Shown here: one piece after another, positions 1 to 53,776 of the stretch | Layout: each line of letters starts with the position of its first letter | Numbering within the stretch: position 1 is the first letter of the stretch | Origin: Comamonadaceae bacterium | Lineage (GTDB): Bacteria > Pseudomonadota > Gammaproteobacteria > Burkholderiales > Rhodocyclaceae | Assembly (NCBI GenBank): GCA_029255645.1 | Contig: JANLJE010000033.1 | Coordinates: 1 to 53,776 of the forward strand | DNA: 53,776 nt | Direction of reading: 5' to 3' | Translations under genes and position numbers: made by a program | The notes under the pieces: model-generated | Database searches by the model: none | What the model saw: the letters and a program-made list of their open reading frames with translations, nothing else | What the model was told of the DNA's origin: nothing

Positions 1-478
1 CGGCCACCAGGAAATCCCCCTTGCCCAGGCGGGCATTGGCCCCAGCCGCATTCAGGCGGCCACCGATGACGAAGGTGGGATCGAGTCCGCCTTCGGCAAG
101 GATGCTCGCCACCAGGCTGGTGGTGGTGGTCTTGCCGTGGGTGCCGGCAATGGCGATGCCCTGCTTGAGGCGCATCAGCTCGGCCAGCATCTGGGCCCGG
201 GGCACCACGGGGACATCGGCCAGGCGAGCTGCCACCACTTCCGGGTTGTCCGCCTTGACGGCGGTGGACACCACCACGGCATTGGCGCCCGCGATGTGGT
301 CGGCCGCATGACCGATGGCGACCCGGATACCCAGACTGGCCAGGCGCTGGGTGGTGGAAGTGGTGGCCAGGTCGGAACCGGACACGGTGTAGCCCAGGTT
401 GGCCAGCACCTCGGCGATGCCGCTCATGCCGGAACCGCCGATGCCGACGAAATGGATATGTTTGACCTTGTGTTTCAC
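1..478 (-). CDS. murC: UDP-N-acetylmuramate-L-alanine ligase MurC (N-terminal part only)
   Basis: Cytoplasmic ligase that adds L-alanine to UDP-MurNAc, the first amino-acid step of the peptidoglycan stem peptide. Only about 159 residues are present; the gene continues past the left edge. The N-terminus shows the glycine-rich nucleotide fold [17 protein letters not shown], and further on the Mur-ligase ATP loop [11 protein letters not shown], whose GTHGKTT form is typical of MurC. The GTG start at 478 overlaps the murG stop by four bases (GTGA), which fixes the start and implies translational coupling. It is the last dcw gene visible in this window. Confidence 0.95.
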
Positions 479-1545
479 TTGGCAATCTCTTTGCAAACTT
501 GAGCCACGTCACGGGCGGCATCAGGGCGGGCCAGGGCCCGGGCCTTCCCGGCCATCTCCTGCAACTGGCTGCGGCTGTAATTGCCGATCAGGGCGACCGA
601 TTCCGGCGTCAAGTCGGCCTGCGGCAACAAGAAGGCGCCGCCGGCCAGGGTGAGGAAGCGGGCGTTGCTGGTCTGGTGGTCATCCACCGCATGGGGATAG
701 GGCACCAGAATCGCCGGCACCCCTACCGCCGCCAGTTCGGCCACGGTCAAGGCGCCGGAACGGCAGATCACCAGATCGGCCCAGGCATAGGCCCCGGCCA
801 TGTCGTCGATGAAGCTGACGCAGTGGGCCTGGACCCCGGCCTCGGCATAGTGGCGCTCCAAGGCCGCCAGGTGCTTCTCGCCGGACTGGTGCACCACCTT
901 CGGGCGCAGGGCCGGCTCCATCAGGGCGAGCCCCTTGGGAATGATCTCGTTGAGCACCTGGGCGCCGAGGCTGCCTCCCACCACCAGCAGGTTGAGGGGG
1001 CCGTCCCGCCCGGCCAGGCGTTCGGCGGGGGGCGCGACCCGGATGATTTCCTCGCGCACCGGATTGCCCACCCAGATGCCTTTCTTCAGGACTTCCGGAA
1101 AGCCGGTCAGCACCCGGTCCGCCACCCTGGCCAGCACCCGGTTTGCCAGCCCCGGCACGGAATTCTGTTCGTGGATCACCAGGGGAATGCCCAGCAGCTT
1201 CGCCATCATGCCGCCCGGGAAGGCCACATAACCGCCCATGCCCAGCACCACATCGGGCCGCACCCGGCGTAACCCGGCCAGGGCCTGGCCAAAGCCCTTG
1301 AGCAGATTGATGGGCAACATGAGCTTTCGGGCCAGCCCCTTGCCACGCAGGGCGTCAAAACGCACATACACCATCTCGAAGCCATGCTGGGGCACGAGGC
1401 GCGCCTCCATGCTGCCCGGCTTGCCCAGCCACAGCACCTTCCAGCCCTCGTCGCGCAGCTGCTGGGCCACGGCCAGGGCCGGAAAGATATGGCCACCGGT
1501 GCCGCCGGCCATGATCAGGATGGATTTGCGGGAATGGCGGCTCAC
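475..1545 (-). CDS. murG: MurG, lipid I N-acetylglucosaminyltransferase
   Basis: Peripheral inner-membrane GT28 glycosyltransferase that transfers GlcNAc from UDP-GlcNAc to lipid I to make lipid II. The 356-residue product has the usual family length. Visible motifs are the N-terminal loop [14 protein letters not shown], the middle GGYVAFPGG, the second loop VVGGSLGAQ, and the donor-site region [23 protein letters not shown] followed by DDHQ. The open frame extends far upstream inside ftsW, but the GTG at 1545 overlaps the ftsW stop (GTGA) and gives a normal N-terminus ([15 protein letters not shown]), so it was chosen. It lies between ftsW and murC in the dcw operon. Confidence 0.97.
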
Positions 1546-2705
1546 AGCTTGCCTCCGCGCATCAATTGCCGGTTTTCCCAATCCACCCGGAGCAAGATGG
1601 CCAGCGCGACGCAGTTTGCGACGATGCCCGAGCCGCCGAAACTCATGAGCGGCAAGGTCAGGCCCTTGGTCGGCAAGAGCCCCATGTTGACGCCCATGTT
1701 GATGAAACTCTGGAGCCCGATCCAGGTGCCGATGCCCATGGCCACCAGGGCCGGATACAGGCGCTCCAGCTGCACACACTGGCGCCCCACGGCAAAGGCG
1801 CGGTGCACCAGGAGGGCGAACAAGCTCACCACCACCAGCACGCCGACAAAGCCCAGCTCCTCGGCGATCACGGCCAGCAGGAAGTCGGTGTGGGCCTCGG
1901 GCAGATAGAACAGTTTTTCGACGCTGGCCCCCAGCCCGACGCCGGAGAACTCGCCCCGGCCAAAGGCGATCAAGGCATGCGAGAGCTGATAGCCCTTGCC
2001 ATAGGCGTCCGACCAGGGGTCCATGAAACCGAACAGCCGGTCGCGCCGGTAGGGGGAAACGATGATCAGGATGGCAAAAGCGGCCAGCAGGAAGACGAAC
2101 AGGAAGGCGAACAGGCGGGCCTTCATGCCGCCCAGGAACAAGATGCCGACGGCGACGGCGATGATGACCACGAAGGCGCCGAAGTCCGGCTCTTTCAAGA
2201 GCAGCCCGCCGACCAGGGCCATGGCGGCGGCCATGGGCAGAAAGGCCTGCTTCAGGTCGTGCATGACTTCCATCTTGCGCACCGTGTAATCGGCGGTGTA
2301 GAGCACGGCAAACAGCTTCACCAGTTCCGAGGGTTGCAAATTCACCACCCCCAGCGGCAGCCAGCGCCGGGCGCCATTCACTTCCCTGCCGATGCCGGGG
2401 ATGAGCACGATGGCCAGGAGCAGCACGCCCACCAAAAAGAGCCAGGGCGATGCTTTTTGCCATGTGCTCAGGGGCACCTGGAAGGCCATGGCCGCAGCGA
2501 TCAGGCCGATGCCGAGGAAAACCCCGTGGCGCACGAGAAAGTAGGCCGGCTGGTTGCCGAAGGCCCGGTTACCCTCGGCAAAGGCGATCGAGGCGGAATA
2601 CACCATCACCAGGCCCAGCATCAGCAGCAGGAGGCCGCTCCAGAGCAGGGCCGGGTCGATCTCGGCGATCTGGCGGCGGGGCGAATCGAGGGCTTCGACG
2701 ATCAT
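1542..2705 (-). CDS. ftsW: FtsW, septal peptidoglycan glycosyltransferase (SEDS family)
   Basis: Polytopic inner-membrane SEDS protein that polymerises lipid II at the division septum with FtsI. The 387-residue product begins with a short cytoplasmic tail (MIVEALDSPRRQIAEIDP) followed by about ten hydrophobic segments. Family signatures seen include GIGREVNGARRWL, NLQPSELVKL, KEPDFG and, near the C-terminus, LPTKGLTLPLMSFGGSG. The ATG overlaps the murD stop (ATGA) and the stop overlaps the murG GTG. It is the SEDS partner of the FtsI encoded upstream in the same operon. Confidence 0.97.
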   Translation of the reverse strand: MIVEALDSPRRQIAEIDPALLWSGLLLLMLGLVMVYSASIAFAEGNRAFGNQPAYFLVRHGVFLGIGLIAAAMAFQVPLSTWQKASPWLFLVGVLLLAIVLIPGIGREVNGARRWLPLGVVNLQPSELVKLFAVLYTADYTVRKMEVMHDLKQAFLPMAAAMALVGGLLLKEPDFGAFVVIIAVAVGILFLGGMKARLFAFLFVFLLAAFAILIIVSPYRRDRLFGFMDPWSDAYGKGYQLSHALIAFGRGEFSGVGLGASVEKLFYLPEAHTDFLLAVIAEELGFVGVLVVVSLFALLVHRAFAVGRQCVQLERLYPALVAMGIGTWIGLQSFINMGVNMGLLPTKGLTLPLMSFGGSGIVANCVALAILLRVDWENRQLMRGGKL

Positions 2706-4057
2706 GCCCCACCCTCCAGTTTGTGCACCGCCGCCACGAAAGCTTCGGCGCGGTGCGCGTAATTACGATACATGTCGAGACTGGCGCAGGCCGGCGAAAG
2801 CAGCACGCAATCCCCGGGCCGGGCCTGGGCCGCCAGCCAGGTCACGGCGCCTTCCATGTCGGCAAAGCGCTGCATCGGCAGGCCGCAAGCGGCGATGGCG
2901 GATTCGATGGCGGGGGCATCCCGGCCGATCAGGGCGACGGCCCGGCCATGCCGTTCCAGGGCCGGCTCGAGCGGCGAGAAATCCTGGCCCTTGCCTTCGC
3001 CACCGAGGATGATGGCGACCGGCCGGCCCATGCCGGCGAGGGCGGCCAGGGTGGCGCCGACATTGGTGCCCTTGGAATCATCGACATAGCGCACGCCGCC
3101 GATCTCGGCCACCGGCGTGACCCGGTGCGCCAGGCCCTTGAAGGTCTTCAAGGCGGGCAACACCCGCTCGGCCTCGACGCCGATGGCGGCGCAAAGCGCC
3201 AGGGCGGCCATGGCATTGGCTGCGTTGTGCAGACCCGCGATGGGCAGTTCGTCAAGACCAAGGAGGCGTTTTTCGCCCAGGTAGAGGGCGTTGTCCTTGA
3301 GGCCGTAATGGCCGGGCCGGGGCGGCGGATTGAGGCCGAAGGTCACGAGGCCGGCGCCGCAGCCGCCCAGGGAGAGACTCCAGTCGTCATCGCGGTTCAG
3401 CACCCGCACCGGCCTGCCCTGGAAGATGCGGGCCTTGGCGGCGGCATAGTCGGCCAAGCCGTGGTAGCGGTCGAGATGATCCTCGCTCAGATTCAGCATG
3501 GCGGCGGCGTCCGCATCGAGGTGATACGTGGTTTCGAGCTGAAAGCTGGAGAGTTCCAGCACCCAGGCGGCCGGCAGCTTGCCTTCGTCCAGGGCGGCCA
3601 TCAGGGCATCGAGCAGCGCCGGGGAGATGTTGCCGCAGGCCACGGCGGGCACCCCCGCGCCGTTCAGGAGATGGGCGGTGAGCGCCGTGGTGGTGGTCTT
3701 GCCGTTACTGCCGGTGATGGCGAGGAGCCTGGCATCGGGCTGGTAGCGGGCGAGGCCCGCGACGAACAGCTCCACTTCGGAGAGCACCGGCACGGTGGCG
3801 GCGGCGATTTCCGGGGTGGTCTTGGGCACGCCGGGCGAAAGGGCGATGGCATCGATGCCGGCAAAGCTTTCCGCCCGGAAGGGGCCAGTCAGCAGTTTTG
3901 CGTCGGGCACGGCCGCGGCGAGGTCCTGCCGCTTGGGCGGATCGAGGCGGCTATCGGCGACACGCACCCGGGCGCCCTGGCGATCGAGCCATCTGGCCAT
4001 CGCCAGGCCCGATTCGCCGAGCCCGATCACGAGGAAGGTTCTGCCCTTTGGTTCCAT
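2702..4057 (-). CDS. murD: MurD, UDP-N-acetylmuramoyl-L-alanine-D-glutamate ligase
   Basis: Cytoplasmic ATP-dependent ligase adding D-glutamate to UDP-MurNAc-L-Ala. The product has 451 residues, as expected. It shows an N-terminal nucleotide fold (LVIGLGESGLAMARWL), the ATP loop [29 protein letters not shown] in the central domain, and the C-terminal region with DDSKGTN and LLSPACASLDMY. The frame runs further upstream through mraY, but the ATG at 4057, five bases after the mraY stop, gives the standard N-terminus. The murD-mraY spacing is one of the few non-overlapping junctions in the cluster. Confidence 0.97.
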   Translation of the reverse strand: MEPKGRTFLVIGLGESGLAMARWLDRQGARVRVADSRLDPPKRQDLAAAVPDAKLLTGPFRAESFAGIDAIALSPGVPKTTPEIAAATVPVLSEVELFVAGLARYQPDARLLAITGSNGKTTTTALTAHLLNGAGVPAVACGNISPALLDALMAALDEGKLPAAWVLELSSFQLETTYHLDADAAAMLNLSEDHLDRYHGLADYAAAKARIFQGRPVRVLNRDDDWSLSLGGCGAGLVTFGLNPPPRPGHYGLKDNALYLGEKRLLGLDELPIAGLHNAANAMAALALCAAIGVEAERVLPALKTFKGLAHRVTPVAEIGGVRYVDDSKGTNVGATLAALAGMGRPVAIILGGEGKGQDFSPLEPALERHGRAVALIGRDAPAIESAIAACGLPMQRFADMEGAVTWLAAQARPGDCVLLSPACASLDMYRNYAHRAEAFVAAVHKLEGGA

Positions 4058-4062
4058 ATTCT

Positions 4063-5166
4063 TTAGCGCAACTTCAGGGTGGAAAGGCCGATCAGCACCA
4101 GGATGATGGTGATGATCCAAAAGCGCACGACGACCTGGGTTTCCTTCCAGCCGGTCTGCTCGAAATGGTGGTGCAAGGGCGCCATGCGCAGGATGCGCCG
4201 GCCCTGGCCGAAGCGCTTCCTGGTGTATTTGAACCAGCCCACCTGCAGCATCACCGACAGGGTTTCCACGACGAACACCCCGCCCATGATGAACAGCACG
4301 ATTTCCTGGCGCACGATCACGGCGACGCAGCCCAGGGCGGCGCCCAGGGCGAGGGCGCCGACATCCCCCATGAACACTTCCGCCGGGTAGGCGTTGAACC
4401 AGAGAAAGCCGAGCCCGGCCCCGGCGATGGCGCCGAGCAGGATGCAAAGCTCCCCCGCCCCGGGCACATAGGGCACGAACAGGTACTTGGCATAGACGGC
4501 GTTGCCGGCCACATAGGCAAAGATGGCAAAGGCCGAAGCCACCATCACGGTCGGCATGATCGCCAGGCCATCGAGGCCGTCGGTGAGGTTGACCGCGTTG
4601 GAGGTGCCGACGATGACGAAATAGGTGAGCACCACGAAGCCCCAGATGCCCAGGGGCAGGGCGACACTCTTGAAGAAGGGCACGATCAGTTCGGTCTGGG
4701 CCGGCACCTGGGCCGAGAAGGCGATGAACAGGGCCGCCCCCAGCCCGAGGAGCGACTGCCAGAAGAACTTCCAGCGCGAGGACAGGCCGTTCGGGTCGCG
4801 GTACACCACCTTCTTCCAGTCGTCATACCAGCCGATGATGCCGAACCCCAGGGTGACGACCAGCACCGTCCACACATACTTGTTGGTCAGGTCGCCCCAG
4901 AGCAAGGTGGTGATGCCGATGGCGATCAGGATCAACACCCCGCCCATGGTCGGGGTGCCGGACTTGCAAAGATGGGTCTGCGGCCCATCCGTGCGCACCG
5001 CCTGGCCGATCTTCTTGGCCGCCAGCCAGCGGATCACCGCCGGCCCCATGATCAGGGAAAAGAACAGCGCGGTCATGGCGGCCAGCATGGTGCGCAGGGT
5101 GATGTAGTTGAAGACGTTGAAGGTCCGGATGTCCTGGGCCAGCCACTGGGTCAGCAAGAGCAGCAT
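4063..5166 (-). CDS. mraY: MraY, phospho-MurNAc-pentapeptide translocase
   Basis: Integral membrane enzyme that joins UDP-MurNAc-pentapeptide to undecaprenyl phosphate, forming lipid I. The 367-residue product is predicted to have about ten membrane segments. Diagnostic motifs are [10 protein letters not shown], the aspartate-rich [21 protein letters not shown], and [15 protein letters not shown], with [13 protein letters not shown] near the C-terminus (the HHH motif). The ATG shares one base with the murF stop (TGATG). Confidence 0.98.
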
Positions 5167-6539
5167 CAGTCGGTCTCCTTTGCCGTTTCGGGGGGGGCCA
5201 ACAGCGCCTGCACGATGCGTTCCATCTTCATGAAGCGGGAGCCCTTCACCAGCACCGTGGTGCCGCCCTCCAGTTCCGGCAGGAGGGCCTGCACCAGGGC
5301 TTCCACTGTCTTGAAGTGGCGCGCGCCCTCGCCGAAGTTGCGCACCGCCTGCTGACTAGCCTCGCCCAGGGCATAGAGCCGGTCGATGCCCTGGCTCTTG
5401 GCGTAACCGCCGATTTCATCGTGATACTGGGCGCAGGCCTCGCCGATTTCGCCCATGTCGCCCAGCACCAGGATCTGCCGCCCCACGGTGGAGGCCAGCA
5501 CGTCGATGCCGGCCCGAACGGAATCGGGGTTGGCATTGTAGGTGTCGTCGAGCAGCATGGCGCCGCGGATTCCGGCCCGGCGTTGCAGGCGCCCCTTGAC
5601 GCCGGCAAAGTTGGCCAGCCCCGTCGCCACCGTATCCAGGTCCAGGCCAGCGGCCAGGGCCACGGCAGCGGCGGCCAGCGCATTGCGGGCATTGTGGCGG
5701 CCCGCAGCCTGCAGTTCGATGCTGCGGCTACCGTCGCGGGTTTCCAGCCTCAAGCGGGTATCCAGGCCATGCAGCTGCACCCGGCCGGCAACATCGGCCG
5801 CCTGATCCAGGCCAAAACCCAGGACCGGACGACCACGGTTGAGATTGCGCCAAAGGTCGGCATAGGCATCGTCGCAGTTGATGACGGCCACCCCATCCTG
5901 GCCCAGTCCTTCGTAGATGGAGGCCTTCTCCCGAGCCACGCCATCCAGGCAGCCCATGCCCTCCAGGTGGGCGCGCTGGGCATTGGTCACCACCGCCACC
6001 GTGGGCTGGGCGATGCGGGTCAGGTAGGCGATTTCGCCCGGGCTGTTCATGCCCATTTCCACCACGGCGGCCCGGTGTCCGGGCTCCAGCCCGAGAAGGG
6101 TCAGTGGCAGGCCGATGTCATTATTGAGGTTGCCCTGGGTGACCAGCACCTGTTCCCCATAAGCCACCCGGAAGATGGCGGCGATCATTTCCTTGGTCGT
6201 GGTCTTGCCATTGGAACCGGTCACCGCCACCAGGGGAATGTCGAAACGCTGGCGCCAGGCCGAGGCCATGCGCCCCAGGGCGAGCCGGGTGTCGTCCACG
6301 ACGATGGCGGGCACGCCGGCGGGCAGCCCCTCCTCCCGGGCCACCAGCAGGGCGGCCGCGCCTTGCTGCACGGCCATCTGCAGATAGTCGTGGGCGTCGA
6401 AACGCTCTCCCTTCAGGGCCACGAACAACTGGCCGCTACAGTCCTTGCGGCTGTCGGTACTGACGCCATGAAGAGTCAGATCGGCGCCGATCAGGCGCCC
6501 TTCCAGCGCTGCGGCAATTTCGCTCAGAGTCCAGCGCAT
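5166..6539 (-). CDS. murF: MurF, UDP-MurNAc-tripeptide-D-alanyl-D-alanine ligase
   Basis: Cytoplasmic ligase that adds D-Ala-D-Ala to UDP-MurNAc-tripeptide, completing the pentapeptide. The product has 457 residues. The N-terminal substrate domain contains [26 protein letters not shown], followed by the ATP loop [13 protein letters not shown] and, later, [16 protein letters not shown] and LGDMGEIGE, all typical of MurF. The ATG follows directly after the murE stop codon. Confidence 0.97.
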
Positions 6540-8012
6540 TTACGCCACCTTCCTGTTTTCGTTACGGGCCGCCAGGGCCCGCCGGGCTTGTTCTCCATCC
6601 GCAAAGGGATGGCGCACCCCGGCAATTTCCTGGTAGGGCTCGTGGCCCTTGCCAGCAATCAGGATCACGTCCTGCGCTCCGGCGCCGCGCACCACCCCGG
6701 CGATGGCCCGGCCCCGGTCGGCCTCGACCCGGGCGCCCGGGGCGCCTTGGCGGATGGCATCGATGATGTCCATGGGGTTTTCGCTGCGCGGATTGTCGCT
6801 GCTGATCCAGGCTTCATCGGCCAGGGCCGCGGCCACCTCGCCCATCAGCGGGCGCTTGCCCGGGTCCCGGTCGCCACCACAGCCAAAGAGGCACAGCAGC
6901 CGTCCGCCCCGAGCCGTGGCCAGCGGCCGTAGCGCCGCCAGGGCATTGGCCAGGGCATCCGGGGTATGGGCGTAATCCACCAGCACCAGCGGCTCCCCCG
7001 TGCCGCCGTAACGCTCCATGCGTCCAGGGGGCGGGGTCAGGCGGGCCAGACGCTCCGCCGTGGCCCGCGGCTCCAGCCCCCGGTCCAGCAACACCGCGGC
7101 GACGGCCAGCAGATTGGCAATGTTGTAGGCCCCCACCAGCGCGGTTTCCACCGCGGCATTCCCCCACGGGGTCTGCAATTCGAAGGCCTGGCCGCTCGCC
7201 GTCGCCACGAGCCGGGCGGCGCGCAGCACGGCCGGCAGGTCGCGGCGCCCTTCCAGGCTGTAGCCGATCACCCGGTCCGCCGTACTGGTGCGCGCCAGCT
7301 GCTGCCCCAGGGCATCGTCCAGATTGATCACCGCCAGGCGCAAACCGGGCCAGCGGAACAGCTTTGCCTTGGCGGCGCCATAGGCTTCCAGGGTGCCGTG
7401 GTAGTCGAGGTGATCGCGGGTCAGATTGCTGAAGAGGGCCGTATCGACCCGGCAACCGTTGATGCGGCCCTCTTCGATGCCGATGGAACTGACCTCCAGG
7501 GCGCAGGCTTTGGCCCCCTGCTCCCCCTGTCCGGCGAGGAGCCGGGCGAGAGTGGTCGCTTCCGGAGTGGTGAAACCGGTTGGCTCCAGTTGCCCGGGGA
7601 AACCCGCCCCCAAGGTGCCAATGCTCGAACAGGGCTCCGGATAGACCTGGGCCAGCCACTGGCTGATGGTGGTCTTGCCGTTGGTGCCGGTGACCGCCAA
7701 CAGGGCCACGGATTCACTCGGCCGGCCCGCCAGTTCATGAGCCAGGGGGCCCGCCAGCGCACGCAGGCCGGGTACTTCCAGATGAGGCACCTGCCAGTCC
7801 GGATTCCAGGCGAAACCGCCGCCGGGCTCCCAGCACACGGCCGCCGCACCGGCGGCCAGGGCTTCGGCGATGTACTGCCGTCCATCCGCCCCATGACCGG
7901 GATAGGCCAGGAACAGTTCGCCCGGACGTACCTGACGGCTGTCATCCATCGCGCCCGTCAGGCCAGCGGACGACAGTCCCAGTTGCGCCAGCAGCAGGCT
8001 CGCCCCGGTCAT
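6540..8012 (-). CDS. murE: MurE, UDP-MurNAc-L-Ala-D-Glu-meso-diaminopimelate ligase
   Basis: Cytoplasmic ligase adding the third stem residue. Of the 490 residues, the ATP loop is VTGTNGKTTISQWLA and the specificity motif reads DNPRSENP. The DNPR form is the known signature for meso-diaminopimelate rather than lysine, matching a Gram-negative wall. The N-terminal domain has DDSRQVRPGELFLAYPGHGADG. The ATG at 8012 overlaps the ftsI stop (ATGA). Confidence 0.97.
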   Translation of the reverse strand: MTGASLLLAQLGLSSAGLTGAMDDSRQVRPGELFLAYPGHGADGRQYIAEALAAGAAAVCWEPGGGFAWNPDWQVPHLEVPGLRALAGPLAHELAGRPSESVALLAVTGTNGKTTISQWLAQVYPEPCSSIGTLGAGFPGQLEPTGFTTPEATTLARLLAGQGEQGAKACALEVSSIGIEEGRINGCRVDTALFSNLTRDHLDYHGTLEAYGAAKAKLFRWPGLRLAVINLDDALGQQLARTSTADRVIGYSLEGRRDLPAVLRAARLVATASGQAFELQTPWGNAAVETALVGAYNIANLLAVAAVLLDRGLEPRATAERLARLTPPPGRMERYGGTGEPLVLVDYAHTPDALANALAALRPLATARGGRLLCLFGCGGDRDPGKRPLMGEVAAALADEAWISSDNPRSENPMDIIDAIRQGAPGARVEADRGRAIAGVVRGAGAQDVILIAGKGHEPYQEIAGVRHPFADGEQARRALAARNENRKVA

Positions 8013-9760
8013 ACCACTCCCTCCTTCTTGCCGTCCGTCACCTGCTGCACCGGGGCGTCGGGTGCAATCCCCATGGTGCGCAGGGCGCCCGCTGTAATCT
8101 GGGAAAACACCGGACCTGCCACGCTGCCGCCAAAATACTTGCCGGACGAGGGTTCATCCACCATCACCGCGACGATGAAGCGCGGTTCCGACATGGGCGC
8201 AATGCCCACAAAGGAAGCCACGTAGCGGTGGGCGTAGAACCCGCCTTCCAGCTTGTGGGCCGTGCCGGTCTTACCGCCCACCCGGTAGCCGGGCACCTGG
8301 GCCTGAGGCGCCGTGCCGCCGGGGCCGACGACCATTTCCAGCATGGTGCGGACTTCCCGCACCGTCTGCGGCGAAAACACCTGCACTCCCCGGGGCGGCG
8401 GCTGTTCCAGCTTCTGCAAGGAAAGGGGCAGCAGGTCCCCGTCCCGGGCGAACACCAGATAGGCCCGGGCGAGCTGGATCAGACTGACGGAGATGCCGTG
8501 GCCGTAGGCCATGGTGGCCTGCTCGATCGGACGCCAGTGCTTCCAGGGCCGCAGGCGGCCGCCCACCTCACCGGGAAAACCCAGGGCCGGCGGGGTGCCA
8601 AAGCCCAGGGTATCGAACATCTCCCACATTTCCTTGGGCGCGAAGGTGGACGCAATCTTCACCGCGCCGACGTTGGAGGATTTCTGGATCACCTGGGCCA
8701 CGGTCAGGGCACCATGGGGGTGAGAATCGGAAATCGTGGCCCCGCCAATGGTGATGTGCCCCGGGGCACAGTCGATGATGGAGTCGAAACGGAACTTGCC
8801 CTTTTCCAGGGCCAGGGCCACCGTGAAAGGCTTCATGGTGGAGCCCGGCTCGAAGCTATCGGTGACGGCGCGGTTGCGCAGCTGCGGCCCGGTGAGCCGG
8901 GCCCGGTTGTTGGGGTTGTAGGAAGGCCAGTTGGCCAGGGCCAGGATTTCCCCGGTTTTCGCATCGATCACCACCGCCCCGCCCGCCTTGGCCTGATTGT
9001 CCTGCACCGCCTGTTTGACCGCCGAAAAGGCCAGGTACTGGATCTTGGAATCCAGGGCCAGGCGGATGTCCTTGCCATCTTGCGGCGGCCGCATGCTGCC
9101 CACATCCTCGACGATCTGGCCGCGCCGGTCGCGAATGACGCTGCGACTGCCGGGGTGCCCCATCAGCGCCGGCTGATAGGCCAGTTCCACGCCCTCCAGG
9201 CCGCGATCATCGACCCCGGTAAACCCGACGATATGCGCCACCATCTCGCCCGCCGGGTAATAGCGGCGAAATTCCTTGCTTTGGTGCACGCCCGGCAACT
9301 TCAGGGCCGCGATCCGATCCGCCGTTTCGGGCGGCACCTGACGCTGCAGATAGACAAAATTCTTGTCGCTCGCCAGGTGCCGCTGCAATTCCTTCACATC
9401 CATGTCCAGCAGGCCCGCCAGACTCCTGACCTGGAGCGGCTCCAGCTTGCCGGCATCGACCGGAATGGCCCAGACCGACTTCATGGGCGTGCTGATGGCG
9501 AGCAGATCGCCATTGCGGTCGAGAATCTTGCCCCGCGAGGCAGACACTTCCAGATCGCGCAGGTAGCGGGATTCACCCTGGCCCTGCAAAAACTCGTTAT
9601 TCACCACCTGCAGATAGAAAGCCCGCCCCAGCAAGGCCGCGAACAGGCCCAGAAACACCAGGCCGGCCAGGCGCGAGCGCCAGCCCGGCAACGCCAGTTG
9701 CAGCAAGGGGCTCTCGCTGAAGCGATGCGCCCGGGAAGTATGGCGGCGACGCACGGCCAT
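8009..9760 (-). CDS. ftsI: FtsI / PBP3, septal peptidoglycan transpeptidase
   Basis: Bitopic class B penicillin-binding protein that cross-links septal peptidoglycan. In the 583 residues there is a cytoplasmic N-tail rich in Arg, one membrane anchor (about residues 32-52), a dimerisation/pedestal domain, and the transpeptidase domain. The catalytic motifs are all visible: SxxK as STMK, SSN in QKSSNVG, and KTGT in GGKTGTAHK. It shares one base with the ftsL stop and overlaps the murE start by four bases, so ftsL-ftsI-murE are translationally linked. Confidence 0.98.
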   Translation of the reverse strand: MAVRRRHTSRAHRFSESPLLQLALPGWRSRLAGLVFLGLFAALLGRAFYLQVVNNEFLQGQGESRYLRDLEVSASRGKILDRNGDLLAISTPMKSVWAIPVDAGKLEPLQVRSLAGLLDMDVKELQRHLASDKNFVYLQRQVPPETADRIAALKLPGVHQSKEFRRYYPAGEMVAHIVGFTGVDDRGLEGVELAYQPALMGHPGSRSVIRDRRGQIVEDVGSMRPPQDGKDIRLALDSKIQYLAFSAVKQAVQDNQAKAGGAVVIDAKTGEILALANWPSYNPNNRARLTGPQLRNRAVTDSFEPGSTMKPFTVALALEKGKFRFDSIIDCAPGHITIGGATISDSHPHGALTVAQVIQKSSNVGAVKIASTFAPKEMWEMFDTLGFGTPPALGFPGEVGGRLRPWKHWRPIEQATMAYGHGISVSLIQLARAYLVFARDGDLLPLSLQKLEQPPPRGVQVFSPQTVREVRTMLEMVVGPGGTAPQAQVPGYRVGGKTGTAHKLEGGFYAHRYVASFVGIAPMSEPRFIVAVMVDEPSSGKYFGGSVAGPVFSQITAGALRTMGIAPDAPVQQVTDGKKEGVV

Positions 9761-10029
9761 CAGCGCCCTCCGCCTGGCAAATACACCGGCGAGACACGCG
9801 CCGGCACCACCATCTTCAGCCGTTCCCGGGCGATTTTCTCGATGCGCGAATGGGTCGCCCAGGTGGATAGTTCCAGTTGCAACTGGTCATACTCGACATC
9901 CAGTTGCCGGGCGCGCTCCTGCTCGGCCTCGAGGGCCTGAAAGAGCTTGCGCGCCTTGTGCTGGGAAGTCACCGTCCCCAGCGCGCACATCACCGCCACC
10001 AGTAACAGGATCATATTGAAACGCAACAT
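9760..10029 (-). CDS. ftsL: FtsL, divisome bitopic protein
   Basis: An 89-residue protein with a very short N-terminus, one hydrophobic segment (MILLLVAVMCALGTV, about residues 6-20) and a periplasmic region with heptad-like charged/leucine spacing (KLFQALEAEQERARQLDVEYDQLQLELS), as in FtsL coiled coils that pair with FtsB. Sequence conservation in this family is low; the call rests on size, topology and position between rsmH and ftsI. Start and stop each share one base with a neighbour (TGATG). Confidence 0.92.
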   Translation of the reverse strand: MLRFNMILLLVAVMCALGTVTSQHKARKLFQALEAEQERARQLDVEYDQLQLELSTWATHSRIEKIARERLKMVVPARVSPVYLPGGGR

Positions 10030-10958
10030 CAGAGTTTTTCCGCCGTACGCATCACGGCACTACGGGCCCGTGGATTGGCCATCACTTCTTCTGTCGATGG
10101 CTTGCAAGCCTTGCCCAGCAAACGCAGCGTGGGCCTGGGCAACTGGTCGGCGCGCAAGGGCAGGTCTTTGGGCAGGGCATCGGCCGGCATCGCAGCCTTG
10201 CGCATGAACTGCTTGACGATCCGGTCTTCCAGGGAATGAAAGGAAATCACCACCAGCCGCCCGCCCGGGCGCAGCAACTCCAGCGCCTGCGGCAGGGCTA
10301 GCGCGAGCTCGCCGAGCTCCTGATTGACGTGAATCCGTAGAGCTTGAAAGCTGCGCGTCGCCGGATCCTGACCGAGCTCGCGGGTCCGCACGGTTTCGCG
10401 TACGAGCGTGGCGAATTGACCTGTGGTTGTAATAGGCCGCTCGGCCCGAGTAGCCACAATCTTCTTTGCAATCTGGAAAGCAAACCGTTCTTCGCCATAA
10501 TTTCTGATGACCTCCGTGATGTCTCTTATTTCGGCCCGCGCCAGCCACTCCGCCGCCGTCTCGCCGCAGGAGGTATCCATGCGCATGTCGAGGGGTGCGT
10601 CGTGGCGGAAGCTGAAACCCCTCCCACCTTCGTCCAGCTGGGGACTGGAAACCCCCAGGTCGAACAAGATGCCATCAAAGCCGGAAAAACCGGCCTCCTC
10701 CGCCCCTTCCGACAACTCGGAAAAAGGACGGTGCAACAACGTGAAACGGGAATCGACCAGGGCGCGCCCGGCCTCGATGGCCACCGGGTCCCGGTCCAGG
10801 GCCAGCAAATGCCCGGCCTCGCCCAACTGCGCCAGAATGGCCCGGCTGTGGCCGCCGCGGCCGAAGGTGGCATCCATGTAAGCCCCCCCGGGTTGCACCG
10901 CCAGCGCTTCCACCGCCTCCTGCAGCAGCACCGTGACATGGGCGCCGCCAGCCTTCAC
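10029..10958 (-). CDS. rsmH: RsmH, 16S rRNA m4C1402 N4-methyltransferase
   Basis: SAM-dependent methyltransferase acting on C1402 of 16S rRNA, historically MraW. The 309-residue product begins [19 protein letters not shown] and contains the SAM loop [35 protein letters not shown], and the C-terminal [17 protein letters not shown]. The frame is open further upstream inside mraZ, but the GTG at 10958 overlaps the mraZ stop (GTGA) and yields the standard N-terminus. RsmI, encoded at 13817-14656, modifies the same nucleotide at the ribose, so both C1402 enzymes lie within 5 kb. Confidence 0.97.
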
Positions 10959-11404
10959 AGGGAAATATCCTCGAAACCCGGGGGCGGCTCGTCGCTTTGC
11001 AGCGCCTCGAAAGCCAGTTCGTTCTGGCGCCGCCAACCGGCATCGCTCCAGATTTCGAAATGACTTCCCATGCCCACCATCCAGATCGTTTTTTCAAGTT
11101 GAGCGTGCTCCCGAAGCTCGGGAGCCACCAGCATCCGTCCGGCCGAATCCATGGATTCGGTCCGGGCATTCCCCACCAGCACCCGCTTCAGGCTCTGGGC
11201 CCGGGCATCGAAGCTGGGGGCTTTCAGAATCTTGTCGCGAATCGGCTCCCAGGCCGACAGGGGATAAAGCAGCAGACAACGCTGGGGATGAGCAGTCAGC
11301 ACCAGGGAGCCTTCGGCCGCGGAGACGAGCGCGTCCCGGTGGCGCGCCGGAATGGCAAGCCGCCCTTTCGCATCCAGACTCAGCGAAACCGCTCCTTCAA
11401 ACAT
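10955..11404 (-). CDS. mraZ: MraZ, transcriptional regulator of the dcw cluster
   Basis: SpoVT/AbrB-fold DNA-binding protein known to repress its own dcw operon and to influence RsmH. The 149-residue product starts [24 protein letters not shown]; the [13 protein letters not shown] motif recurs in a diverged second copy, [14 protein letters not shown], as expected for the two-repeat fold. The ATG at 11404 was chosen over earlier in-frame starts because the family begins at MF(x)G and because upstream codons run through the operator and promoter. It is the first gene of the operon. Confidence 0.97.
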
Positions 11405-11410
11405 GGCCCC

Positions 11411-11450
11411 AAACCCCCCGTTCACCCACTTTACACCACTTCTTCCCACT
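11411..11450 (-). promoter_or_regulatory. MraZ operator, four 10-bp repeats
   Basis: Reading the minus strand, four consecutive 10-mers precede mraZ: AGTGGGAAGA, AGTGGTGTAA, AGTGGGTGAA and a degenerate CGGGGGGTTT. This matches the known MraZ box arrangement of TGGGN repeats at one helical turn. The first repeat overlaps the -10 hexamer of the promoter, consistent with autorepression. The second (GGTG) and fourth repeats are imperfect. Confidence 0.85.
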
Positions 11451-11476
11451 TTACGGCACAGCCTCACCCCCGTCAA
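11448..11476 (-). promoter_or_regulatory. Sigma-70-type promoter of the dcw operon
   Basis: On the minus strand TTGACG (11476-11471) is separated by exactly 17 bases from TAAAGT (11453-11448). This is the best promoter match upstream of mraZ and would start transcription about 40 bases before the ATG. The -10 overlaps the first MraZ repeat by three bases. Confidence 0.65.
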
Positions 11477-11770
11477 CCGCAAGAATCCCGGTTTTTTTAG
11501 CCAAGACAAGGACTTAGCCGCGCTTTCAAATAAAATCGCGGATGAAAATAATCAACCAAATCAATGCATGGGAAGGGGAACTGAAAGTGCTTTATCAGGA
11601 GTGTCGCCGGGTGGGGAAACCCCTCGGCCATTCATGACGCCTGAAAATCCGGAAGGGGGCGCACAGGGCGCGGGGAAGGGGAACGGAAAGGCCGGTCAGA
11701 TCAAATGCAAGCAATGTTCATTGCGTTCTTGTCGCGCATGCACGATCGGGGCGAGCGCCCGGAAATGAAG
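11477..11770. other. Non-coding spacer between mraZ promoter and rnpB
   Basis: No convincing gene is seen on either strand; the plus-strand open frames here overlap the mraZ 5' end or rnpB and have no family resemblance. A short palindrome, GCAATGTTCATTGC (11711-11724), lies in the path of transcription leaving rnpB, but it has no T-tract, so it cannot be called a terminator. Confidence 0.5.
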
Positions 11771-12163
11771 GGGGAGTTGGCCGATAAGCCGGGTTCTGTG
11801 AAGGACTTGCGTCCTTTGGCAGCCATTCCTCTAGGCCCGGCATTGCTGCGGGGCTCAAGCAACCTACCCGGAAGCAGCGCGGGCCACGCCTGATGCTTCC
11901 CTATTTGGTCTTGCTCCGGATGGGGTTTACCTTGCCAGTCCTGTCACCAGTCCTGCGGTGGGCTCTTACCCCGCCGTTTCACCCTTGCCTGATCCCCAGG
12001 CTCACGCGCTGGGGCCATCGGCGGTCTATTCTCTGTTGCACTTTCCGTCGCCTTGGGTCTTGCGACTTATAGCGCCCGGCCGTTAGCCGGCATCCTGCCC
12101 TGTGGAGCCCGGACTTTCCTCCCCCTGCCTTGCGGCAGGCAGCGGCTGCCTTGGCCAACTCCC
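11771..12163 (-). ncRNA. rnpB: RNase P RNA (bacterial class A)
   Basis: Catalytic RNA subunit of RNase P, which matures tRNA 5' ends. On the minus strand the terminal helix P1 pairs GGGAGTTGGCC (5' end, near 12163) with GGCCAACTCCC (near 11771). Conserved blocks visible in order include GGAGGAAAGTCCGGGCTCC, CAACAGAGAATAGACCGCC, GGTAAGGGTGAAACGG, GGTAAACCCCATCCGGAGC, CCAAATAGGG and the 3' AGAACCCGGCTTATCGGCC. These closely follow the E. coli molecule. Ends are placed from P1 and may be off by a few bases. Confidence 0.97.
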
Positions 12164-12170
12164 GGCGCGG

Positions 12171-12176
12171 ATTATA
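12171..12176 (-). promoter_or_regulatory. -10 box of rnpB
   Basis: A perfect TATAAT lies on the minus strand 7 bases before the inferred RNA 5' end, the expected spacing for a -10 hexamer. No good -35 hexamer is seen at 16-18 bases; the region is very GC-rich. Confidence 0.6.
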
Positions 12177-12292
12177 CGCGCCTGGCGGCGATTACCCCGC
12201 GCCGACCGGGGCGAAATTGCCATGCCGCGTTGCAACAGGCCGGGCCGGCATTGCCAGGAGCCCGGGTGGAAAACAAGTTCGGCCGCATCGAA

Positions 12293-12727
12293 TCATCGGG
12301 ATCCGGCAGCCGCCTCTTCGGGCCTGGCCGCCGGGGTGAACGTAAACACCCCGTTCTTCACGGCGAAGGTCCCCAGGTGGACGCCGATACCTCCCGGCGG
12401 TTCCTCGGTCAGCGGGGCAAAACCCAGGCAGGTACGGGTTTCCGTGACATACCGGTTCTTGCCGACCGCGAGGATGAAGGTTCCCGGCCCAGGCTGCCAA
12501 AGTTCGACGGGGGTCGAAAGATCGGCTTCCTGCAGCGTGTGCTTGCGCTGGCAATCGGGCATGCGCGCCACCACCACCGCCAGCTTCACCTGCTTCTTCC
12601 AGAACAGGTTCTGTTCCCGCACCACGGTGAGGGCATGCCGGGAACCATCGATCCGGTAAGCCGCCCCATCGTTGATGCACCCCGTCAGCAGGGGCAGCAG
12701 GGCGAAGGGCAAAATGCGGCGCAACAT
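12293..12727 (-). CDS. Small lipoprotein of unknown function
   Basis: A 144-residue protein starting MLRRILPFALLPLLTGC, a short lipoprotein signal peptide with lipobox LLTGC. It should be lipidated at Cys17 and exported. The mature part has no motif I recognise; it has two further cysteines (MPDCQRK and TRTCLGF) that could form a disulfide. The ATG at 12727 was preferred because GAGGAG sits six bases upstream, while the in-frame ATG at 12733 directly abuts that site. It lies 23 bases downstream of pyrC on the same strand and may share its transcript. Confidence 0.8.
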   Translation of the reverse strand: MLRRILPFALLPLLTGCINDGAAYRIDGSRHALTVVREQNLFWKKQVKLAVVVARMPDCQRKHTLQEADLSTPVELWQPGPGTFILAVGKNRYVTETRTCLGFAPLTEEPPGGIGVHLGTFAVKNGVFTFTPAARPEEAAAGSR

Positions 12728-12750
12728 GGTCATCTCCTCGGTAACATGGA

Positions 12751-13785
12751 TCAAGCCAGCAGTTTCCAGCCCAGCTGCTCCCCGGCCCGCAGGGGTACCA
12801 GGGTTTCGCCGGGAAGATAGGGGTAGGCTTCGGGCACGGCCAGGACTTCCTGGCTCAGGGTCACCGTCCCGGCATTGCGGGGCAAGCCATAGAATGCGGG
12901 CCCATGGAAGCTGGCAAAGGCTTCCAGCTTGTCCAGGGCACCGGCCGCTTCAAAAGCCTCGGCATACAGCTCCAGGGCCCCATAGGCGGTGTAACAACCG
13001 GCACAGCCACAGGCCGCTTCCTTGGCGCTCCTGGCATGGGGGGCGGAATCGGTGCCCAGGAAAAACCTGGAACTGCCGGAGGTGGCTGCCCGCACCAGGG
13101 CCTGGCGGTGGGTTTCCCGCTTCAGCACCGGCAGGCAGTACCAGTGGGGCCGCACGCCGCCCTGGAAGAGGGCATTGCGGTTGTAGAGCAGGTGGTGGGC
13201 AGTGAGGGTGGCCGCCACATTCGGACCGGCTTCCAGCACGAACTGGACGGCATCCTGGGTGGTGATGTGCTCCATCACCAGCTTCAACTCGGGAAAGCGC
13301 TGCAGCAAAGGCAGCAGCACCGTGTCGATGAAAACCTTTTCCCGGTCGAACAGGTCCACCGCCGGATCGGTCACTTCACCATGCACCAGCAGGGGTAGCC
13401 CCAGGCGTTCCATTTCGGCCAGGGTGTCGTAGGCGGCCTCGATCCGGGTCAGACCTGCGTCGGAATGGGTGGTGGCACCGGCCGGGTACAGCTTCACGGC
13501 CTTGACGAAACCACAGGCCACGGCCCGGGCAATTTCGGCCGGCGGCGTGTCGTCGGTCAGATACAGGGTCATCAGGGGCTCGAAGCTCAGGCCGGCAGGC
13601 AGGGCGGCCAGGATGCGCTGACGGTAGGCATCCGCCCGCTCCACCGTGGTCACCGGCGGCTTCAGATTGGGCATGACGATGGCCCGGGCAAACTGGCGTG
13701 CGGTATGGGGCAGAACGGCGGACAGGGCGGCGCCGTCGCGCAGGTGCAGGTGCCAGTCGTCGGGGCGGGTAATCGTGATCTGCAT
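12751..13785 (-). CDS. pyrC: Dihydroorotase, class II (PyrC)
   Basis: Zinc enzyme that cyclises carbamoyl-aspartate to dihydroorotate in pyrimidine biosynthesis. The 344-residue product begins [19 protein letters not shown], with the metal-binding HxH (HLH) intact, and contains [15 protein letters not shown], whose first Lys is the family's carboxylated metal bridge. HGEVTD, the EHITT motif and GTDSAPH near the C-terminus complete the metal and substrate sites. Length and motifs match the E. coli PyrC type. It is the active partner expected because the second dihydroorotase-like protein here (34267-35520) lacks metal ligands. Confidence 0.97.
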
Positions 13786-13816
13786 GAGAATCTCCCGGTG
13801 GAGCGGTTTGCTGATT

Positions 13817-14656
13817 CTAGCCCTTCAGGGCCAGGGCCCGCTCATAGAGCGCGTTCTTGCTGCCGCCGCTGATGGCCGCGGCAAGCTTGGCGGCCTGTTT
13901 CACGGGCAGGTTTTCGGCCAGCAGCAGTTTCAGCACCCGTTCGGCCTCCCCGTCATCCCGGCCCTGGGGGCAACCGGACACCAGCAGCACGAATTCGCCT
14001 TTTTGCTGATTGGGATCGGCCTCCATCCAGGCCAGCGCCTCCCCCAGCGGCAGGCGCTGGATGGTCTCGAACAGCTTGGTCAGCTCCCGGGCCATGACCA
14101 GGGTGCGCTCCGCGCCCAGTACCGCCGCCAGGTCGGCAACGGTTTCCAGCACCCGGTGCGGCGCTTCGTAGAACACCAGGGTGTAGGGCAGTTCCAGCAG
14201 GCTTTCCAGCACCTTGCGGCGTTGGCCGGACTTGGAGGGCAGGAAGCCATAGAACAGCCAGTGGTCGTCTTCCAGCCCTGCCGCCGAGAGGGCGGTGGTG
14301 GCGGCGCAGGGGCCGGGCAAGGGAATCACCCTGCCCCCCGCCTCCCGGACCCGGGCAACGATGCGGGCGCCGGGATCGGAAATGGCGGGCGTGCCGGCAT
14401 CGGAAACCAGGGCCACCGCCTCCCCCGCCGCCAGCTTGGCGAGGATCGACCCGGCAGCGCCGGCTTCGTTGTGTTCATGGGCGGCCAGCAGCCGGGCCGG
14501 AGACCCCAGGTGTTGCAGCAGGGGGGCCGTGTGACGGGTGTCTTCGGCGGCCACCCAGGCGACGCTGCACAGGACCTCCCGGGCCCGCTCGCTGATGTCC
14601 TTGAGATTCCCCAGGGGAGTCGGCACCACATACAATGGCGACAATTGTTTTGTCAT
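13817..14656 (-). CDS. rsmI: RsmI, 16S rRNA 2'-O-methyltransferase (C1402)
   Basis: SAM-dependent methyltransferase of the tetrapyrrole-methylase fold that adds the 2'-O-methyl group to C1402 of 16S rRNA. The product has 279 residues. Motifs are [60 protein letters not shown] and FYEAPHRV. It is divergent from yraN with only 11 bases between the start codons, so each promoter must lie within the other gene. pyrC follows on the same strand 31 bases downstream. Confidence 0.96.
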
Positions 14657-14667
14657 GAAAGCTCGCT

Positions 14668-15030
14668 ATGGCAGGTGCGGACAAAGATACCACGGACGGA
14701 GCCCGGGCCGAGGCGCTGGCGGCAGCCTACCTCGAAGCCCGGGGGCTGCGGCTGCTGGCGCGCAATTTCCGGGTCAAGGGCGGCGAGATCGACCTGGTCT
14801 GTCAGGAGGGGGACACCACCGTCTTCGTGGAAGTGCGCTTGCGCCGCAATCCCCGCTTCGGTGGTGCCGCGGCCAGCATCACCGCGGCCAAGCTGCAACG
14901 CCTCATCCTGGCGGCCCGGCACTGGCTGTCCCGGCACGGGGAGGGCCCCTGCCGCTTCGACTGCATACTCCTGGACCGGGTCGAAACCCATGCGATCGAA
15001 TGGCTCAAAGATGCCTTCACGGCGGATTGA
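14668..15030 (+). CDS. yraN: YraN / UPF0102 endonuclease-fold protein
   Basis: A 120-residue protein of the UPF0102 family, which has a PD-(D/E)xK-type nuclease fold but no firmly assigned role. The core is GARAEALAAAYLEARGLRLLARNFRVKGGEIDLV followed by FVEVRLR; the catalytic-motif lysine position is Arg, a variation seen in the family. In E. coli rsmI and yraN are separated by lpoA, which is absent here. The stop lies 20 bases inside the next gene. Confidence 0.9.
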   Translation: MAGADKDTTDGARAEALAAAYLEARGLRLLARNFRVKGGEIDLVCQEGDTTVFVEVRLRRNPRFGGAAASITAAKLQRLILAARHWLSRHGEGPCRFDCILLDRVETHAIEWLKDAFTAD

Positions 15031-15391
15031 GCTGGGGCTCCTGCTGCTGGTCAGCGGGATCGGCCTGCTCCAGGCTCAGGAACGCATCCGCATCCTGGTG
15101 CAATCCTCCCCCCTGGCAGGCAGCCAGTTCCACGCCCTGACGACCCTGCGTCCCCAACTCCAGGTCGGCGACCGCCTGGACCTGGTGCGGGAGCGGGACA
15201 ATCCCCATGACCCCCTCGCCATCCGGGTGGAATGGCAAGGGCACAAGCTGGGTTACGTACCGCGCAAGGAAAACCGGGCCGTCGCCGAGGCACTGGATCG
15301 CGGCGAGGTCCTCGAGGCCCGCATTTCCAGGCTGAAGGCAGACCCCAACCCCTGGAAACGCCTGGAGTTCGAAATCCTGATGGAACTCTGA
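15011..15391 (+). CDS. Exported HIRAN-domain protein
   Basis: A 126-residue protein starting [23 protein letters not shown], a good Sec signal peptide cleaved probably after AQA or LQA. The rest matches the HIRAN domain: [46 protein letters not shown] is the characteristic RDNPHDPxAI...LGYVP pattern. HIRAN is best known as a DNA-end-binding module fused to helicases; here it stands alone and appears exported, so that role is unlikely to apply. The ATG overlaps the yraN end by 20 bases. Confidence 0.8.
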
Positions 15392-15400
15392 TGCTAGAAT
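15392..15400 (+). promoter_or_regulatory. Candidate extended -10 promoter for diaA
   Basis: TGCTAGAAT directly after the HIRAN gene fits an extended -10 (TGn plus TAGAAT) 39 bases before the diaA start. No clear -35 is visible. Weak evidence only. Confidence 0.3.
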
Positions 15401-15438
15401 TCCCCACCACAAATGACCACCAAGCCCCAGAGAACACA

Positions 15439-16032
15439 ATGGATTTGATCGCCCGCGTCAGCCAGCATTTCGAAGACAGCGCCCGCACCCAGCAGGAAAC
15501 CGTGGAATTACTGGCCGCGCCCCTGGCCGCCGCCATCGAGACCATGACCCATTCCCTGCTCAACGACGGCAAGATCCTCGCCTGCGGCAACGGCGGCTCT
15601 GCTGCCGATGCCCAGCATTTCGCAGCCGAGCTGGTGGGCCGCTTCGAGGTGGAGCGCCAGGAACTGGCCGCCATCGCCCTGACCACAGATTCTTCCATCC
15701 TCACTGCCGTCGGCAACGACTACAGTTTCAGACACATCTTTTCCCGCCAGGTGCGGGCCCTGGGCCGTCCCGGGGATGTGCTGCTGGCCATCTCCACCTC
15801 GGGCAATTCCGGCAATGTGGTGGAAGCCATCCGCGCCGCCCATGAGCAGGACATGAAGGTGATTGCCTTCACCGGCCGGGACGGCGGCGAAATCGGCCAC
15901 CTGCTGCAGGAGGAGGACATCCACCTGTGCGTCCCCGTGCCCCGCACGGCGCGCATCCAGGAAGTGCATCTCTTGATGATTCACTGTTTATGCGACGGCA
16001 TCGACAGCCTGTTGATAGGAGTAGAGGAATGA
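15439..16032 (+). CDS. diaA: DiaA/GmhA-type SIS-domain protein
   Basis: A 197-residue sugar-isomerase (SIS) domain protein. Seen: [40 protein letters not shown] and [17 protein letters not shown], the phosphosugar-binding core, and [17 protein letters not shown]. DiaA binds DnaA and promotes orderly initiation; GmhA, its close relative, is phosphoheptose isomerase. The position between yraN and a dolP-like lipoprotein favours DiaA, but isomerase activity cannot be excluded from sequence alone. The frame is open upstream; the ATG at 15439 gives the family N-terminus [15 protein letters not shown]. Confidence 0.88.
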
Positions 16033-16694
16033 AGCCCAAGCACCACCCCAGCCGCCGGTCCCTGCTCGGACTCATGAGCCTGAGCCTCGCCCTGCCCGCC
16101 CTGCAAGGCTGTTTCGGCGTGGCCGTGGCCGGCGCCACCGCAGGCGCCCTGGCCGCCTCCGACCGCCGCTCGCTCGGCGTCCAGACCGACGATGAATCCA
16201 TTGAACTCAAGGCCAGCAGCCGGCTCAGCAAGGAAATCCAGGACCGCGCCCACATCAATTTCACGAGCTACAACCGCCGCGTGCTGATCACCGGCGAGGT
16301 GCCCGACGAAGCCACCAAGGCAAAGGTGGCCGAAGAAGTGAGCCGCATCGAAAATGTGCAGGGGGTCTGGAACGAACTGGTGGTAGCCGGCAACAGCAGC
16401 CTCGGTGCCCGCAGCAATGATGCCTACATCACCTCCAAGGTCAAGGCCCGCTTCATCGACGCCAACCAGTTCGCGGCCAATCACGTGAAGGTGGTCACCG
16501 AAGCCGGCAATGTGTTCTTGCTCGGCATCGTCACGGACCGGGAAGCCAAGGCCGCCATCCAGGTAGCCCGCAATACCGAAGGGGTACAAAAGGTCATCAA
16601 TGTGATGCAGATCATCAGCGATGAGGAAGCCCGGCGCATCGACGCCAGCCTCGCCAACTCCGCCTCTTCCACGGCCACCTCCAGCCAGCGCTGA
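16029..16694 (+). CDS. dolP: DolP (YraP)-like double-BON outer-membrane lipoprotein
   Basis: A 221-residue lipoprotein with a signal peptide ending in lipobox ALQGC (Cys28) and two BON domains, roughly residues 65-135 and 140-208 (the second contains [34 protein letters not shown]). DolP supports outer-membrane integrity and division-site function in E. coli. The ATG overlaps the diaA stop (ATGA). A Ser/Thr/Ala-rich tail follows the second BON domain. Confidence 0.92.
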
Positions 16695-16705
16695 GCGCGT
16701 CCTCC

Positions 16706-18364
16706 ATGGCGGCCGATCCCCTCGCCGCCCTGCCCGAAGGCTTGCCCGGTGGCTTGCTCGGTGGTGTGGGACTCTTTCTGCTGGGCATGCACCTGCTCAC
16801 GGAAGGCCTCAAACTCGCCGCCGGCCGCGCCCTGGAAGACCTGCTGGAGGATTGGACCTCAAGCCGCCTGCGGGGCTTGTGCACCGGCTTTCTCATCACC
16901 TCCCTGGTGCAGTCCTCCACTGCGGTCACCATCGCCACCATCGGCTTCGTCAATTCGGGGCTGTTGACCCTGCGCAATTCGCTCTGGGTGATTTACGGCT
17001 CCAACCTCGGCTCCACCATGAATGCCTGGCTGGTGGCGGCGCTGGGGTTCAACTTCAAGATCGACGCCCTGGCCTTGCCCTGCATCGGCATGGGCACCAT
17101 CCTGATGCTGGTGGCCCGCGGCATACGCAGTCGGGCCCTGGGGCAGGCCCTGGCAGGTTTCGGCATCCTCTTTCTGGGCATCGATGTGCTCAAGGATGCT
17201 TTTTCCGGTCTGGGCGAACAGGCCGCGCTCGAAAGTTTCGTCCGCCCCGGTATTTCGGGCTACCTGATCCTGGTCGGAATTGGCACCCTGATCACCGTCT
17301 TGATGCAGACCTCGGGGGCAGTCATCGCCCTCATCATCACTGCCGCACAGGGCGGCCTGATGAGCATCGAAGCCGCTTGCGCGATGGTGATCGGCACCAA
17401 TATCGGCACCACCTCCACCGCCATTCTTGCTGCCCTGAGCGCCACGGCCAATGCCCGGCGCGTCGCCGCTGCCCACATGATATTCAATATCGTCACCGGC
17501 CTCGTGGCGCTCATCCTGCTCCCGCTGCTGATCACCTTTCTCAGTGAGATCCAGACTTTTACCGCGCAGCCGTTCACGCCTGCCGTGATGGTGGCGGCCT
17601 TTCACTCCACCTTCAATCTGCTCGGGGTGGCCCTGATGGTGCCGCTGGACCCCTGGCTGACCCGCGCCCTGGCCCAGCGCTTTCGCAGCCATCACGAAGA
17701 AGCCTCCAAACCCCGCTATCTGGACCGCAACATTCTCAGCGTTCCCGATCTGGCCCTGCGCGCCCTGCGTCTCGAACTGGCGCATACCCAGAGCCTCGCG
17801 GCCGCCTGTCTGCATCAGGCCGCCCTGCCGCATCCCGACACGGCCCTGATTGCCCGCCAGCGGGATACCCTCAACACGCTGTCCAGGGCTGTCACCGACT
17901 ATATTCACCACATCAGTGCCGCCACCTTGCCCGCCACCCTGGTCGAAGCCTTGGCCCGGAGTCTGCGTGTGCTGCGCTACCAGCAGACCGCCTGCGACCT
18001 GGCCCAGCATGGCGCGGCCCTGGCCGCAGAAGGCGGCTGTGCGGCTGAAGCCCAGCACTTTCAGGAAGCCTTGCAAGCGCTCTGCCTGGCCTGCGACGGG
18101 AACCGGGGCGACTTTAGCCGCACCGGCATGGAAATGGCGCTGGAGGCGACGGAAGCGCGTTATGCCACCCTCAAGGAAGCCCTGCTGGTGGCCGGGGCTG
18201 CCGGACAACTGGATATTCGCGCCATGGAAAACTGGCTGCAGCAGGGCAGCCACTACCGCCGCGCCGCCGAGCAACTGGTCAAGGCCCAGCGCCACCTGCT
18301 CTCCCTGGAAATTCCCGACCACCTGCCCCTCCCGGAAGACGGGCTGGCAACCCCCGACAACTGA
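16706..18364 (+). CDS. Na+/phosphate cotransporter with PhoU-like tail (NptA/YjbB family)
   Basis: A 552-residue membrane protein of the Na/Pi-cotransporter II family. The two inverted family repeats carry their signature glutamine motifs: LVQSSTAVTIATIGFVNSG (near residue 70) and MQTSGAVIALIITAAQGG (near residue 200), followed by VIGTNIGTTSTAI. Hydrophobic segments end around residue 310; the remaining 230 residues are helical and soluble, resembling the PhoU-like domain of YjbB. In E. coli YjbB exports phosphate; transport direction here is not established. It lies 11 bases after dolP and probably ends this transcript. Confidence 0.9.
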   Translation: MAADPLAALPEGLPGGLLGGVGLFLLGMHLLTEGLKLAAGRALEDLLEDWTSSRLRGLCTGFLITSLVQSSTAVTIATIGFVNSGLLTLRNSLWVIYGSNLGSTMNAWLVAALGFNFKIDALALPCIGMGTILMLVARGIRSRALGQALAGFGILFLGIDVLKDAFSGLGEQAALESFVRPGISGYLILVGIGTLITVLMQTSGAVIALIITAAQGGLMSIEAACAMVIGTNIGTTSTAILAALSATANARRVAAAHMIFNIVTGLVALILLPLLITFLSEIQTFTAQPFTPAVMVAAFHSTFNLLGVALMVPLDPWLTRALAQRFRSHHEEASKPRYLDRNILSVPDLALRALRLELAHTQSLAAACLHQAALPHPDTALIARQRDTLNTLSRAVTDYIHHISAATLPATLVEALARSLRVLRYQQTACDLAQHGAALAAEGGCAAEAQHFQEALQALCLACDGNRGDFSRTGMEMALEATEARYATLKEALLVAGAAGQLDIRAMENWLQQGSHYRRAAEQLVKAQRHLLSLEIPDHLPLPEDGLATPDN

Positions 18365-18400
18365 ACCGGCCCGCCAGAAAGACGGCAGGCAGCGGTTCAG
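18361..18400. terminator. Candidate convergent hairpin between two gene ends
   Basis: CTGAACCG (18361-18368) and CGGTTCAG (18393-18400) are perfect inverted repeats, with a second imperfect stem inside. The structure includes both stop codons of the convergent cotransporter and GGDEF-EAL genes. It has no T-tract, so it may only be a stabilising 3' structure. Confidence 0.35.
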
Positions 18401-20631
18401 TGCTGGCGGCGATCTGCTGCCGAACGCAGACAGAGCCGGGCATCCAGCGAGCCGAGCAAGCGCTCCAGTTCAGTCGCGGTCAGGGGCTTGCTGAACAGAT
18501 AACCCTGAAGGTAGTCGCAGCCCTGGCGCAGCAGATAATGCTCCTGGGCCGCAGTCTCCACGCCCTCGGCCACCACGGACAGCCCCAGGGCATGGGCCAG
18601 GGCGATGGTGGCGGAGCAGATCACGGCATCATCCTGGCTGGTTTCGATATCCTTCACGAAGGAGCGGTCGAGCTTCAGGGAGTCGATCGGCAGCAGTTTC
18701 AGATAGGCCAGGGAAGAATAGCCGGTGCCGAAGTCATCGATCGCCATGGAAATTCCCATCGCCTTGATTTTATTGAGCATCTCGATGGTTTCCAGGGGGT
18801 TGCCCATGGCGGCGCTCTCGGTGATTTCGAGCTCCAGGTCGGCCGCGGTGAGGCCATGTCGTTCCAGGAGACGCGCCACCTGCCCGGGAAAATCCGCCTG
18901 CCGCAATTGCAGGACGGAAAGATTCACCGCCACCCGGAAGGCGGGCAGCCCCTGACGATGCCAGGCCTGACGTTGGCGGCAGGCTTCTTCCAGCACCCAG
19001 GCTCCCAGCGGCACGATCAACCCGGTTTCCTCCGCAACGGGGATGAAACGGTCGGGCGGCACCAGGCCGCGCTCCGGGTCCAGCCAGCGCACCAGGGCCT
19101 CGACGCCCATCAGGCAACCGCTTTGCCCGTCGATCTGCGCTTGGTAATGCAGCACGAACTCGCCCTGGGCCAGGGCCCGGGGCAGATTGCTCTCCAGGAT
19201 GAAGCGCTCGGTCGCCGCTGCATTCAAGGCTGGATCAAAGCACTGCAGGCCGTTGCGCCCTTGTGACTTGGCGTGATACATCGCCGCATCGGCATTGCGC
19301 ATCAGGGTATCGGCGTCCTTGCCATCTTCAGGGTAGAAACTGATGCCCATGCTGGGCGTGGCGTGCAGCACCTGGCCCTCGATTTGATAAGGCTGGCGCA
19401 GGGTTTCCAGGAGCTTGCCGGCAACACTCAGCACCACCTCCATCGTCGCCGCCCCCGTCACCACCACCACGAACTCATCGCCGCCCAGGCGGGCGACCAC
19501 GTCATCATTGCGCACCGCGGCCTGCAGACGCGCCCCCGTCTGCACCAGCAGGGCATCCCCGAGATGGTGCCCAAGGCTGTCATTGATCAGTTTGAAACGA
19601 TCCAGATCAATCAGGATCACGCCGAGCATCTCCTGGCGCCGATGGGCGGCCAGCAGGGCCTGGCCCAGGCGTTCCTGCAGGCAAAGACGGTTGGGCAGGC
19701 CGGTCAGGGTGTCGTGCAAAGCCAGGTAGCGGATGCGGTTTTCCGCCTCCTTGTGCTCGGTAATATCGGTAAAACAGGCAATATGATGCGTCAGCCGCCC
19801 CCGGTCATCCTTGAGCAGGGCGATGGAAAGCAGCTTGGGATACACCGCGCCATCCTTGCGCCGGTCCCAGATCTCGCCCTGCCAGTGGCCGCGCTCCCGG
19901 AGCGCGGCCCACATCTTCTGATACACCTCCCGCGGGGTCTGCCCAGCAGAAAGCAGGCTGGGATTCCGGCCCATCACCTCTTCGGGGCGGTAACCGGTCA
20001 GGGCCGTGAAGGCCTGATTCACCATGACGATACGATTATCCTGATCACTCACCAGGATCGCCTCGCCCACCTGGCGGAATACCTCGCCCATCAGCCGCAG
20101 GTGCGCCTGTTCCTGTTTGCGCCCCGTGATGTCGGTGACCACGCCAATCAGCTGCACGAGCCGCCCCCGCTCATCGCGCTGACCGCTAACGGCCAGCTCG
20201 CCCCAGACCTCCCGGCCACTGCGGTGGAGGTAGCGTTTTTCGATCTGGTAACTGTCGCGCTCCCCCCGGGCGATGGCCGCCAGGTAATCGGTCTCGAGGG
20301 ACTCGTCTTCTGGATGGGTCAGCTCGGCGATGCTCATGCCCTGCAGTTCCTGCGCGGTGTAGCCCAGCATCCGGGCATAAGCCTCATTGACTTCCAGCAA
20401 GCGCCCCTGAACATCCGCCAGGGCAATGCCCACCGTGGCGTTGGAAAAGAGAGCGCGCTGCCGTGCTTCGCACTCCGCCAGCGCCGTCAGCAAGGGGCGG
20501 CTCCCGGCCTGCAGGGCATGGGCAGCATGGCATGGGCTGCGCGACCGGATGGATTCAGTGCCGTCACCCCTCACGCCGTCACCCCCCAACAGGCAAAGGC
20601 CAGCCCCAGGTCCCCCAGTCCCAGCCGCCAT
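18397..20631 (-). CDS. PAS-PAS-GGDEF-EAL c-di-GMP signalling protein (cytoplasmic)
   Basis: A 744-residue protein with no membrane segment. Order: PAS (about 55-172, ending VTDITGRKQ), PAS (about 180-295, ending FTDITEHKE), GGDEF (about 300-465; RLGGDEF at 381-387, preceded by the RxxD inhibitory-site motif R374-D377), and EAL (about 480-730; EAL at 511-513, plus NLS, ELEITES, DDFGTGYSS, LDRSF, AEGVET). Both catalytic sites look complete, so it may make and degrade c-di-GMP. The first 45 residues are low-complexity and may not be translated; the start is uncertain, the ATG at 20631 being the first in frame. Divergent from gmk. Confidence 0.9.
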   Translation of the reverse strand: MAAGTGGPGAGLCLLGGDGVRGDGTESIRSRSPCHAAHALQAGSRPLLTALAECEARQRALFSNATVGIALADVQGRLLEVNEAYARMLGYTAQELQGMSIAELTHPEDESLETDYLAAIARGERDSYQIEKRYLHRSGREVWGELAVSGQRDERGRLVQLIGVVTDITGRKQEQAHLRLMGEVFRQVGEAILVSDQDNRIVMVNQAFTALTGYRPEEVMGRNPSLLSAGQTPREVYQKMWAALRERGHWQGEIWDRRKDGAVYPKLLSIALLKDDRGRLTHHIACFTDITEHKEAENRIRYLALHDTLTGLPNRLCLQERLGQALLAAHRRQEMLGVILIDLDRFKLINDSLGHHLGDALLVQTGARLQAAVRNDDVVARLGGDEFVVVVTGAATMEVVLSVAGKLLETLRQPYQIEGQVLHATPSMGISFYPEDGKDADTLMRNADAAMYHAKSQGRNGLQCFDPALNAAATERFILESNLPRALAQGEFVLHYQAQIDGQSGCLMGVEALVRWLDPERGLVPPDRFIPVAEETGLIVPLGAWVLEEACRQRQAWHRQGLPAFRVAVNLSVLQLRQADFPGQVARLLERHGLTAADLELEITESAAMGNPLETIEMLNKIKAMGISMAIDDFGTGYSSLAYLKLLPIDSLKLDRSFVKDIETSQDDAVICSATIALAHALGLSVVAEGVETAAQEHYLLRQGCDYLQGYLFSKPLTATELERLLGSLDARLCLRSAADRRQH

Positions 20632-20644
20632 CCACTTGCCGCCC

Positions 20645-20680
20645 TCAAAATGAAACTCCTCGTCAAAATGACTCTCCTCG
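20645..20680. repeat. Two tandem 18-bp units upstream of gmk
   Basis: TCAAAATGAAACTCCTCG (20645-20662) is followed at once by TCAAAATGACTCTCCTCG (20663-20680), differing at two positions, with a third partial copy starting TCAAA. It lies in the 129-bp gap between the divergent GGDEF-EAL gene and gmk. On the minus strand each unit contains TTTTGA and CGAGGAG. Confidence 0.7.
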
Positions 20681-20760
20681 TCAAACCCAGCACCAGAACG
20701 ATTGCCGGATTTTACTGTCTATAGGCGAGAATATCGGTTTCCCGCAAGTGAAGGGCTGTC

Positions 20761-21369
20761 ATGTCCGGTTTACTGTTCATCGTCGCCGCCCCATCGGGGG
20801 CCGGCAAAACCACTCTGGTGCGTCAACTGCTGGCGACCGGGATCGGGCTTGCCCTGTCCATTTCCTACACCACCCGGGCGCCCCGCCCCGGGGAGGAAAA
20901 CGGACGGGAATATCACTTTACTGACGTCGCCCACTTCCGCGCCATGATCGAGGCCGACGACTTTCTCGAATGGGCGAAAGTGCATGACCATTACTATGGC
21001 ACGTCAAAACGCTGGATCGAAACCGAGCGCGCTGCGGGCCGGGATGTGCTGCTGGAAATCGACTGGCAGGGTGCGCAGCAGGTGCGCCGCCTGTTCCCCG
21101 ACGCCATCGGCATCTTCATCCTGCCGCCCTCGCTGGAGGTGCTGACCCAGCGCCTCCAGGGCCGGGGTACGGACAGCCCGGAAGTGATCGCCCGACGCCT
21201 CGCCGCCGCCCGGGAAGAGATGAGCCATGTGGGGGAATTCGGCTATGTTATTATTAACGATGATCTGCAGACAGCACTGACGGACTTCGTTTTCATCGTG
21301 CGGGCCTCCCGGCTGCGGCTGGAAACCCAGCGCCTGCGTCATCCCGCCCTGTTTGCCCGACTCACCTGA
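20761..21369 (+). CDS. gmk: Guanylate kinase
   Basis: Phosphorylates GMP to GDP. The 202-residue product has the P-loop VAAPSGAGKTTLVRQLL, the GMP-binding SYTTRAPRPGEENGREYHF, LEWAKVHDHYYGTSK and LEIDWQGAQQVR. It is followed by rpoZ and spoT, the common gmk-rpoZ-spoT order in proteobacteria, which groups GTP supply with (p)ppGpp metabolism. No convincing -35/-10 pair was found upstream. Confidence 0.98.
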   Translation: MSGLLFIVAAPSGAGKTTLVRQLLATGIGLALSISYTTRAPRPGEENGREYHFTDVAHFRAMIEADDFLEWAKVHDHYYGTSKRWIETERAAGRDVLLEIDWQGAQQVRRLFPDAIGIFILPPSLEVLTQRLQGRGTDSPEVIARRLAAAREEMSHVGEFGYVIINDDLQTALTDFVFIVRASRLRLETQRLRHPALFARLT

Positions 21370-21387
21370 TCCCATCGAGACAACACC

Positions 21388-21594
21388 ATGGCCCGTATTA
21401 CCGTTGAAGACTGCCTGAAGCAAATCCCCAACCGTTTCGAAATGACCCTGGCGGCCGCCCATCGCGCCCGCCAGCTGGCCTCCGGCTCCACCCCCCTGGT
21501 GGAAGACGAGAAGGACAAACCCACGGTGATGGCCTTGCGTGAAATCGCCATGTCCAAGGTGGGCAAGGAAATTCTCAACCGCGGTCAGGCCTGA
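21388..21594 (+). CDS. rpoZ: RNA polymerase omega subunit
   Basis: The 68-residue small RNA polymerase subunit that helps assemble beta' and forms one ppGpp site. [33 protein letters not shown] is the family's conserved N-terminal half. Located 18 bases after gmk and 21 bases before spoT. Confidence 0.97.
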
Positions 21595-21615
21595 AGCCAG
21601 GGGCGAACGTGACTC

Positions 21616-23817
21616 ATGGCCAACCCCAGCGTCCCGGTCTCGCCTCTTGTTCCCCCTGCCTCACCAGAGGCGGAAGGTGGTTTCTACGCCCTTTCTCCCG
21701 ATGACCCGGCCTACCTGGTCTTCATCGACAGTCTGGATTACCTGAGCCCTGAAGAAGTCGCCCGCGTCAAGGCGGCGGTACGCTTCTCGGACAAAGCCCA
21801 CGAACATCAGACCCGCCTTTCCGGCGAGGCCTACATCACCCACCCCCTTTCGGTCGCTGGCGCCGTGGTGGAATGGCGCATGGACGCGGACGCCATCTGC
21901 GCCGCCTTGCTCCACGACGTGCTGGAAGACACCGGGGTCACCAAGGCCGAACTGAAGAAACATTTCGGCGCCGGGGTGGCAGACCTGGTCGACGGCCTGT
22001 CCAAACTGGACAAGATCGAGTTTGCCTCGCACCAGGAGGCCCAGGCGGAAAACTTCCGCAAGATGCTCCTGGCCATGGCCCGCGACCTGCGCGTGGTGCT
22101 GATCAAGCTGGCCGACCGGCATCACAATCTGCAGACCATGTCCGCCGTGCGCCCCGACAAGCGCCGCCGCATTGCCCGGGAAACCCTGGAAATCTATGCG
22201 CCCATTGCCAACCGGCTCGGGCTCAACAAGATGTTCCGGGAACTGCAGGATACTTCCTTCCGCCTGATCCACCCCGTGCGCGCCCATGTGCTGGGCAAAG
22301 CCATGCTGGCGGCCCGGGGCCACCGCAAGGAATTGCTGACCCGCATCACCGACAACATCCGCGCCAAGATCGAAGAAGTGGGCATCCAGGCCCAGGTTTT
22401 CGGCCGGGAAAAGAGCCTCTACTCCATCTACACCAAGATGGAAGAAAAGCGCCTCTCTTTTTCCCAGATCCTCGACATCTACGGTTTTCGCGTCGTGGTG
22501 CACGACATTCCCACCTGCTACCTGGCGCTGGGCGCCCTGCATGCCCTCTACAAGCCAGTGCCGGGCAAGTTCAAGGACTATATCGCCATCCCCAAGGCAA
22601 ATGGCTACCAGTCCCTGCACACCACCCTGATCGGCCCCTATGGCACGCCGGTGGAAGTCCAGATCCGCACCGAGGAAATGGACCATGTGGCCCAGGAAGG
22701 CGTGGCCTCCCACTGGCTCTACAAGGATGCCGAACACAGCGGCGCCGACCTGCAGATCCGCACCCACAAATGGCTCCAGTCCCTGCTGGAAATGCAAAGT
22801 GGCGATTCCTCCGAATTCTTCGAGAACGTCAAGATCGACCTGTTCCCGGACGAGGTCTATGTCTTCACGCCCAAGGGCAAGATTCTCGCCCTGCCCCAGG
22901 GCGCCACGCCGGTGGACATGGCCTATGCCATTCACACCGATGTCGGCAACTGCTGCATCGCCGCCCGCATCAACCATGAACTGGCCCCTCTGCGCACCGA
23001 GCTGAAGAACGGCGATGTGGTGGAGATCGTCACCGCCGCCCACGCCAACCCCAACCCGGCCTGGCTCAGCTATGTCAAGACCGGCCGGGCCCGGAGCAAA
23101 ATCCGCCATTTCCTGCGCACCGTGCAAAACGAGGAATCCGCCGCCCTGGGTGAGCGCCTGCTGGTCCAGGAACTGCACAGCCTCGGGGTGCCAGCCCCGG
23201 AAATTCCTGCCGCCGCCTGGGAGCGGCTGGTCAAGGCATCCGGCAACCGCTCGATCAAGGAAGTCTTCACCGACATCGGCCTGGGCAAGCGCCTCGCCGC
23301 CGTGGCCGCCCGCCGGCTGCTGGCCGAGGATGCCATTCCCATCTGCACCACGCCGGGCAGCCTCACCATCCGGGGCACCGAAGGCATGGCCATCCAGCTT
23401 GCCAAATGCTGCCAGCCCATCCCCGGCGACCCGATCATCGGCTCCATCAAGAAGGGCCAGGGCCTGGTGGTCCACACCCACGACTGTCCGGTGATCCGCA
23501 AATCCCGCTCTCACGAACCACAGAAGTGGATCGACGTGGAGTGGGAGTCCTCGCCCGGCACCTTGTTCGAAGTGCGCCTCGACGTGGAGGTAAAGAATTC
23601 CCGGGGCGTGCTGGCCCAGGTGGCTTCGGCCATTTCCGATTCCGGCTCCAATATCGAGAACGTCGCCATGGAAGGAGACCCGGAAAAGCTGTTCACCCTG
23701 CTGCACTTCATCATCCAGGTCGGTGGCCGGACCCATCTGGCTCAGGTGATGCGTAACCTGCGCCAGATCTCCCAGGTGATCCGCATCAACCGCCTGCGCC
23801 TGGAGTCCGAATCATGA
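21616..23817 (+). CDS. spoT: SpoT, bifunctional (p)ppGpp synthetase/hydrolase
   Basis: A 733-residue long RelA/SpoT homologue. The N-terminal HD hydrolase has LLHDVLEDTGV (HD pair intact); the synthetase has GREKSLYSIYTKM, DIYGFRVVVHD, and YIAIPKANGYQSLHTT. A TGS domain (about 410-470, VYVFTPKGKILALPQGATPVDMAYAIH) and a C-terminal ACT domain (about 660-733) complete the usual layout, with the conserved helical/ZFD-type CCQPIPGD region between. Both catalytic halves look intact. Its stop overlaps the dadA start (ATGA). Confidence 0.97.
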   Translation: MANPSVPVSPLVPPASPEAEGGFYALSPDDPAYLVFIDSLDYLSPEEVARVKAAVRFSDKAHEHQTRLSGEAYITHPLSVAGAVVEWRMDADAICAALLHDVLEDTGVTKAELKKHFGAGVADLVDGLSKLDKIEFASHQEAQAENFRKMLLAMARDLRVVLIKLADRHHNLQTMSAVRPDKRRRIARETLEIYAPIANRLGLNKMFRELQDTSFRLIHPVRAHVLGKAMLAARGHRKELLTRITDNIRAKIEEVGIQAQVFGREKSLYSIYTKMEEKRLSFSQILDIYGFRVVVHDIPTCYLALGALHALYKPVPGKFKDYIAIPKANGYQSLHTTLIGPYGTPVEVQIRTEEMDHVAQEGVASHWLYKDAEHSGADLQIRTHKWLQSLLEMQSGDSSEFFENVKIDLFPDEVYVFTPKGKILALPQGATPVDMAYAIHTDVGNCCIAARINHELAPLRTELKNGDVVEIVTAAHANPNPAWLSYVKTGRARSKIRHFLRTVQNEESAALGERLLVQELHSLGVPAPEIPAAAWERLVKASGNRSIKEVFTDIGLGKRLAAVAARRLLAEDAIPICTTPGSLTIRGTEGMAIQLAKCCQPIPGDPIIGSIKKGQGLVVHTHDCPVIRKSRSHEPQKWIDVEWESSPGTLFEVRLDVEVKNSRGVLAQVASAISDSGSNIENVAMEGDPEKLFTLLHFIIQVGGRTHLAQVMRNLRQISQVIRINRLRLESES

Positions 23818-25064
23818 GAGTGCTGGTGCTGGGGGCTGGAGTCGTCGGCACCGCCAGTGCCTGGTACCTGAGGCAGGCCGGCTGCGAAGTCACCGTGCTG
23901 GACCGCCAGGCAGCCGCCGGCATGGAAACCAGTTTCGCCAATGGCGGCCAGATTTCCGTCTCCCACGCCGAACCCTGGGCCAATCCCCACGCCATTCCCC
24001 AGGCTCTCCAGTGGCTGGGCAAAGAAGACGCCCCCTTGCTGTTCCGCCCCCGTTTCGACCCGGAACTCTTCCTCTGGGGCCTCTCCTTCCTGCGCCACTG
24101 CCTGCCCGGCCACACCCGGGACAACATCCGCGCCATCGTCAAGCTGGCCCTCTACAGCCGCGCCCGGCTACAGGCCCTGCGCCAGGAACTGGGCCCGGAA
24201 TTCGGCGCGAGCTATGACTGCCTGGAAAAAGGCATCCTGCACATTCATACGGACCGCCGCGAGTTTGCCCGGGCGGTCGAGGCGGCCCGGCTGATGCAGG
24301 AGTTCGGGCTGGACCGCAAACCCATCGGGGTGGAAGAATGCCTCGCCATCGAACCGAGTCTGGCCGCCGCCCGCCCCTTGCTGGTGGGCGGGGATTACAC
24401 GGCCTCGGACGAATCCGGCGACGCCCACCGCTTCACCCAGGCCCTGGCCACCCGGGCCGCCAGAGCAGGAGCCGAGTTCCGTTACTCCAGCCCGATTGCC
24501 GATCTGATCGTGGAACAAGGCAAGGTGCTCGGGGTACTCCTGCAATCCGGCGAAGCGCTCCCGGCAGAGGCCGTGGTACTGGCGCTGGGCAGCTACTCCG
24601 CTCCCTTCCTCCGGCCCCATGGGGTGCGCCTGCCCATCTACCCGGCCAAGGGCTATTCGGCCACCCTCAACCTCGGACCCGACAGCATCGCCCCCAGTGT
24701 CAGCCTCACCGATGACGGTCACAAGATCGTTTTTTCCCGCTTCGGCCAACGCCTGCGCATCGCCGGCACCGCCGAATTCAACGGTTTCAATCTGGACCTG
24801 AACCCGGTGCGCTGCAAGGCCCTCTTGCGCCGGGCACAAGTCCTGTTTCCCCAACTCCAGCCCCAGGGGGAGCCCGTCTTCTGGTGCGGCCTGCGCCCGG
24901 CCACGCCCTCCAACGTGCCCCTGGTCGGCCGCTCCCCCCTGCAAAATCTCTGGCTCAATACCGGGCATGGCACCCTGGGCTGGACCATGGCCTGCGGTTC
25001 CGCCGCCGCGCTGACGGACCTGATCCTGGGCCGCCGGCCGGAGCCTGAATTCCCGTTCGCCTGA
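23814..25064 (+). CDS. dadA: D-amino acid dehydrogenase small subunit (DadA-like)
   Basis: FAD flavoprotein that oxidises D-amino acids such as D-alanine, passing electrons to the respiratory chain. Of 416 residues, the N-terminus has the dinucleotide fold MRVLVLGAGVVGTASAWYLRQAG, then the family block ETSFANGGQISVSHAEPWANP, and C-terminal GLRPATPSNVPLVGR and NTGHGTLGWTMACGSA. The motifs fit DadA closely. The ATG overlaps the spoT stop, an unusual partner for a catabolic gene. Confidence 0.92.
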   Translation: MRVLVLGAGVVGTASAWYLRQAGCEVTVLDRQAAAGMETSFANGGQISVSHAEPWANPHAIPQALQWLGKEDAPLLFRPRFDPELFLWGLSFLRHCLPGHTRDNIRAIVKLALYSRARLQALRQELGPEFGASYDCLEKGILHIHTDRREFARAVEAARLMQEFGLDRKPIGVEECLAIEPSLAAARPLLVGGDYTASDESGDAHRFTQALATRAARAGAEFRYSSPIADLIVEQGKVLGVLLQSGEALPAEAVVLALGSYSAPFLRPHGVRLPIYPAKGYSATLNLGPDSIAPSVSLTDDGHKIVFSRFGQRLRIAGTAEFNGFNLDLNPVRCKALLRRAQVLFPQLQPQGEPVFWCGLRPATPSNVPLVGRSPLQNLWLNTGHGTLGWTMACGSAAALTDLILGRRPEPEFPFA

Positions 25065-25074
25065 ATCCCCCGCT

Positions 25075-25863
25075 GTGTGGATCGACAGCCACTGCCACCT
25101 GGACGCCCCCGAATTCGAGCCGGATCGTGATCGGGTCTGGCAGTCCGCCCGGGACCTCGGCGTGGTGGGTGCCCTGATTCCGGCCATCAGCCTTGCCAAC
25201 TGTGCGGCGGTAGATGCCTGCTGCCAACGCTACCCGGGCTGCGCCCCGGCCTATGGCATTCACCCGCTGTTCGTCATGGCCGCGGGGGAAGCCGATCTGG
25301 CAGGGCTGGCCCGCCGCCTGGAGCAGCAGCGCCCGGCGGCCATCGGGGAAATCGGCCTGGACGGCCATGTGACCAACGTGGCGTTCGACCGGCAGGAACA
25401 CTTCCTGGTCGCCCAGTTGCGCCTGGCCCGGGAATTCGAGCTCCCCGTGGTGCTGCACATGCGCCAGGCGGTGGATCAGGTGCTCAAGCAACTGCGCCGC
25501 ATCCGGGTGCCGGGCGGCATCGCCCACGCCTTCAACGGCAGCCGCCAGCAGGCGGAGGAATTCATCAAGCTGGGGTTCAAGCTGGGCTTTGGCGGCACCC
25601 TCACCTACCCCGGCAGCACCCGCATCCGCCGCCTCGCGGTCGACTTGCCGCGGGAGGCCCTGGTGCTGGAGACCGACGCCCCGGACATTCCCCCGAGCTG
25701 GCTCGCCCGGGGCCGCAACAGCCCGGCCGAACTGCCGCGCATCGGCCGGGTCCTGGCGGAGCTGCGGCAAATGCCGGAAGCGGAACTGGCGGCGCAGTTG
25801 TGGCAGAACACCCTTACCGCCCTGCCGGGCCTTGCGGCGGTGTTAAAGGGGCCCAAAGCGTGA
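25075..25863 (+). CDS. TatD-family metal-dependent hydrolase (deoxyribonuclease)
   Basis: A 262-residue TIM-barrel hydrolase. Metal ligands are seen at DSHCHLD (HxH), IGEIGLDG, VVLHMRQA, HAFNGS and ETDAP. Family members show 3'-5' exonuclease or DNase activity; the paralogue (TatD, YcfH or YjjV) cannot be settled by eye. The start is GTG at 25075 (VWIDSHCHLD), ten bases after dadA; no other start leaves the metal motif intact. It ends convergently with the ClpX-like gene, 28 bases apart. Confidence 0.92.
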   Translation: MWIDSHCHLDAPEFEPDRDRVWQSARDLGVVGALIPAISLANCAAVDACCQRYPGCAPAYGIHPLFVMAAGEADLAGLARRLEQQRPAAIGEIGLDGHVTNVAFDRQEHFLVAQLRLAREFELPVVLHMRQAVDQVLKQLRRIRVPGGIAHAFNGSRQQAEEFIKLGFKLGFGGTLTYPGSTRIRRLAVDLPREALVLETDAPDIPPSWLARGRNSPAELPRIGRVLAELRQMPEAELAAQLWQNTLTALPGLAAVLKGPKA

Positions 25864-25891
25864 ACAGCGAACAAGCGAACAAAAGAGAAGC

Positions 25892-26893
25892 CTAAGCCGC
25901 GCGAAACTCGGGCGGCTCAAAGAGGGAGCGGATCACTACCTGGCGCACCTCGGGCCGGTCCGGCACGGCAAACAGCACCGGATTGAGCACTTCCTCGAAG
26001 ATGCCGCGCAGGCTGCGCGCCCCGGTCTTGTATTCGTAGGCGATATCGGCGATCTGCTGGAACACGGCGGGCGCTATCTTCAGCTCGACCCCTTCCTGGG
26101 CCAGGATTTCCCGGAACTGCCGGTACAGGGCCTGGCGCGGCTCGACCATGATGCGCACCAGCATCTCCTTCGAGAGTTCGCGCAGCCTCGCCAGCACCGG
26201 CAGGCGCCCGGTGAATTCGGGAATCAGGCCGAACTCGAACAGGTCGGTGGGTTTCACCCGGCTGTTGATGCGATCGAGGAGGCTGGCATCCTCCCCCTGG
26301 GCCGTGCCGATATAGCCGAAGCTGTGGGTGCGGGCCATGATCTGCTCGAGGCCCACGAAGGCGCCACCGCAGAGAAAGAGGATGCCCGAGGTATCCACCA
26401 CCCGCCCGTCCTCGAGCCGCACCGGCGCCCCTTCCATGATCTTCAGGAGGGCATGCTGGACGCTTTCCCCGGACACCAGGCGGGGCTGGCCGTCGCTGCT
26501 GGCCTTGAGCTTGTCGACCTCGTCGATGAAGACGATGCCCTGGCCGGCGAGGTCCGTCTGTCCTCCCGCCTTTTCCACCAGCCGTTCCATGATCGCCTCG
26601 ATCTCCTCTCCCACGAACCGGGTCTGGGCGAGGGAAGTGGCATCCGCGGTGACGAAGGGCACCTGGAGCAGCCGCGCCAGGGTTTCGCAGAGCAGGGTCT
26701 TGCCGCAGCCCGAGGGGCCGATGATGAGCACATTGCTCTTGTCCATCGACGCAGCCCCGCCCCGGGCCAGGGCGAGCTTGCGGTAATGGAGATAGACCGC
26801 CACCGCCAGCACTCGCTTCGCCTCCTCCTGGCCGATCACATACTGGTCGAGGTAGGCGACGATCGCGCTGGGTCTTGCCGTCTGAATCGCCAT
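25892..26893 (-). CDS. ClpX-like AAA+ ATPase lacking the zinc-binding domain
   Basis: A 333-residue AAA+ protein closely resembling the ATPase part of ClpX (YVIGQEEAKRVLAVAVYLHYRKL, Walker A GPSGCGKT at 59-66, Walker B VFIDEVDK at 121-128, GLIPEFTGRLPV with the arginine finger, sensor-2 KTGARSLR). It differs from true ClpX: no N-terminal zinc-binding domain, pore-1 loop RFVG (92-95) in place of GYVG, and SFGYIGTAQ where ClpX carries the ClpP-docking IGF loop. It is therefore probably an unfoldase or remodeller not working with ClpP in the usual way; that is inference. The ATG at 26893 shares one base with the stop of the upstream GGDEF-EAL gene (TGATG); an in-frame GTG lies one codon earlier. 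Confidence 0.88.
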   Translation of the reverse strand: MAIQTARPSAIVAYLDQYVIGQEEAKRVLAVAVYLHYRKLALARGGAASMDKSNVLIIGPSGCGKTLLCETLARLLQVPFVTADATSLAQTRFVGEEIEAIMERLVEKAGGQTDLAGQGIVFIDEVDKLKASSDGQPRLVSGESVQHALLKIMEGAPVRLEDGRVVDTSGILFLCGGAFVGLEQIMARTHSFGYIGTAQGEDASLLDRINSRVKPTDLFEFGLIPEFTGRLPVLARLRELSKEMLVRIMVEPRQALYRQFREILAQEGVELKIAPAVFQQIADIAYEYKTGARSLRGIFEEVLNPVLFAVPDRPEVRQVVIRSLFEPPEFRAA

Positions 26894-29787
26894 CACACCG
26901 CATCTCCGTCATCCACCACACAGGGGAGTTCGAGGAGTTGCCAGGGAGGGCAGGGGCGGGAATAGAGGTAACCTTGCAACTGATCGCAACCCATCTCCAC
27001 CAGGCGCTTACGCTGCGCCTCGGTTTCCACCCCTTCGGCCACGGTTTCCATGGACAGGGCATGAGCCAGCAGGATGATGGCCTGGACCACCGAGCGGGCT
27101 TCGGGCTCCTGGCCCAGGCCCTGGACAAAGCTCTGGTCGATCTTGACCACATCCACCGGGAAGCGGGAAAGGTAAGAAAGGGAAGAGTAGCCGGTGCCAA
27201 AGTCGTCGATGGCAATGCGGATGCCCCACTGGCGCAACCGGGAAAACAGCTGGAAAGTGCGCCCGGGATCATCCGCCAGGGAAGATTCGGTCAATTCGAT
27301 TTCCAGGCCGCGAGGGGGGATGCCAGTTTCCCGCAGGATGCCGGCCACCATCCCGGAGAAGTCCGGATTACGCAGTTGCCGGGCCGACACATTGACCGCC
27401 ACGCGTTCAATGGGCAAGCCCTGGTTCTGCCACTCCACCAGTTGGCGGCAAGCCGTTTCCATGCACCAACGCCCGAGCACATCGATATAGCCCGTGGCTT
27501 CTGCCAGAGGGATGAAGCGATCCGGCATCAGCAGGCCACGGCGCGGGTGCTGCCAGCGCACCAGGGCTTCCACCCCCAGGATCAAGCCGGTACGGGCATC
27601 CACCTGCGGCTGGTAGTAGAGGCAGAGTTCGTCCCGGGCCACGGCATGGCGCAGATCGGTTTCCAGCTCCAGGCGATCGAGAGAGTTCTCGCTATCGCTT
27701 TCAAGGAAGAAGCGGAAGATGGAACGGCCGGCATCCTTGGCGTTGTAGAGCGCCACGTCCGCATGTTTGAGCAGGGTCTGGGGATTTTCCCCATCGGAGG
27801 GATAGACGGCAATGCCAATGCTGGTGGTGACGAACACCTCCCGCCCATCCAGATCGAAGGGGGTCTCGAATTCGGCCAGCATGCGGCTGGCCAGCGAGGC
27901 CGCATCCGCGTGAGACGAAATTTCGGGCAGCAGCAGGGCAAATTCGTCGCCGCCCAGCCGCCCCAGGGTATCTCCTTCGCGCAGCAGGCGGGTCAGGCGC
28001 TGGCTCACGGATTTCAGCAGGATGTCCCCCGCCCCATGCCCCAGCGAGTCGTTGATGGATTTGAACCGGTCCAGGTCAAAGAGCATGATCGCCAGGGGGC
28101 GTCGGCTGCGGTGCGCCTGGTGCATGGCATTATCGAGCCGATCGTTGAACAGCAGCCGGTTGGCCAAGCCGGTCAGCGGATCATGATAGGCCAGGTGGTG
28201 GATGTAAGCTTCCGCCTGCTTGCGCTCGGAAATATCCGAGAACAGGGCAAGGTATTGCACGATCGCCCCCGCCTCATCCCGCACGGCCGTGATGGAAAGC
28301 CACTCGGGGTAGGTTTCGCCGCTCTTGCGCCGATTGATGATCTCGCCCTGCCATTTACCCGCTTCATTCAGGCTCTTCCACATCTCCTGATAAAAACTCT
28401 TGTCGTGGATGCCGGAACCCAGCAGGAACCCCGGCGTATGGCCCACGGCATCGGCCTCGGTAAAGCCGGTGATGCGGGTGAAAGCCGGATTGACCGACTG
28501 GATCCGCCCATCCGGCCCGGTGATGGTCATGGCTTCGGAGAGATTGTCGAATACCCGCGCCGCCAATTGCAGCCGGGCCGCGGCCATGCGCTGGGCGCTG
28601 ATGTCGCGAAAGGAGGTCACATAGCCCGGGGGCCCGTCACTCCCATCCCGCCTCGCCATGGGGCCCCCGAGAAAAGCCACGGGCAGTTGCTTGCCATCCG
28701 GACGCTGCACACACTCCTCGCCCTCAAAGGAACGCCCCGCCGCCAGGGCCGCCCGGAACGAAGAATCCTGCGCCTCATCCTGGGGCAAAATGCAATCCAC
28801 CGACTGGCCCAACAGCTCGCTTTCGCTACGGCCCAGCAGCACCTCAGCACGTCGATTCATGAAATTGAGTCGGCCCCGGGCATCAAAACTGAGAATACCC
28901 TCGCCCAGATGATCCGCCACGTTATTCAGCAAGCTGTGACTCCTGGCCAGTTCCTGGGCCGTATGCCGCAAGCGCAGCATGATCAGGGCAACCACCGCAA
29001 TCATGAACAAGGCAAAGATGGCCATCAACCGCCGGTAATGTTCGGCCTGAATCTCCGCCCGGGCAAAGGCCCGCGCATATTCACCATAAGCCCGCTCCAT
29101 ATCCTCGGGGAAGCGGCTGCGGGAAAGGTCGTACATCAGGCGCTGCAGCGGCAAATGGTCATTCACGATCAATTTGCCATGCGCCGCAAGCAGCCGCGCC
29201 CGGGTAGCGGCAGGCTCCGGCCAGCGCCGACTTCCGGCCTCGAGGCGGTCGAGGCCGGCAACAATGCGGGAAACATCCTCGGTCTGCTGCGCATTGACAA
29301 AAATGAGCACATCCCGGGTAACCGAATTCAGGAGGGAAGCCGGGGCACGCCAAGAAGCGTCCCAGCCGGAATGCAACTGCGTGGCGAGATTGACGAAGTG
29401 TTGCAGGGAATTGTTCAGCACCGCGTTCTGCCGTTTGAAATCCTCCATCTCCCGCTGTTTCTGGCGCCAGCTTTCCCGGGCCGCCTGCAGCGCCCCAGGC
29501 AGGCCGATCCGCTCGAAATCGGTCTGCAGCGCTTGCAACAACTCCTCGGCCTGGGCCCCGGATATGGCCAGGCTGTCATAGTCGAGCAGCTGGCGATGGC
29601 GCAAGCGCAACACCTCCAGATTCACCCGGGTATCGAGCCCCAGGGCCTGGCGCACCTGCAATTCGACCTGGACCCGGTTGCCGCTGCTGACCCGGGCACT
29701 CAGGAAATACAGCGTGATCAGCACCATGGCCAGAAAAGCCAGTAGCATCCAGGGCAGAAATGGGCGCAAGGCAACACGGACCTTCAC
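26893..29787 (-). CDS. Membrane sensor PAS-PAS-GGDEF-EAL protein
   Basis: A 964-residue inner-membrane c-di-GMP protein. Two hydrophobic segments (about 12-30 and 254-272) flank a 220-residue helical periplasmic domain (31-253) that resembles the all-helical DAHL-type sensor, though this is tentative. Then PAS (285-397), PAS (408-522), GGDEF (530-690; GGDEF at 612-616, RxxD inhibitory motif at 603-606) and EAL (705-955; EAL at 740-742, with NVSARQL, ELTESS, DDFGTGYSS, KIDQSF, AEGVET). Both active sites appear intact. Start and stop overlap the peroxidase gene upstream and the ClpX-like gene downstream, so all three are probably co-translated. Confidence 0.92.
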   Translation of the reverse strand: MKVRVALRPFLPWMLLAFLAMVLITLYFLSARVSSGNRVQVELQVRQALGLDTRVNLEVLRLRHRQLLDYDSLAISGAQAEELLQALQTDFERIGLPGALQAARESWRQKQREMEDFKRQNAVLNNSLQHFVNLATQLHSGWDASWRAPASLLNSVTRDVLIFVNAQQTEDVSRIVAGLDRLEAGSRRWPEPAATRARLLAAHGKLIVNDHLPLQRLMYDLSRSRFPEDMERAYGEYARAFARAEIQAEHYRRLMAIFALFMIAVVALIMLRLRHTAQELARSHSLLNNVADHLGEGILSFDARGRLNFMNRRAEVLLGRSESELLGQSVDCILPQDEAQDSSFRAALAAGRSFEGEECVQRPDGKQLPVAFLGGPMARRDGSDGPPGYVTSFRDISAQRMAAARLQLAARVFDNLSEAMTITGPDGRIQSVNPAFTRITGFTEADAVGHTPGFLLGSGIHDKSFYQEMWKSLNEAGKWQGEIINRRKSGETYPEWLSITAVRDEAGAIVQYLALFSDISERKQAEAYIHHLAYHDPLTGLANRLLFNDRLDNAMHQAHRSRRPLAIMLFDLDRFKSINDSLGHGAGDILLKSVSQRLTRLLREGDTLGRLGGDEFALLLPEISSHADAASLASRMLAEFETPFDLDGREVFVTTSIGIAVYPSDGENPQTLLKHADVALYNAKDAGRSIFRFFLESDSENSLDRLELETDLRHAVARDELCLYYQPQVDARTGLILGVEALVRWQHPRRGLLMPDRFIPLAEATGYIDVLGRWCMETACRQLVEWQNQGLPIERVAVNVSARQLRNPDFSGMVAGILRETGIPPRGLEIELTESSLADDPGRTFQLFSRLRQWGIRIAIDDFGTGYSSLSYLSRFPVDVVKIDQSFVQGLGQEPEARSVVQAIILLAHALSMETVAEGVETEAQRKRLVEMGCDQLQGYLYSRPCPPWQLLELPCVVDDGDAV

Positions 29788-30869
29788 TCCCGCACCTCCC
29801 CGTTCAAGGCGTTGAGAAACAGGACCATCAGCTTCACATCCTGTTGCGGCAATTCAATCCCCAACTGGAAACGCCCCATCTGGGCCACCGCCTCTTCCAG
29901 CGTGGCAGCGGAACCATCATGGAAATAGGGCCCGGTCAGGGCCACATTCCTCAAACCCGGCACCTTGAAGACATGCCGGTCCTCTTCCCGACCGGTGACA
30001 TTGAAGCGCCCCAGATCGGCCTGGGTCAGCGGCTGCTTCCCGGCAAAATAGTCCTGCATCACTCCGAAGCGCTGGAACATGTTGCCCCCCACATTGGCGC
30101 CCTGATGACAGGCAGGGCAGCCGTGCCGCTTGAACAGGCCGTAACCCTCCAGCTCCTCGCTCGAGAGCGCCTCGTCATCGCCCAGCAGCCAGCGATCCAT
30201 GCGCGAGGGCGTCATCAGGGAACGCTCGAATTCGGCAATGGCATCCTGGATGGCGGCCGCAGACGGTGCCGATTTGTAGAGCGCAACGAAGCGGGCCTCC
30301 AGTTGGGCATCCTTTCCCAGCTTGAGCAGGACATCCGCCCAGCGGGAATCCATTTCCAGAGGATTGTGGATGGGACCCGCCACCTGATCCTCCAGGCTCG
30401 GTGAGCGGCCATCCCAGAATTGCCGGAAATTCAGCGCCGCATTGAGCACCGTCGGCGCATTGATCGGCCCTTCCTTCTGCCCCACGCCCAGGGAATGGAC
30501 CCGATGATCCACGCCGCCCCGGGAAAGATCATGGCAGGAGGCACAACTGATGCGGTTATCCCGCGACAAGCGCGGATCATGAAACAAGGCGCGGCCCAGG
30601 GCCACCTTGGCCGGATCGAGATCACTGGCGAACTGAATCGGCAGCAGCGGCTCATCAAACCGGACCCTTTGAGCCCGGGCCTGGAGCAGGGTACGGGACG
30701 CGGGCGCAGCCTCCTGGGAAACAGGCAGGGAAGATGAAAATCGAACGACCAGCAGGATCGCCAGCAACAAGATCGCCAGCAACAGGATCGCCAACAACAC
30801 AAGCCCCGCCCCCAGCCGCTTCTTCAGTGCCGCAGGAGAAAGGAAAGGATCCGGGGTTGCAGCAGGCAT
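29784..30869 (-). CDS. Membrane-anchored di-heme cytochrome c peroxidase
   Basis: A 361-residue bacterial di-heme peroxidase (CcpA/MauG superfamily) that reduces H2O2 using cytochrome electrons in the periplasm. Heme sites are CASCH (109-113) and CPACH (251-255); other family blocks are ALFHDPRLSRDNRISCASCHDLSRGGVD, NAPTVLNAALN and KVPGLRNVALTGPYFHDGS. Instead of a cleavable signal it has an N-terminal anchor (about 22-42) made of repeated LLAIL units, so it is probably tethered. The stop overlaps the next gene (ATGA), placing peroxide chemistry and c-di-GMP signalling on one transcript. A cytochrome c5-like gene lies upstream on the same strand and could be an electron donor. Confidence 0.93.
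   Translation of the reverse strand: MPAATPDPFLSPAALKKRLGAGLVLLAILLLAILLLAILLVVRFSSSLPVSQEAAPASRTLLQARAQRVRFDEPLLPIQFASDLDPAKVALGRALFHDPRLSRDNRISCASCHDLSRGGVDHRVHSLGVGQKEGPINAPTVLNAALNFRQFWDGRSPSLEDQVAGPIHNPLEMDSRWADVLLKLGKDAQLEARFVALYKSAPSAAAIQDAIAEFERSLMTPSRMDRWLLGDDEALSSEELEGYGLFKRHGCPACHQGANVGGNMFQRFGVMQDYFAGKQPLTQADLGRFNVTGREEDRHVFKVPGLRNVALTGPYFHDGSAATLEEAVAQMGRFQLGIELPQQDVKLMVLFLNALNGEVRE
30756..30800. repeat. Three 15-bp tandem repeats within the peroxidase anchor
   Basis: GATCGCCAGCAACAA, GATCGCCAGCAACAG and GATCGCCAACAACAC follow each other without gaps. On the coding strand they give the repeated LLAIL of the membrane anchor. The 15-bp unit is a multiple of three, so copy-number changes would lengthen or shorten the helix in frame. 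Confidence 0.85.
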
Positions 30870-31028
30870 GACTGCGTCGAAGCGCTCCGAAAAAAATTCA
30901 TCTCATTGTAATAGACCGATGCGCCACAGCCGGCAAACAATTGCGCCGCGCGCCACCCGCCATCACTCACCATCACCCGCCCCCGGCATGCGGGCCGCCC
31001 TTACAAGCCGCGCCCCCTGCCACCCCCG

Positions 31029-31050
31029 GCATGGGGTCCGCATGGGGTCC
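31029..31050. repeat. Perfect 11-bp tandem duplication
   Basis: GCATGGGGTCC occurs twice in a row within the 234-bp gap between the cytochrome c5-like gene and the peroxidase gene. The rest of that gap is GC-rich; a possible -10 (TACAAT, minus strand, 30910-30905) lies near the peroxidase start but no -35 at normal spacing was seen. Confidence 0.6.
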
Positions 31051-31103
31051 ACAACGGGCGGTTGGCTTGGGTGCGCTGCGCCCCCCAGCGGGAGCCCCTG
31101 AAA

Positions 31104-31556
31104 TTACCTGGCCTGGCTCACCAGATAATCAACGGCAGCCTTGATCTCGTCATCCGACAGATTCGCTGCGCCGCCCTTGGGAGGCATGGCATTCTTGCCG
31201 CCGAGGGCGGATCGATAGAGGGCATCGCTACCGGTAGCGATCCGGGGGGCCCAGGCCGCCTTGTCACCCTTCACGGGAGCACCCGCCGCCCCGGTAGCAT
31301 GGCACGCGCTGCAAACGGAGGCATAGACGGCAGGACCATCCTTGGGCTGGGCGCTTGCTGCCGCATCGGCAGGGCCGGCGACCTTCAGTTCGAATCTGGC
31401 AACGGGCTGGATGCGGACTTCGGCATCTTCGGCACTTCCCGCCGTGGAAGGCGTATTGCCTTTGATGGTGAAGGGGACGATGACCACCGTGAGCAAGACG
31501 GCAACCGCGATTGTCATGTACATGATGGACTTGGACGAATGTTTCTGGTCGGCCAT
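31104..31556 (-). CDS. Cytochrome c5-like monoheme protein
   Basis: A 150-residue protein with an N-terminal membrane segment (IMYMTIAVAVLLTVVIVPFTI) and a C-terminal c-type heme domain: VYASVCSACHATGAAGAPVKGDKAAWAPRIATG with one CxxCH and the downstream Met of NAMPPKGG as likely axial ligand. This fits the cytochrome c5 family, small electron carriers at the inner membrane. The ATG at 31556 is preceded by GAGGAA; the open frame extends 12 codons further without a ribosome site. It could feed electrons to the peroxidase encoded next on the strand. Confidence 0.9.
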   Translation of the reverse strand: MADQKHSSKSIMYMTIAVAVLLTVVIVPFTIKGNTPSTAGSAEDAEVRIQPVARFELKVAGPADAAASAQPKDGPAVYASVCSACHATGAAGAPVKGDKAAWAPRIATGSDALYRSALGGKNAMPPKGGAANLSDDEIKAAVDYLVSQAR

Positions 31557-31591
31557 GCTGACTTCCTCAAAACGAAAAAAGATAACGCGCA

Positions 31592-31597
31592 ATTATA
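31592..31597 (-). promoter_or_regulatory. -10 box upstream of the cytochrome c5-like gene
   Basis: A perfect TATAAT on the minus strand, 36 bases before the ATG at 31556. No -35 hexamer of quality is present at 16-18 bases, so the call rests on the -10 alone. Confidence 0.4.
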
Positions 31598-31627
31598 GCC
31601 CGCAACCCAGGGCGCGGGACGACATTA

Positions 31628-31656
31628 TGGACACCTCCCGGCAAACCCGGTATGAT
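31628..31656 (+). promoter_or_regulatory. Promoter of tRNA-Arg(CCG)
   Basis: TGGACA (31628-31633), 17 bases, then TATGAT (31651-31656), ending 13 bases before the mature tRNA. Both hexamers match the sigma-70 consensus at 5 of 6 positions. Confidence 0.7.
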
Positions 31657-31669
31657 CCTGCCTCTTCAT

Positions 31670-31746
31670 GCGCCCGTAGCTCAGCTGGATAGAGTACTGC
31701 CCTCCGAAGGCAGGGGTCGGACGTTCGAATCGTCTCGGGCGCGCCA
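31670..31746 (+). tRNA. tRNA-Arg, anticodon CCG
   Basis: A 77-base cloverleaf with encoded CCA. The acceptor pairs GCGCCCG with CGGGCGC; the D arm has AGCTCAGCTGGATAGAG; the anticodon arm CTGCC-CTCCGAA-GGCAG places CCG at positions 34-36; the T arm has GTTCGAATC. It would read CGG codons. It is a single transcription unit with its own promoter and terminator. Confidence 0.98.
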
Positions 31747-31755
31747 TGAACCTTG

Positions 31756-31788
31756 AAAATGGGCACTGGACCGGTGCCCATTTTCTTT
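31756..31788 (+). terminator. Rho-independent terminator of tRNA-Arg
   Basis: A perfect 11-bp stem AAAATGGGCAC / GTGCCCATTTT with a 7-base loop, followed by CTTTCC. It begins nine bases after the tRNA CCA. The symmetric A- and T-tracts mean it could act in both directions. Confidence 0.9.
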
Positions 31789-31825
31789 CCCCCCCAACCT
31801 TGAAGCACGGCTAAAATCCTGCCTC

Positions 31826-32386
31826 ATGGAAAGCGTCAAACTCACCCACCAGTTCCTCATCGCCATGCCAGCCATGGCGGACCCCTATTTTGCGAAATCC
31901 CTGGTCTATGTTTGCGAACATAACGAACAGGGCGCTCTGGGGATCATCGTCAACCGGCCCCTCGACCTGACCCTCGCCGGGCTGTTCGAGAAGGTGGACC
32001 TGCCCTTGCAGGCCAGCCAGATGGCGGACCTGCCCGTCTATTTCGGCGGGCCGGTGCAAACCGACCGGGGCTTCGTGCTGCATCGTCCCCGCGGCGAGTG
32101 GCAATCCAGCCTGCAGGTAACGGACGAAATCGCCCTCACCAGTTCCAAGGACATCCTCACCGCCATCGGCGAACGGGGCGAGCCTGGCGACATCCTGGTC
32201 ACCCTGGGCTATGCCGGCTGGGGTGCCGGGCAACTGGAGGCGGAACTGGCCCAGAACGCCTGGCTGACGGTGCCGGCCGATGCCGCCATCCTCTTTGCCC
32301 TGCCGCCGGAAGAGCGGCTGGTGGCCACCATGCAGAAACTGGGGATCAGTTTTTCCCAACTGGCCGACACGGCCGGGCACGCCTGA
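31826..32386 (+). CDS. yqgE: YqgE/AlgH family protein (UPF0301)
   Basis: A 186-residue UPF0301 protein; AlgH in Pseudomonas has been linked to alginate regulation but the biochemical role is unclear. Recognised by [58 protein letters not shown] and [21 protein letters not shown]. First gene of a cluster whose order (yqgE-ruvX-pyrR-pyrB-pyrC') is the same as in Pseudomonas. Confidence 0.95.
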
Positions 32387-32391
32387 CAAGG

Positions 32392-32829
32392 ATGGGCACC
32401 ATCCTCGCCTTCGATTTCGGAGAAAAGCGTACCGGCGTGGCCGTGGGTGAAACCGCCCTGGGCCACGCCCATCCCCTGGAAGTCCTGCAAGCCAGCAGCG
32501 ATGGGGAGCGCCTGGCCGCCATCGCCCGGCTGGTCGAGGAATGGCAGCCGGAATGCCTGGTCATCGGCCGCCCCACTCACGCCGACGGCACCCCCCATGC
32601 AATGACGGCCCGGGTGCACGAATTCGCCCTGCTGCTGCAGACGCGCTTTGGCCTCCCGGTCAGCGAGGCCGACGAACGCCTGACCTCCCGGGATGCAGAA
32701 ACCCGCCTGCGCGAAACCGGCCGCAACGCCAAAACCATGAAGCCCCTGGTCGATGCCGTGGCGGCCCAATTGATTCTGCAAACCTGGTTTGACTACCCTC
32801 ATGAGCACATCCCCACTCCATCTGCCTGA
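32392..32829 (+). CDS. ruvX: RuvX/YqgF, Holliday-junction resolvase-fold nuclease
   Basis: A 145-residue RNase H-fold protein, implicated in 16S rRNA 5'-end processing and in resolvase-like activity. Motifs: ILAFDFGEKRTGVAVG with the first catalytic Asp, LVIGRPTHADGTPH, and VSEADERLTSRDAE, then LVDAVAAQLILQTW. The ATG at 32392 follows yqgE by five bases. The frame is open upstream but that part is only yqgE read out of frame. Confidence 0.94.
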   Translation: MGTILAFDFGEKRTGVAVGETALGHAHPLEVLQASSDGERLAAIARLVEEWQPECLVIGRPTHADGTPHAMTARVHEFALLLQTRFGLPVSEADERLTSRDAETRLRETGRNAKTMKPLVDAVAAQLILQTWFDYPHEHIPTPSA

Positions 32830-33313
32830 TGCCGAGGCCCAATGCCGGGCCCTCGCCGAGCAAATCCGCCCGCACCTCACCCCCGACACCGCCCTGGTGG
32901 GCATCTACAGCGGCGGCGCCTGGATTGCCGAGCGGCTCACGCAACTCTTGCCCTTGCCGGAAGAAGCCGGCCTGATCGACATCTCCTTCTACCGCGACGA
33001 TTTCGCCGAAAAGGGCCTGCATCCCCAGGTGCGCCCCACCCACATTCCCTTCGAGGTGGAAGGCCGCAAGCTGATCCTGGTCGATGACGTGCTGTACACC
33101 GGCCGTACCACCCGCGCCGCCCTCAATGAATTGTTCGACTATGGCCGCCCGGCCGCGGTGGAACTGGCGGTGCTGGCCGACCGGGGCGGGCGGGAACTGC
33201 CCATGGCGCCCACCTACTGCGTCTGGCACCTGGAACTGCCGCGCCAGACCTGCCTGACCCTGAAGCGGGACGATGCCGGCCGGCTCTCCTGGAGCGTTGA
33301 AGACCATGCGTAA
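32801..33313 (+). CDS. pyrR: PyrR, bifunctional pyr regulator / uracil phosphoribosyltransferase
   Basis: A 170-residue type I phosphoribosyltransferase. The PRPP loop is [21 protein letters not shown], and [13 protein letters not shown] and DISFYRDDF are typical of PyrR. In Bacillus it binds pyr mRNA; in Pseudomonas the pyrR-pyrB-pyrC' operon has the same order and PyrR affects pyr expression. No attenuator is visible because pyrR starts 29 bases inside ruvX. The ATG at 32801 was chosen over the upstream TTG because it gives the family N-terminus. Confidence 0.93.
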
Positions 33314-34265
33314 TCCGCAACTGAACGAGAACGGTGAATTGACTCACCTGCTCTCCATCGAGGGTCTGCCCAGGCACATCCTCAGCCATATCCTGGACAC
33401 GGCCGCCTCCTTCATGGGAATCGCCGACCGTGAGGTGAAGAAGGTGCCGCTCTTGCGCGGCAAGAGCGTCTTCAACCTGTTCTTCGAGAACTCCACCCGC
33501 ACCCGCACCACCTTCGAGATTGCCGCCAAGCGCCTCTCGGCGGACGTCATCAATCTGGACATCACCCGCTCCTCGACGGCCAAGGGCGAGACCCTGCTCG
33601 ATACCATCGACAACCTCTGCGCCATGCATGCGAACATGTTCGTGGTACGCCACGCCGCCAGCGGCGCCCCTTACCTGATCGCCGAACACCTGAAACGGGT
33701 CCGCCACAAGAACATCCATGTGGTCAATGCCGGGGACGGGCGCCATGCCCACCCTACCCAGGGGCTGCTGGACATGTACACCATCCGCCACTACAAACAG
33801 AACTTCGAGCACCTGACCGTGGCCATCGTCGGCGACATCCTCCATTCCCGCGTCGCCCGTTCCGACATTCACGCCCTGACCACCCTGGGGGTGCCGGAAG
33901 TGCGCGCCATCGGCCCCCAGACCCTGCTGCCCGCCGAACTGGCGAAGATGGGGGTGCGGGTCCATCACGACATGAATGAAGGCCTGAAGGGCTGCGATGT
34001 GGTGATCATGCTGCGCCTCCAGAACGAGCGCATGAATGGCGCCCTGCTGCCCTCCGCCGGCGAATACTTCAAGCACTACGGCCTCACCCCGGAAAAGCTG
34101 GCCCTGGCCAGGCCCGACGCCATCGTGATGCATCCGGGCCCGATGAACCGGGGGGTGGAGATCGACTCCGGCGTGGCCGACGGCAAGCAGGCCGTGATCC
34201 TCGACCAAGTGACTTTCGGTATCGCCGTGCGCATGGCGGTGATGAGCATCCTGGCAGGAAACTGA
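33306..34265 (+). CDS. pyrB: Aspartate carbamoyltransferase catalytic subunit
   Basis: Condenses carbamoyl phosphate with aspartate, the first committed pyrimidine step. The 319-residue product has the carbamoyl-phosphate motif [13 protein letters not shown], the catalytic loop [52 protein letters not shown] and [12 protein letters not shown]. The ATG lies eight bases inside pyrR. No pyrI regulatory subunit is present; instead a pyrC'-type gene follows two bases later, as in organisms whose enzyme is a PyrB-PyrC' dodecamer. Confidence 0.98.
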
Positions 34266-34266
34266 G

Positions 34267-35520
34267 ATGAAAATCGCCATCAAGAACGGTCGCCTGATCG
34301 ACCCGAAACACAATATCGACGCAGGGCGGGACCTGTTCCTGGCCGGGGGCCGGGTGGCGGGCGTGGGACAGGCCCCGGCGGGCTTCAGGGCGGAGCAGGA
34401 GATCGACGCCAGCGGGCTCGTCGTCTGCCCCGGCCTGATCGACCTTTCCGCCCGCCTGGGCCGACTCGAAACCGAACTCGAGGCCGCCGTGGCGGGCGGG
34501 GTCACCACCCTGGTCAGCCCGCCGGACATGGACCCGCCCCTCGATGAGCCGGAACTGGCCGAGCGTCTGGTACGCCAGGCCGCCGACCTGGGCCTGGCCC
34601 GGGTGCTGCCTCTGGGCGCCCTGACCCAGCAGCTGGAAGGAGAAAAGCTGGCGGAAATGGCGACACTCAGGCAAGCCGGCTGCATTGCCTTTTCCCAAGG
34701 CAAACGGCCGATCCTCGACACCCAGGCCCTGCTGCGCGCCTTCGAATACGCCGCCACCTTCGGTTTTGCCATCTGGCTGCAGCCCCAGGACTACTACCTG
34801 TCCCGGGATGGCTTCGCCCATGACGGCGAGGTGGCCTCCCGCCTCGGGCTCACCGGCATTCCCGTCAGCGCCGAGACCATCGCCATTGCCACCTGCCTGA
34901 CCCTGGCCGCCGACACCGGGGTACGCCTGCACCTGCGCCGCCTCTCATCCGCCGCCGGCATCGCCATGGTCGCCAAGGCCCGGGCCGAAGGGGTGGCCGT
35001 CACCTGCGACGTGGGCATCCATCACCTGCACCTGTGCGAATACGACATCGGCTTCTTCGACACCCAGGCCCGCTTCGACCCGCCCCTGCGCAGCCAGCGG
35101 GACCGGGACGGCCTCTGCGCCGGAGTCGCCGCCGGCACCGCCGTCCTCTGTTCCGACCACACCCCCCTGGATCAGGATGACAAGCTGGTGCCCTTCGCCG
35201 AGGCCAAGCCCGGCGCCACGGGCCTGGAACTGCTGCTCCCCCTGACGCTGAAGTGGGCCCAGGGCGGCAAGCTGTCCCTGGCCGCCGCCCTGGCTCCGAT
35301 CACCAGCGGCCCGGCCGCCATCCTGGGCCGGGACGACCTGGGCCACCTGGCCCCCGGCGCCCAGGCCGATGTCTGCCTGTTCGCCCCGGAGGAAGCCTGG
35401 CAGGTCACGGCCGCCAGCCTGAAGAGCGACGGCAAGAACACTCCCTTCCTGGGCTGCGAACTGGCCGGCAGGACGAAGATCACCCTGGTGGGTGGCCGAC
35501 GGGTGTTCGACGCGCGTTGA
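34267..35520 (+). CDS. Dihydroorotase-like pseudo-enzyme PyrC' (PyrX)
   Basis: A 417-residue amidohydrolase-fold protein of the class I dihydroorotase family. Where active enzymes have GLIDxHxHLR, this one reads GLIDLSARLG (residues 57-66), so both metal histidines are lost (Ser61, Arg63). Other landmarks remain: AGGVTTLVSPPDMDPP, LHLRRLSSAAGI, SDHTPLDQDDK and PITSGPAAILG. In Pseudomonas such a PyrC' is inactive but needed to assemble aspartate transcarbamoylase. A catalytically competent PyrC is encoded at 12751-13785, so the same division of labour is inferred here. Confidence 0.92.
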   Translation: MKIAIKNGRLIDPKHNIDAGRDLFLAGGRVAGVGQAPAGFRAEQEIDASGLVVCPGLIDLSARLGRLETELEAAVAGGVTTLVSPPDMDPPLDEPELAERLVRQAADLGLARVLPLGALTQQLEGEKLAEMATLRQAGCIAFSQGKRPILDTQALLRAFEYAATFGFAIWLQPQDYYLSRDGFAHDGEVASRLGLTGIPVSAETIAIATCLTLAADTGVRLHLRRLSSAAGIAMVAKARAEGVAVTCDVGIHHLHLCEYDIGFFDTQARFDPPLRSQRDRDGLCAGVAAGTAVLCSDHTPLDQDDKLVPFAEAKPGATGLELLLPLTLKWAQGGKLSLAAALAPITSGPAAILGRDDLGHLAPGAQADVCLFAPEEAWQVTAASLKSDGKNTPFLGCELAGRTKITLVGGRRVFDAR

Positions 35521-35569
35521 GGCAGGTGCGTTGAGGCAGGCGCGTTGAGGCAGGCGCGCTGAGGCAGGA
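35514..35569. repeat. Four tandem 14-bp repeats at the pyrC' stop codon
   Basis: GCGTTGAGGCAGGT, two copies of GCGTTGAGGCAGGC, and GCGCTGAGGCAGGA run head to tail. The pyrC' stop TGA lies in the first unit and the array ends seven bases before the stop of the convergent yggU gene, so it fills almost the whole intergenic space. Each unit carries its own TGA. Confidence 0.85.
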
Positions 35570-35576
35570 CCGTGCT

Positions 35577-35876
35577 TTACTCCGATGCGGCAGGCAGGGA
35601 AGCCAGCCTCGTTTCATTGACCCCTTCGACCCGCACCACTTTCTGCCGGGAGGTCTGGCCGCTCTTCAGGCTCACGGCAGCCTTGGGCAGGTCCAGCAGT
35701 TCCGCCACATAGGCCAGCAGGGCCGCATTGGCCTTGCCGTCCACCGGCGGCGCATGGAGGCGAATCTTCAAGGCATCGCCGTGCAGGCCCGCCACCCCGC
35801 TCTTCCTGGCGCCGGGCTGGATGTGGAGGGACAGGCAGAACGCCCCGTCCCTGTCCTGGCGATACCAGTGACTCAC
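35577..35876 (-). CDS. yggU: YggU / DUF167 small protein
   Basis: A 99-residue DUF167 protein of unknown function. The pattern LSLHIQPGARKSGVAGLHGDALKIRLHAPPVDGKANAALLAYVAELL is diagnostic. The start is GTG at 35876, overlapping the yggT stop (GTGA). Last gene of the yggS-proC-yggT-yggU group. Confidence 0.93.
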   Translation of the reverse strand: MSHWYRQDRDGAFCLSLHIQPGARKSGVAGLHGDALKIRLHAPPVDGKANAALLAYVAELLDLPKAAVSLKSGQTSRQKVVRVEGVNETRLASLPAASE

Positions 35877-36421
35877 AGGAACTTCAACACCACTTGCAGC
35901 AACACGATTGCCAGCAGCGGCGCGAGATCGATGCCGGAAATGGGCGGCAGGATGCGCTGGATCGGTGCCAGGATCGGCCGGGTCAGCTGGTTGACAGGCC
36001 CGGCCAACGGCGAATAGGGATTCACCCAGGAGAGCACGGCGGCAATGATCAGGGCAAACGTGAATAGATACACCACCTGCCGCACCAGCTCCAGCAGCGC
36101 CTTGCCCAACAGGAACAACCACACCCCCGGCGGCATGGCAGCCAGTCCTCCGGCCATGCCCACCAGCAAGACCAGCAGCAGTAGCTGCAGCAGATAAGCG
36201 ACGACCAGGCTGGACCAGTCATAGCCGCCGACACCGGGAATCATCCGGCGCAGGGGCTTCACCGCCCAATCGGTGAGCTGCATCACGAAGCCCCCCAGTT
36301 GATTGGCGAAGGAAACCCGTCCGGCCTGCATGAAAAACCGTAGCAGGAACAGCACGGAAAAGAACCCGACCACGGCCTCCAGGAGAAATTGCAGGGCCAT
36401 TGACGGAGCGCCGCCCATCAT
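35873..36421 (-). CDS. yggT: YggT family membrane protein
   Basis: A 182-residue integral membrane protein with two YGGT repeats, each a hydrophobic pair ending in a P-I/L-R-R/I motif (LTDWAVKPLRRMIPGVGGYDWSSL and LTRPILAPIQRILPPISGIDLAPL). Function is unknown; family members are linked to membrane or cell-shape maintenance. The ATG at 36421 overlaps the proC stop (ATGA); a second start at MALQFLL is possible. Confidence 0.93.
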   Translation of the reverse strand: MMGGAPSMALQFLLEAVVGFFSVLFLLRFFMQAGRVSFANQLGGFVMQLTDWAVKPLRRMIPGVGGYDWSSLVVAYLLQLLLLVLLVGMAGGLAAMPPGVWLFLLGKALLELVRQVVYLFTFALIIAAVLSWVNPYSPLAGPVNQLTRPILAPIQRILPPISGIDLAPLLAIVLLQVVLKFL

Positions 36422-37230
36422 CCCGCCCCCAGTTGCCGGGCCAGTTCCCGGCCCCGCGCCTCGGCGGCCTTGACCCCGGCGATGATGCCCTGGACCACGC
36501 CCTGGGCCTGCATCACGTTCAGGGCAGCCTCGGTGGTGCCGCCCCTGGAGGTAACCCGCTGACGCAGGACACTGGCGGGCTCCTCCGAAGCGGCCGCCAG
36601 TTGCGCCGCCCCCAGGGTGGTTGCCACCGCCAGATGACGGGCCTCATCCGGGCTGAATCCGAGTTCCGTCGCGGCCTTCTGCAGGGCTTCGATGAACAAA
36701 AACAGATAGGCCGGGCCGCTGCCGGAAATGGCCGTCACCGCGTCCATCCTGGACTCCTCTTCCACCCACAAGGTGGTGCCGGCAGTCTGGAGAATGCGTT
36801 CGGCGGCCAGGCGTTCGTTCAGGGCCACCTCGGGCAGGGCGCAGAGGCCACTCATGCCGGCGCCGATCATGGCCGGAGTATTGGGCATGGCGCGGACGAT
36901 GCGGCGGTAGCCTCCCAGCCAGCGGGACAGGGTTTCCAGGGTCAGGCCAGCGGCGATGCTGACCACGAGCTGGTGCTGCAGATGGCCCGCCAGGGGTTGC
37001 ACCGCCACCTGCATCTGCTGGGGTTTCACCGCCAGCACGATCACGTCTCCCTCCAGGACCCGGGCATCCACCTCGGGCAGGCAGACGATTCCGTAGCTAT
37101 CCACCAGCTTCTGCCGTTGTTCGGCCAGCCGTTCCACCACCTGGATGTCCGCCGCCGCAAAGCCCTGCTTCAGCAGTCCGGCCACCAGGGCGGTCGCCAT
37201 ATTGCCGCCCCCAAGGAAAGTCATCTTCAT
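36418..37230 (-). CDS. proC: Pyrroline-5-carboxylate reductase
   Basis: NAD(P)H enzyme completing proline synthesis. The 270-residue product starts MKMTFLGGGNMATALVAGLL (dinucleotide fold) and has VILAVKPQQM, VSIAAGLTLETL, RAMPNTPAMIGAGMSGLC, AVTAISGSGPAYLFLFIEAL and VTSRGGTTEAAL. It overlaps both neighbours by four bases. Confidence 0.97.
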   Translation of the reverse strand: MKMTFLGGGNMATALVAGLLKQGFAAADIQVVERLAEQRQKLVDSYGIVCLPEVDARVLEGDVIVLAVKPQQMQVAVQPLAGHLQHQLVVSIAAGLTLETLSRWLGGYRRIVRAMPNTPAMIGAGMSGLCALPEVALNERLAAERILQTAGTTLWVEEESRMDAVTAISGSGPAYLFLFIEALQKAATELGFSPDEARHLAVATTLGAAQLAAASEEPASVLRQRVTSRGGTTEAALNVMQAQGVVQGIIAGVKAAEARGRELARQLGAG

Positions 37231-37931
37231 ATCGTGTTTCTCGCTCCGAAAATGGCCGTGCCCACCCGCACCAGGGTGCTGCCTTCGAAAATGGCGGCCT
37301 CCAGGTCGTGGGACATGCCCATGGAAAGGGTATCCAGCGCCAGCCCCTGGGCGACCAGGTCGGCTTGCAGCAAGCGCAACTGGCGCAAGGGCCGGCGCTG
37401 GGATTCGAAATCATCGACCGGGGCCGGAATGGTCATCAGACCCCGCAGACGCAGCCGGGGCAAGGCCGCCACCGCCCGGCACAGATCGGCCACCTCTGCC
37501 GGGGCGCAACCGCTCTTGCTGGCTTCGCCGGAAACATTGACCTGGACGCAGACCTGCAGGGGCGCCAGATGGGCCGGACGCTGCCCGGAGAGGCGCTGGG
37601 CCACCTTCAGACGGTCGATGGAATGGACCCAGTCGAAATGCTCCGCCACCGGCCGGGTCTTGTTGCTCTGCAGCGGGCCGATGAAGTGCCACACCAGGGA
37701 GCAGCCCGGAGGCAGCAGCGGGCCCAGGGCAGCGATCTTGTCGACGCCTTCCTGCACATAGTTTTCGCCAAAATCCCGCTGCCCGGCCAGGGCCGCTTCG
37801 AGCACATCGGCCGCCGGCTTGGTCTTGCTCACCGCCAGCAGCCGCACACTGTCCGGATCACGCCCGGCACGGCTCGCCGCCGCTTTCATGGCGAGGCGTA
37901 CGGCTTGCAGCTTGGCGGGGATTGCGCTCAT
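37227..37931 (-). CDS. yggS: YggS, PLP-binding homeostasis protein
   Basis: A 234-residue alanine-racemase-like fold protein that binds pyridoxal phosphate (PLPHP/COG0325) and controls PLP and amino-acid pools. Seen: LLAVSKTKPAADV with the PLP lysine, DFGENYVQEGVDKI, WHFIGPLQSNKTR, VNVSGEASKSG, LMTIPAP, and SMGMSHDLEAAI, GSTLVRVGTAIFG. First gene of its operon, divergent from pilT. Confidence 0.96.
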   Translation of the reverse strand: MSAIPAKLQAVRLAMKAAASRAGRDPDSVRLLAVSKTKPAADVLEAALAGQRDFGENYVQEGVDKIAALGPLLPPGCSLVWHFIGPLQSNKTRPVAEHFDWVHSIDRLKVAQRLSGQRPAHLAPLQVCVQVNVSGEASKSGCAPAEVADLCRAVAALPRLRLRGLMTIPAPVDDFESQRRPLRQLRLLQADLVAQGLALDTLSMGMSHDLEAAIFEGSTLVRVGTAIFGARNTI

Positions 37932-37960
37932 AATCGTCTGGAATCAACGCGGGTTTTTCC

Positions 37961-37966
37961 AGTATA
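37961..37966 (-). promoter_or_regulatory. Candidate -10 for the yggS operon
   Basis: TATACT on the minus strand, 29 bases before the yggS ATG, in the 73-bp gap shared with pilT. The -35 (TTCGTA, 18 bases away) is poor. The opposite strand reads TATACC at the same place, so the box could also serve pilT. Confidence 0.35.
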
Positions 37967-38004
37967 CCGCCCATTTCTCCTCAGTACGAACCCGGGACGC
38001 ATCC

Positions 38005-39051
38005 ATGGACATCACCGAACTGCTGGCCTTCAGCGTCAAGAACAAGGCCTCCGACCTGCACCTCTCCGCCGGCCTGCCGCCCATGATTCGCGTCCATGGG
38101 GATGTGCGCAAGATCAACCTGCCCCCCATGGAGCACAAGGACGTGCATTCCATGGTGTATGACATCATGAACGACGGGCAGCGCAAGATTTACGAAGAAA
38201 CCCTGGAATGCGACTTTTCCTTCGAGATCCCCAACCTGGCCCGTTTCCGGGTCAATGCCTTCGTGCAGAACCGGGGCGCCGGGGCCGTGTTCCGGACCAT
38301 TCCCTCCAAGGTTCTGAGCCTGGAAGACCTGAACGCCCCCAGGATCTTCAAGGAAATCGCCGAATACCCGCGCGGCATCGTCCTGGTCACCGGCCCCACC
38401 GGCTCGGGCAAGTCCACCACCCTGGCGGCCATGGTGAACCACATCAACGAAAATGACTTCGGCCACATCCTGACCGTGGAAGACCCCATCGAATTCGTCC
38501 ATGAGCCCAAGAAATGCCTGATCAACCAGCGGGAAGTGGGGCCTCACACCCTGTCCTTCAGCAACGCCCTGCGTTCCGCCCTGCGGGAAGACCCGGACGT
38601 GATCCTGGTGGGCGAAATGCGTGACCTGGAAACCATCCGCCTGGCCATGACGGCGGCGGAAACGGGTCACCTGGTGTTTGGCACCCTGCACACCTCCTCT
38701 GCCGCCAAGACCATAGACCGGGTCATCGACGTGTTCCCCGCGGCGGAAAAGGAAATGATCCGCTCCATGCTCTCCGAATCCCTGAAGGCGGTCATTTCGC
38801 AAACCCTGCTCAAGACCAAGGACGGCCAGGGCCGGGTGGCGGCCCACGAAATCATGATCGGCACCCCCGCCATCCGCAACCTGATCCGGGAAGCCAAGGT
38901 GGCCCAGATGTACTCGGCCATCCAGACCGGCCAGTCCCTGGGCATGCAGACCCTGGACCAGAACCTGCTCGACATGGTGCGCCGCAACGTGGTATCCGCC
39001 GCCGAAGCCCGCAGCAAGGCCGCCAACAAGGACGCCTTCCCCGCCGGCTGA
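38005..39051 (+). CDS. pilT: PilT, type IV pilus retraction ATPase
   Basis: Cytoplasmic hexameric ATPase powering pilus retraction (twitching). The 348-residue product has SDLHLSAGLPPMIRVHG, Walker A GPTGSGKSTT, the Asp box DPIEFVH, Walker B DVILVGEMRD, the His box and the PilT-specific AIRNLIRE near the C-terminus. The ATG at 38005 gives the standard MDITELLAFSVKNKASDLHL. Open frame upstream overlaps yggS antisense and is not used. Confidence 0.98.
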   Translation: MDITELLAFSVKNKASDLHLSAGLPPMIRVHGDVRKINLPPMEHKDVHSMVYDIMNDGQRKIYEETLECDFSFEIPNLARFRVNAFVQNRGAGAVFRTIPSKVLSLEDLNAPRIFKEIAEYPRGIVLVTGPTGSGKSTTLAAMVNHINENDFGHILTVEDPIEFVHEPKKCLINQREVGPHTLSFSNALRSALREDPDVILVGEMRDLETIRLAMTAAETGHLVFGTLHTSSAAKTIDRVIDVFPAAEKEMIRSMLSESLKAVISQTLLKTKDGQGRVAAHEIMIGTPAIRNLIREAKVAQMYSAIQTGQSLGMQTLDQNLLDMVRRNVVSAAEARSKAANKDAFPAG

Positions 39052-39084
39052 ACCCCGGCCTCACCATCTATCCGGATTCCCATC

Positions 39085-40251
39085 ATGGAACGCGATCAGG
39101 CTCTCAAATTCATGCACGACCTCCTGCGGCTGATGTCCACCAAAAAAGGCTCGGACCTGTTCATCACCGCCGGTTTTCCCCCTGCCATCAAGATCGACGG
39201 CAAGATCACCCCGGTCTCGAACCAGACCCTCACCTCCCAGCACACGGCGGAACTGGCCCGGGCCATCATGAACGACCGGCAGGCCGCCGAGTTCGAAGCC
39301 ACCAAGGAATGCAACTTTGCCATCTCCCCCACGGGCATCGGCCGCTTCCGGGTCAATGCCTTCATCCAGCAAAGCCGGGTGGGGGTGATCTGCCGCACCA
39401 TCAACATGACCATCCCGAATCTCGATGAGCTCGGTCTGCCGCCGGTATTGAAAGACATCGCCATGACCAAGCGGGGCCTTGTCATCTTCGTGGGGGGCAC
39501 CGGCACCGGCAAGACCACCTCCCTCGCCGCCGTGGTGGATTACCGCAACGAAAACAGCTACGGCCACATCATCACCATCGAAGACCCCATCGAGTATGTG
39601 CACGAACACAAGAACTGCATCGTCACCCAGCGGGAAGTGGGGGTGGATACGGAAGACTGGGGCCCGGCCTTGAAGAACACCCTGCGCCAGGCCCCGGACG
39701 TGATCCTGATGGGGGAAATCCGCGACCGGGAAACCATGGACTACGCCGTGGCCTTTGCCGAGACGGGCCACCTCTGCCTGGCCACTTTGCACGCCAACAG
39801 CACCAACCAGGCGATCGACCGGATCATCAACTTCTTCCCGGAAGAACGCCGCCACCAGTTGCTGATGGACCTCTCCTTGAACCTGCGCGCGCTGGTCTCC
39901 CAGCGCCTGATTCCCATGAAGGATGGCAAGGGCCGCGTTGCCGCCATCGAGATCATGCTCAACTCCCCGTTGATCTCCGACCTGATCTTCAAGGGCGAGG
40001 TGCACGAGATCAAGGAAATCATGAAGAAATCCCGCGAACTGGGCATGCAGACCTTCGACCAGGCCCTGTTCGACCTCTACGAGCACGGCCGCATCAGCTA
40101 TGAAGACGCCCTCCGGAATGCCGACTCCCTCAACGACCTGCGCCTGCAGATCAAGCTGCACAGCAAGGCCTCGGCCGACCGGGACCTGACCGCCGGCATC
40201 GGCCACCTGGCCCTGACCGAGGACCCCAAGGCACAAGACGGCCTGTTCTGA
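39085..40251 (+). CDS. pilU: PilU, accessory type IV pilus retraction ATPase
   Basis: A 388-residue PilT paralogue that works with PilT in retraction. It has KKGSDLFITAGFPPAIKIDG, Walker A VGGTGTGKTTS, EDPIEYVHEH, and DVILMGEIRDRET, but the C-terminal AIRNLIRE of PilT is replaced (LISDLIFKGEV), which separates PilU from PilT. It follows pilT by 33 bases. Confidence 0.97.
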   Translation: MERDQALKFMHDLLRLMSTKKGSDLFITAGFPPAIKIDGKITPVSNQTLTSQHTAELARAIMNDRQAAEFEATKECNFAISPTGIGRFRVNAFIQQSRVGVICRTINMTIPNLDELGLPPVLKDIAMTKRGLVIFVGGTGTGKTTSLAAVVDYRNENSYGHIITIEDPIEYVHEHKNCIVTQREVGVDTEDWGPALKNTLRQAPDVILMGEIRDRETMDYAVAFAETGHLCLATLHANSTNQAIDRIINFFPEERRHQLLMDLSLNLRALVSQRLIPMKDGKGRVAAIEIMLNSPLISDLIFKGEVHEIKEIMKKSRELGMQTFDQALFDLYEHGRISYEDALRNADSLNDLRLQIKLHSKASADRDLTAGIGHLALTEDPKAQDGLF

Positions 40252-40314
40252 AACCGGCGCACCCAAGCAGAGCGAGGGAGGCCCGCGGCCTTTCTCATGC
40301 CTGCCGCCGGCGGC

Positions 40315-41472
40315 TCAGGCCTCGGCCCTGATCTTGCGGTTGCTGCCCGCCACCATCTGGATTTCATACAGCCGGCATTCCAGGGCGCCGTTGAACAGGG
40401 GCGTCTTGCGGCTTGGCTTGAGGCGCAGCAGCTTGGGAAAACGGGTATCGGCCGTGAAGAAGCAGGCCGTCCAGCCGGCAAAGTGCTGCTTCAAGGTGCT
40501 GCCGATGCGGGGATACAGTTCGGCCAGCTCATCCAACTCGCCGATGCGCTCGCCATAGGGCGGGTTCGCCACCAGGATGCCGGCGGGTGCCGGAGCCTGG
40601 CGCTCGACGAAATCCGCCTGCTCCACCTGCACCACATCGCCCAGCCCGGCCTGTTGCAGATTGCGCTTGGTGGCCCGTACCGCCCGATCATCGCGATCGC
40701 TGGCGTAAATCTGCCGGAAACCGCCCTCCTGAGCCCGGGCCAGGGCAGCGTTGCGGATGCCCAGCCAGAGCTCGCGCTGGTAATGCTTCAAGGTTTCAAA
40801 ACCAAAGCGCACCCGCTCCAGACCCGGGGCCCGATCCAGGGCCATGCAGGCGGCTTCGAGCACGAAGGTGCCGCTGCCACACATGGGATCGAGCAGGGGC
40901 GTGCCCGGCTGCCAGCCGCTCAGTTTGAGGATGCCGGCGGCCAGGTTTTCCTTCAGTGGCGCCTCCACGTTGGCATGGCGCAGGCCGCGCTGCCACAAAG
41001 GCGCGCCGGAAGTATCCAGGTACAAGGTGCAATCTTGCTCGGTGAGGAAGACCTGGACCCGCACATCCGGCTCCCGGGTGTCGATATTGGGGCGTTCACC
41101 GCAATGGTCGCGAAAGCGGTCGCAGATGGCATCCTTGACCCGCAGGGTGACGAAATCGAGGCTCTTCAAGGGACAGCGGATCGCCGTAGTCTGCACCCGG
41201 AAGGTGCGGAACACCTCAAAGTGCCGTTCCCAGGCCAGCTTGGCGGCCAGGCGGTAGACATCGTTCTCGCTGGTGTAGGGCGCCCTGGCCAGATACCAGA
41301 GGATGCGGGTGGCGATCCGGGATTCCAGATTGGCCTGGTAACAGCAGGCCCAATCGCCCTTGAACAGGACACCGCCCGGCATGACCCGGGTTTCCTGGGC
41401 GCCGGCCGCCTGGAGTTCATCCACCAGCAGAGCTTCCAGGCCCCGGGGGCAGGTGGCAAAAAATTTTTCCAT
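40315..41472 (-). CDS. rlmL: RlmL-like 23S rRNA G2445 methyltransferase
   Basis: A 385-residue protein with an N-terminal THUMP region (about 45-155) and a methyltransferase domain: LLDPMCGSGTFVLEAA (SAM motif), YASDRDDRAV, and the catalytic NPPYGERIG typical of N2-guanine enzymes. It corresponds to the RlmL half of E. coli RlmKL; the RlmK half is not fused here. It begins MEKFFATCPRGLEALLVDEL, the usual family N-terminus. Confidence 0.93.
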   Translation of the reverse strand: MEKFFATCPRGLEALLVDELQAAGAQETRVMPGGVLFKGDWACCYQANLESRIATRILWYLARAPYTSENDVYRLAAKLAWERHFEVFRTFRVQTTAIRCPLKSLDFVTLRVKDAICDRFRDHCGERPNIDTREPDVRVQVFLTEQDCTLYLDTSGAPLWQRGLRHANVEAPLKENLAAGILKLSGWQPGTPLLDPMCGSGTFVLEAACMALDRAPGLERVRFGFETLKHYQRELWLGIRNAALARAQEGGFRQIYASDRDDRAVRATKRNLQQAGLGDVVQVEQADFVERQAPAPAGILVANPPYGERIGELDELAELYPRIGSTLKQHFAGWTACFFTADTRFPKLLRLKPSRKTPLFNGALECRLYEIQMVAGSNRKIRAEA

Positions 41473-41482
41473 GAAGGCAGAC

Positions 41483-41914
41483 TCAAAAAGGTTTCAGGAC
41501 GGCCAGGAATACCACGGCGAACAACACCAGCACCGGCACCTCGTTGAAGAAGCGGAACCAGACATGGTCGCGGGCGTTCTGCTGAGCCTGGAACTTGCGC
41601 AGCAAGCGGCCGCAATAAAGATGGTAGGCAATCAGGAAGACGACCAGCAAGGTCTTGGCATGCAGCCAGCCCCCGGTGTATTCAAAGCCAAACCACAGCC
41701 CCAGGCCGAGCAGCACCGCCAGAATGCCCAGCGGGGTCATGAAGCGGTACAGCTTGTGAGCCATGAGCAGCAAGCGCGCTTCTTCGGCCTTGCTGCCTTC
41801 TGGCACCATCGCCAGATTGACGAAAATGCGCGGCAAATAGAACAGCCCGGCGAACCAGGCGACCACAAAAGAAATGTGCAGGGCCTTGAGGGTGAGCATC
41901 AGGGTGGGCATCAT
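41483..41914 (-). CDS. hemJ: HemJ, protoporphyrinogen IX oxidase
   Basis: A 143-residue four-helix membrane protein of the HemJ/UPF0093 family, which oxidises protoporphyrinogen IX in heme synthesis. Characteristic block: LKALHISFVVAWFAGLFYLPRIFVN, plus the conserved Lys of GGWLHAKTLLVVFL. The ATG at 41914 overlaps the stop of the epimerase-like gene (ATGA). Length matches the family. Confidence 0.9.
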   Translation of the reverse strand: MMPTLMLTLKALHISFVVAWFAGLFYLPRIFVNLAMVPEGSKAEEARLLLMAHKLYRFMTPLGILAVLLGLGLWFGFEYTGGWLHAKTLLVVFLIAYHLYCGRLLRKFQAQQNARDHVWFRFFNEVPVLVLFAVVFLAVLKPF

Positions 41915-42798
41915 GAGTGTTTCCTTGCTGGATGAAAGGCGGCGGCCAATCCCAGGGCCACCGTCGGGAACGACAGATCGAGGCGCAACTCCCGCCGCAT
42001 GCGCCAGTTGGCAATGCGCCGGGATTCGGCCATGAACGAGCATTGCAGGGGCGACAGCTGCCCGGCCAGTTCCCCCCGCTCCAGCCGGGGCGGGCGCGGC
42101 AGGCCGGCGGCATCGGCCACCTGGTCGAAGTAATCGCCCATCTTCAGCTCGCTGTCATCGACCACATTGAAGCTGCGTCCGGCCCCGCCGCGAAACAGGG
42201 CCAGGCAGCAGGCCCGGGCCAGGTCGTCCGCATGGATGTGGTTGGTGAACACATCCGCCTCCGGTGCCAGTACCGGCATCCCGGCCTGGAGGCGTTCCAG
42301 GGGCAGACGCCCGTCCCCGTAGATGCCCGGAGCGCGCAGGATCAGCACCGGCACCCGGTTCAGGGCGCCCCAGCGCCGCAATACCTCCTCCGCATCCACC
42401 CGGCGCCGGGCCCGGGCCGAGGCGGGACGCCGGGGCCGGGTCTCGTCGATGCGGGCGCCGCCGCAATCCCCATAAACCCCTGTGGTACTGATGTACACCA
42501 GGCGCCGTGGTAAACTTCGGCCCCGGCTCAAGGCCGCCAGCAGGTGGCGGGTCCGGGTATCCCGACTCCCCTCCCGCGGCGGCGGTGCCAGATGCAGCAC
42601 CAGGTCCGCCAGGCCAGCCAGACGTTCCAGACTTTCAGCCCGATCCAGGTCCCCCAGCACCGGTCTGACACCCAGTTGCCGCCAGGCGGCGACCTGTCCG
42701 GGATGACGCAGCAGCGCCAGTACCCGGAAATGTCCAGTAAGCCAGGCAGCGGCACGGCGGGCCACATCCCCGCTGCCAACGATTAACAGTCTTTGCAC
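41911..42798 (-). CDS. NAD-dependent epimerase/dehydratase-like protein (YeeZ type)
   Basis: A 295-residue extended SDR protein: N-terminal LLIVGSGDVARRAAAWL (dinucleotide fold), VLHLAPPP, LVYISTTGVYGDCGG with the Ser-Thr/Tyr region, and FTNHIHADDLARAC. It resembles E. coli YeeZ, for which no substrate is established; a true catalytic YxxxK is not obvious. It is divergent from the flavin reductase gene by 46 bases. Confidence 0.85.
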   Translation of the reverse strand: MQRLLIVGSGDVARRAAAWLTGHFRVLALLRHPGQVAAWRQLGVRPVLGDLDRAESLERLAGLADLVLHLAPPPREGSRDTRTRHLLAALSRGRSLPRRLVYISTTGVYGDCGGARIDETRPRRPASARARRRVDAEEVLRRWGALNRVPVLILRAPGIYGDGRLPLERLQAGMPVLAPEADVFTNHIHADDLARACCLALFRGGAGRSFNVVDDSELKMGDYFDQVADAAGLPRPPRLERGELAGQLSPLQCSFMAESRRIANWRMRRELRLDLSFPTVALGLAAAFHPARKHS

Positions 42799-42844
42799 GG
42801 CGGCATTTTAGCCGATCCATGCCAGGACCAAGGGATTAGAGAAG

Positions 42845-43861
42845 ATGAGCTATCAGATTACCATCCAGCCCAGCGGCGCCACCTTCACCAGTGAAGCCGA
42901 CGAAACCTTGCTCGAAGCTGCCCTGCGCCAGGGCCTGATCATGCCTTATGGCTGCAAGGACGGCGCCTGCGGCGCCTGCAAGGGTACGCTCAAGGCAGGC
43001 ACGGTGGACCTGGGCCGTTACCAGGCCCACGCCCTGAGCGCAGAAGAGATTGAAGCCGGACAAGTGCTGCTTTGCACCAGCAAGGCCACCAGCGACCTGA
43101 CCCTGGAAAACCGGCAGGTGGTCAAAGCAGGCGCGATCCCGGTCAAGACCCTGCCCGGCCGGATCGAAAAGCTGGAGAAGCTGGCGCCCGATGTCATTGC
43201 AATGCATCTGCGCCTGCCCGCCAGCGAAAAATTCGTCTTCCATGCCGGCCAGTACATCGACTTCCTGCTCAAGGATGGCAAGCGCCGCAGCTACTCCCTG
43301 GCCAACGCCCCGGAACAGGAAGGTACGCTGGAACTGCACATCCGCCTCGTCCCCGGCGGCCTGTTCACCGAGCAGGTGTTTGGCACCCTGAAAGTGAAGG
43401 ACATCCTGCGCTTCGAAGGTCCTCACGGCGGCTTCTTCCTGCGCGAAGAAAGCACCAAGCCCGCGATCCTGCTCGCCTCCGGCACCGGCTTCGCCCCGAT
43501 CAAATCCATCATCGGACACGCCCTCGCCCAGGACAGCCGCCGGCCCCTGCACCTCTACTGGGGCGGCCGCACCCAGGCCGACCTGTACATGCCCACCCTG
43601 CCTGAAGACTGGGCCGGCAAGTACCCGCACATCCGCTACACCCCCGTCCTCTCCGAACCCGAGCCCGGCTGGAGCGGCCGCACGGGCTTCGTGCACCGGG
43701 CGGTGATGGAGGACTACCCCAGCCTCGCCGGCCATCAAGTCTATGCCTGCGGCGCCCCGGTCATGATCGACGCCGCCCGCAAGGATTTCCTCGCCCAGTG
43801 CGCCCTGCCCGAAGAGGAGTTCTATTCGGACGCCTTCACCTTCTCGGCCCCGGGGATGTAA
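42845..43861 (+). CDS. 2Fe-2S ferredoxin / flavin reductase (CDP-glucoseen reductase-like)
   Basis: A 338-residue electron-transfer reductase. The N-terminal plant-type ferredoxin domain has Cys37, Cys42, Cys45 (YGCKDGACGACKG) and Cys77; then an FAD domain (RRSYSLANAP, the RxYS motif) and NAD domain (LLASGTGFAPIKSII, YACGAPVMIDAARKDF). This order matches the AscD/CDP-6-deoxy-glucoseen reductase and oxygenase-reductase families; no sugar or oxygenase genes are near, so the partner is unknown. GGxCTCG-type features absent. Confidence 0.9.
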   Translation: MSYQITIQPSGATFTSEADETLLEAALRQGLIMPYGCKDGACGACKGTLKAGTVDLGRYQAHALSAEEIEAGQVLLCTSKATSDLTLENRQVVKAGAIPVKTLPGRIEKLEKLAPDVIAMHLRLPASEKFVFHAGQYIDFLLKDGKRRSYSLANAPEQEGTLELHIRLVPGGLFTEQVFGTLKVKDILRFEGPHGGFFLREESTKPAILLASGTGFAPIKSIIGHALAQDSRRPLHLYWGGRTQADLYMPTLPEDWAGKYPHIRYTPVLSEPEPGWSGRTGFVHRAVMEDYPSLAGHQVYACGAPVMIDAARKDFLAQCALPEEEFYSDAFTFSAPGM

Positions 43862-43874
43862 TCGCAGGCCCGGC

Positions 43875-43899
43875 CGTCATTTTCAGAAGGCGGCTGCAC
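43875..43899 (+). repeat. Left terminal inverted repeat (Tn402-type)
   Basis: Reads CGTCATTTTCAGAAG followed by GCGGCTGCAC; the first base is C rather than the usual T. An internal 19-bp copy, TTTCAGGAGTCGGCTGCAC, follows at 43904-43922. The end begins 14 bases after the flavin reductase stop. Confidence 0.82.
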
Positions 43900-44062
43900 C
43901 GAATTTCAGGAGTCGGCTGCACGGGTAGGCATCACCGTTTGCCGACTGGTACCCATATAGGATTGCCGACAAGGCGGCAATGGGACCGCGAATCCACTTG
44001 AGCGAACCACCTGAGCCGGAACCGCTGGAAATTCCGGCGCGGCAATTCCGGCACGGCACCGG

Positions 44063-44383
44063 TCAAATGACGCCAGTGACCAGCAAGAGCGCCCTATCTA
44101 TTGCTCTCATTCGCGCATCGTCGAGGCGGCCAAACGGTTCGCTGATTCTGGCGCGCGGTCGCGTCGTGAGCTTGTCCACCTTCACTTGCGATAGTGCGTC
44201 CAGCCCGTTGGCTGGATTCGGTTCCACGGTGACGCGAAACGCGGCATTGCGCAGGTCGCTTGTCACCGGGCACAGCACAACGCTTTCCAGATCGGTCAGG
44301 AGGTCGGATTGAATGATCAGTGCGGGCCGTGGTTTGCCGTAGTCACCCCGCAATGAAACCGTCACGAGGTCGCCTCGCTGCAT
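44063..44383 (-). CDS. MazF/PemK-family toxin (mRNA interferase)
   Basis: A 106-residue PemK/MazF-fold endoribonuclease toxin. Visible are RGDLVTVSLRGDYGKPRPALIIQSD, VVLCPVTSDLR and VKVDKLTTRPRARISEPFGRLDD, all typical. The ATG at 44383 shares a base with the antitoxin stop (TGATG) and is preceded by GGGAG; an upstream TTG is possible but less likely. It sits inside the mini-Tn402 element, downstream of its antitoxin. Confidence 0.9.
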   Translation of the reverse strand: MQRGDLVTVSLRGDYGKPRPALIIQSDLLTDLESVVLCPVTSDLRNAAFRVTVEPNPANGLDALSQVKVDKLTTRPRARISEPFGRLDDARMRAIDRALLLVTGVI

Positions 44384-44598
44384 CACTCCCAACCCTCAAC
44401 GTGCGCTGCTGCCTCTTCGGTGAAGCGCAAAACTTCAGCTTCGGTCGGATCATTCTTCAGGCTCTGGCATTGCTTGCGCACCTGCGCCGCGAACTCAGGC
44501 GAACGAGTGTCCGGCACCCAAAACTGCACAGGCCGCAGCCCCGCCGCGCGCCTCCGCTCGCAGTGGCGGGCTACCTTTGATTCGTGGCTGGATGCCAT
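44383..44598 (-). CDS. MazE-like antitoxin (DUF3018)
   Basis: A 71-residue protein whose core ERRRAAGLRPVQFWVPDTRSPEFAAQVRKQ matches the DUF3018 MazE-type antitoxins. It should neutralise the MazF encoded next and repress the pair. The ATG at 44598 is favoured by GGAGAG just upstream; an earlier in-frame ATG at 44619 would add seven residues. C-terminal acidic residues (TEAEVLRFTEEAAAHVEGWE) are the likely toxin-binding part. Confidence 0.85.
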   Translation of the reverse strand: MASSHESKVARHCERRRAAGLRPVQFWVPDTRSPEFAAQVRKQCQSLKNDPTEAEVLRFTEEAAAHVEGWE

Positions 44599-44798
44599 GG
44601 CGCTCTCCATTGGTTGCATGCGCCGTTACATGATACCTGGCAGGCAACCATGCATGATGCGAGCTGCGCCGTGCCGCAGCATCGGGCAGGGGAGTTCCGG
44701 GCAATTCCTGCCATTCGCGGCGCGTCCGTGCATGGGTCTCAGCTGACACGGCCCGTTCAGAAGTCGGCTGCACACCGGGCGGCCAGCCCCGTGAACCG

Positions 44799-44823
44799 GT
44801 GCAGTCGTCTTCTGAAAATGACA
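44799..44823 (-). repeat. Right terminal inverted repeat (Tn402-type)
   Basis: On the minus strand it reads TGTCATTTTCAGAAG then ACGACTGCAC, identical to the Tn402 end as I recall it. The outermost base abuts the stop codon of the pentaheme cytochrome gene. An oppositely oriented subterminal copy lies at 44756-44773. Confidence 0.85.
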
Positions 44824-46854
44824 TCAGTAGCGGGCGTCGGCAGGCTTGGGGTCCTTGGGCCAGTCCTTGACCTTGTCGGGGAAGTCCGGACGGGGCTGGT
44901 GGCTGAAGTATTCGGCTACGTCCACCGCTTCCTGGTCGGAGAGGCCGCCCTGGCCGAGGGGAAACTTGTCGTGAAAACCGATGGGCATGTTGCGCTTCAC
45001 GAAGGCGGCGGCGGTGTAGGTGCGAGCCATGCCGGCGCCGATATTGAAGGATTCCTCGCCCCAGAGCGGCGGATAAACCATCTTCCCGGCGGCATTACGC
45101 AGGCCTTCACCGTTCTCCCCGTGGCAGAGCGCGCATTGTTTGGCATAGATGCGCTTGCCGTTTTCCGGGTCCGGCTTGATGGAGCGGTCGATCTTGCCGA
45201 TGCCGCGCCCGGCCACCTTGTCCTCGGGCTTGGTCTCCCGCTTCATCCAGTCGAAGTAGGCCACCATCGCCTTCATGTCCGGGGAATCCTTGGGCAGGGG
45301 CTTGCCGTTCATGGAGCGGCGAAAGCAGCCGTTGATCCGGTCTTCCAGGGTGATCACCTTGCCGGCCCGGGCCCCGTAGCTGGGGAAGAAGGCAGAGACC
45401 CCGACATAGGGCGAACCATCGGCCACCGTCCCGGCATTGAGGTGGCAGCTGGTGCAGTTGAGCTGGTTGCCGACGTGCCCGGGCAGCAGATCCCGCGTTT
45501 CCAGGTTGAGGCGCATGCCCCGCACCAGTTGCGCGGCATTGGCTTCCTTGAGCATGTCAGCCAGGCGGGGGGTCTCGAATTGGCTCGAGTCGGTAGTCTT
45601 CGGGTCGAGGGCGGCACGCATCCGGGCCACCGTGGCTGCATCCACCCCGGCAGCCCCCTCGCCCCAGCTGGCCCGGACGAAGCTCAGGATTTCCGCCAGC
45701 TCCTGATCCCCCAGGCGGGCAAAGGCGGGCATCACGAAGACCTTGGGATGCGTGGCCGTCGCCGCCGTCCCGCCTCCGGTCAGGATGATGTGCGCCAGGG
45801 TCGAGGGATCCCGGGAGAGCACGGTGGGGTTGCCTGCCAGGGGCGGGAATATCCGGCCCACGCCGCTGCCGTCGGCTCGGTGACAGTCGCCGCAGAACTG
45901 AAGGTAGCCAAGACCGCCACGGCTACTGAAGAGCGGCTCGGGTAGCCGGGCCTGCATGACCGGCTGCGGCGCTTTGGCCGGCATCGCTTTGTCATCGGGC
46001 CCGGGGGGCAGGGATTTCAGATAGGTGGCCACCGCCCGCAGATCTTCATCCTTGAAGTACTGGGTGCTGTGCAGGATCACCTCGGTCATGTTGCCCGAGG
46101 CGGCCGCAAACCGGTTCTGCCCGGTCTTTAGGAACAGGGCCGTATCCTCCACCGTCCACAGGTTGCGCAGACTGAGGGCACGCCAGTTTTCCACGGTTTC
46201 TCCGGCCAGAAAGTATTTGCCTTTGCTGCCCGCCTCGCTCATCGCCTTTTCCTGGAAGAAGAGGCCCCTGGGCGTGTGGCAGGCGCCGCAGTGGCCCAGG
46301 CCCTGGACCAGGTAGGCGCCCCGGTTCCAGGTTTCGTCCTTGCTGGAGTCCGGCTGGAAAGGGGTGTCGTCCAGGAACAGCCAGTTCCAGATCGCCAGCC
46401 CCCAGCGCATGTTGAAGGGCCAGCTCATTTCGTCGGGCTTGTTCTGCATCCGGACCGGCTTTAGCCCTTCCATCAGGTAGGCATAGAGGGCCTGCATGTC
46501 CTCCCGGGTCATCTTGGCGTAGGAGGGATAGGGCATGGCCGGGTAGAGATTGTGGCCGTCGGCGGCCACCCCCTGGCGCATGGCCCGCTCGAACTGGGCG
46601 AAGCTGTAGTTGCCGATGCCGGTTTCCTTGTCCGGCGTGATGTTGGTGGAATAGAGCTTGCCAAAAGGCGTCTCCAGGGCCCGGCCGCCGGCCATGGGCG
46701 CCCCGTTTTCAGCCGTATGGCAGGCGACACAATCGCCGAGTTGGGCGAGGTAGCGGCCCCGCTCCACCAGGGCGGGGTCGGCCGCCGCCAGGGCCGAGCC
46801 GCTGGCGATGAGGGCCAGCGAAATAAGGATGCTGCGAAAGACACCATTCTTCAT
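44824..46854 (-). CDS. Pentaheme c-type cytochrome fusing a dehydrogenase-type triheme subunit and a TsdA-like diheme domain
   Basis: A 676-residue periplasmic cytochrome with a Sec signal (cleavage after ALA, about residue 23). The N-terminal part has three heme sites, CVACH (42-46), CGACH (189-193) and CGDCH (321-325), in the arrangement of cytochrome subunits of alcohol/gluconate dehydrogenases (GRYLAQLGDCVACHTAENG, GAYLVQGLGHCGACHTPRG). The C-terminal part (about 425-676) has CTSCH (467-471) and CALCH (574-578) within LNCTSCHLNAGT, YVGVSAFFPSY and RINGCFRRSMNGKPLP, resembling thiosulfate dehydrogenase TsdA. No dehydrogenase large subunit is adjacent. The substrate is unknown; a quinol- or sulfur-linked role is inference. 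Confidence 0.88.
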   Translation of the reverse strand: MKNGVFRSILISLALIASGSALAAADPALVERGRYLAQLGDCVACHTAENGAPMAGGRALETPFGKLYSTNITPDKETGIGNYSFAQFERAMRQGVAADGHNLYPAMPYPSYAKMTREDMQALYAYLMEGLKPVRMQNKPDEMSWPFNMRWGLAIWNWLFLDDTPFQPDSSKDETWNRGAYLVQGLGHCGACHTPRGLFFQEKAMSEAGSKGKYFLAGETVENWRALSLRNLWTVEDTALFLKTGQNRFAAASGNMTEVILHSTQYFKDEDLRAVATYLKSLPPGPDDKAMPAKAPQPVMQARLPEPLFSSRGGLGYLQFCGDCHRADGSGVGRIFPPLAGNPTVLSRDPSTLAHIILTGGGTAATATHPKVFVMPAFARLGDQELAEILSFVRASWGEGAAGVDAATVARMRAALDPKTTDSSQFETPRLADMLKEANAAQLVRGMRLNLETRDLLPGHVGNQLNCTSCHLNAGTVADGSPYVGVSAFFPSYGARAGKVITLEDRINGCFRRSMNGKPLPKDSPDMKAMVAYFDWMKRETKPEDKVAGRGIGKIDRSIKPDPENGKRIYAKQCALCHGENGEGLRNAAGKMVYPPLWGEESFNIGAGMARTYTAAAFVKRNMPIGFHDKFPLGQGGLSDQEAVDVAEYFSHQPRPDFPDKVKDWPKDPKPADARY

Positions 46855-47195
46855 GTTGCGCTCCCTTTGGACTAGCCTGCCAGATCCAGCCCGGATTTTT
46901 CAAGAATCCGGGCTGGATCCCGTTTAACTCATGGCTGAAATCTGATTTACGCCGATAACGCTGCGCACGAAGCTCGAACGATACCACCCGTGCAGGATTC
47001 TGCCCGCCCCGGTTACGTTTTCCCGGTATTGCCGGCTGCTCGGGGGCTGAGGCTGCGACTCAAGCGGATGGCCATGATACCGAGCTCGACCCGATCCGGT
47101 AATCCGGAGGGCAGAATCCATCCGCCCTCGTCAACCGTCCAGAGCAAGCCTGGAACCTCCCCCTCATTTTGATCCGGCCGAAACCCGGGCAGCCC
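46855..47195. other. 341-bp gap between prfC and the pentaheme cytochrome gene
   Basis: Holds a perfect hairpin next to the cytochrome start (see 46883-46919) and no convincing gene; the short plus-strand open frame at 46990-47172 has no ribosome site or recognisable features. No clear promoter or T-rich terminator was found. Confidence 0.5.
46883..46919. repeat. Perfect 15-bp inverted repeat in the cytochrome 5' leader
   Basis: GATCCAGCCCGGATT and AATCCGGGCTGGATC are separated by seven bases. The hairpin begins 28 bases before the cytochrome ATG and its ribosome site (GGGAGC). There is no T-tract on the downstream side, so it is not a standard terminator for prfC; it could be a leader structure, a protein-binding palindrome or a REP-like repeat. 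Confidence 0.7.
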
Positions 47196-48797
47196 TCAGC
47201 CTTGCAACATCAGCCCCGCGTGTTCCCGCATCAGGTGGAATTCGATCTTGGGAAAGCGCTCCCGGGTCAGGTCCAGGTCGAAGCGGGAGGTCATCAGGTA
47301 GGTCGGGGCTTGGGCGGCGTCGAGGAACATCTTGGCGCCATTGGCATGCACGAAGCGGTTCAGTTCCGCCGGGTCCGGGCAGCTGACCCAGCGGGCGCCG
47401 GCGTAGTTGGCGGTACCGAGGCGCACCTCCACCCCGTATTCGGTCTTCAACCGGTGCGCCACCACTTCAAACTGCAGCGGGCCGATCGCCCCCAAGAGCA
47501 TCAGGCTGCCCATCATCGGCTTGAAGACCTGGATCGCGCCTTCTTCCCCCAGTTCCTGCAGGCCCTTGTTGAGCTGCTTGCTCTTCATGGGATCGGCCAG
47601 TTCCACGGTGCGGAACAGTTCCGGGGCGAAGAAGGGCAGGCCCGTGTATTGCAGCAGTTCGCCTTCGGAGAGGGTGTCCCCCAGCTGCAGGCCCCCGTGG
47701 GTGGTGATGCCGATCACGTCGCCGGCAAAGGCCTCGTCCACCCGGTCCCGGCGCTGGGAGAGGAAGGTGACCACGTTGGTGGGGCGCATTTCCTTGTTGG
47801 TGCGGCGCACCTTGAGGCGCATGCCGGGTTCGAACTTGCCGGAGCAGACCCGCACGAAGGCGATCCGGTCGCGGTGCGCCGGGTCCATGTTGGCCTGGAT
47901 CTTGAAGACCACACCGGAGAATTTTTCCTCCTCGGGCTTGACGGTGCGACTGAGCGCCTGGCGGGGGCCGGGGGCCGGGGCGAGGTCCACCAGGGCATCC
48001 AGCACTTCCTGGACGCCGAAGTTGTTGATGGCGGAACCGAAGAACACCGGGGTCTGGCGGCCGGCGAGGAATGCCTCCCGGTCGAAGGCGGGCATGGCCT
48101 CCCGCACCAGTTCCATTTCCTGGCTGGCGCGGGCGTACTCGGCGCCAAAGCGCCCGGCCAGGGCCGCCCGGTCGGCGCCGTCGAGTATTTCGTCCTCGTC
48201 GGAGCGGCGCTCCTCACCCGGACGAAACACCCGCATGGAGTCATTGCGCAGGTTGTAGATGCCGTGAAAGCGCTTGCCCTGGCCGATGGGCCAGGCCAGG
48301 GGCGCGCAGGGCATGCCCAGGGTGGCCTCGATTTCGTCGAGCAGGTCGAGGGGCTCGCGCACTTCCCGGTCGAGCTTGTTGATGAAGGTGAGGATGGGGG
48401 TGTTGCGCGCCCGGCAGACTTCGATCAGGCGCAGGGTCTGGGCTTCCACCCCGTTGGCGGCGTCGATCACCATCAAGGCCGCGTCCACGGCGGTGAGCAC
48501 CCGGTAGGTGTCTTCGGAAAAATCCTGGTGGCCCGGCGTGTCGAGCAGATTGATGACGCAGTCCCGGTACTCCATCTGCATCACCGAGGAGGCCACGGAA
48601 ATGCCGCGCTGCTTTTCGATTTCCATCCAGTCCGAGGTCGCGTGGCGGCTCGCCTTTCGGGCCTTGACGCTGCCGGCGATCTGGATCGCGCCGGCAAACA
48701 AGAGCAGCTTTTCGGTCAGCGTGGTTTTACCCGCGTCCGGGTGGGAGATGATGGCGAAGGTGCGGCGGCGGGCCACTTCCTGGGCAATGGGGGACAC
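47196..48797 (-). CDS. prfC: Peptide chain release factor 3
   Basis: GTPase that recycles RF1/RF2 after termination. The 533-residue product shows G1 SHPDAGKTTLTEK, G3 DTPGHQDF, G4 NKLDRE, and the ATSDWMEIEKQRGISV switch. The frame is open 47 codons further, but the GTG at 48797 has AGGAG five bases upstream and gives the family N-terminus VSPIAQEVARRRTFAIISHPDAG. Located downstream of groEL on the same strand with a strong hairpin between. Confidence 0.97.
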   Translation of the reverse strand: MSPIAQEVARRRTFAIISHPDAGKTTLTEKLLLFAGAIQIAGSVKARKASRHATSDWMEIEKQRGISVASSVMQMEYRDCVINLLDTPGHQDFSEDTYRVLTAVDAALMVIDAANGVEAQTLRLIEVCRARNTPILTFINKLDREVREPLDLLDEIEATLGMPCAPLAWPIGQGKRFHGIYNLRNDSMRVFRPGEERRSDEDEILDGADRAALAGRFGAEYARASQEMELVREAMPAFDREAFLAGRQTPVFFGSAINNFGVQEVLDALVDLAPAPGPRQALSRTVKPEEEKFSGVVFKIQANMDPAHRDRIAFVRVCSGKFEPGMRLKVRRTNKEMRPTNVVTFLSQRRDRVDEAFAGDVIGITTHGGLQLGDTLSEGELLQYTGLPFFAPELFRTVELADPMKSKQLNKGLQELGEEGAIQVFKPMMGSLMLLGAIGPLQFEVVAHRLKTEYGVEVRLGTANYAGARWVSCPDPAELNRFVHANGAKMFLDAAQAPTYLMTSRFDLDLTRERFPKIEFHLMREHAGLMLQG

Positions 48798-48933
48798 GAA
48801 AGCTCCTGAGAGCAGCAGGCCAAGTGCCTGATGCGTTGCAACAAAACGCGGAATGATACGGAGCCGGACGTCCCCGGGCAAGCCCAATACGCGCTGCGGC
48901 GCTGCGGGGCAAGCGCCAACCGGCTCCCCACAT

Positions 48934-48970
48934 GACAATGCCCGTCATCTTGCGGATGACGGGCATTGTC
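48934..48970 (-). terminator. Candidate groESL terminator hairpin
   Basis: GACAATGCCCGTCATC and GATGACGGGCATTGTC form a perfect 16-bp stem around a 5-base loop, 69 bases after the groEL stop. A second smaller GC-rich stem lies between. There is no T-run after the stem, so it may act as an RNA stabiliser rather than an intrinsic terminator. Confidence 0.5.
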
Positions 48971-49038
48971 GGGGCCGGGGTGCCGCACCGACCGGCAAGG
49001 TCGGCACAGGCCCCTTTTGGAACGGCCAGGAGCCGGGA

Positions 49039-50697
<1,659 letters not shown>

Positions 50698-50734
50698 CTA
50701 TTTCTAACTATGGGATGGGTCGAGGGAAAAGCGC

Positions 50735-51025
50735 TCAGGCTTCCAGCACGCCCATGACGTCTTCTTCACGCATGACCAGGACTTCCTGGCCGTCGACCTT
50801 GACGGTCTGACCGGCGTACTTGCCGAACAGCACCTTGTCGCCCACCTTCAGATCAACCGCAAGGTACTTGCCATTGTCGTCACGCTTGCCGGGCCCCACG
50901 GCCAGGACTTCACCTTGATCGGGCTTTTCGCCGGCGGAATCAGGGATGACGATGCCAGAGGCAGTGGTGCGCTCGGCTTCAACGCGCTTGATGATCACAC
51001 GGTCGTGCAAAGGACGGATTTTCAT
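50735..51025 (-). CDS. groES: Co-chaperonin GroES
   Basis: The 96-residue Hsp10 lid of Gro[37 protein letters not shown] with its mobile loop, and [28 protein letters not shown], match the family. The open frame extends upstream; the ATG at 51025 is the conserved start, and the upstream part overlaps the leader and reaches the CIRCE element. Confidence 0.98.
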
Positions 51026-51099
51026 GGAGCAGACTCCTCTTTCAAAAAAACAGTGACAACAGGAAATTGGCGGGGCAGACCCCGGATGGCGGGAGGCCG

Positions 51100-51126
51100 T
51101 TAGCACTCTTCGCCGGCGAGTGCTAA
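51100..51126. promoter_or_regulatory. CIRCE element (HrcA operator)
   Basis: TTAGCACTC, nine bases, GAGTGCTAA: a perfect match to the CIRCE consensus, 75 bases upstream of the groES ATG. It implies repression by HrcA. Confidence 0.95.
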
Positions 51127-51154
51127 TAATAGGGTCGCCCTCCCCTCATTTCAA
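51126..51154 (-). promoter_or_regulatory. groESL promoter (sigma-70, with sigma-32-like features)
   Basis: On the minus strand TTGAAA (51154-51149), 17 bases, TATTAT (51131-51126). The same stretch reads CTTGAAA, 14 bases, CCCTATTAT, which resembles the heat-shock sigma-32 consensus. It abuts the CIRCE element, so transcription would start inside or next to the operator. Confidence 0.75.
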
Positions 51155-51281
51155 GAGCTGCTGCAGAAGATTTTTTTGCCGGCGGCGCCGGATGATCTGG
51201 CACCGTCATGAGCACATGATCCTATTGACGAATCACGGCTTAATCATCATTCTCTTTCAGCTGGACGCCATTTGACTTTCC

Positions 51282-51289
51282 GCCGATAT
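51282..51289 (+). promoter_or_regulatory. Possible FliA (sigma-28) -10 before the chemoreceptor gene
   Basis: GCCGATAT, seven of eight bases of the sigma-28 -10 consensus GCCGATAA, 29 bases before the ATG. The expected -35 (TAAA-like) is not clear, so support is partial. Confidence 0.3.
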
Positions 51290-51317
51290 TCTTAACTAGA
51301 GACGCCCGCCCCATAAA

Positions 51318-53417
51318 ATGAAGAACAATCAGCCGGTCACCCAACGTGAAGTCGCTTTTCCTGCCGATGCTTACCTGATTTCCCGAACCGATCTCAAAGG
51401 CGTCATCACATATGCGAATGACGCCTTTGAGCAGATCAGTGGTTTTTCCCGGGCCGAATTGATCGGCCAGAGCCACAACATCGTGCGCCACCCGGACATG
51501 CCCGCCCAGGCCTTTGAAGACCTGTGGAACACGGTCAAGTCGGGCTTGCCCTGGCGGGGACTGGTCAAGAACCGCTGCAAGAACGGTGACCACTACTGGG
51601 TGGAGGCCTTCGTGGTGCCGGTCAAGAAAAACGGCCAGATCACCGGCTACATGTCGGTGCGCACACCCGCCAATGCCCAGCAGGTGAAAACCGCCGAGGC
51701 CACTTATGCCCAGTTGCGGCAAAGCAAGGCCAAGTTCAGTTCCGCCCGGGGCGGCTGGTTCGGCAAGCTGACCCTCAAGACCCGCCTGTGGACCATGCTG
51801 CTCAGCCTGATGCTGATGCTGATCCTGGGCGGCATCATGGGAGTCAAAGGCATTGCCGTAGCCAACCGGGAATTGCAGTCCCTCTACCAGAACGAGCTCG
51901 CCCCTTCCAACAAGATCAACCGCGTCATGTTCTTGCTGAGCGACAACCGCTCCCAGGTCATGCTCGGCCTGCAGCATGACCCCGGCACCCCGAATGCCCG
52001 GCTCCATGACCATCCCCTGGCCCTGCACATCGACAACACCCTGAAGAACCGCCAGGAAATCAATTCCCTGCTGGAGGAGGTCAAGGCCCTCCCCATGAGT
52101 CCTGAGCAAAAAGCCTTGCTCGACAAGTTCGAGGAAGCGCGGCAGCGTTTTTCCCGGGAGGGGATAAACCCGGCCCGCGAGCTGCTGCAACAAGGGGATT
52201 ACCTGAAGGCCAATGAAGTCCTGCTGCTCAACATCAACCCGCTCTACACCCGGATGCAGCAAGACGGCAACGCCCTGATCGACCGCCTGGCCCAGGCCGC
52301 CGCCCAGCGCCACACCCAGGCGGAAAAACGCTATGAACTGGTGCTGCAACTGGCGATCGGCGGCACCCTGGCGGCCCTGCTGATCGCCGTCCTCGGTGGC
52401 CACCTGCTGATCCAGGCCATCGTCACGCCCATCCGCAAGGCCCTGAGCCACTTCGAAAGCATTGCCGAAGGCAAGCTGACGGAAAATATCGACGTCTCGG
52501 GCCGCGATGAAACCGGCATCCTGCTCTGCAACCTGGGGGTCATGCAAGCACACCTGCAGGCCATGCTGGATGAAGTCCGCACGGCTTCCCGGGCCATTGA
52601 CAGCAAGAGCCAGCTGCTGGAACGCCACATGAGCCAGGTCGCCGAACAGTCGCTGCAACAGCAGGACGCCGTCCAGAGCGTCGCCGCCGCCACCGAGGAA
52701 TTCAGCCAGTCCGTGGCCGAAGTGGCCAGCAATGCGGGAGAAACCGCCAGCGCCGCCCGCAATTCCCAGGACCTGGTACTGAAAAGCAATGACAAGATCG
52801 GCCAGAGCATGACCGCCACCGGCAAGGTGGTCGAATCGGTCCAGGCTTCCAGCCACATCATCAACCAGCTCTCTCACGCCATCCAGAAGATCGGCGACAT
52901 CACCCGGGTGATCCAGGAAATCGCCAGCCAGACCAACCTTCTCGCCCTCAACGCTGCCATCGAGGCCGCCCGGGCCGGGGAACAGGGCCGGGGCTTCGCC
53001 GTGGTGGCCGACGAGGTGAAGAAGCTGGCCGAGCGCACCGCCAGCTCCACCACCGACATTGCCACCATGGTCAGCGAAATCCAGTCGGTGGCCCAGACTG
53101 CCGTCGCCAGCATGGAGCAGGCGGCCCAGGAGGTCGGCACTGGAATCGGCATGCTGCATGAGAGCCTCTCCGGCCTGGAGGGCATCACCGGTTCCAGCCA
53201 GCAGGTCTCCAGCATGGCCCAGCAGATTTCCGAGGCCGCCCAGCAGCAAAACATCGCCAGCCAGGAAGTCGCCAGCAATATGGAGCACATCACCGACCTG
53301 ATCGAGCAGAACACCGATTCCGCCCGGCAAGCCAAGATCGCGGCGGATGAGCTGTTGCAGACCGCCCACCAGCTAGATGACGTAGTCGCCCAGTTCCAGC
53401 TCTACCGACACCGATGA
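51318..53417 (+). CDS. Aer-like methyl-accepting chemotaxis protein with PAS domain
   Basis: A 699-residue chemoreceptor. An N-terminal cytoplasmic PAS (about 15-110: [42 protein letters not shown]) closely resembles the Aer redox/FAD PAS. Then TM1 (158-178), a helical periplasmic region, TM2 (about 343-368), HAMP ([18 protein letters not shown]) and the signalling domain with hairpin [40 protein letters not shown]. It likely senses cellular redox state or oxygen. No CheB/CheR pentapeptide tail is seen (ends AQFQLYRHR). The stop overlaps the dacB start. Confidence 0.93.
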
Positions 53418-53776
53418 TCCGATCCCTGACCGGGGCCGCCCTGCTGCTCTGGGCCGGTTCCCTGCTGGCCCAGGCCCTGCCGGCCAGCGTCACCCAGGCC
53501 CTGGCGGCCGCCCACATTCCCACCACGGCCGTGGCGGTGGTGGTCCAGCCCCTGGACGCGCCCCGCCCCCTGCTCGCCCACAACGCCCAGAAGGCCATGA
53601 ATCCAGCTTCGGTGATGAAGCTCGTGACCACCTACGCGGCCCTGGAAATCCTCGGCCCCGCCGCCACCTGGCAGACCGGCGCCTGGGCAACCGCCGAACC
53701 CGACGCCGAGGGCCGGCTGAGCGGCCACCTCTACCTGAAGGGCAGCGGCGACCCCAAGTTGACCCTGGAAAATTTC
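53414..53776 (+). CDS. dacB: D-alanyl-D-alanine carboxypeptidase/endopeptidase DacB (PBP4), N-terminal part
   Basis: The first 121 residues of a class C penicillin-binding protein that trims and opens peptidoglycan cross-links in the periplasm; the gene runs off the right edge. A signal peptide ([21 protein letters not shown]) is followed by the catalytic SxxK as SVMK in [19 protein letters not shown] and the [14 protein letters not shown] block, both typical of PBP4. The ATG overlaps the chemoreceptor stop (ATGA). Confidence 0.9.

Follow-up and report, generated by a model that had tools for sequence, protein, structure and literature searches.

Pairing of a di-haem peroxidase gene with a gene for a DAHL-domain sensor in one sampled bacterial phylum

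Three overlapping genes and their products

The window, a stretch of 53,776 nucleotides from a Comamonadaceae bacterium, carries three overlapping open reading frames on its minus strand. The first (30869-29784) encodes a di-haem cytochrome c peroxidase of 361 amino acids (Pfam CCP_MauG, 9e-53), the second (29787-26893) a membrane sensor of 964 amino acids with DAHL, PAS, GGDEF and EAL domains and the third (26893, or a GTG at 26896, to 25892) a ClpX-like AAA+ ATPase of 333 amino acids with the Pfam domains AAA_2 and ClpB_D2-small. The Pfam domains agree with the protein types that an earlier note had assigned to the three frames. Both overlaps it described exist, but the one at 29784..29787 on the minus strand is GTGA, not ATGA, and is made up of the GTG start of the sensor gene and the TGA stop of the peroxidase gene; a G-rich stretch immediately 5' of it is a candidate ribosome-binding site. 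The TGATG junction at 26893 between the sensor and ClpX-like genes was given correctly, and the alternative GTG start 3 bases earlier would turn it into a 4-base overlap. From this coupling the note had argued for joint function of the products. However, simple gene calls in the window gave overlaps of 1 or 4 bases in 8 of 25 same-strand neighbour pairs, the two junctions of the trio included, and genes next door, which we take to be SpoT-like and DadA-like, are also among the overlapping pairs. Since overlaps are that common, they are by themselves weak evidence of shared function. Scans for promoters and terminators gave about as many hits as shuffled controls (2 versus 1.2 and 6 versus 5.3, respectively).

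A small c-type cytochrome of 162 amino acids (Cytochrome_CBB3, 5.8e-18) is encoded 235 bp upstream of the peroxidase gene at 31104..31592 on the minus strand. On the other side of the trio, a convergent gene on the plus strand (25075..25863), presumably for a TatD-like hydrolase, marks the site by synteny.

The peroxidase has an N-terminal hydrophobic anchor at about residues 19-43, as read from its translation, and two haem sites, CASCH and CPACH. These are its only CXXCH motifs; a third, N-terminal haem is absent. The closest solved chains are 9qdt, 1iqc and 3o5c. As in classical bacterial di-haem peroxidases (alignment with 1iqc and 3o5c), two CXXCH motifs and the Trp, Gln, Glu and Met residues (Trp152, Gln162, Glu172, Met331) are kept. 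In contrast to these enzymes the His of the distal loop, present in 1iqc, is replaced by Val129, the protein has an N-terminal anchor and its gene is paired with that of a sensor. Val is also found at the distal position of the best solved match, 9qdt ("Probable cytochrome c peroxidase"), which is probably YhjA. In a model of YhjA the peroxidatic haem is likewise without a distal ligand, and the enzyme is reported to need no reductive activation (PMC10301912). The window protein thus shares the N-terminal membrane anchor with the non-classical quinol peroxidases (YhjA, PerC, QPO) and the missing distal ligand residue with YhjA, but differs from this group in having two haem sites instead of three and a sensor gene as partner.

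The sensor is built as TM - DAHL (residues 39-252) - TM - PAS - PAS - GGDEF (533-688) - EAL (711-945), with the transmembrane segments read from the translation. The DAHL match in the N-terminal periplasmic region scores 100.3 bits against a Pfam cut-off of 38. Catalytic sites for c-di-GMP are recognised by the GGDEF and EAL motifs and their flanking residues; all are readable in intact form in the translation, in line with the earlier note. None of the solved structures matches DAHL by sequence, and a single-sequence model was poor (mean pLDDT 60.9) and yields no support from docking.

The peroxidase-DAHL pair in other genomes

Among 299 genomes sampled from the phylum, 48 carry DAHL (PF19443), with 67 matches in total. 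A CCP_MauG gene lies directly upstream on the same strand for 58 of the 67, although only 95 CCP_MauG matches are present in all 48 genomes. The two domains are 444-612 bp apart in the paired loci, and for 26 of the 39 paired loci that were inspected in detail a sensor start codon giving a 4-base overlap is possible. In the family sample the genes adjoin in 10 of 11 DAHL genomes, the remaining one being at a contig edge, and within the genus in 18/18 judgeable main copies. Conservation of the pair is strong, and peroxidase and DAHL sensor together make up the conserved module of two genes. DAHL was not detected in 148 genomes of another phylum (that of G377), in 4 further genomes reached through loci or in 14 control genomes; non-detection in the first two sets is not proof of absence. 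The pairing claim is therefore limited to the sampled phylum.

Nine DAHL matches of the phylum sample are exceptions. For six (G125, G145, G176, the second copy of G190, G228, G258) no peroxidase match was found within 3 kb upstream, over which the contig seems to extend; DAHL can exist without the peroxidase. In G205 and G216 the contig ends and the partner is not judgeable. The upstream genes examined in G228, G258 and G190 revealed no replacement partner: a TP-methylase gene in G228, equal in length and nearly identical in its first residues to the gene in G258, and that of an FtsH-like protease in G190 are unrelated.

The peroxidases of the pairs form one group. In a tree, 57 paired and 20 unpaired peroxidases are separated by a single branch (98/98), a split that may look cleaner than it is, with 19 of the 20 unpaired proteins coming from one family. 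The distal His is found in 0/57 paired and 13/20 unpaired peroxidases, the others having Asp (4), Val (2) or Ala (1); the difference is not exclusive. The remaining catalytic residues are not universal in the paired group (Trp 56/57, Gln 54/57, Glu 50/57).

The outputs of the sensors, on the other hand, are diverse: a scan of 46 DAHL proteins revealed HATPase_c in 36, GGDEF in 10 and EAL in 8. Of 18 sites in DAHL, 10-17 (mean 13.1) are kept in the 40 paired copies, as against 5, 4, 9, 2, 11 and 2 in the six for which no peroxidase was seen. General divergence may account for part of these lower scores, and G205 and G216, whose partners are unjudgeable, are among the six. In the genus, 13 of the 16 loci with enough sequence have a cytochrome gene related to that of the window no more than 0.6 kb upstream, and the small c-type cytochrome is a possible electron donor of the peroxidase.

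The ClpX-like gene

The ClpX-like gene encodes a distinct paralogue. The window protein stays below the ClpX cut-offs of NCBIfam (356.3 versus 359 and 327.3 versus 370.75 bits); the canonical ClpX of the same genome scores 692.9 bits. The frame of the window protein begins at the AAA module; the protein is devoid of the zinc-binding domain and of the RKH loop, and its IGF loop is altered. The N-terminal C4 zinc domain was seen in 0/36 relatives of the ClpX-like clade and in 86/86 canonical ClpX proteins, as was the RKH loop (0/36 versus 86/86), where the stretch has 18 instead of 28 residues. At the position of the IGF loop, which in ClpX serves docking to ClpP, the clade (n = 36) retains a changed tripeptide, FGF (19), FGY (8), YGY (7), YGF (1) or LGF (1), and canonical ClpX (n = 86) has IGF (76), MGF (7) or other residues (3). 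Walker A and B, the Arg finger and sensor 2 are present in the commonest forms of the clade and in the window protein, which may act alone as an unfoldase. By its description it resembles ClpX3 of Myxococcus xanthus, which is reported to be an isolated, deletable clpX copy that likewise is without an N-terminal domain (PMC11423568).

Of the 20 genomes of the genus, 3 have the ClpX-like gene next to the pair, and in a fourth the locus is divided between two contig ends. Two genomes (G359, G362) repeat the order of the window trio, in which the 1-base coupling is found, and the order seems to have been kept since one event in a sub-lineage of four genomes. However, the other genus genomes have the gene elsewhere or lack it: in 10 of the 14 genus carriers it lies apart from the pair, and the examined stretch around it is without peroxidase or sensor. 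The site itself also occurs without it: in G003 and G369 (loci L144 and L251) the TatD-like gene and the sensor gene are direct neighbours, and a ClpX-like gene between them is missing. The order is thus not conserved beyond close strains, the very outcome that the earlier note had named as speaking against its proposal. Co-occurrence gives the same picture, as in 61 genomes of the family the ClpX-like gene is present in 15, DAHL in 11 and both in 3, with no association between the two (Fisher p = 1.0).

Pfam was also run on 20 proteins encoded near ClpX-like genes at 16 loci of the family, one of them being the ClpX-like frame itself (L133) and some not the next gene. The neighbours are diverse (ankyrin repeats, 2'-5' RNA ligase-like, DUF2799, AMP-binding, alpha/beta hydrolase, LysR, pseudouridine synthase, FAD oxidase and others) and have no common theme across the 16 loci. 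Only small groups share one: a WYL-type regulator lies downstream in L130, L054 and L056, and an unnamed family of frames is found beside the gene in L050, L051 and L132.

In another genome of the genus (G364) some 1.3 kb separate the ClpX-like gene from a gene that we take to be pyrC-like. The block to which this gene belongs (presumed PyrC, PyrB and YqgE genes) is found in the window at a distance of a few kb from the trio. This may be a hint of a local move of the ClpX-like gene.

A single three-gene system was rejected, the ClpX-like gene being unlinked to the pair outside one sub-lineage. The gene looks like a lineage-specific neighbour that is not part of the conserved module; it probably joined the pair later, in one sub-lineage, and would at most be co-expressed with it.

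Possible function of the pair

The repeated placement of the enzyme directly in front of the sensor gene suggests that it is the peroxide detector of the sensor, although co-transcription alone could explain the pairing. We consider it somewhat more probable than not that the two genes form a module in which the state of a periplasmic di-haem peroxidase is read by the DAHL domain of a co-translated sensor, here with c-di-GMP as output. The peroxidase would be tethered to the membrane and face the periplasm, and the sensor would be translated right after it. Because its peroxidatic haem lacks the distal His, H2O2 would have access to this haem with no need for reduction beforehand. Electrons may come from the c-type cytochrome encoded upstream. 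The reaction with H2O2, the presumed signal, or the redox state of the cytochrome pool would alter the peroxidase, which would then contact the periplasmic DAHL domain, and the signal would cross the membrane and pass via the PAS domains to GGDEF-EAL. With this output in the window, the signal would change c-di-GMP, in whichever direction; elsewhere this front end would mostly be coupled to histidine kinases. More tentatively, and with somewhat less than even confidence, we extend this to a general means of transmembrane sensing in the phylum, with the peroxidase as detector subunit whose turnover with H2O2 or electron supply is read by DAHL and passed to c-di-GMP or two-component outputs.

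Alternatively, DAHL could bind a small ligand of its own, and the peroxidase, regulated together with the sensor, would simply be an enzyme for detoxification that helps in the same circumstances. The polar conserved residues Asp71, Lys118, Asn126 and His203 of DAHL could make a pocket for such a ligand, orphan DAHL proteins do exist, and the contact between peroxidase and sensor is putative. However, mere co-expression would hardly lead one to expect the same partner, from one peroxidase group, in front of both kinase and c-di-GMP outputs, an upstream order that is kept, often with overlap, or fewer conserved residues in those DAHL copies that have no seen peroxidase, and we regard it as rather unlikely. 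MauG and MbnH oxidatively modify proteins encoded beside them, and the peroxidase could in the same manner modify DAHL, the modification being the signal. It does belong to the MauG/MbnH superfamily, with NCBIfam matches below the cut-offs (MauG, 145.0 versus 443.85 bits; MbnH-like, 147.9 versus 362.85 bits), and DAHL often has Tyr at positions 70 and 130 (29/46 and 28/46). Yet the haem ligand of MauG is Tyr, whereas this column is Met in 57/57 paired proteins, as in peroxidases; the listed conserved columns of DAHL contain neither Trp nor Cys and no invariant Tyr, and position 130 is His in the window, all of which makes such a modification quite improbable. As for the pathway of the earlier note from peroxide via c-di-GMP to ClpX-like remodelling, its first half is borne out as far as gene order goes (58/67, 10/11 and 18/18 adjacency), but its ClpX half is not, and the whole is scarcely credible.

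The proposed module of peroxidase and DAHL sensor has parallels in known systems. In TorT/TorS and LuxP/LuxQ the sensor is controlled by a periplasmic partner whose gene lies next to its own, and the same is reported for DbfQ/DbfRS of Vibrio cholerae. TorT, LuxP and DbfQ are binding or small proteins, whereas the partner here is a redox enzyme. A haem-protein gene placed next to one for a kinase or a c-di-GMP protein also recalls the H-NOX and NosP systems. Their haem protein, an HNOB domain, is cytoplasmic and senses NO; here, in contrast, a periplasmic di-haem c-type enzyme is combined with a partner that has a periplasmic DAHL domain, and a Pfam scan of the window proteins revealed neither an HNOB nor a NosP domain. 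According to a review on c-di-GMP stimuli, the haem protein of such systems, for example SwH-NOX/SwDGC and HnoX/HnoK of Shewanella, is separate, responds to a small reactive molecule and controls a partner that is either a GGDEF-EAL protein or a histidine kinase (PMC8846402). In a word search of this review, which styles itself a comprehensive census, "peroxidase", "hydrogen peroxide", "oxidative stress" and "cytochrome" did not occur, and the letters DAHL were met solely at the beginning of an author's name (PMC8846402). Among the best matches listed from the open-licence literature none was evidently about the pairing of a peroxidase and a DAHL sensor, and in open-licence papers the term "DAHL domain" was found in a single one, as a mere Pfam family listing.

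The pairing would supply the DAHL domain with a testable function and suggest a reason for the missing distal ligand in one group of peroxidases. Signalling by c-di-GMP and by kinases would also gain a redox input from the periplasm. If true, the reading of the peroxidase as a detector subunit would assign a function to the DAHL domain and to a separate group of peroxidases without a distal His.

Pairing of DAHL sensors with di-haem peroxidases

The three genes that an earlier note had read as an overlapping operon lie on the minus strand of contig C33, in a genome of 2.9 Mb, and encode a di-haem peroxidase (CCP_MauG; 30869-29784), a membrane sensor with a DAHL domain (PF19443; 29787-26893) and a ClpX-like ATPase (26893-25892). 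All three frames are present and carry the domains assigned to them. The first two do overlap at 29784-29787, with the letters GTGA in place of the ATGA that had been given, and the second junction, TGATG at 26893, was read correctly. Since 8 of the 25 same-strand neighbours in the window, the two junctions of the trio included, overlap by 1 or 4 bases in simple gene calls, an overlap alone is no argument for a shared function. In another minus-strand run (4063-11036), neighbouring genes overlap by 1 or 4 bases or not at all; two of its frames, with 457 and 490 amino acids, are paralogues, and the run looks like a subunit cluster.

DAHL sensors form a conserved pairing with one group of peroxidases. 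In 299 genomes of the phylum, PF19443 gave at least 67 matches in at least 48 genomes, which are lower bounds because in some genomes the best nine candidates were scored; the 48 genomes contain 95 CCP_MauG matches, four of them short fragments. For 58 of the 67 DAHL matches listed, a peroxidase is encoded directly upstream on the same strand, with a gap of 444-612 bp between the two domain matches. In the family (61 genomes, one per genus), a search with the N-terminal part of the sensor from the window detected DAHL in 8 genomes, and the Pfam model in 11; a peroxidase is directly upstream in 10 of these 11, and the DAHL match of the other (G047) is 343 bases from a contig end. Among 20 genomes of the genus, 19 have the DAHL region and 19 a peroxidase. 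The main DAHL copy follows a peroxidase directly in 18 of 18 cases judged, the window included, the 19th (G372) being at a contig end, and four extra copies (G365, G372, G374, G375) are likewise downstream of a peroxidase. A sensor start within a 4-base overlap with the peroxidase gene is possible at 26 of 39 paired loci inspected in detail (32 of the phylum sample and 7 of the family sample), taking the start codon nearest the overlap point.

Of the nine DAHL matches without a seen peroxidase, three are at contig ends (G216, G220) or have only about 570 bp of sequence upstream (G205). G228 and G258 contain no peroxidase match in the whole genome and have a methylase-type gene upstream of DAHL (L212, L215); in G190 a second DAHL copy lies behind an FtsH-like gene; and no peroxidase match was found within 3 kb of DAHL in G125, G145 and G176, for G145 as judged from match positions. 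In G369 the DAHL sensor match (contig C195, L251) contains one in-frame TAA, so that either the gene is broken or the sequence is in error. One genome (G100) encodes five DAHL proteins, and every one of them has a separate peroxidase upstream, which suggests parallel specialised pairs.

Properties of the paired peroxidases and of the DAHL domain

The solved chains closest to the window's peroxidase are 9qdt, 1iqc and 3o5c. The enzyme keeps two haem sites as well as Trp152, Gln162, Glu172 and Met331, and these four residues are retained in 56, 54, 50 and 57, respectively, of 57 paired peroxidases (nine loci were excluded for lack of a usable peroxidase frame). In the alignment, the distal-loop His of 1iqc, the ligand position on the peroxidatic haem, corresponds to Val129. 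Here the paired enzymes have Val (37), Ile (10), Phe (3), Ala (2), Leu (2), Thr, Asp or Tyr (1 each), whereas 20 unpaired ones have His (13), Asp (4), Val (2) or Ala (1). One branch of the tree, with 98/98 support, splits the 57 from these 20, of which 19 are high-scoring sequences of the same bacterial family and the last is from the class, other unpaired groups being outside the sample. Two more paired peroxidases (G050, G025) are also devoid of the distal His, and one more unpaired one (G035) has Asp.

E. coli YhjA, the model of which has no distal ligand, is reported to bind its substrate in the oxidised state and to need no reductive activation (PMC10301912). By analogy, the paired peroxidases would be expected to react without delay, and such readiness would suit a detector role. 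We favour, as the most likely mechanism and with moderate confidence, that the peroxidase is the detector for the DAHL sensor; plain co-expression of the two is the main rival. Electrons could be fed to the peroxidase by a small c-type cytochrome, whose gene is at most 0.6 kb upstream at 13 of 16 loci with enough sequence, the genus being the scope of this comparison; it is missing or more distant in G362, G366 and G370.

No solved relative of DAHL was found by sequence search, and a single-sequence model is all helical, at low confidence. Conserved positions include Asp71, Lys110, Phe117, Lys118, Asn126, Ser127, Pro132 (Val in the window) and His203. Of 18 positions, chosen by us, between 10 and 17 are retained in each of 40 paired proteins, and 5, 4, 9, 2, 11 and 2 in six proteins without a seen peroxidase; for two of the six (G205, G216) contig ends prevent judging the presence of the partner. 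The value of 11 belongs to G228, the one scored of the two genomes without any peroxidase match, where the partner was perhaps lost recently. The second copy of G190 scores 99 bits against the Pfam model, comparable to several paired ones, and yet differs in the alignment at positions 71, 126 and 203, although an Asp directly precedes position 71. A normal score together with these alterations suggests that residue loss in DAHL domains without a peroxidase may not be general divergence alone.

The ClpX-like gene

Protein remodelling by the ClpX-like ATPase, the third step of the pathway proposed in the earlier note, should be dropped. The protein was found in 15 of the 61 family genomes (438-712 bits; next best matches, of the canonical ClpX type, at most 295 bits), and its co-occurrence with DAHL in three of the 61 is at chance level (Fisher p = 1.0); in G020 the two genes are about 480 kb apart on one long contig, and in G025 they are on separate contigs. 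Of 20 genus genomes 14 carry the gene. It directly follows the sensor in three of them (the window, G359, G362), and in G358 the arrangement is split over two contig ends and fits the same order. In the remaining 10 carriers, the fetched stretches of 5 to 15 kb around the gene contain neither peroxidase nor sensor, and one of these carriers, G371, is without the pair in its whole genome.

The peroxidase tree unites the lineages of the window, G359, G362 and G358 (98/92). The ClpX-like tree unites the first three (100/98), the partial G358 sequence being adjacent without resolved placement. In G369 of the genus and in G003 of another genus, the TatD-like gene that is the trio's convergent neighbour in the window immediately adjoins the sensor gene, and the ClpX-like gene is missing from this site. 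The simplest history is that the ClpX-like gene arrived once, behind a pair that was already there; alternatively, it may have been lost elsewhere. At locus L240 of G364 (4060-9221) the ClpX-like gene is about 1.3 kb from the pyr gene block that the window has a few kb away on the other side of the pair; a local move may have left this closeness in G364 as its trace.

One branch with 100/100 support sets 37 ClpX-like sequences, the window's included, apart from 29 canonical ClpX (every third of 86). The zinc motif is present in none of 36 ClpX-like relatives versus 86 of 86 canonical ClpX. RKH is likewise found in none of the 36, its stretch being 18 residues long instead of 28, and the first pore loop is without the canonical Gly. 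The ATPase residues are retained, and so, in altered form, is the IGF tripeptide (FGF 19, FGY 8, YGY 7, YGF 1, LGF 1). A canonical tig-clpP-clpX-lon cluster is also present in the window's genome. The ClpX-like protein is most plausibly an unfoldase distinct from ClpX that acts on targets of its own, and it is quite possible that it still docks on ClpP. An 866-aa open frame in G031 (L133:6498-9098) has a ClpX-like domain at its C-terminus and no Pfam match in the N-terminal part of about 530 aa. It could represent a natural fusion, and with it a clue to a partner, or else a long frame in which translation starts late.

Outputs of the DAHL front end

Outputs were scanned in 46 DAHL proteins, that is the window's, those of 38 of 40 fetched phylum loci (two incomplete ones were left out) and seven of the family. 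HATPase_c was found in 36, HisKA in 28, a receiver in 23, Hpt in 14, GGDEF in 10 and EAL in 8. In G054 (L147:1401-4169) the pair's peroxidase gene shares 4 bases with a gene for a glycosyltransferase that has a GH17-like part; this hints at a polysaccharide as a target there, and the glycosyltransferase is a possible target of the c-di-GMP output.

The link from a peroxidase to a c-di-GMP protein stands as the part of the earlier pathway that is retained, for which the conserved pairing with DAHL is better ground than the overlaps. Among the 46 proteins one front end serves different outputs, and the window's sensor is, by its predicted domains, the c-di-GMP form of this DAHL front end.
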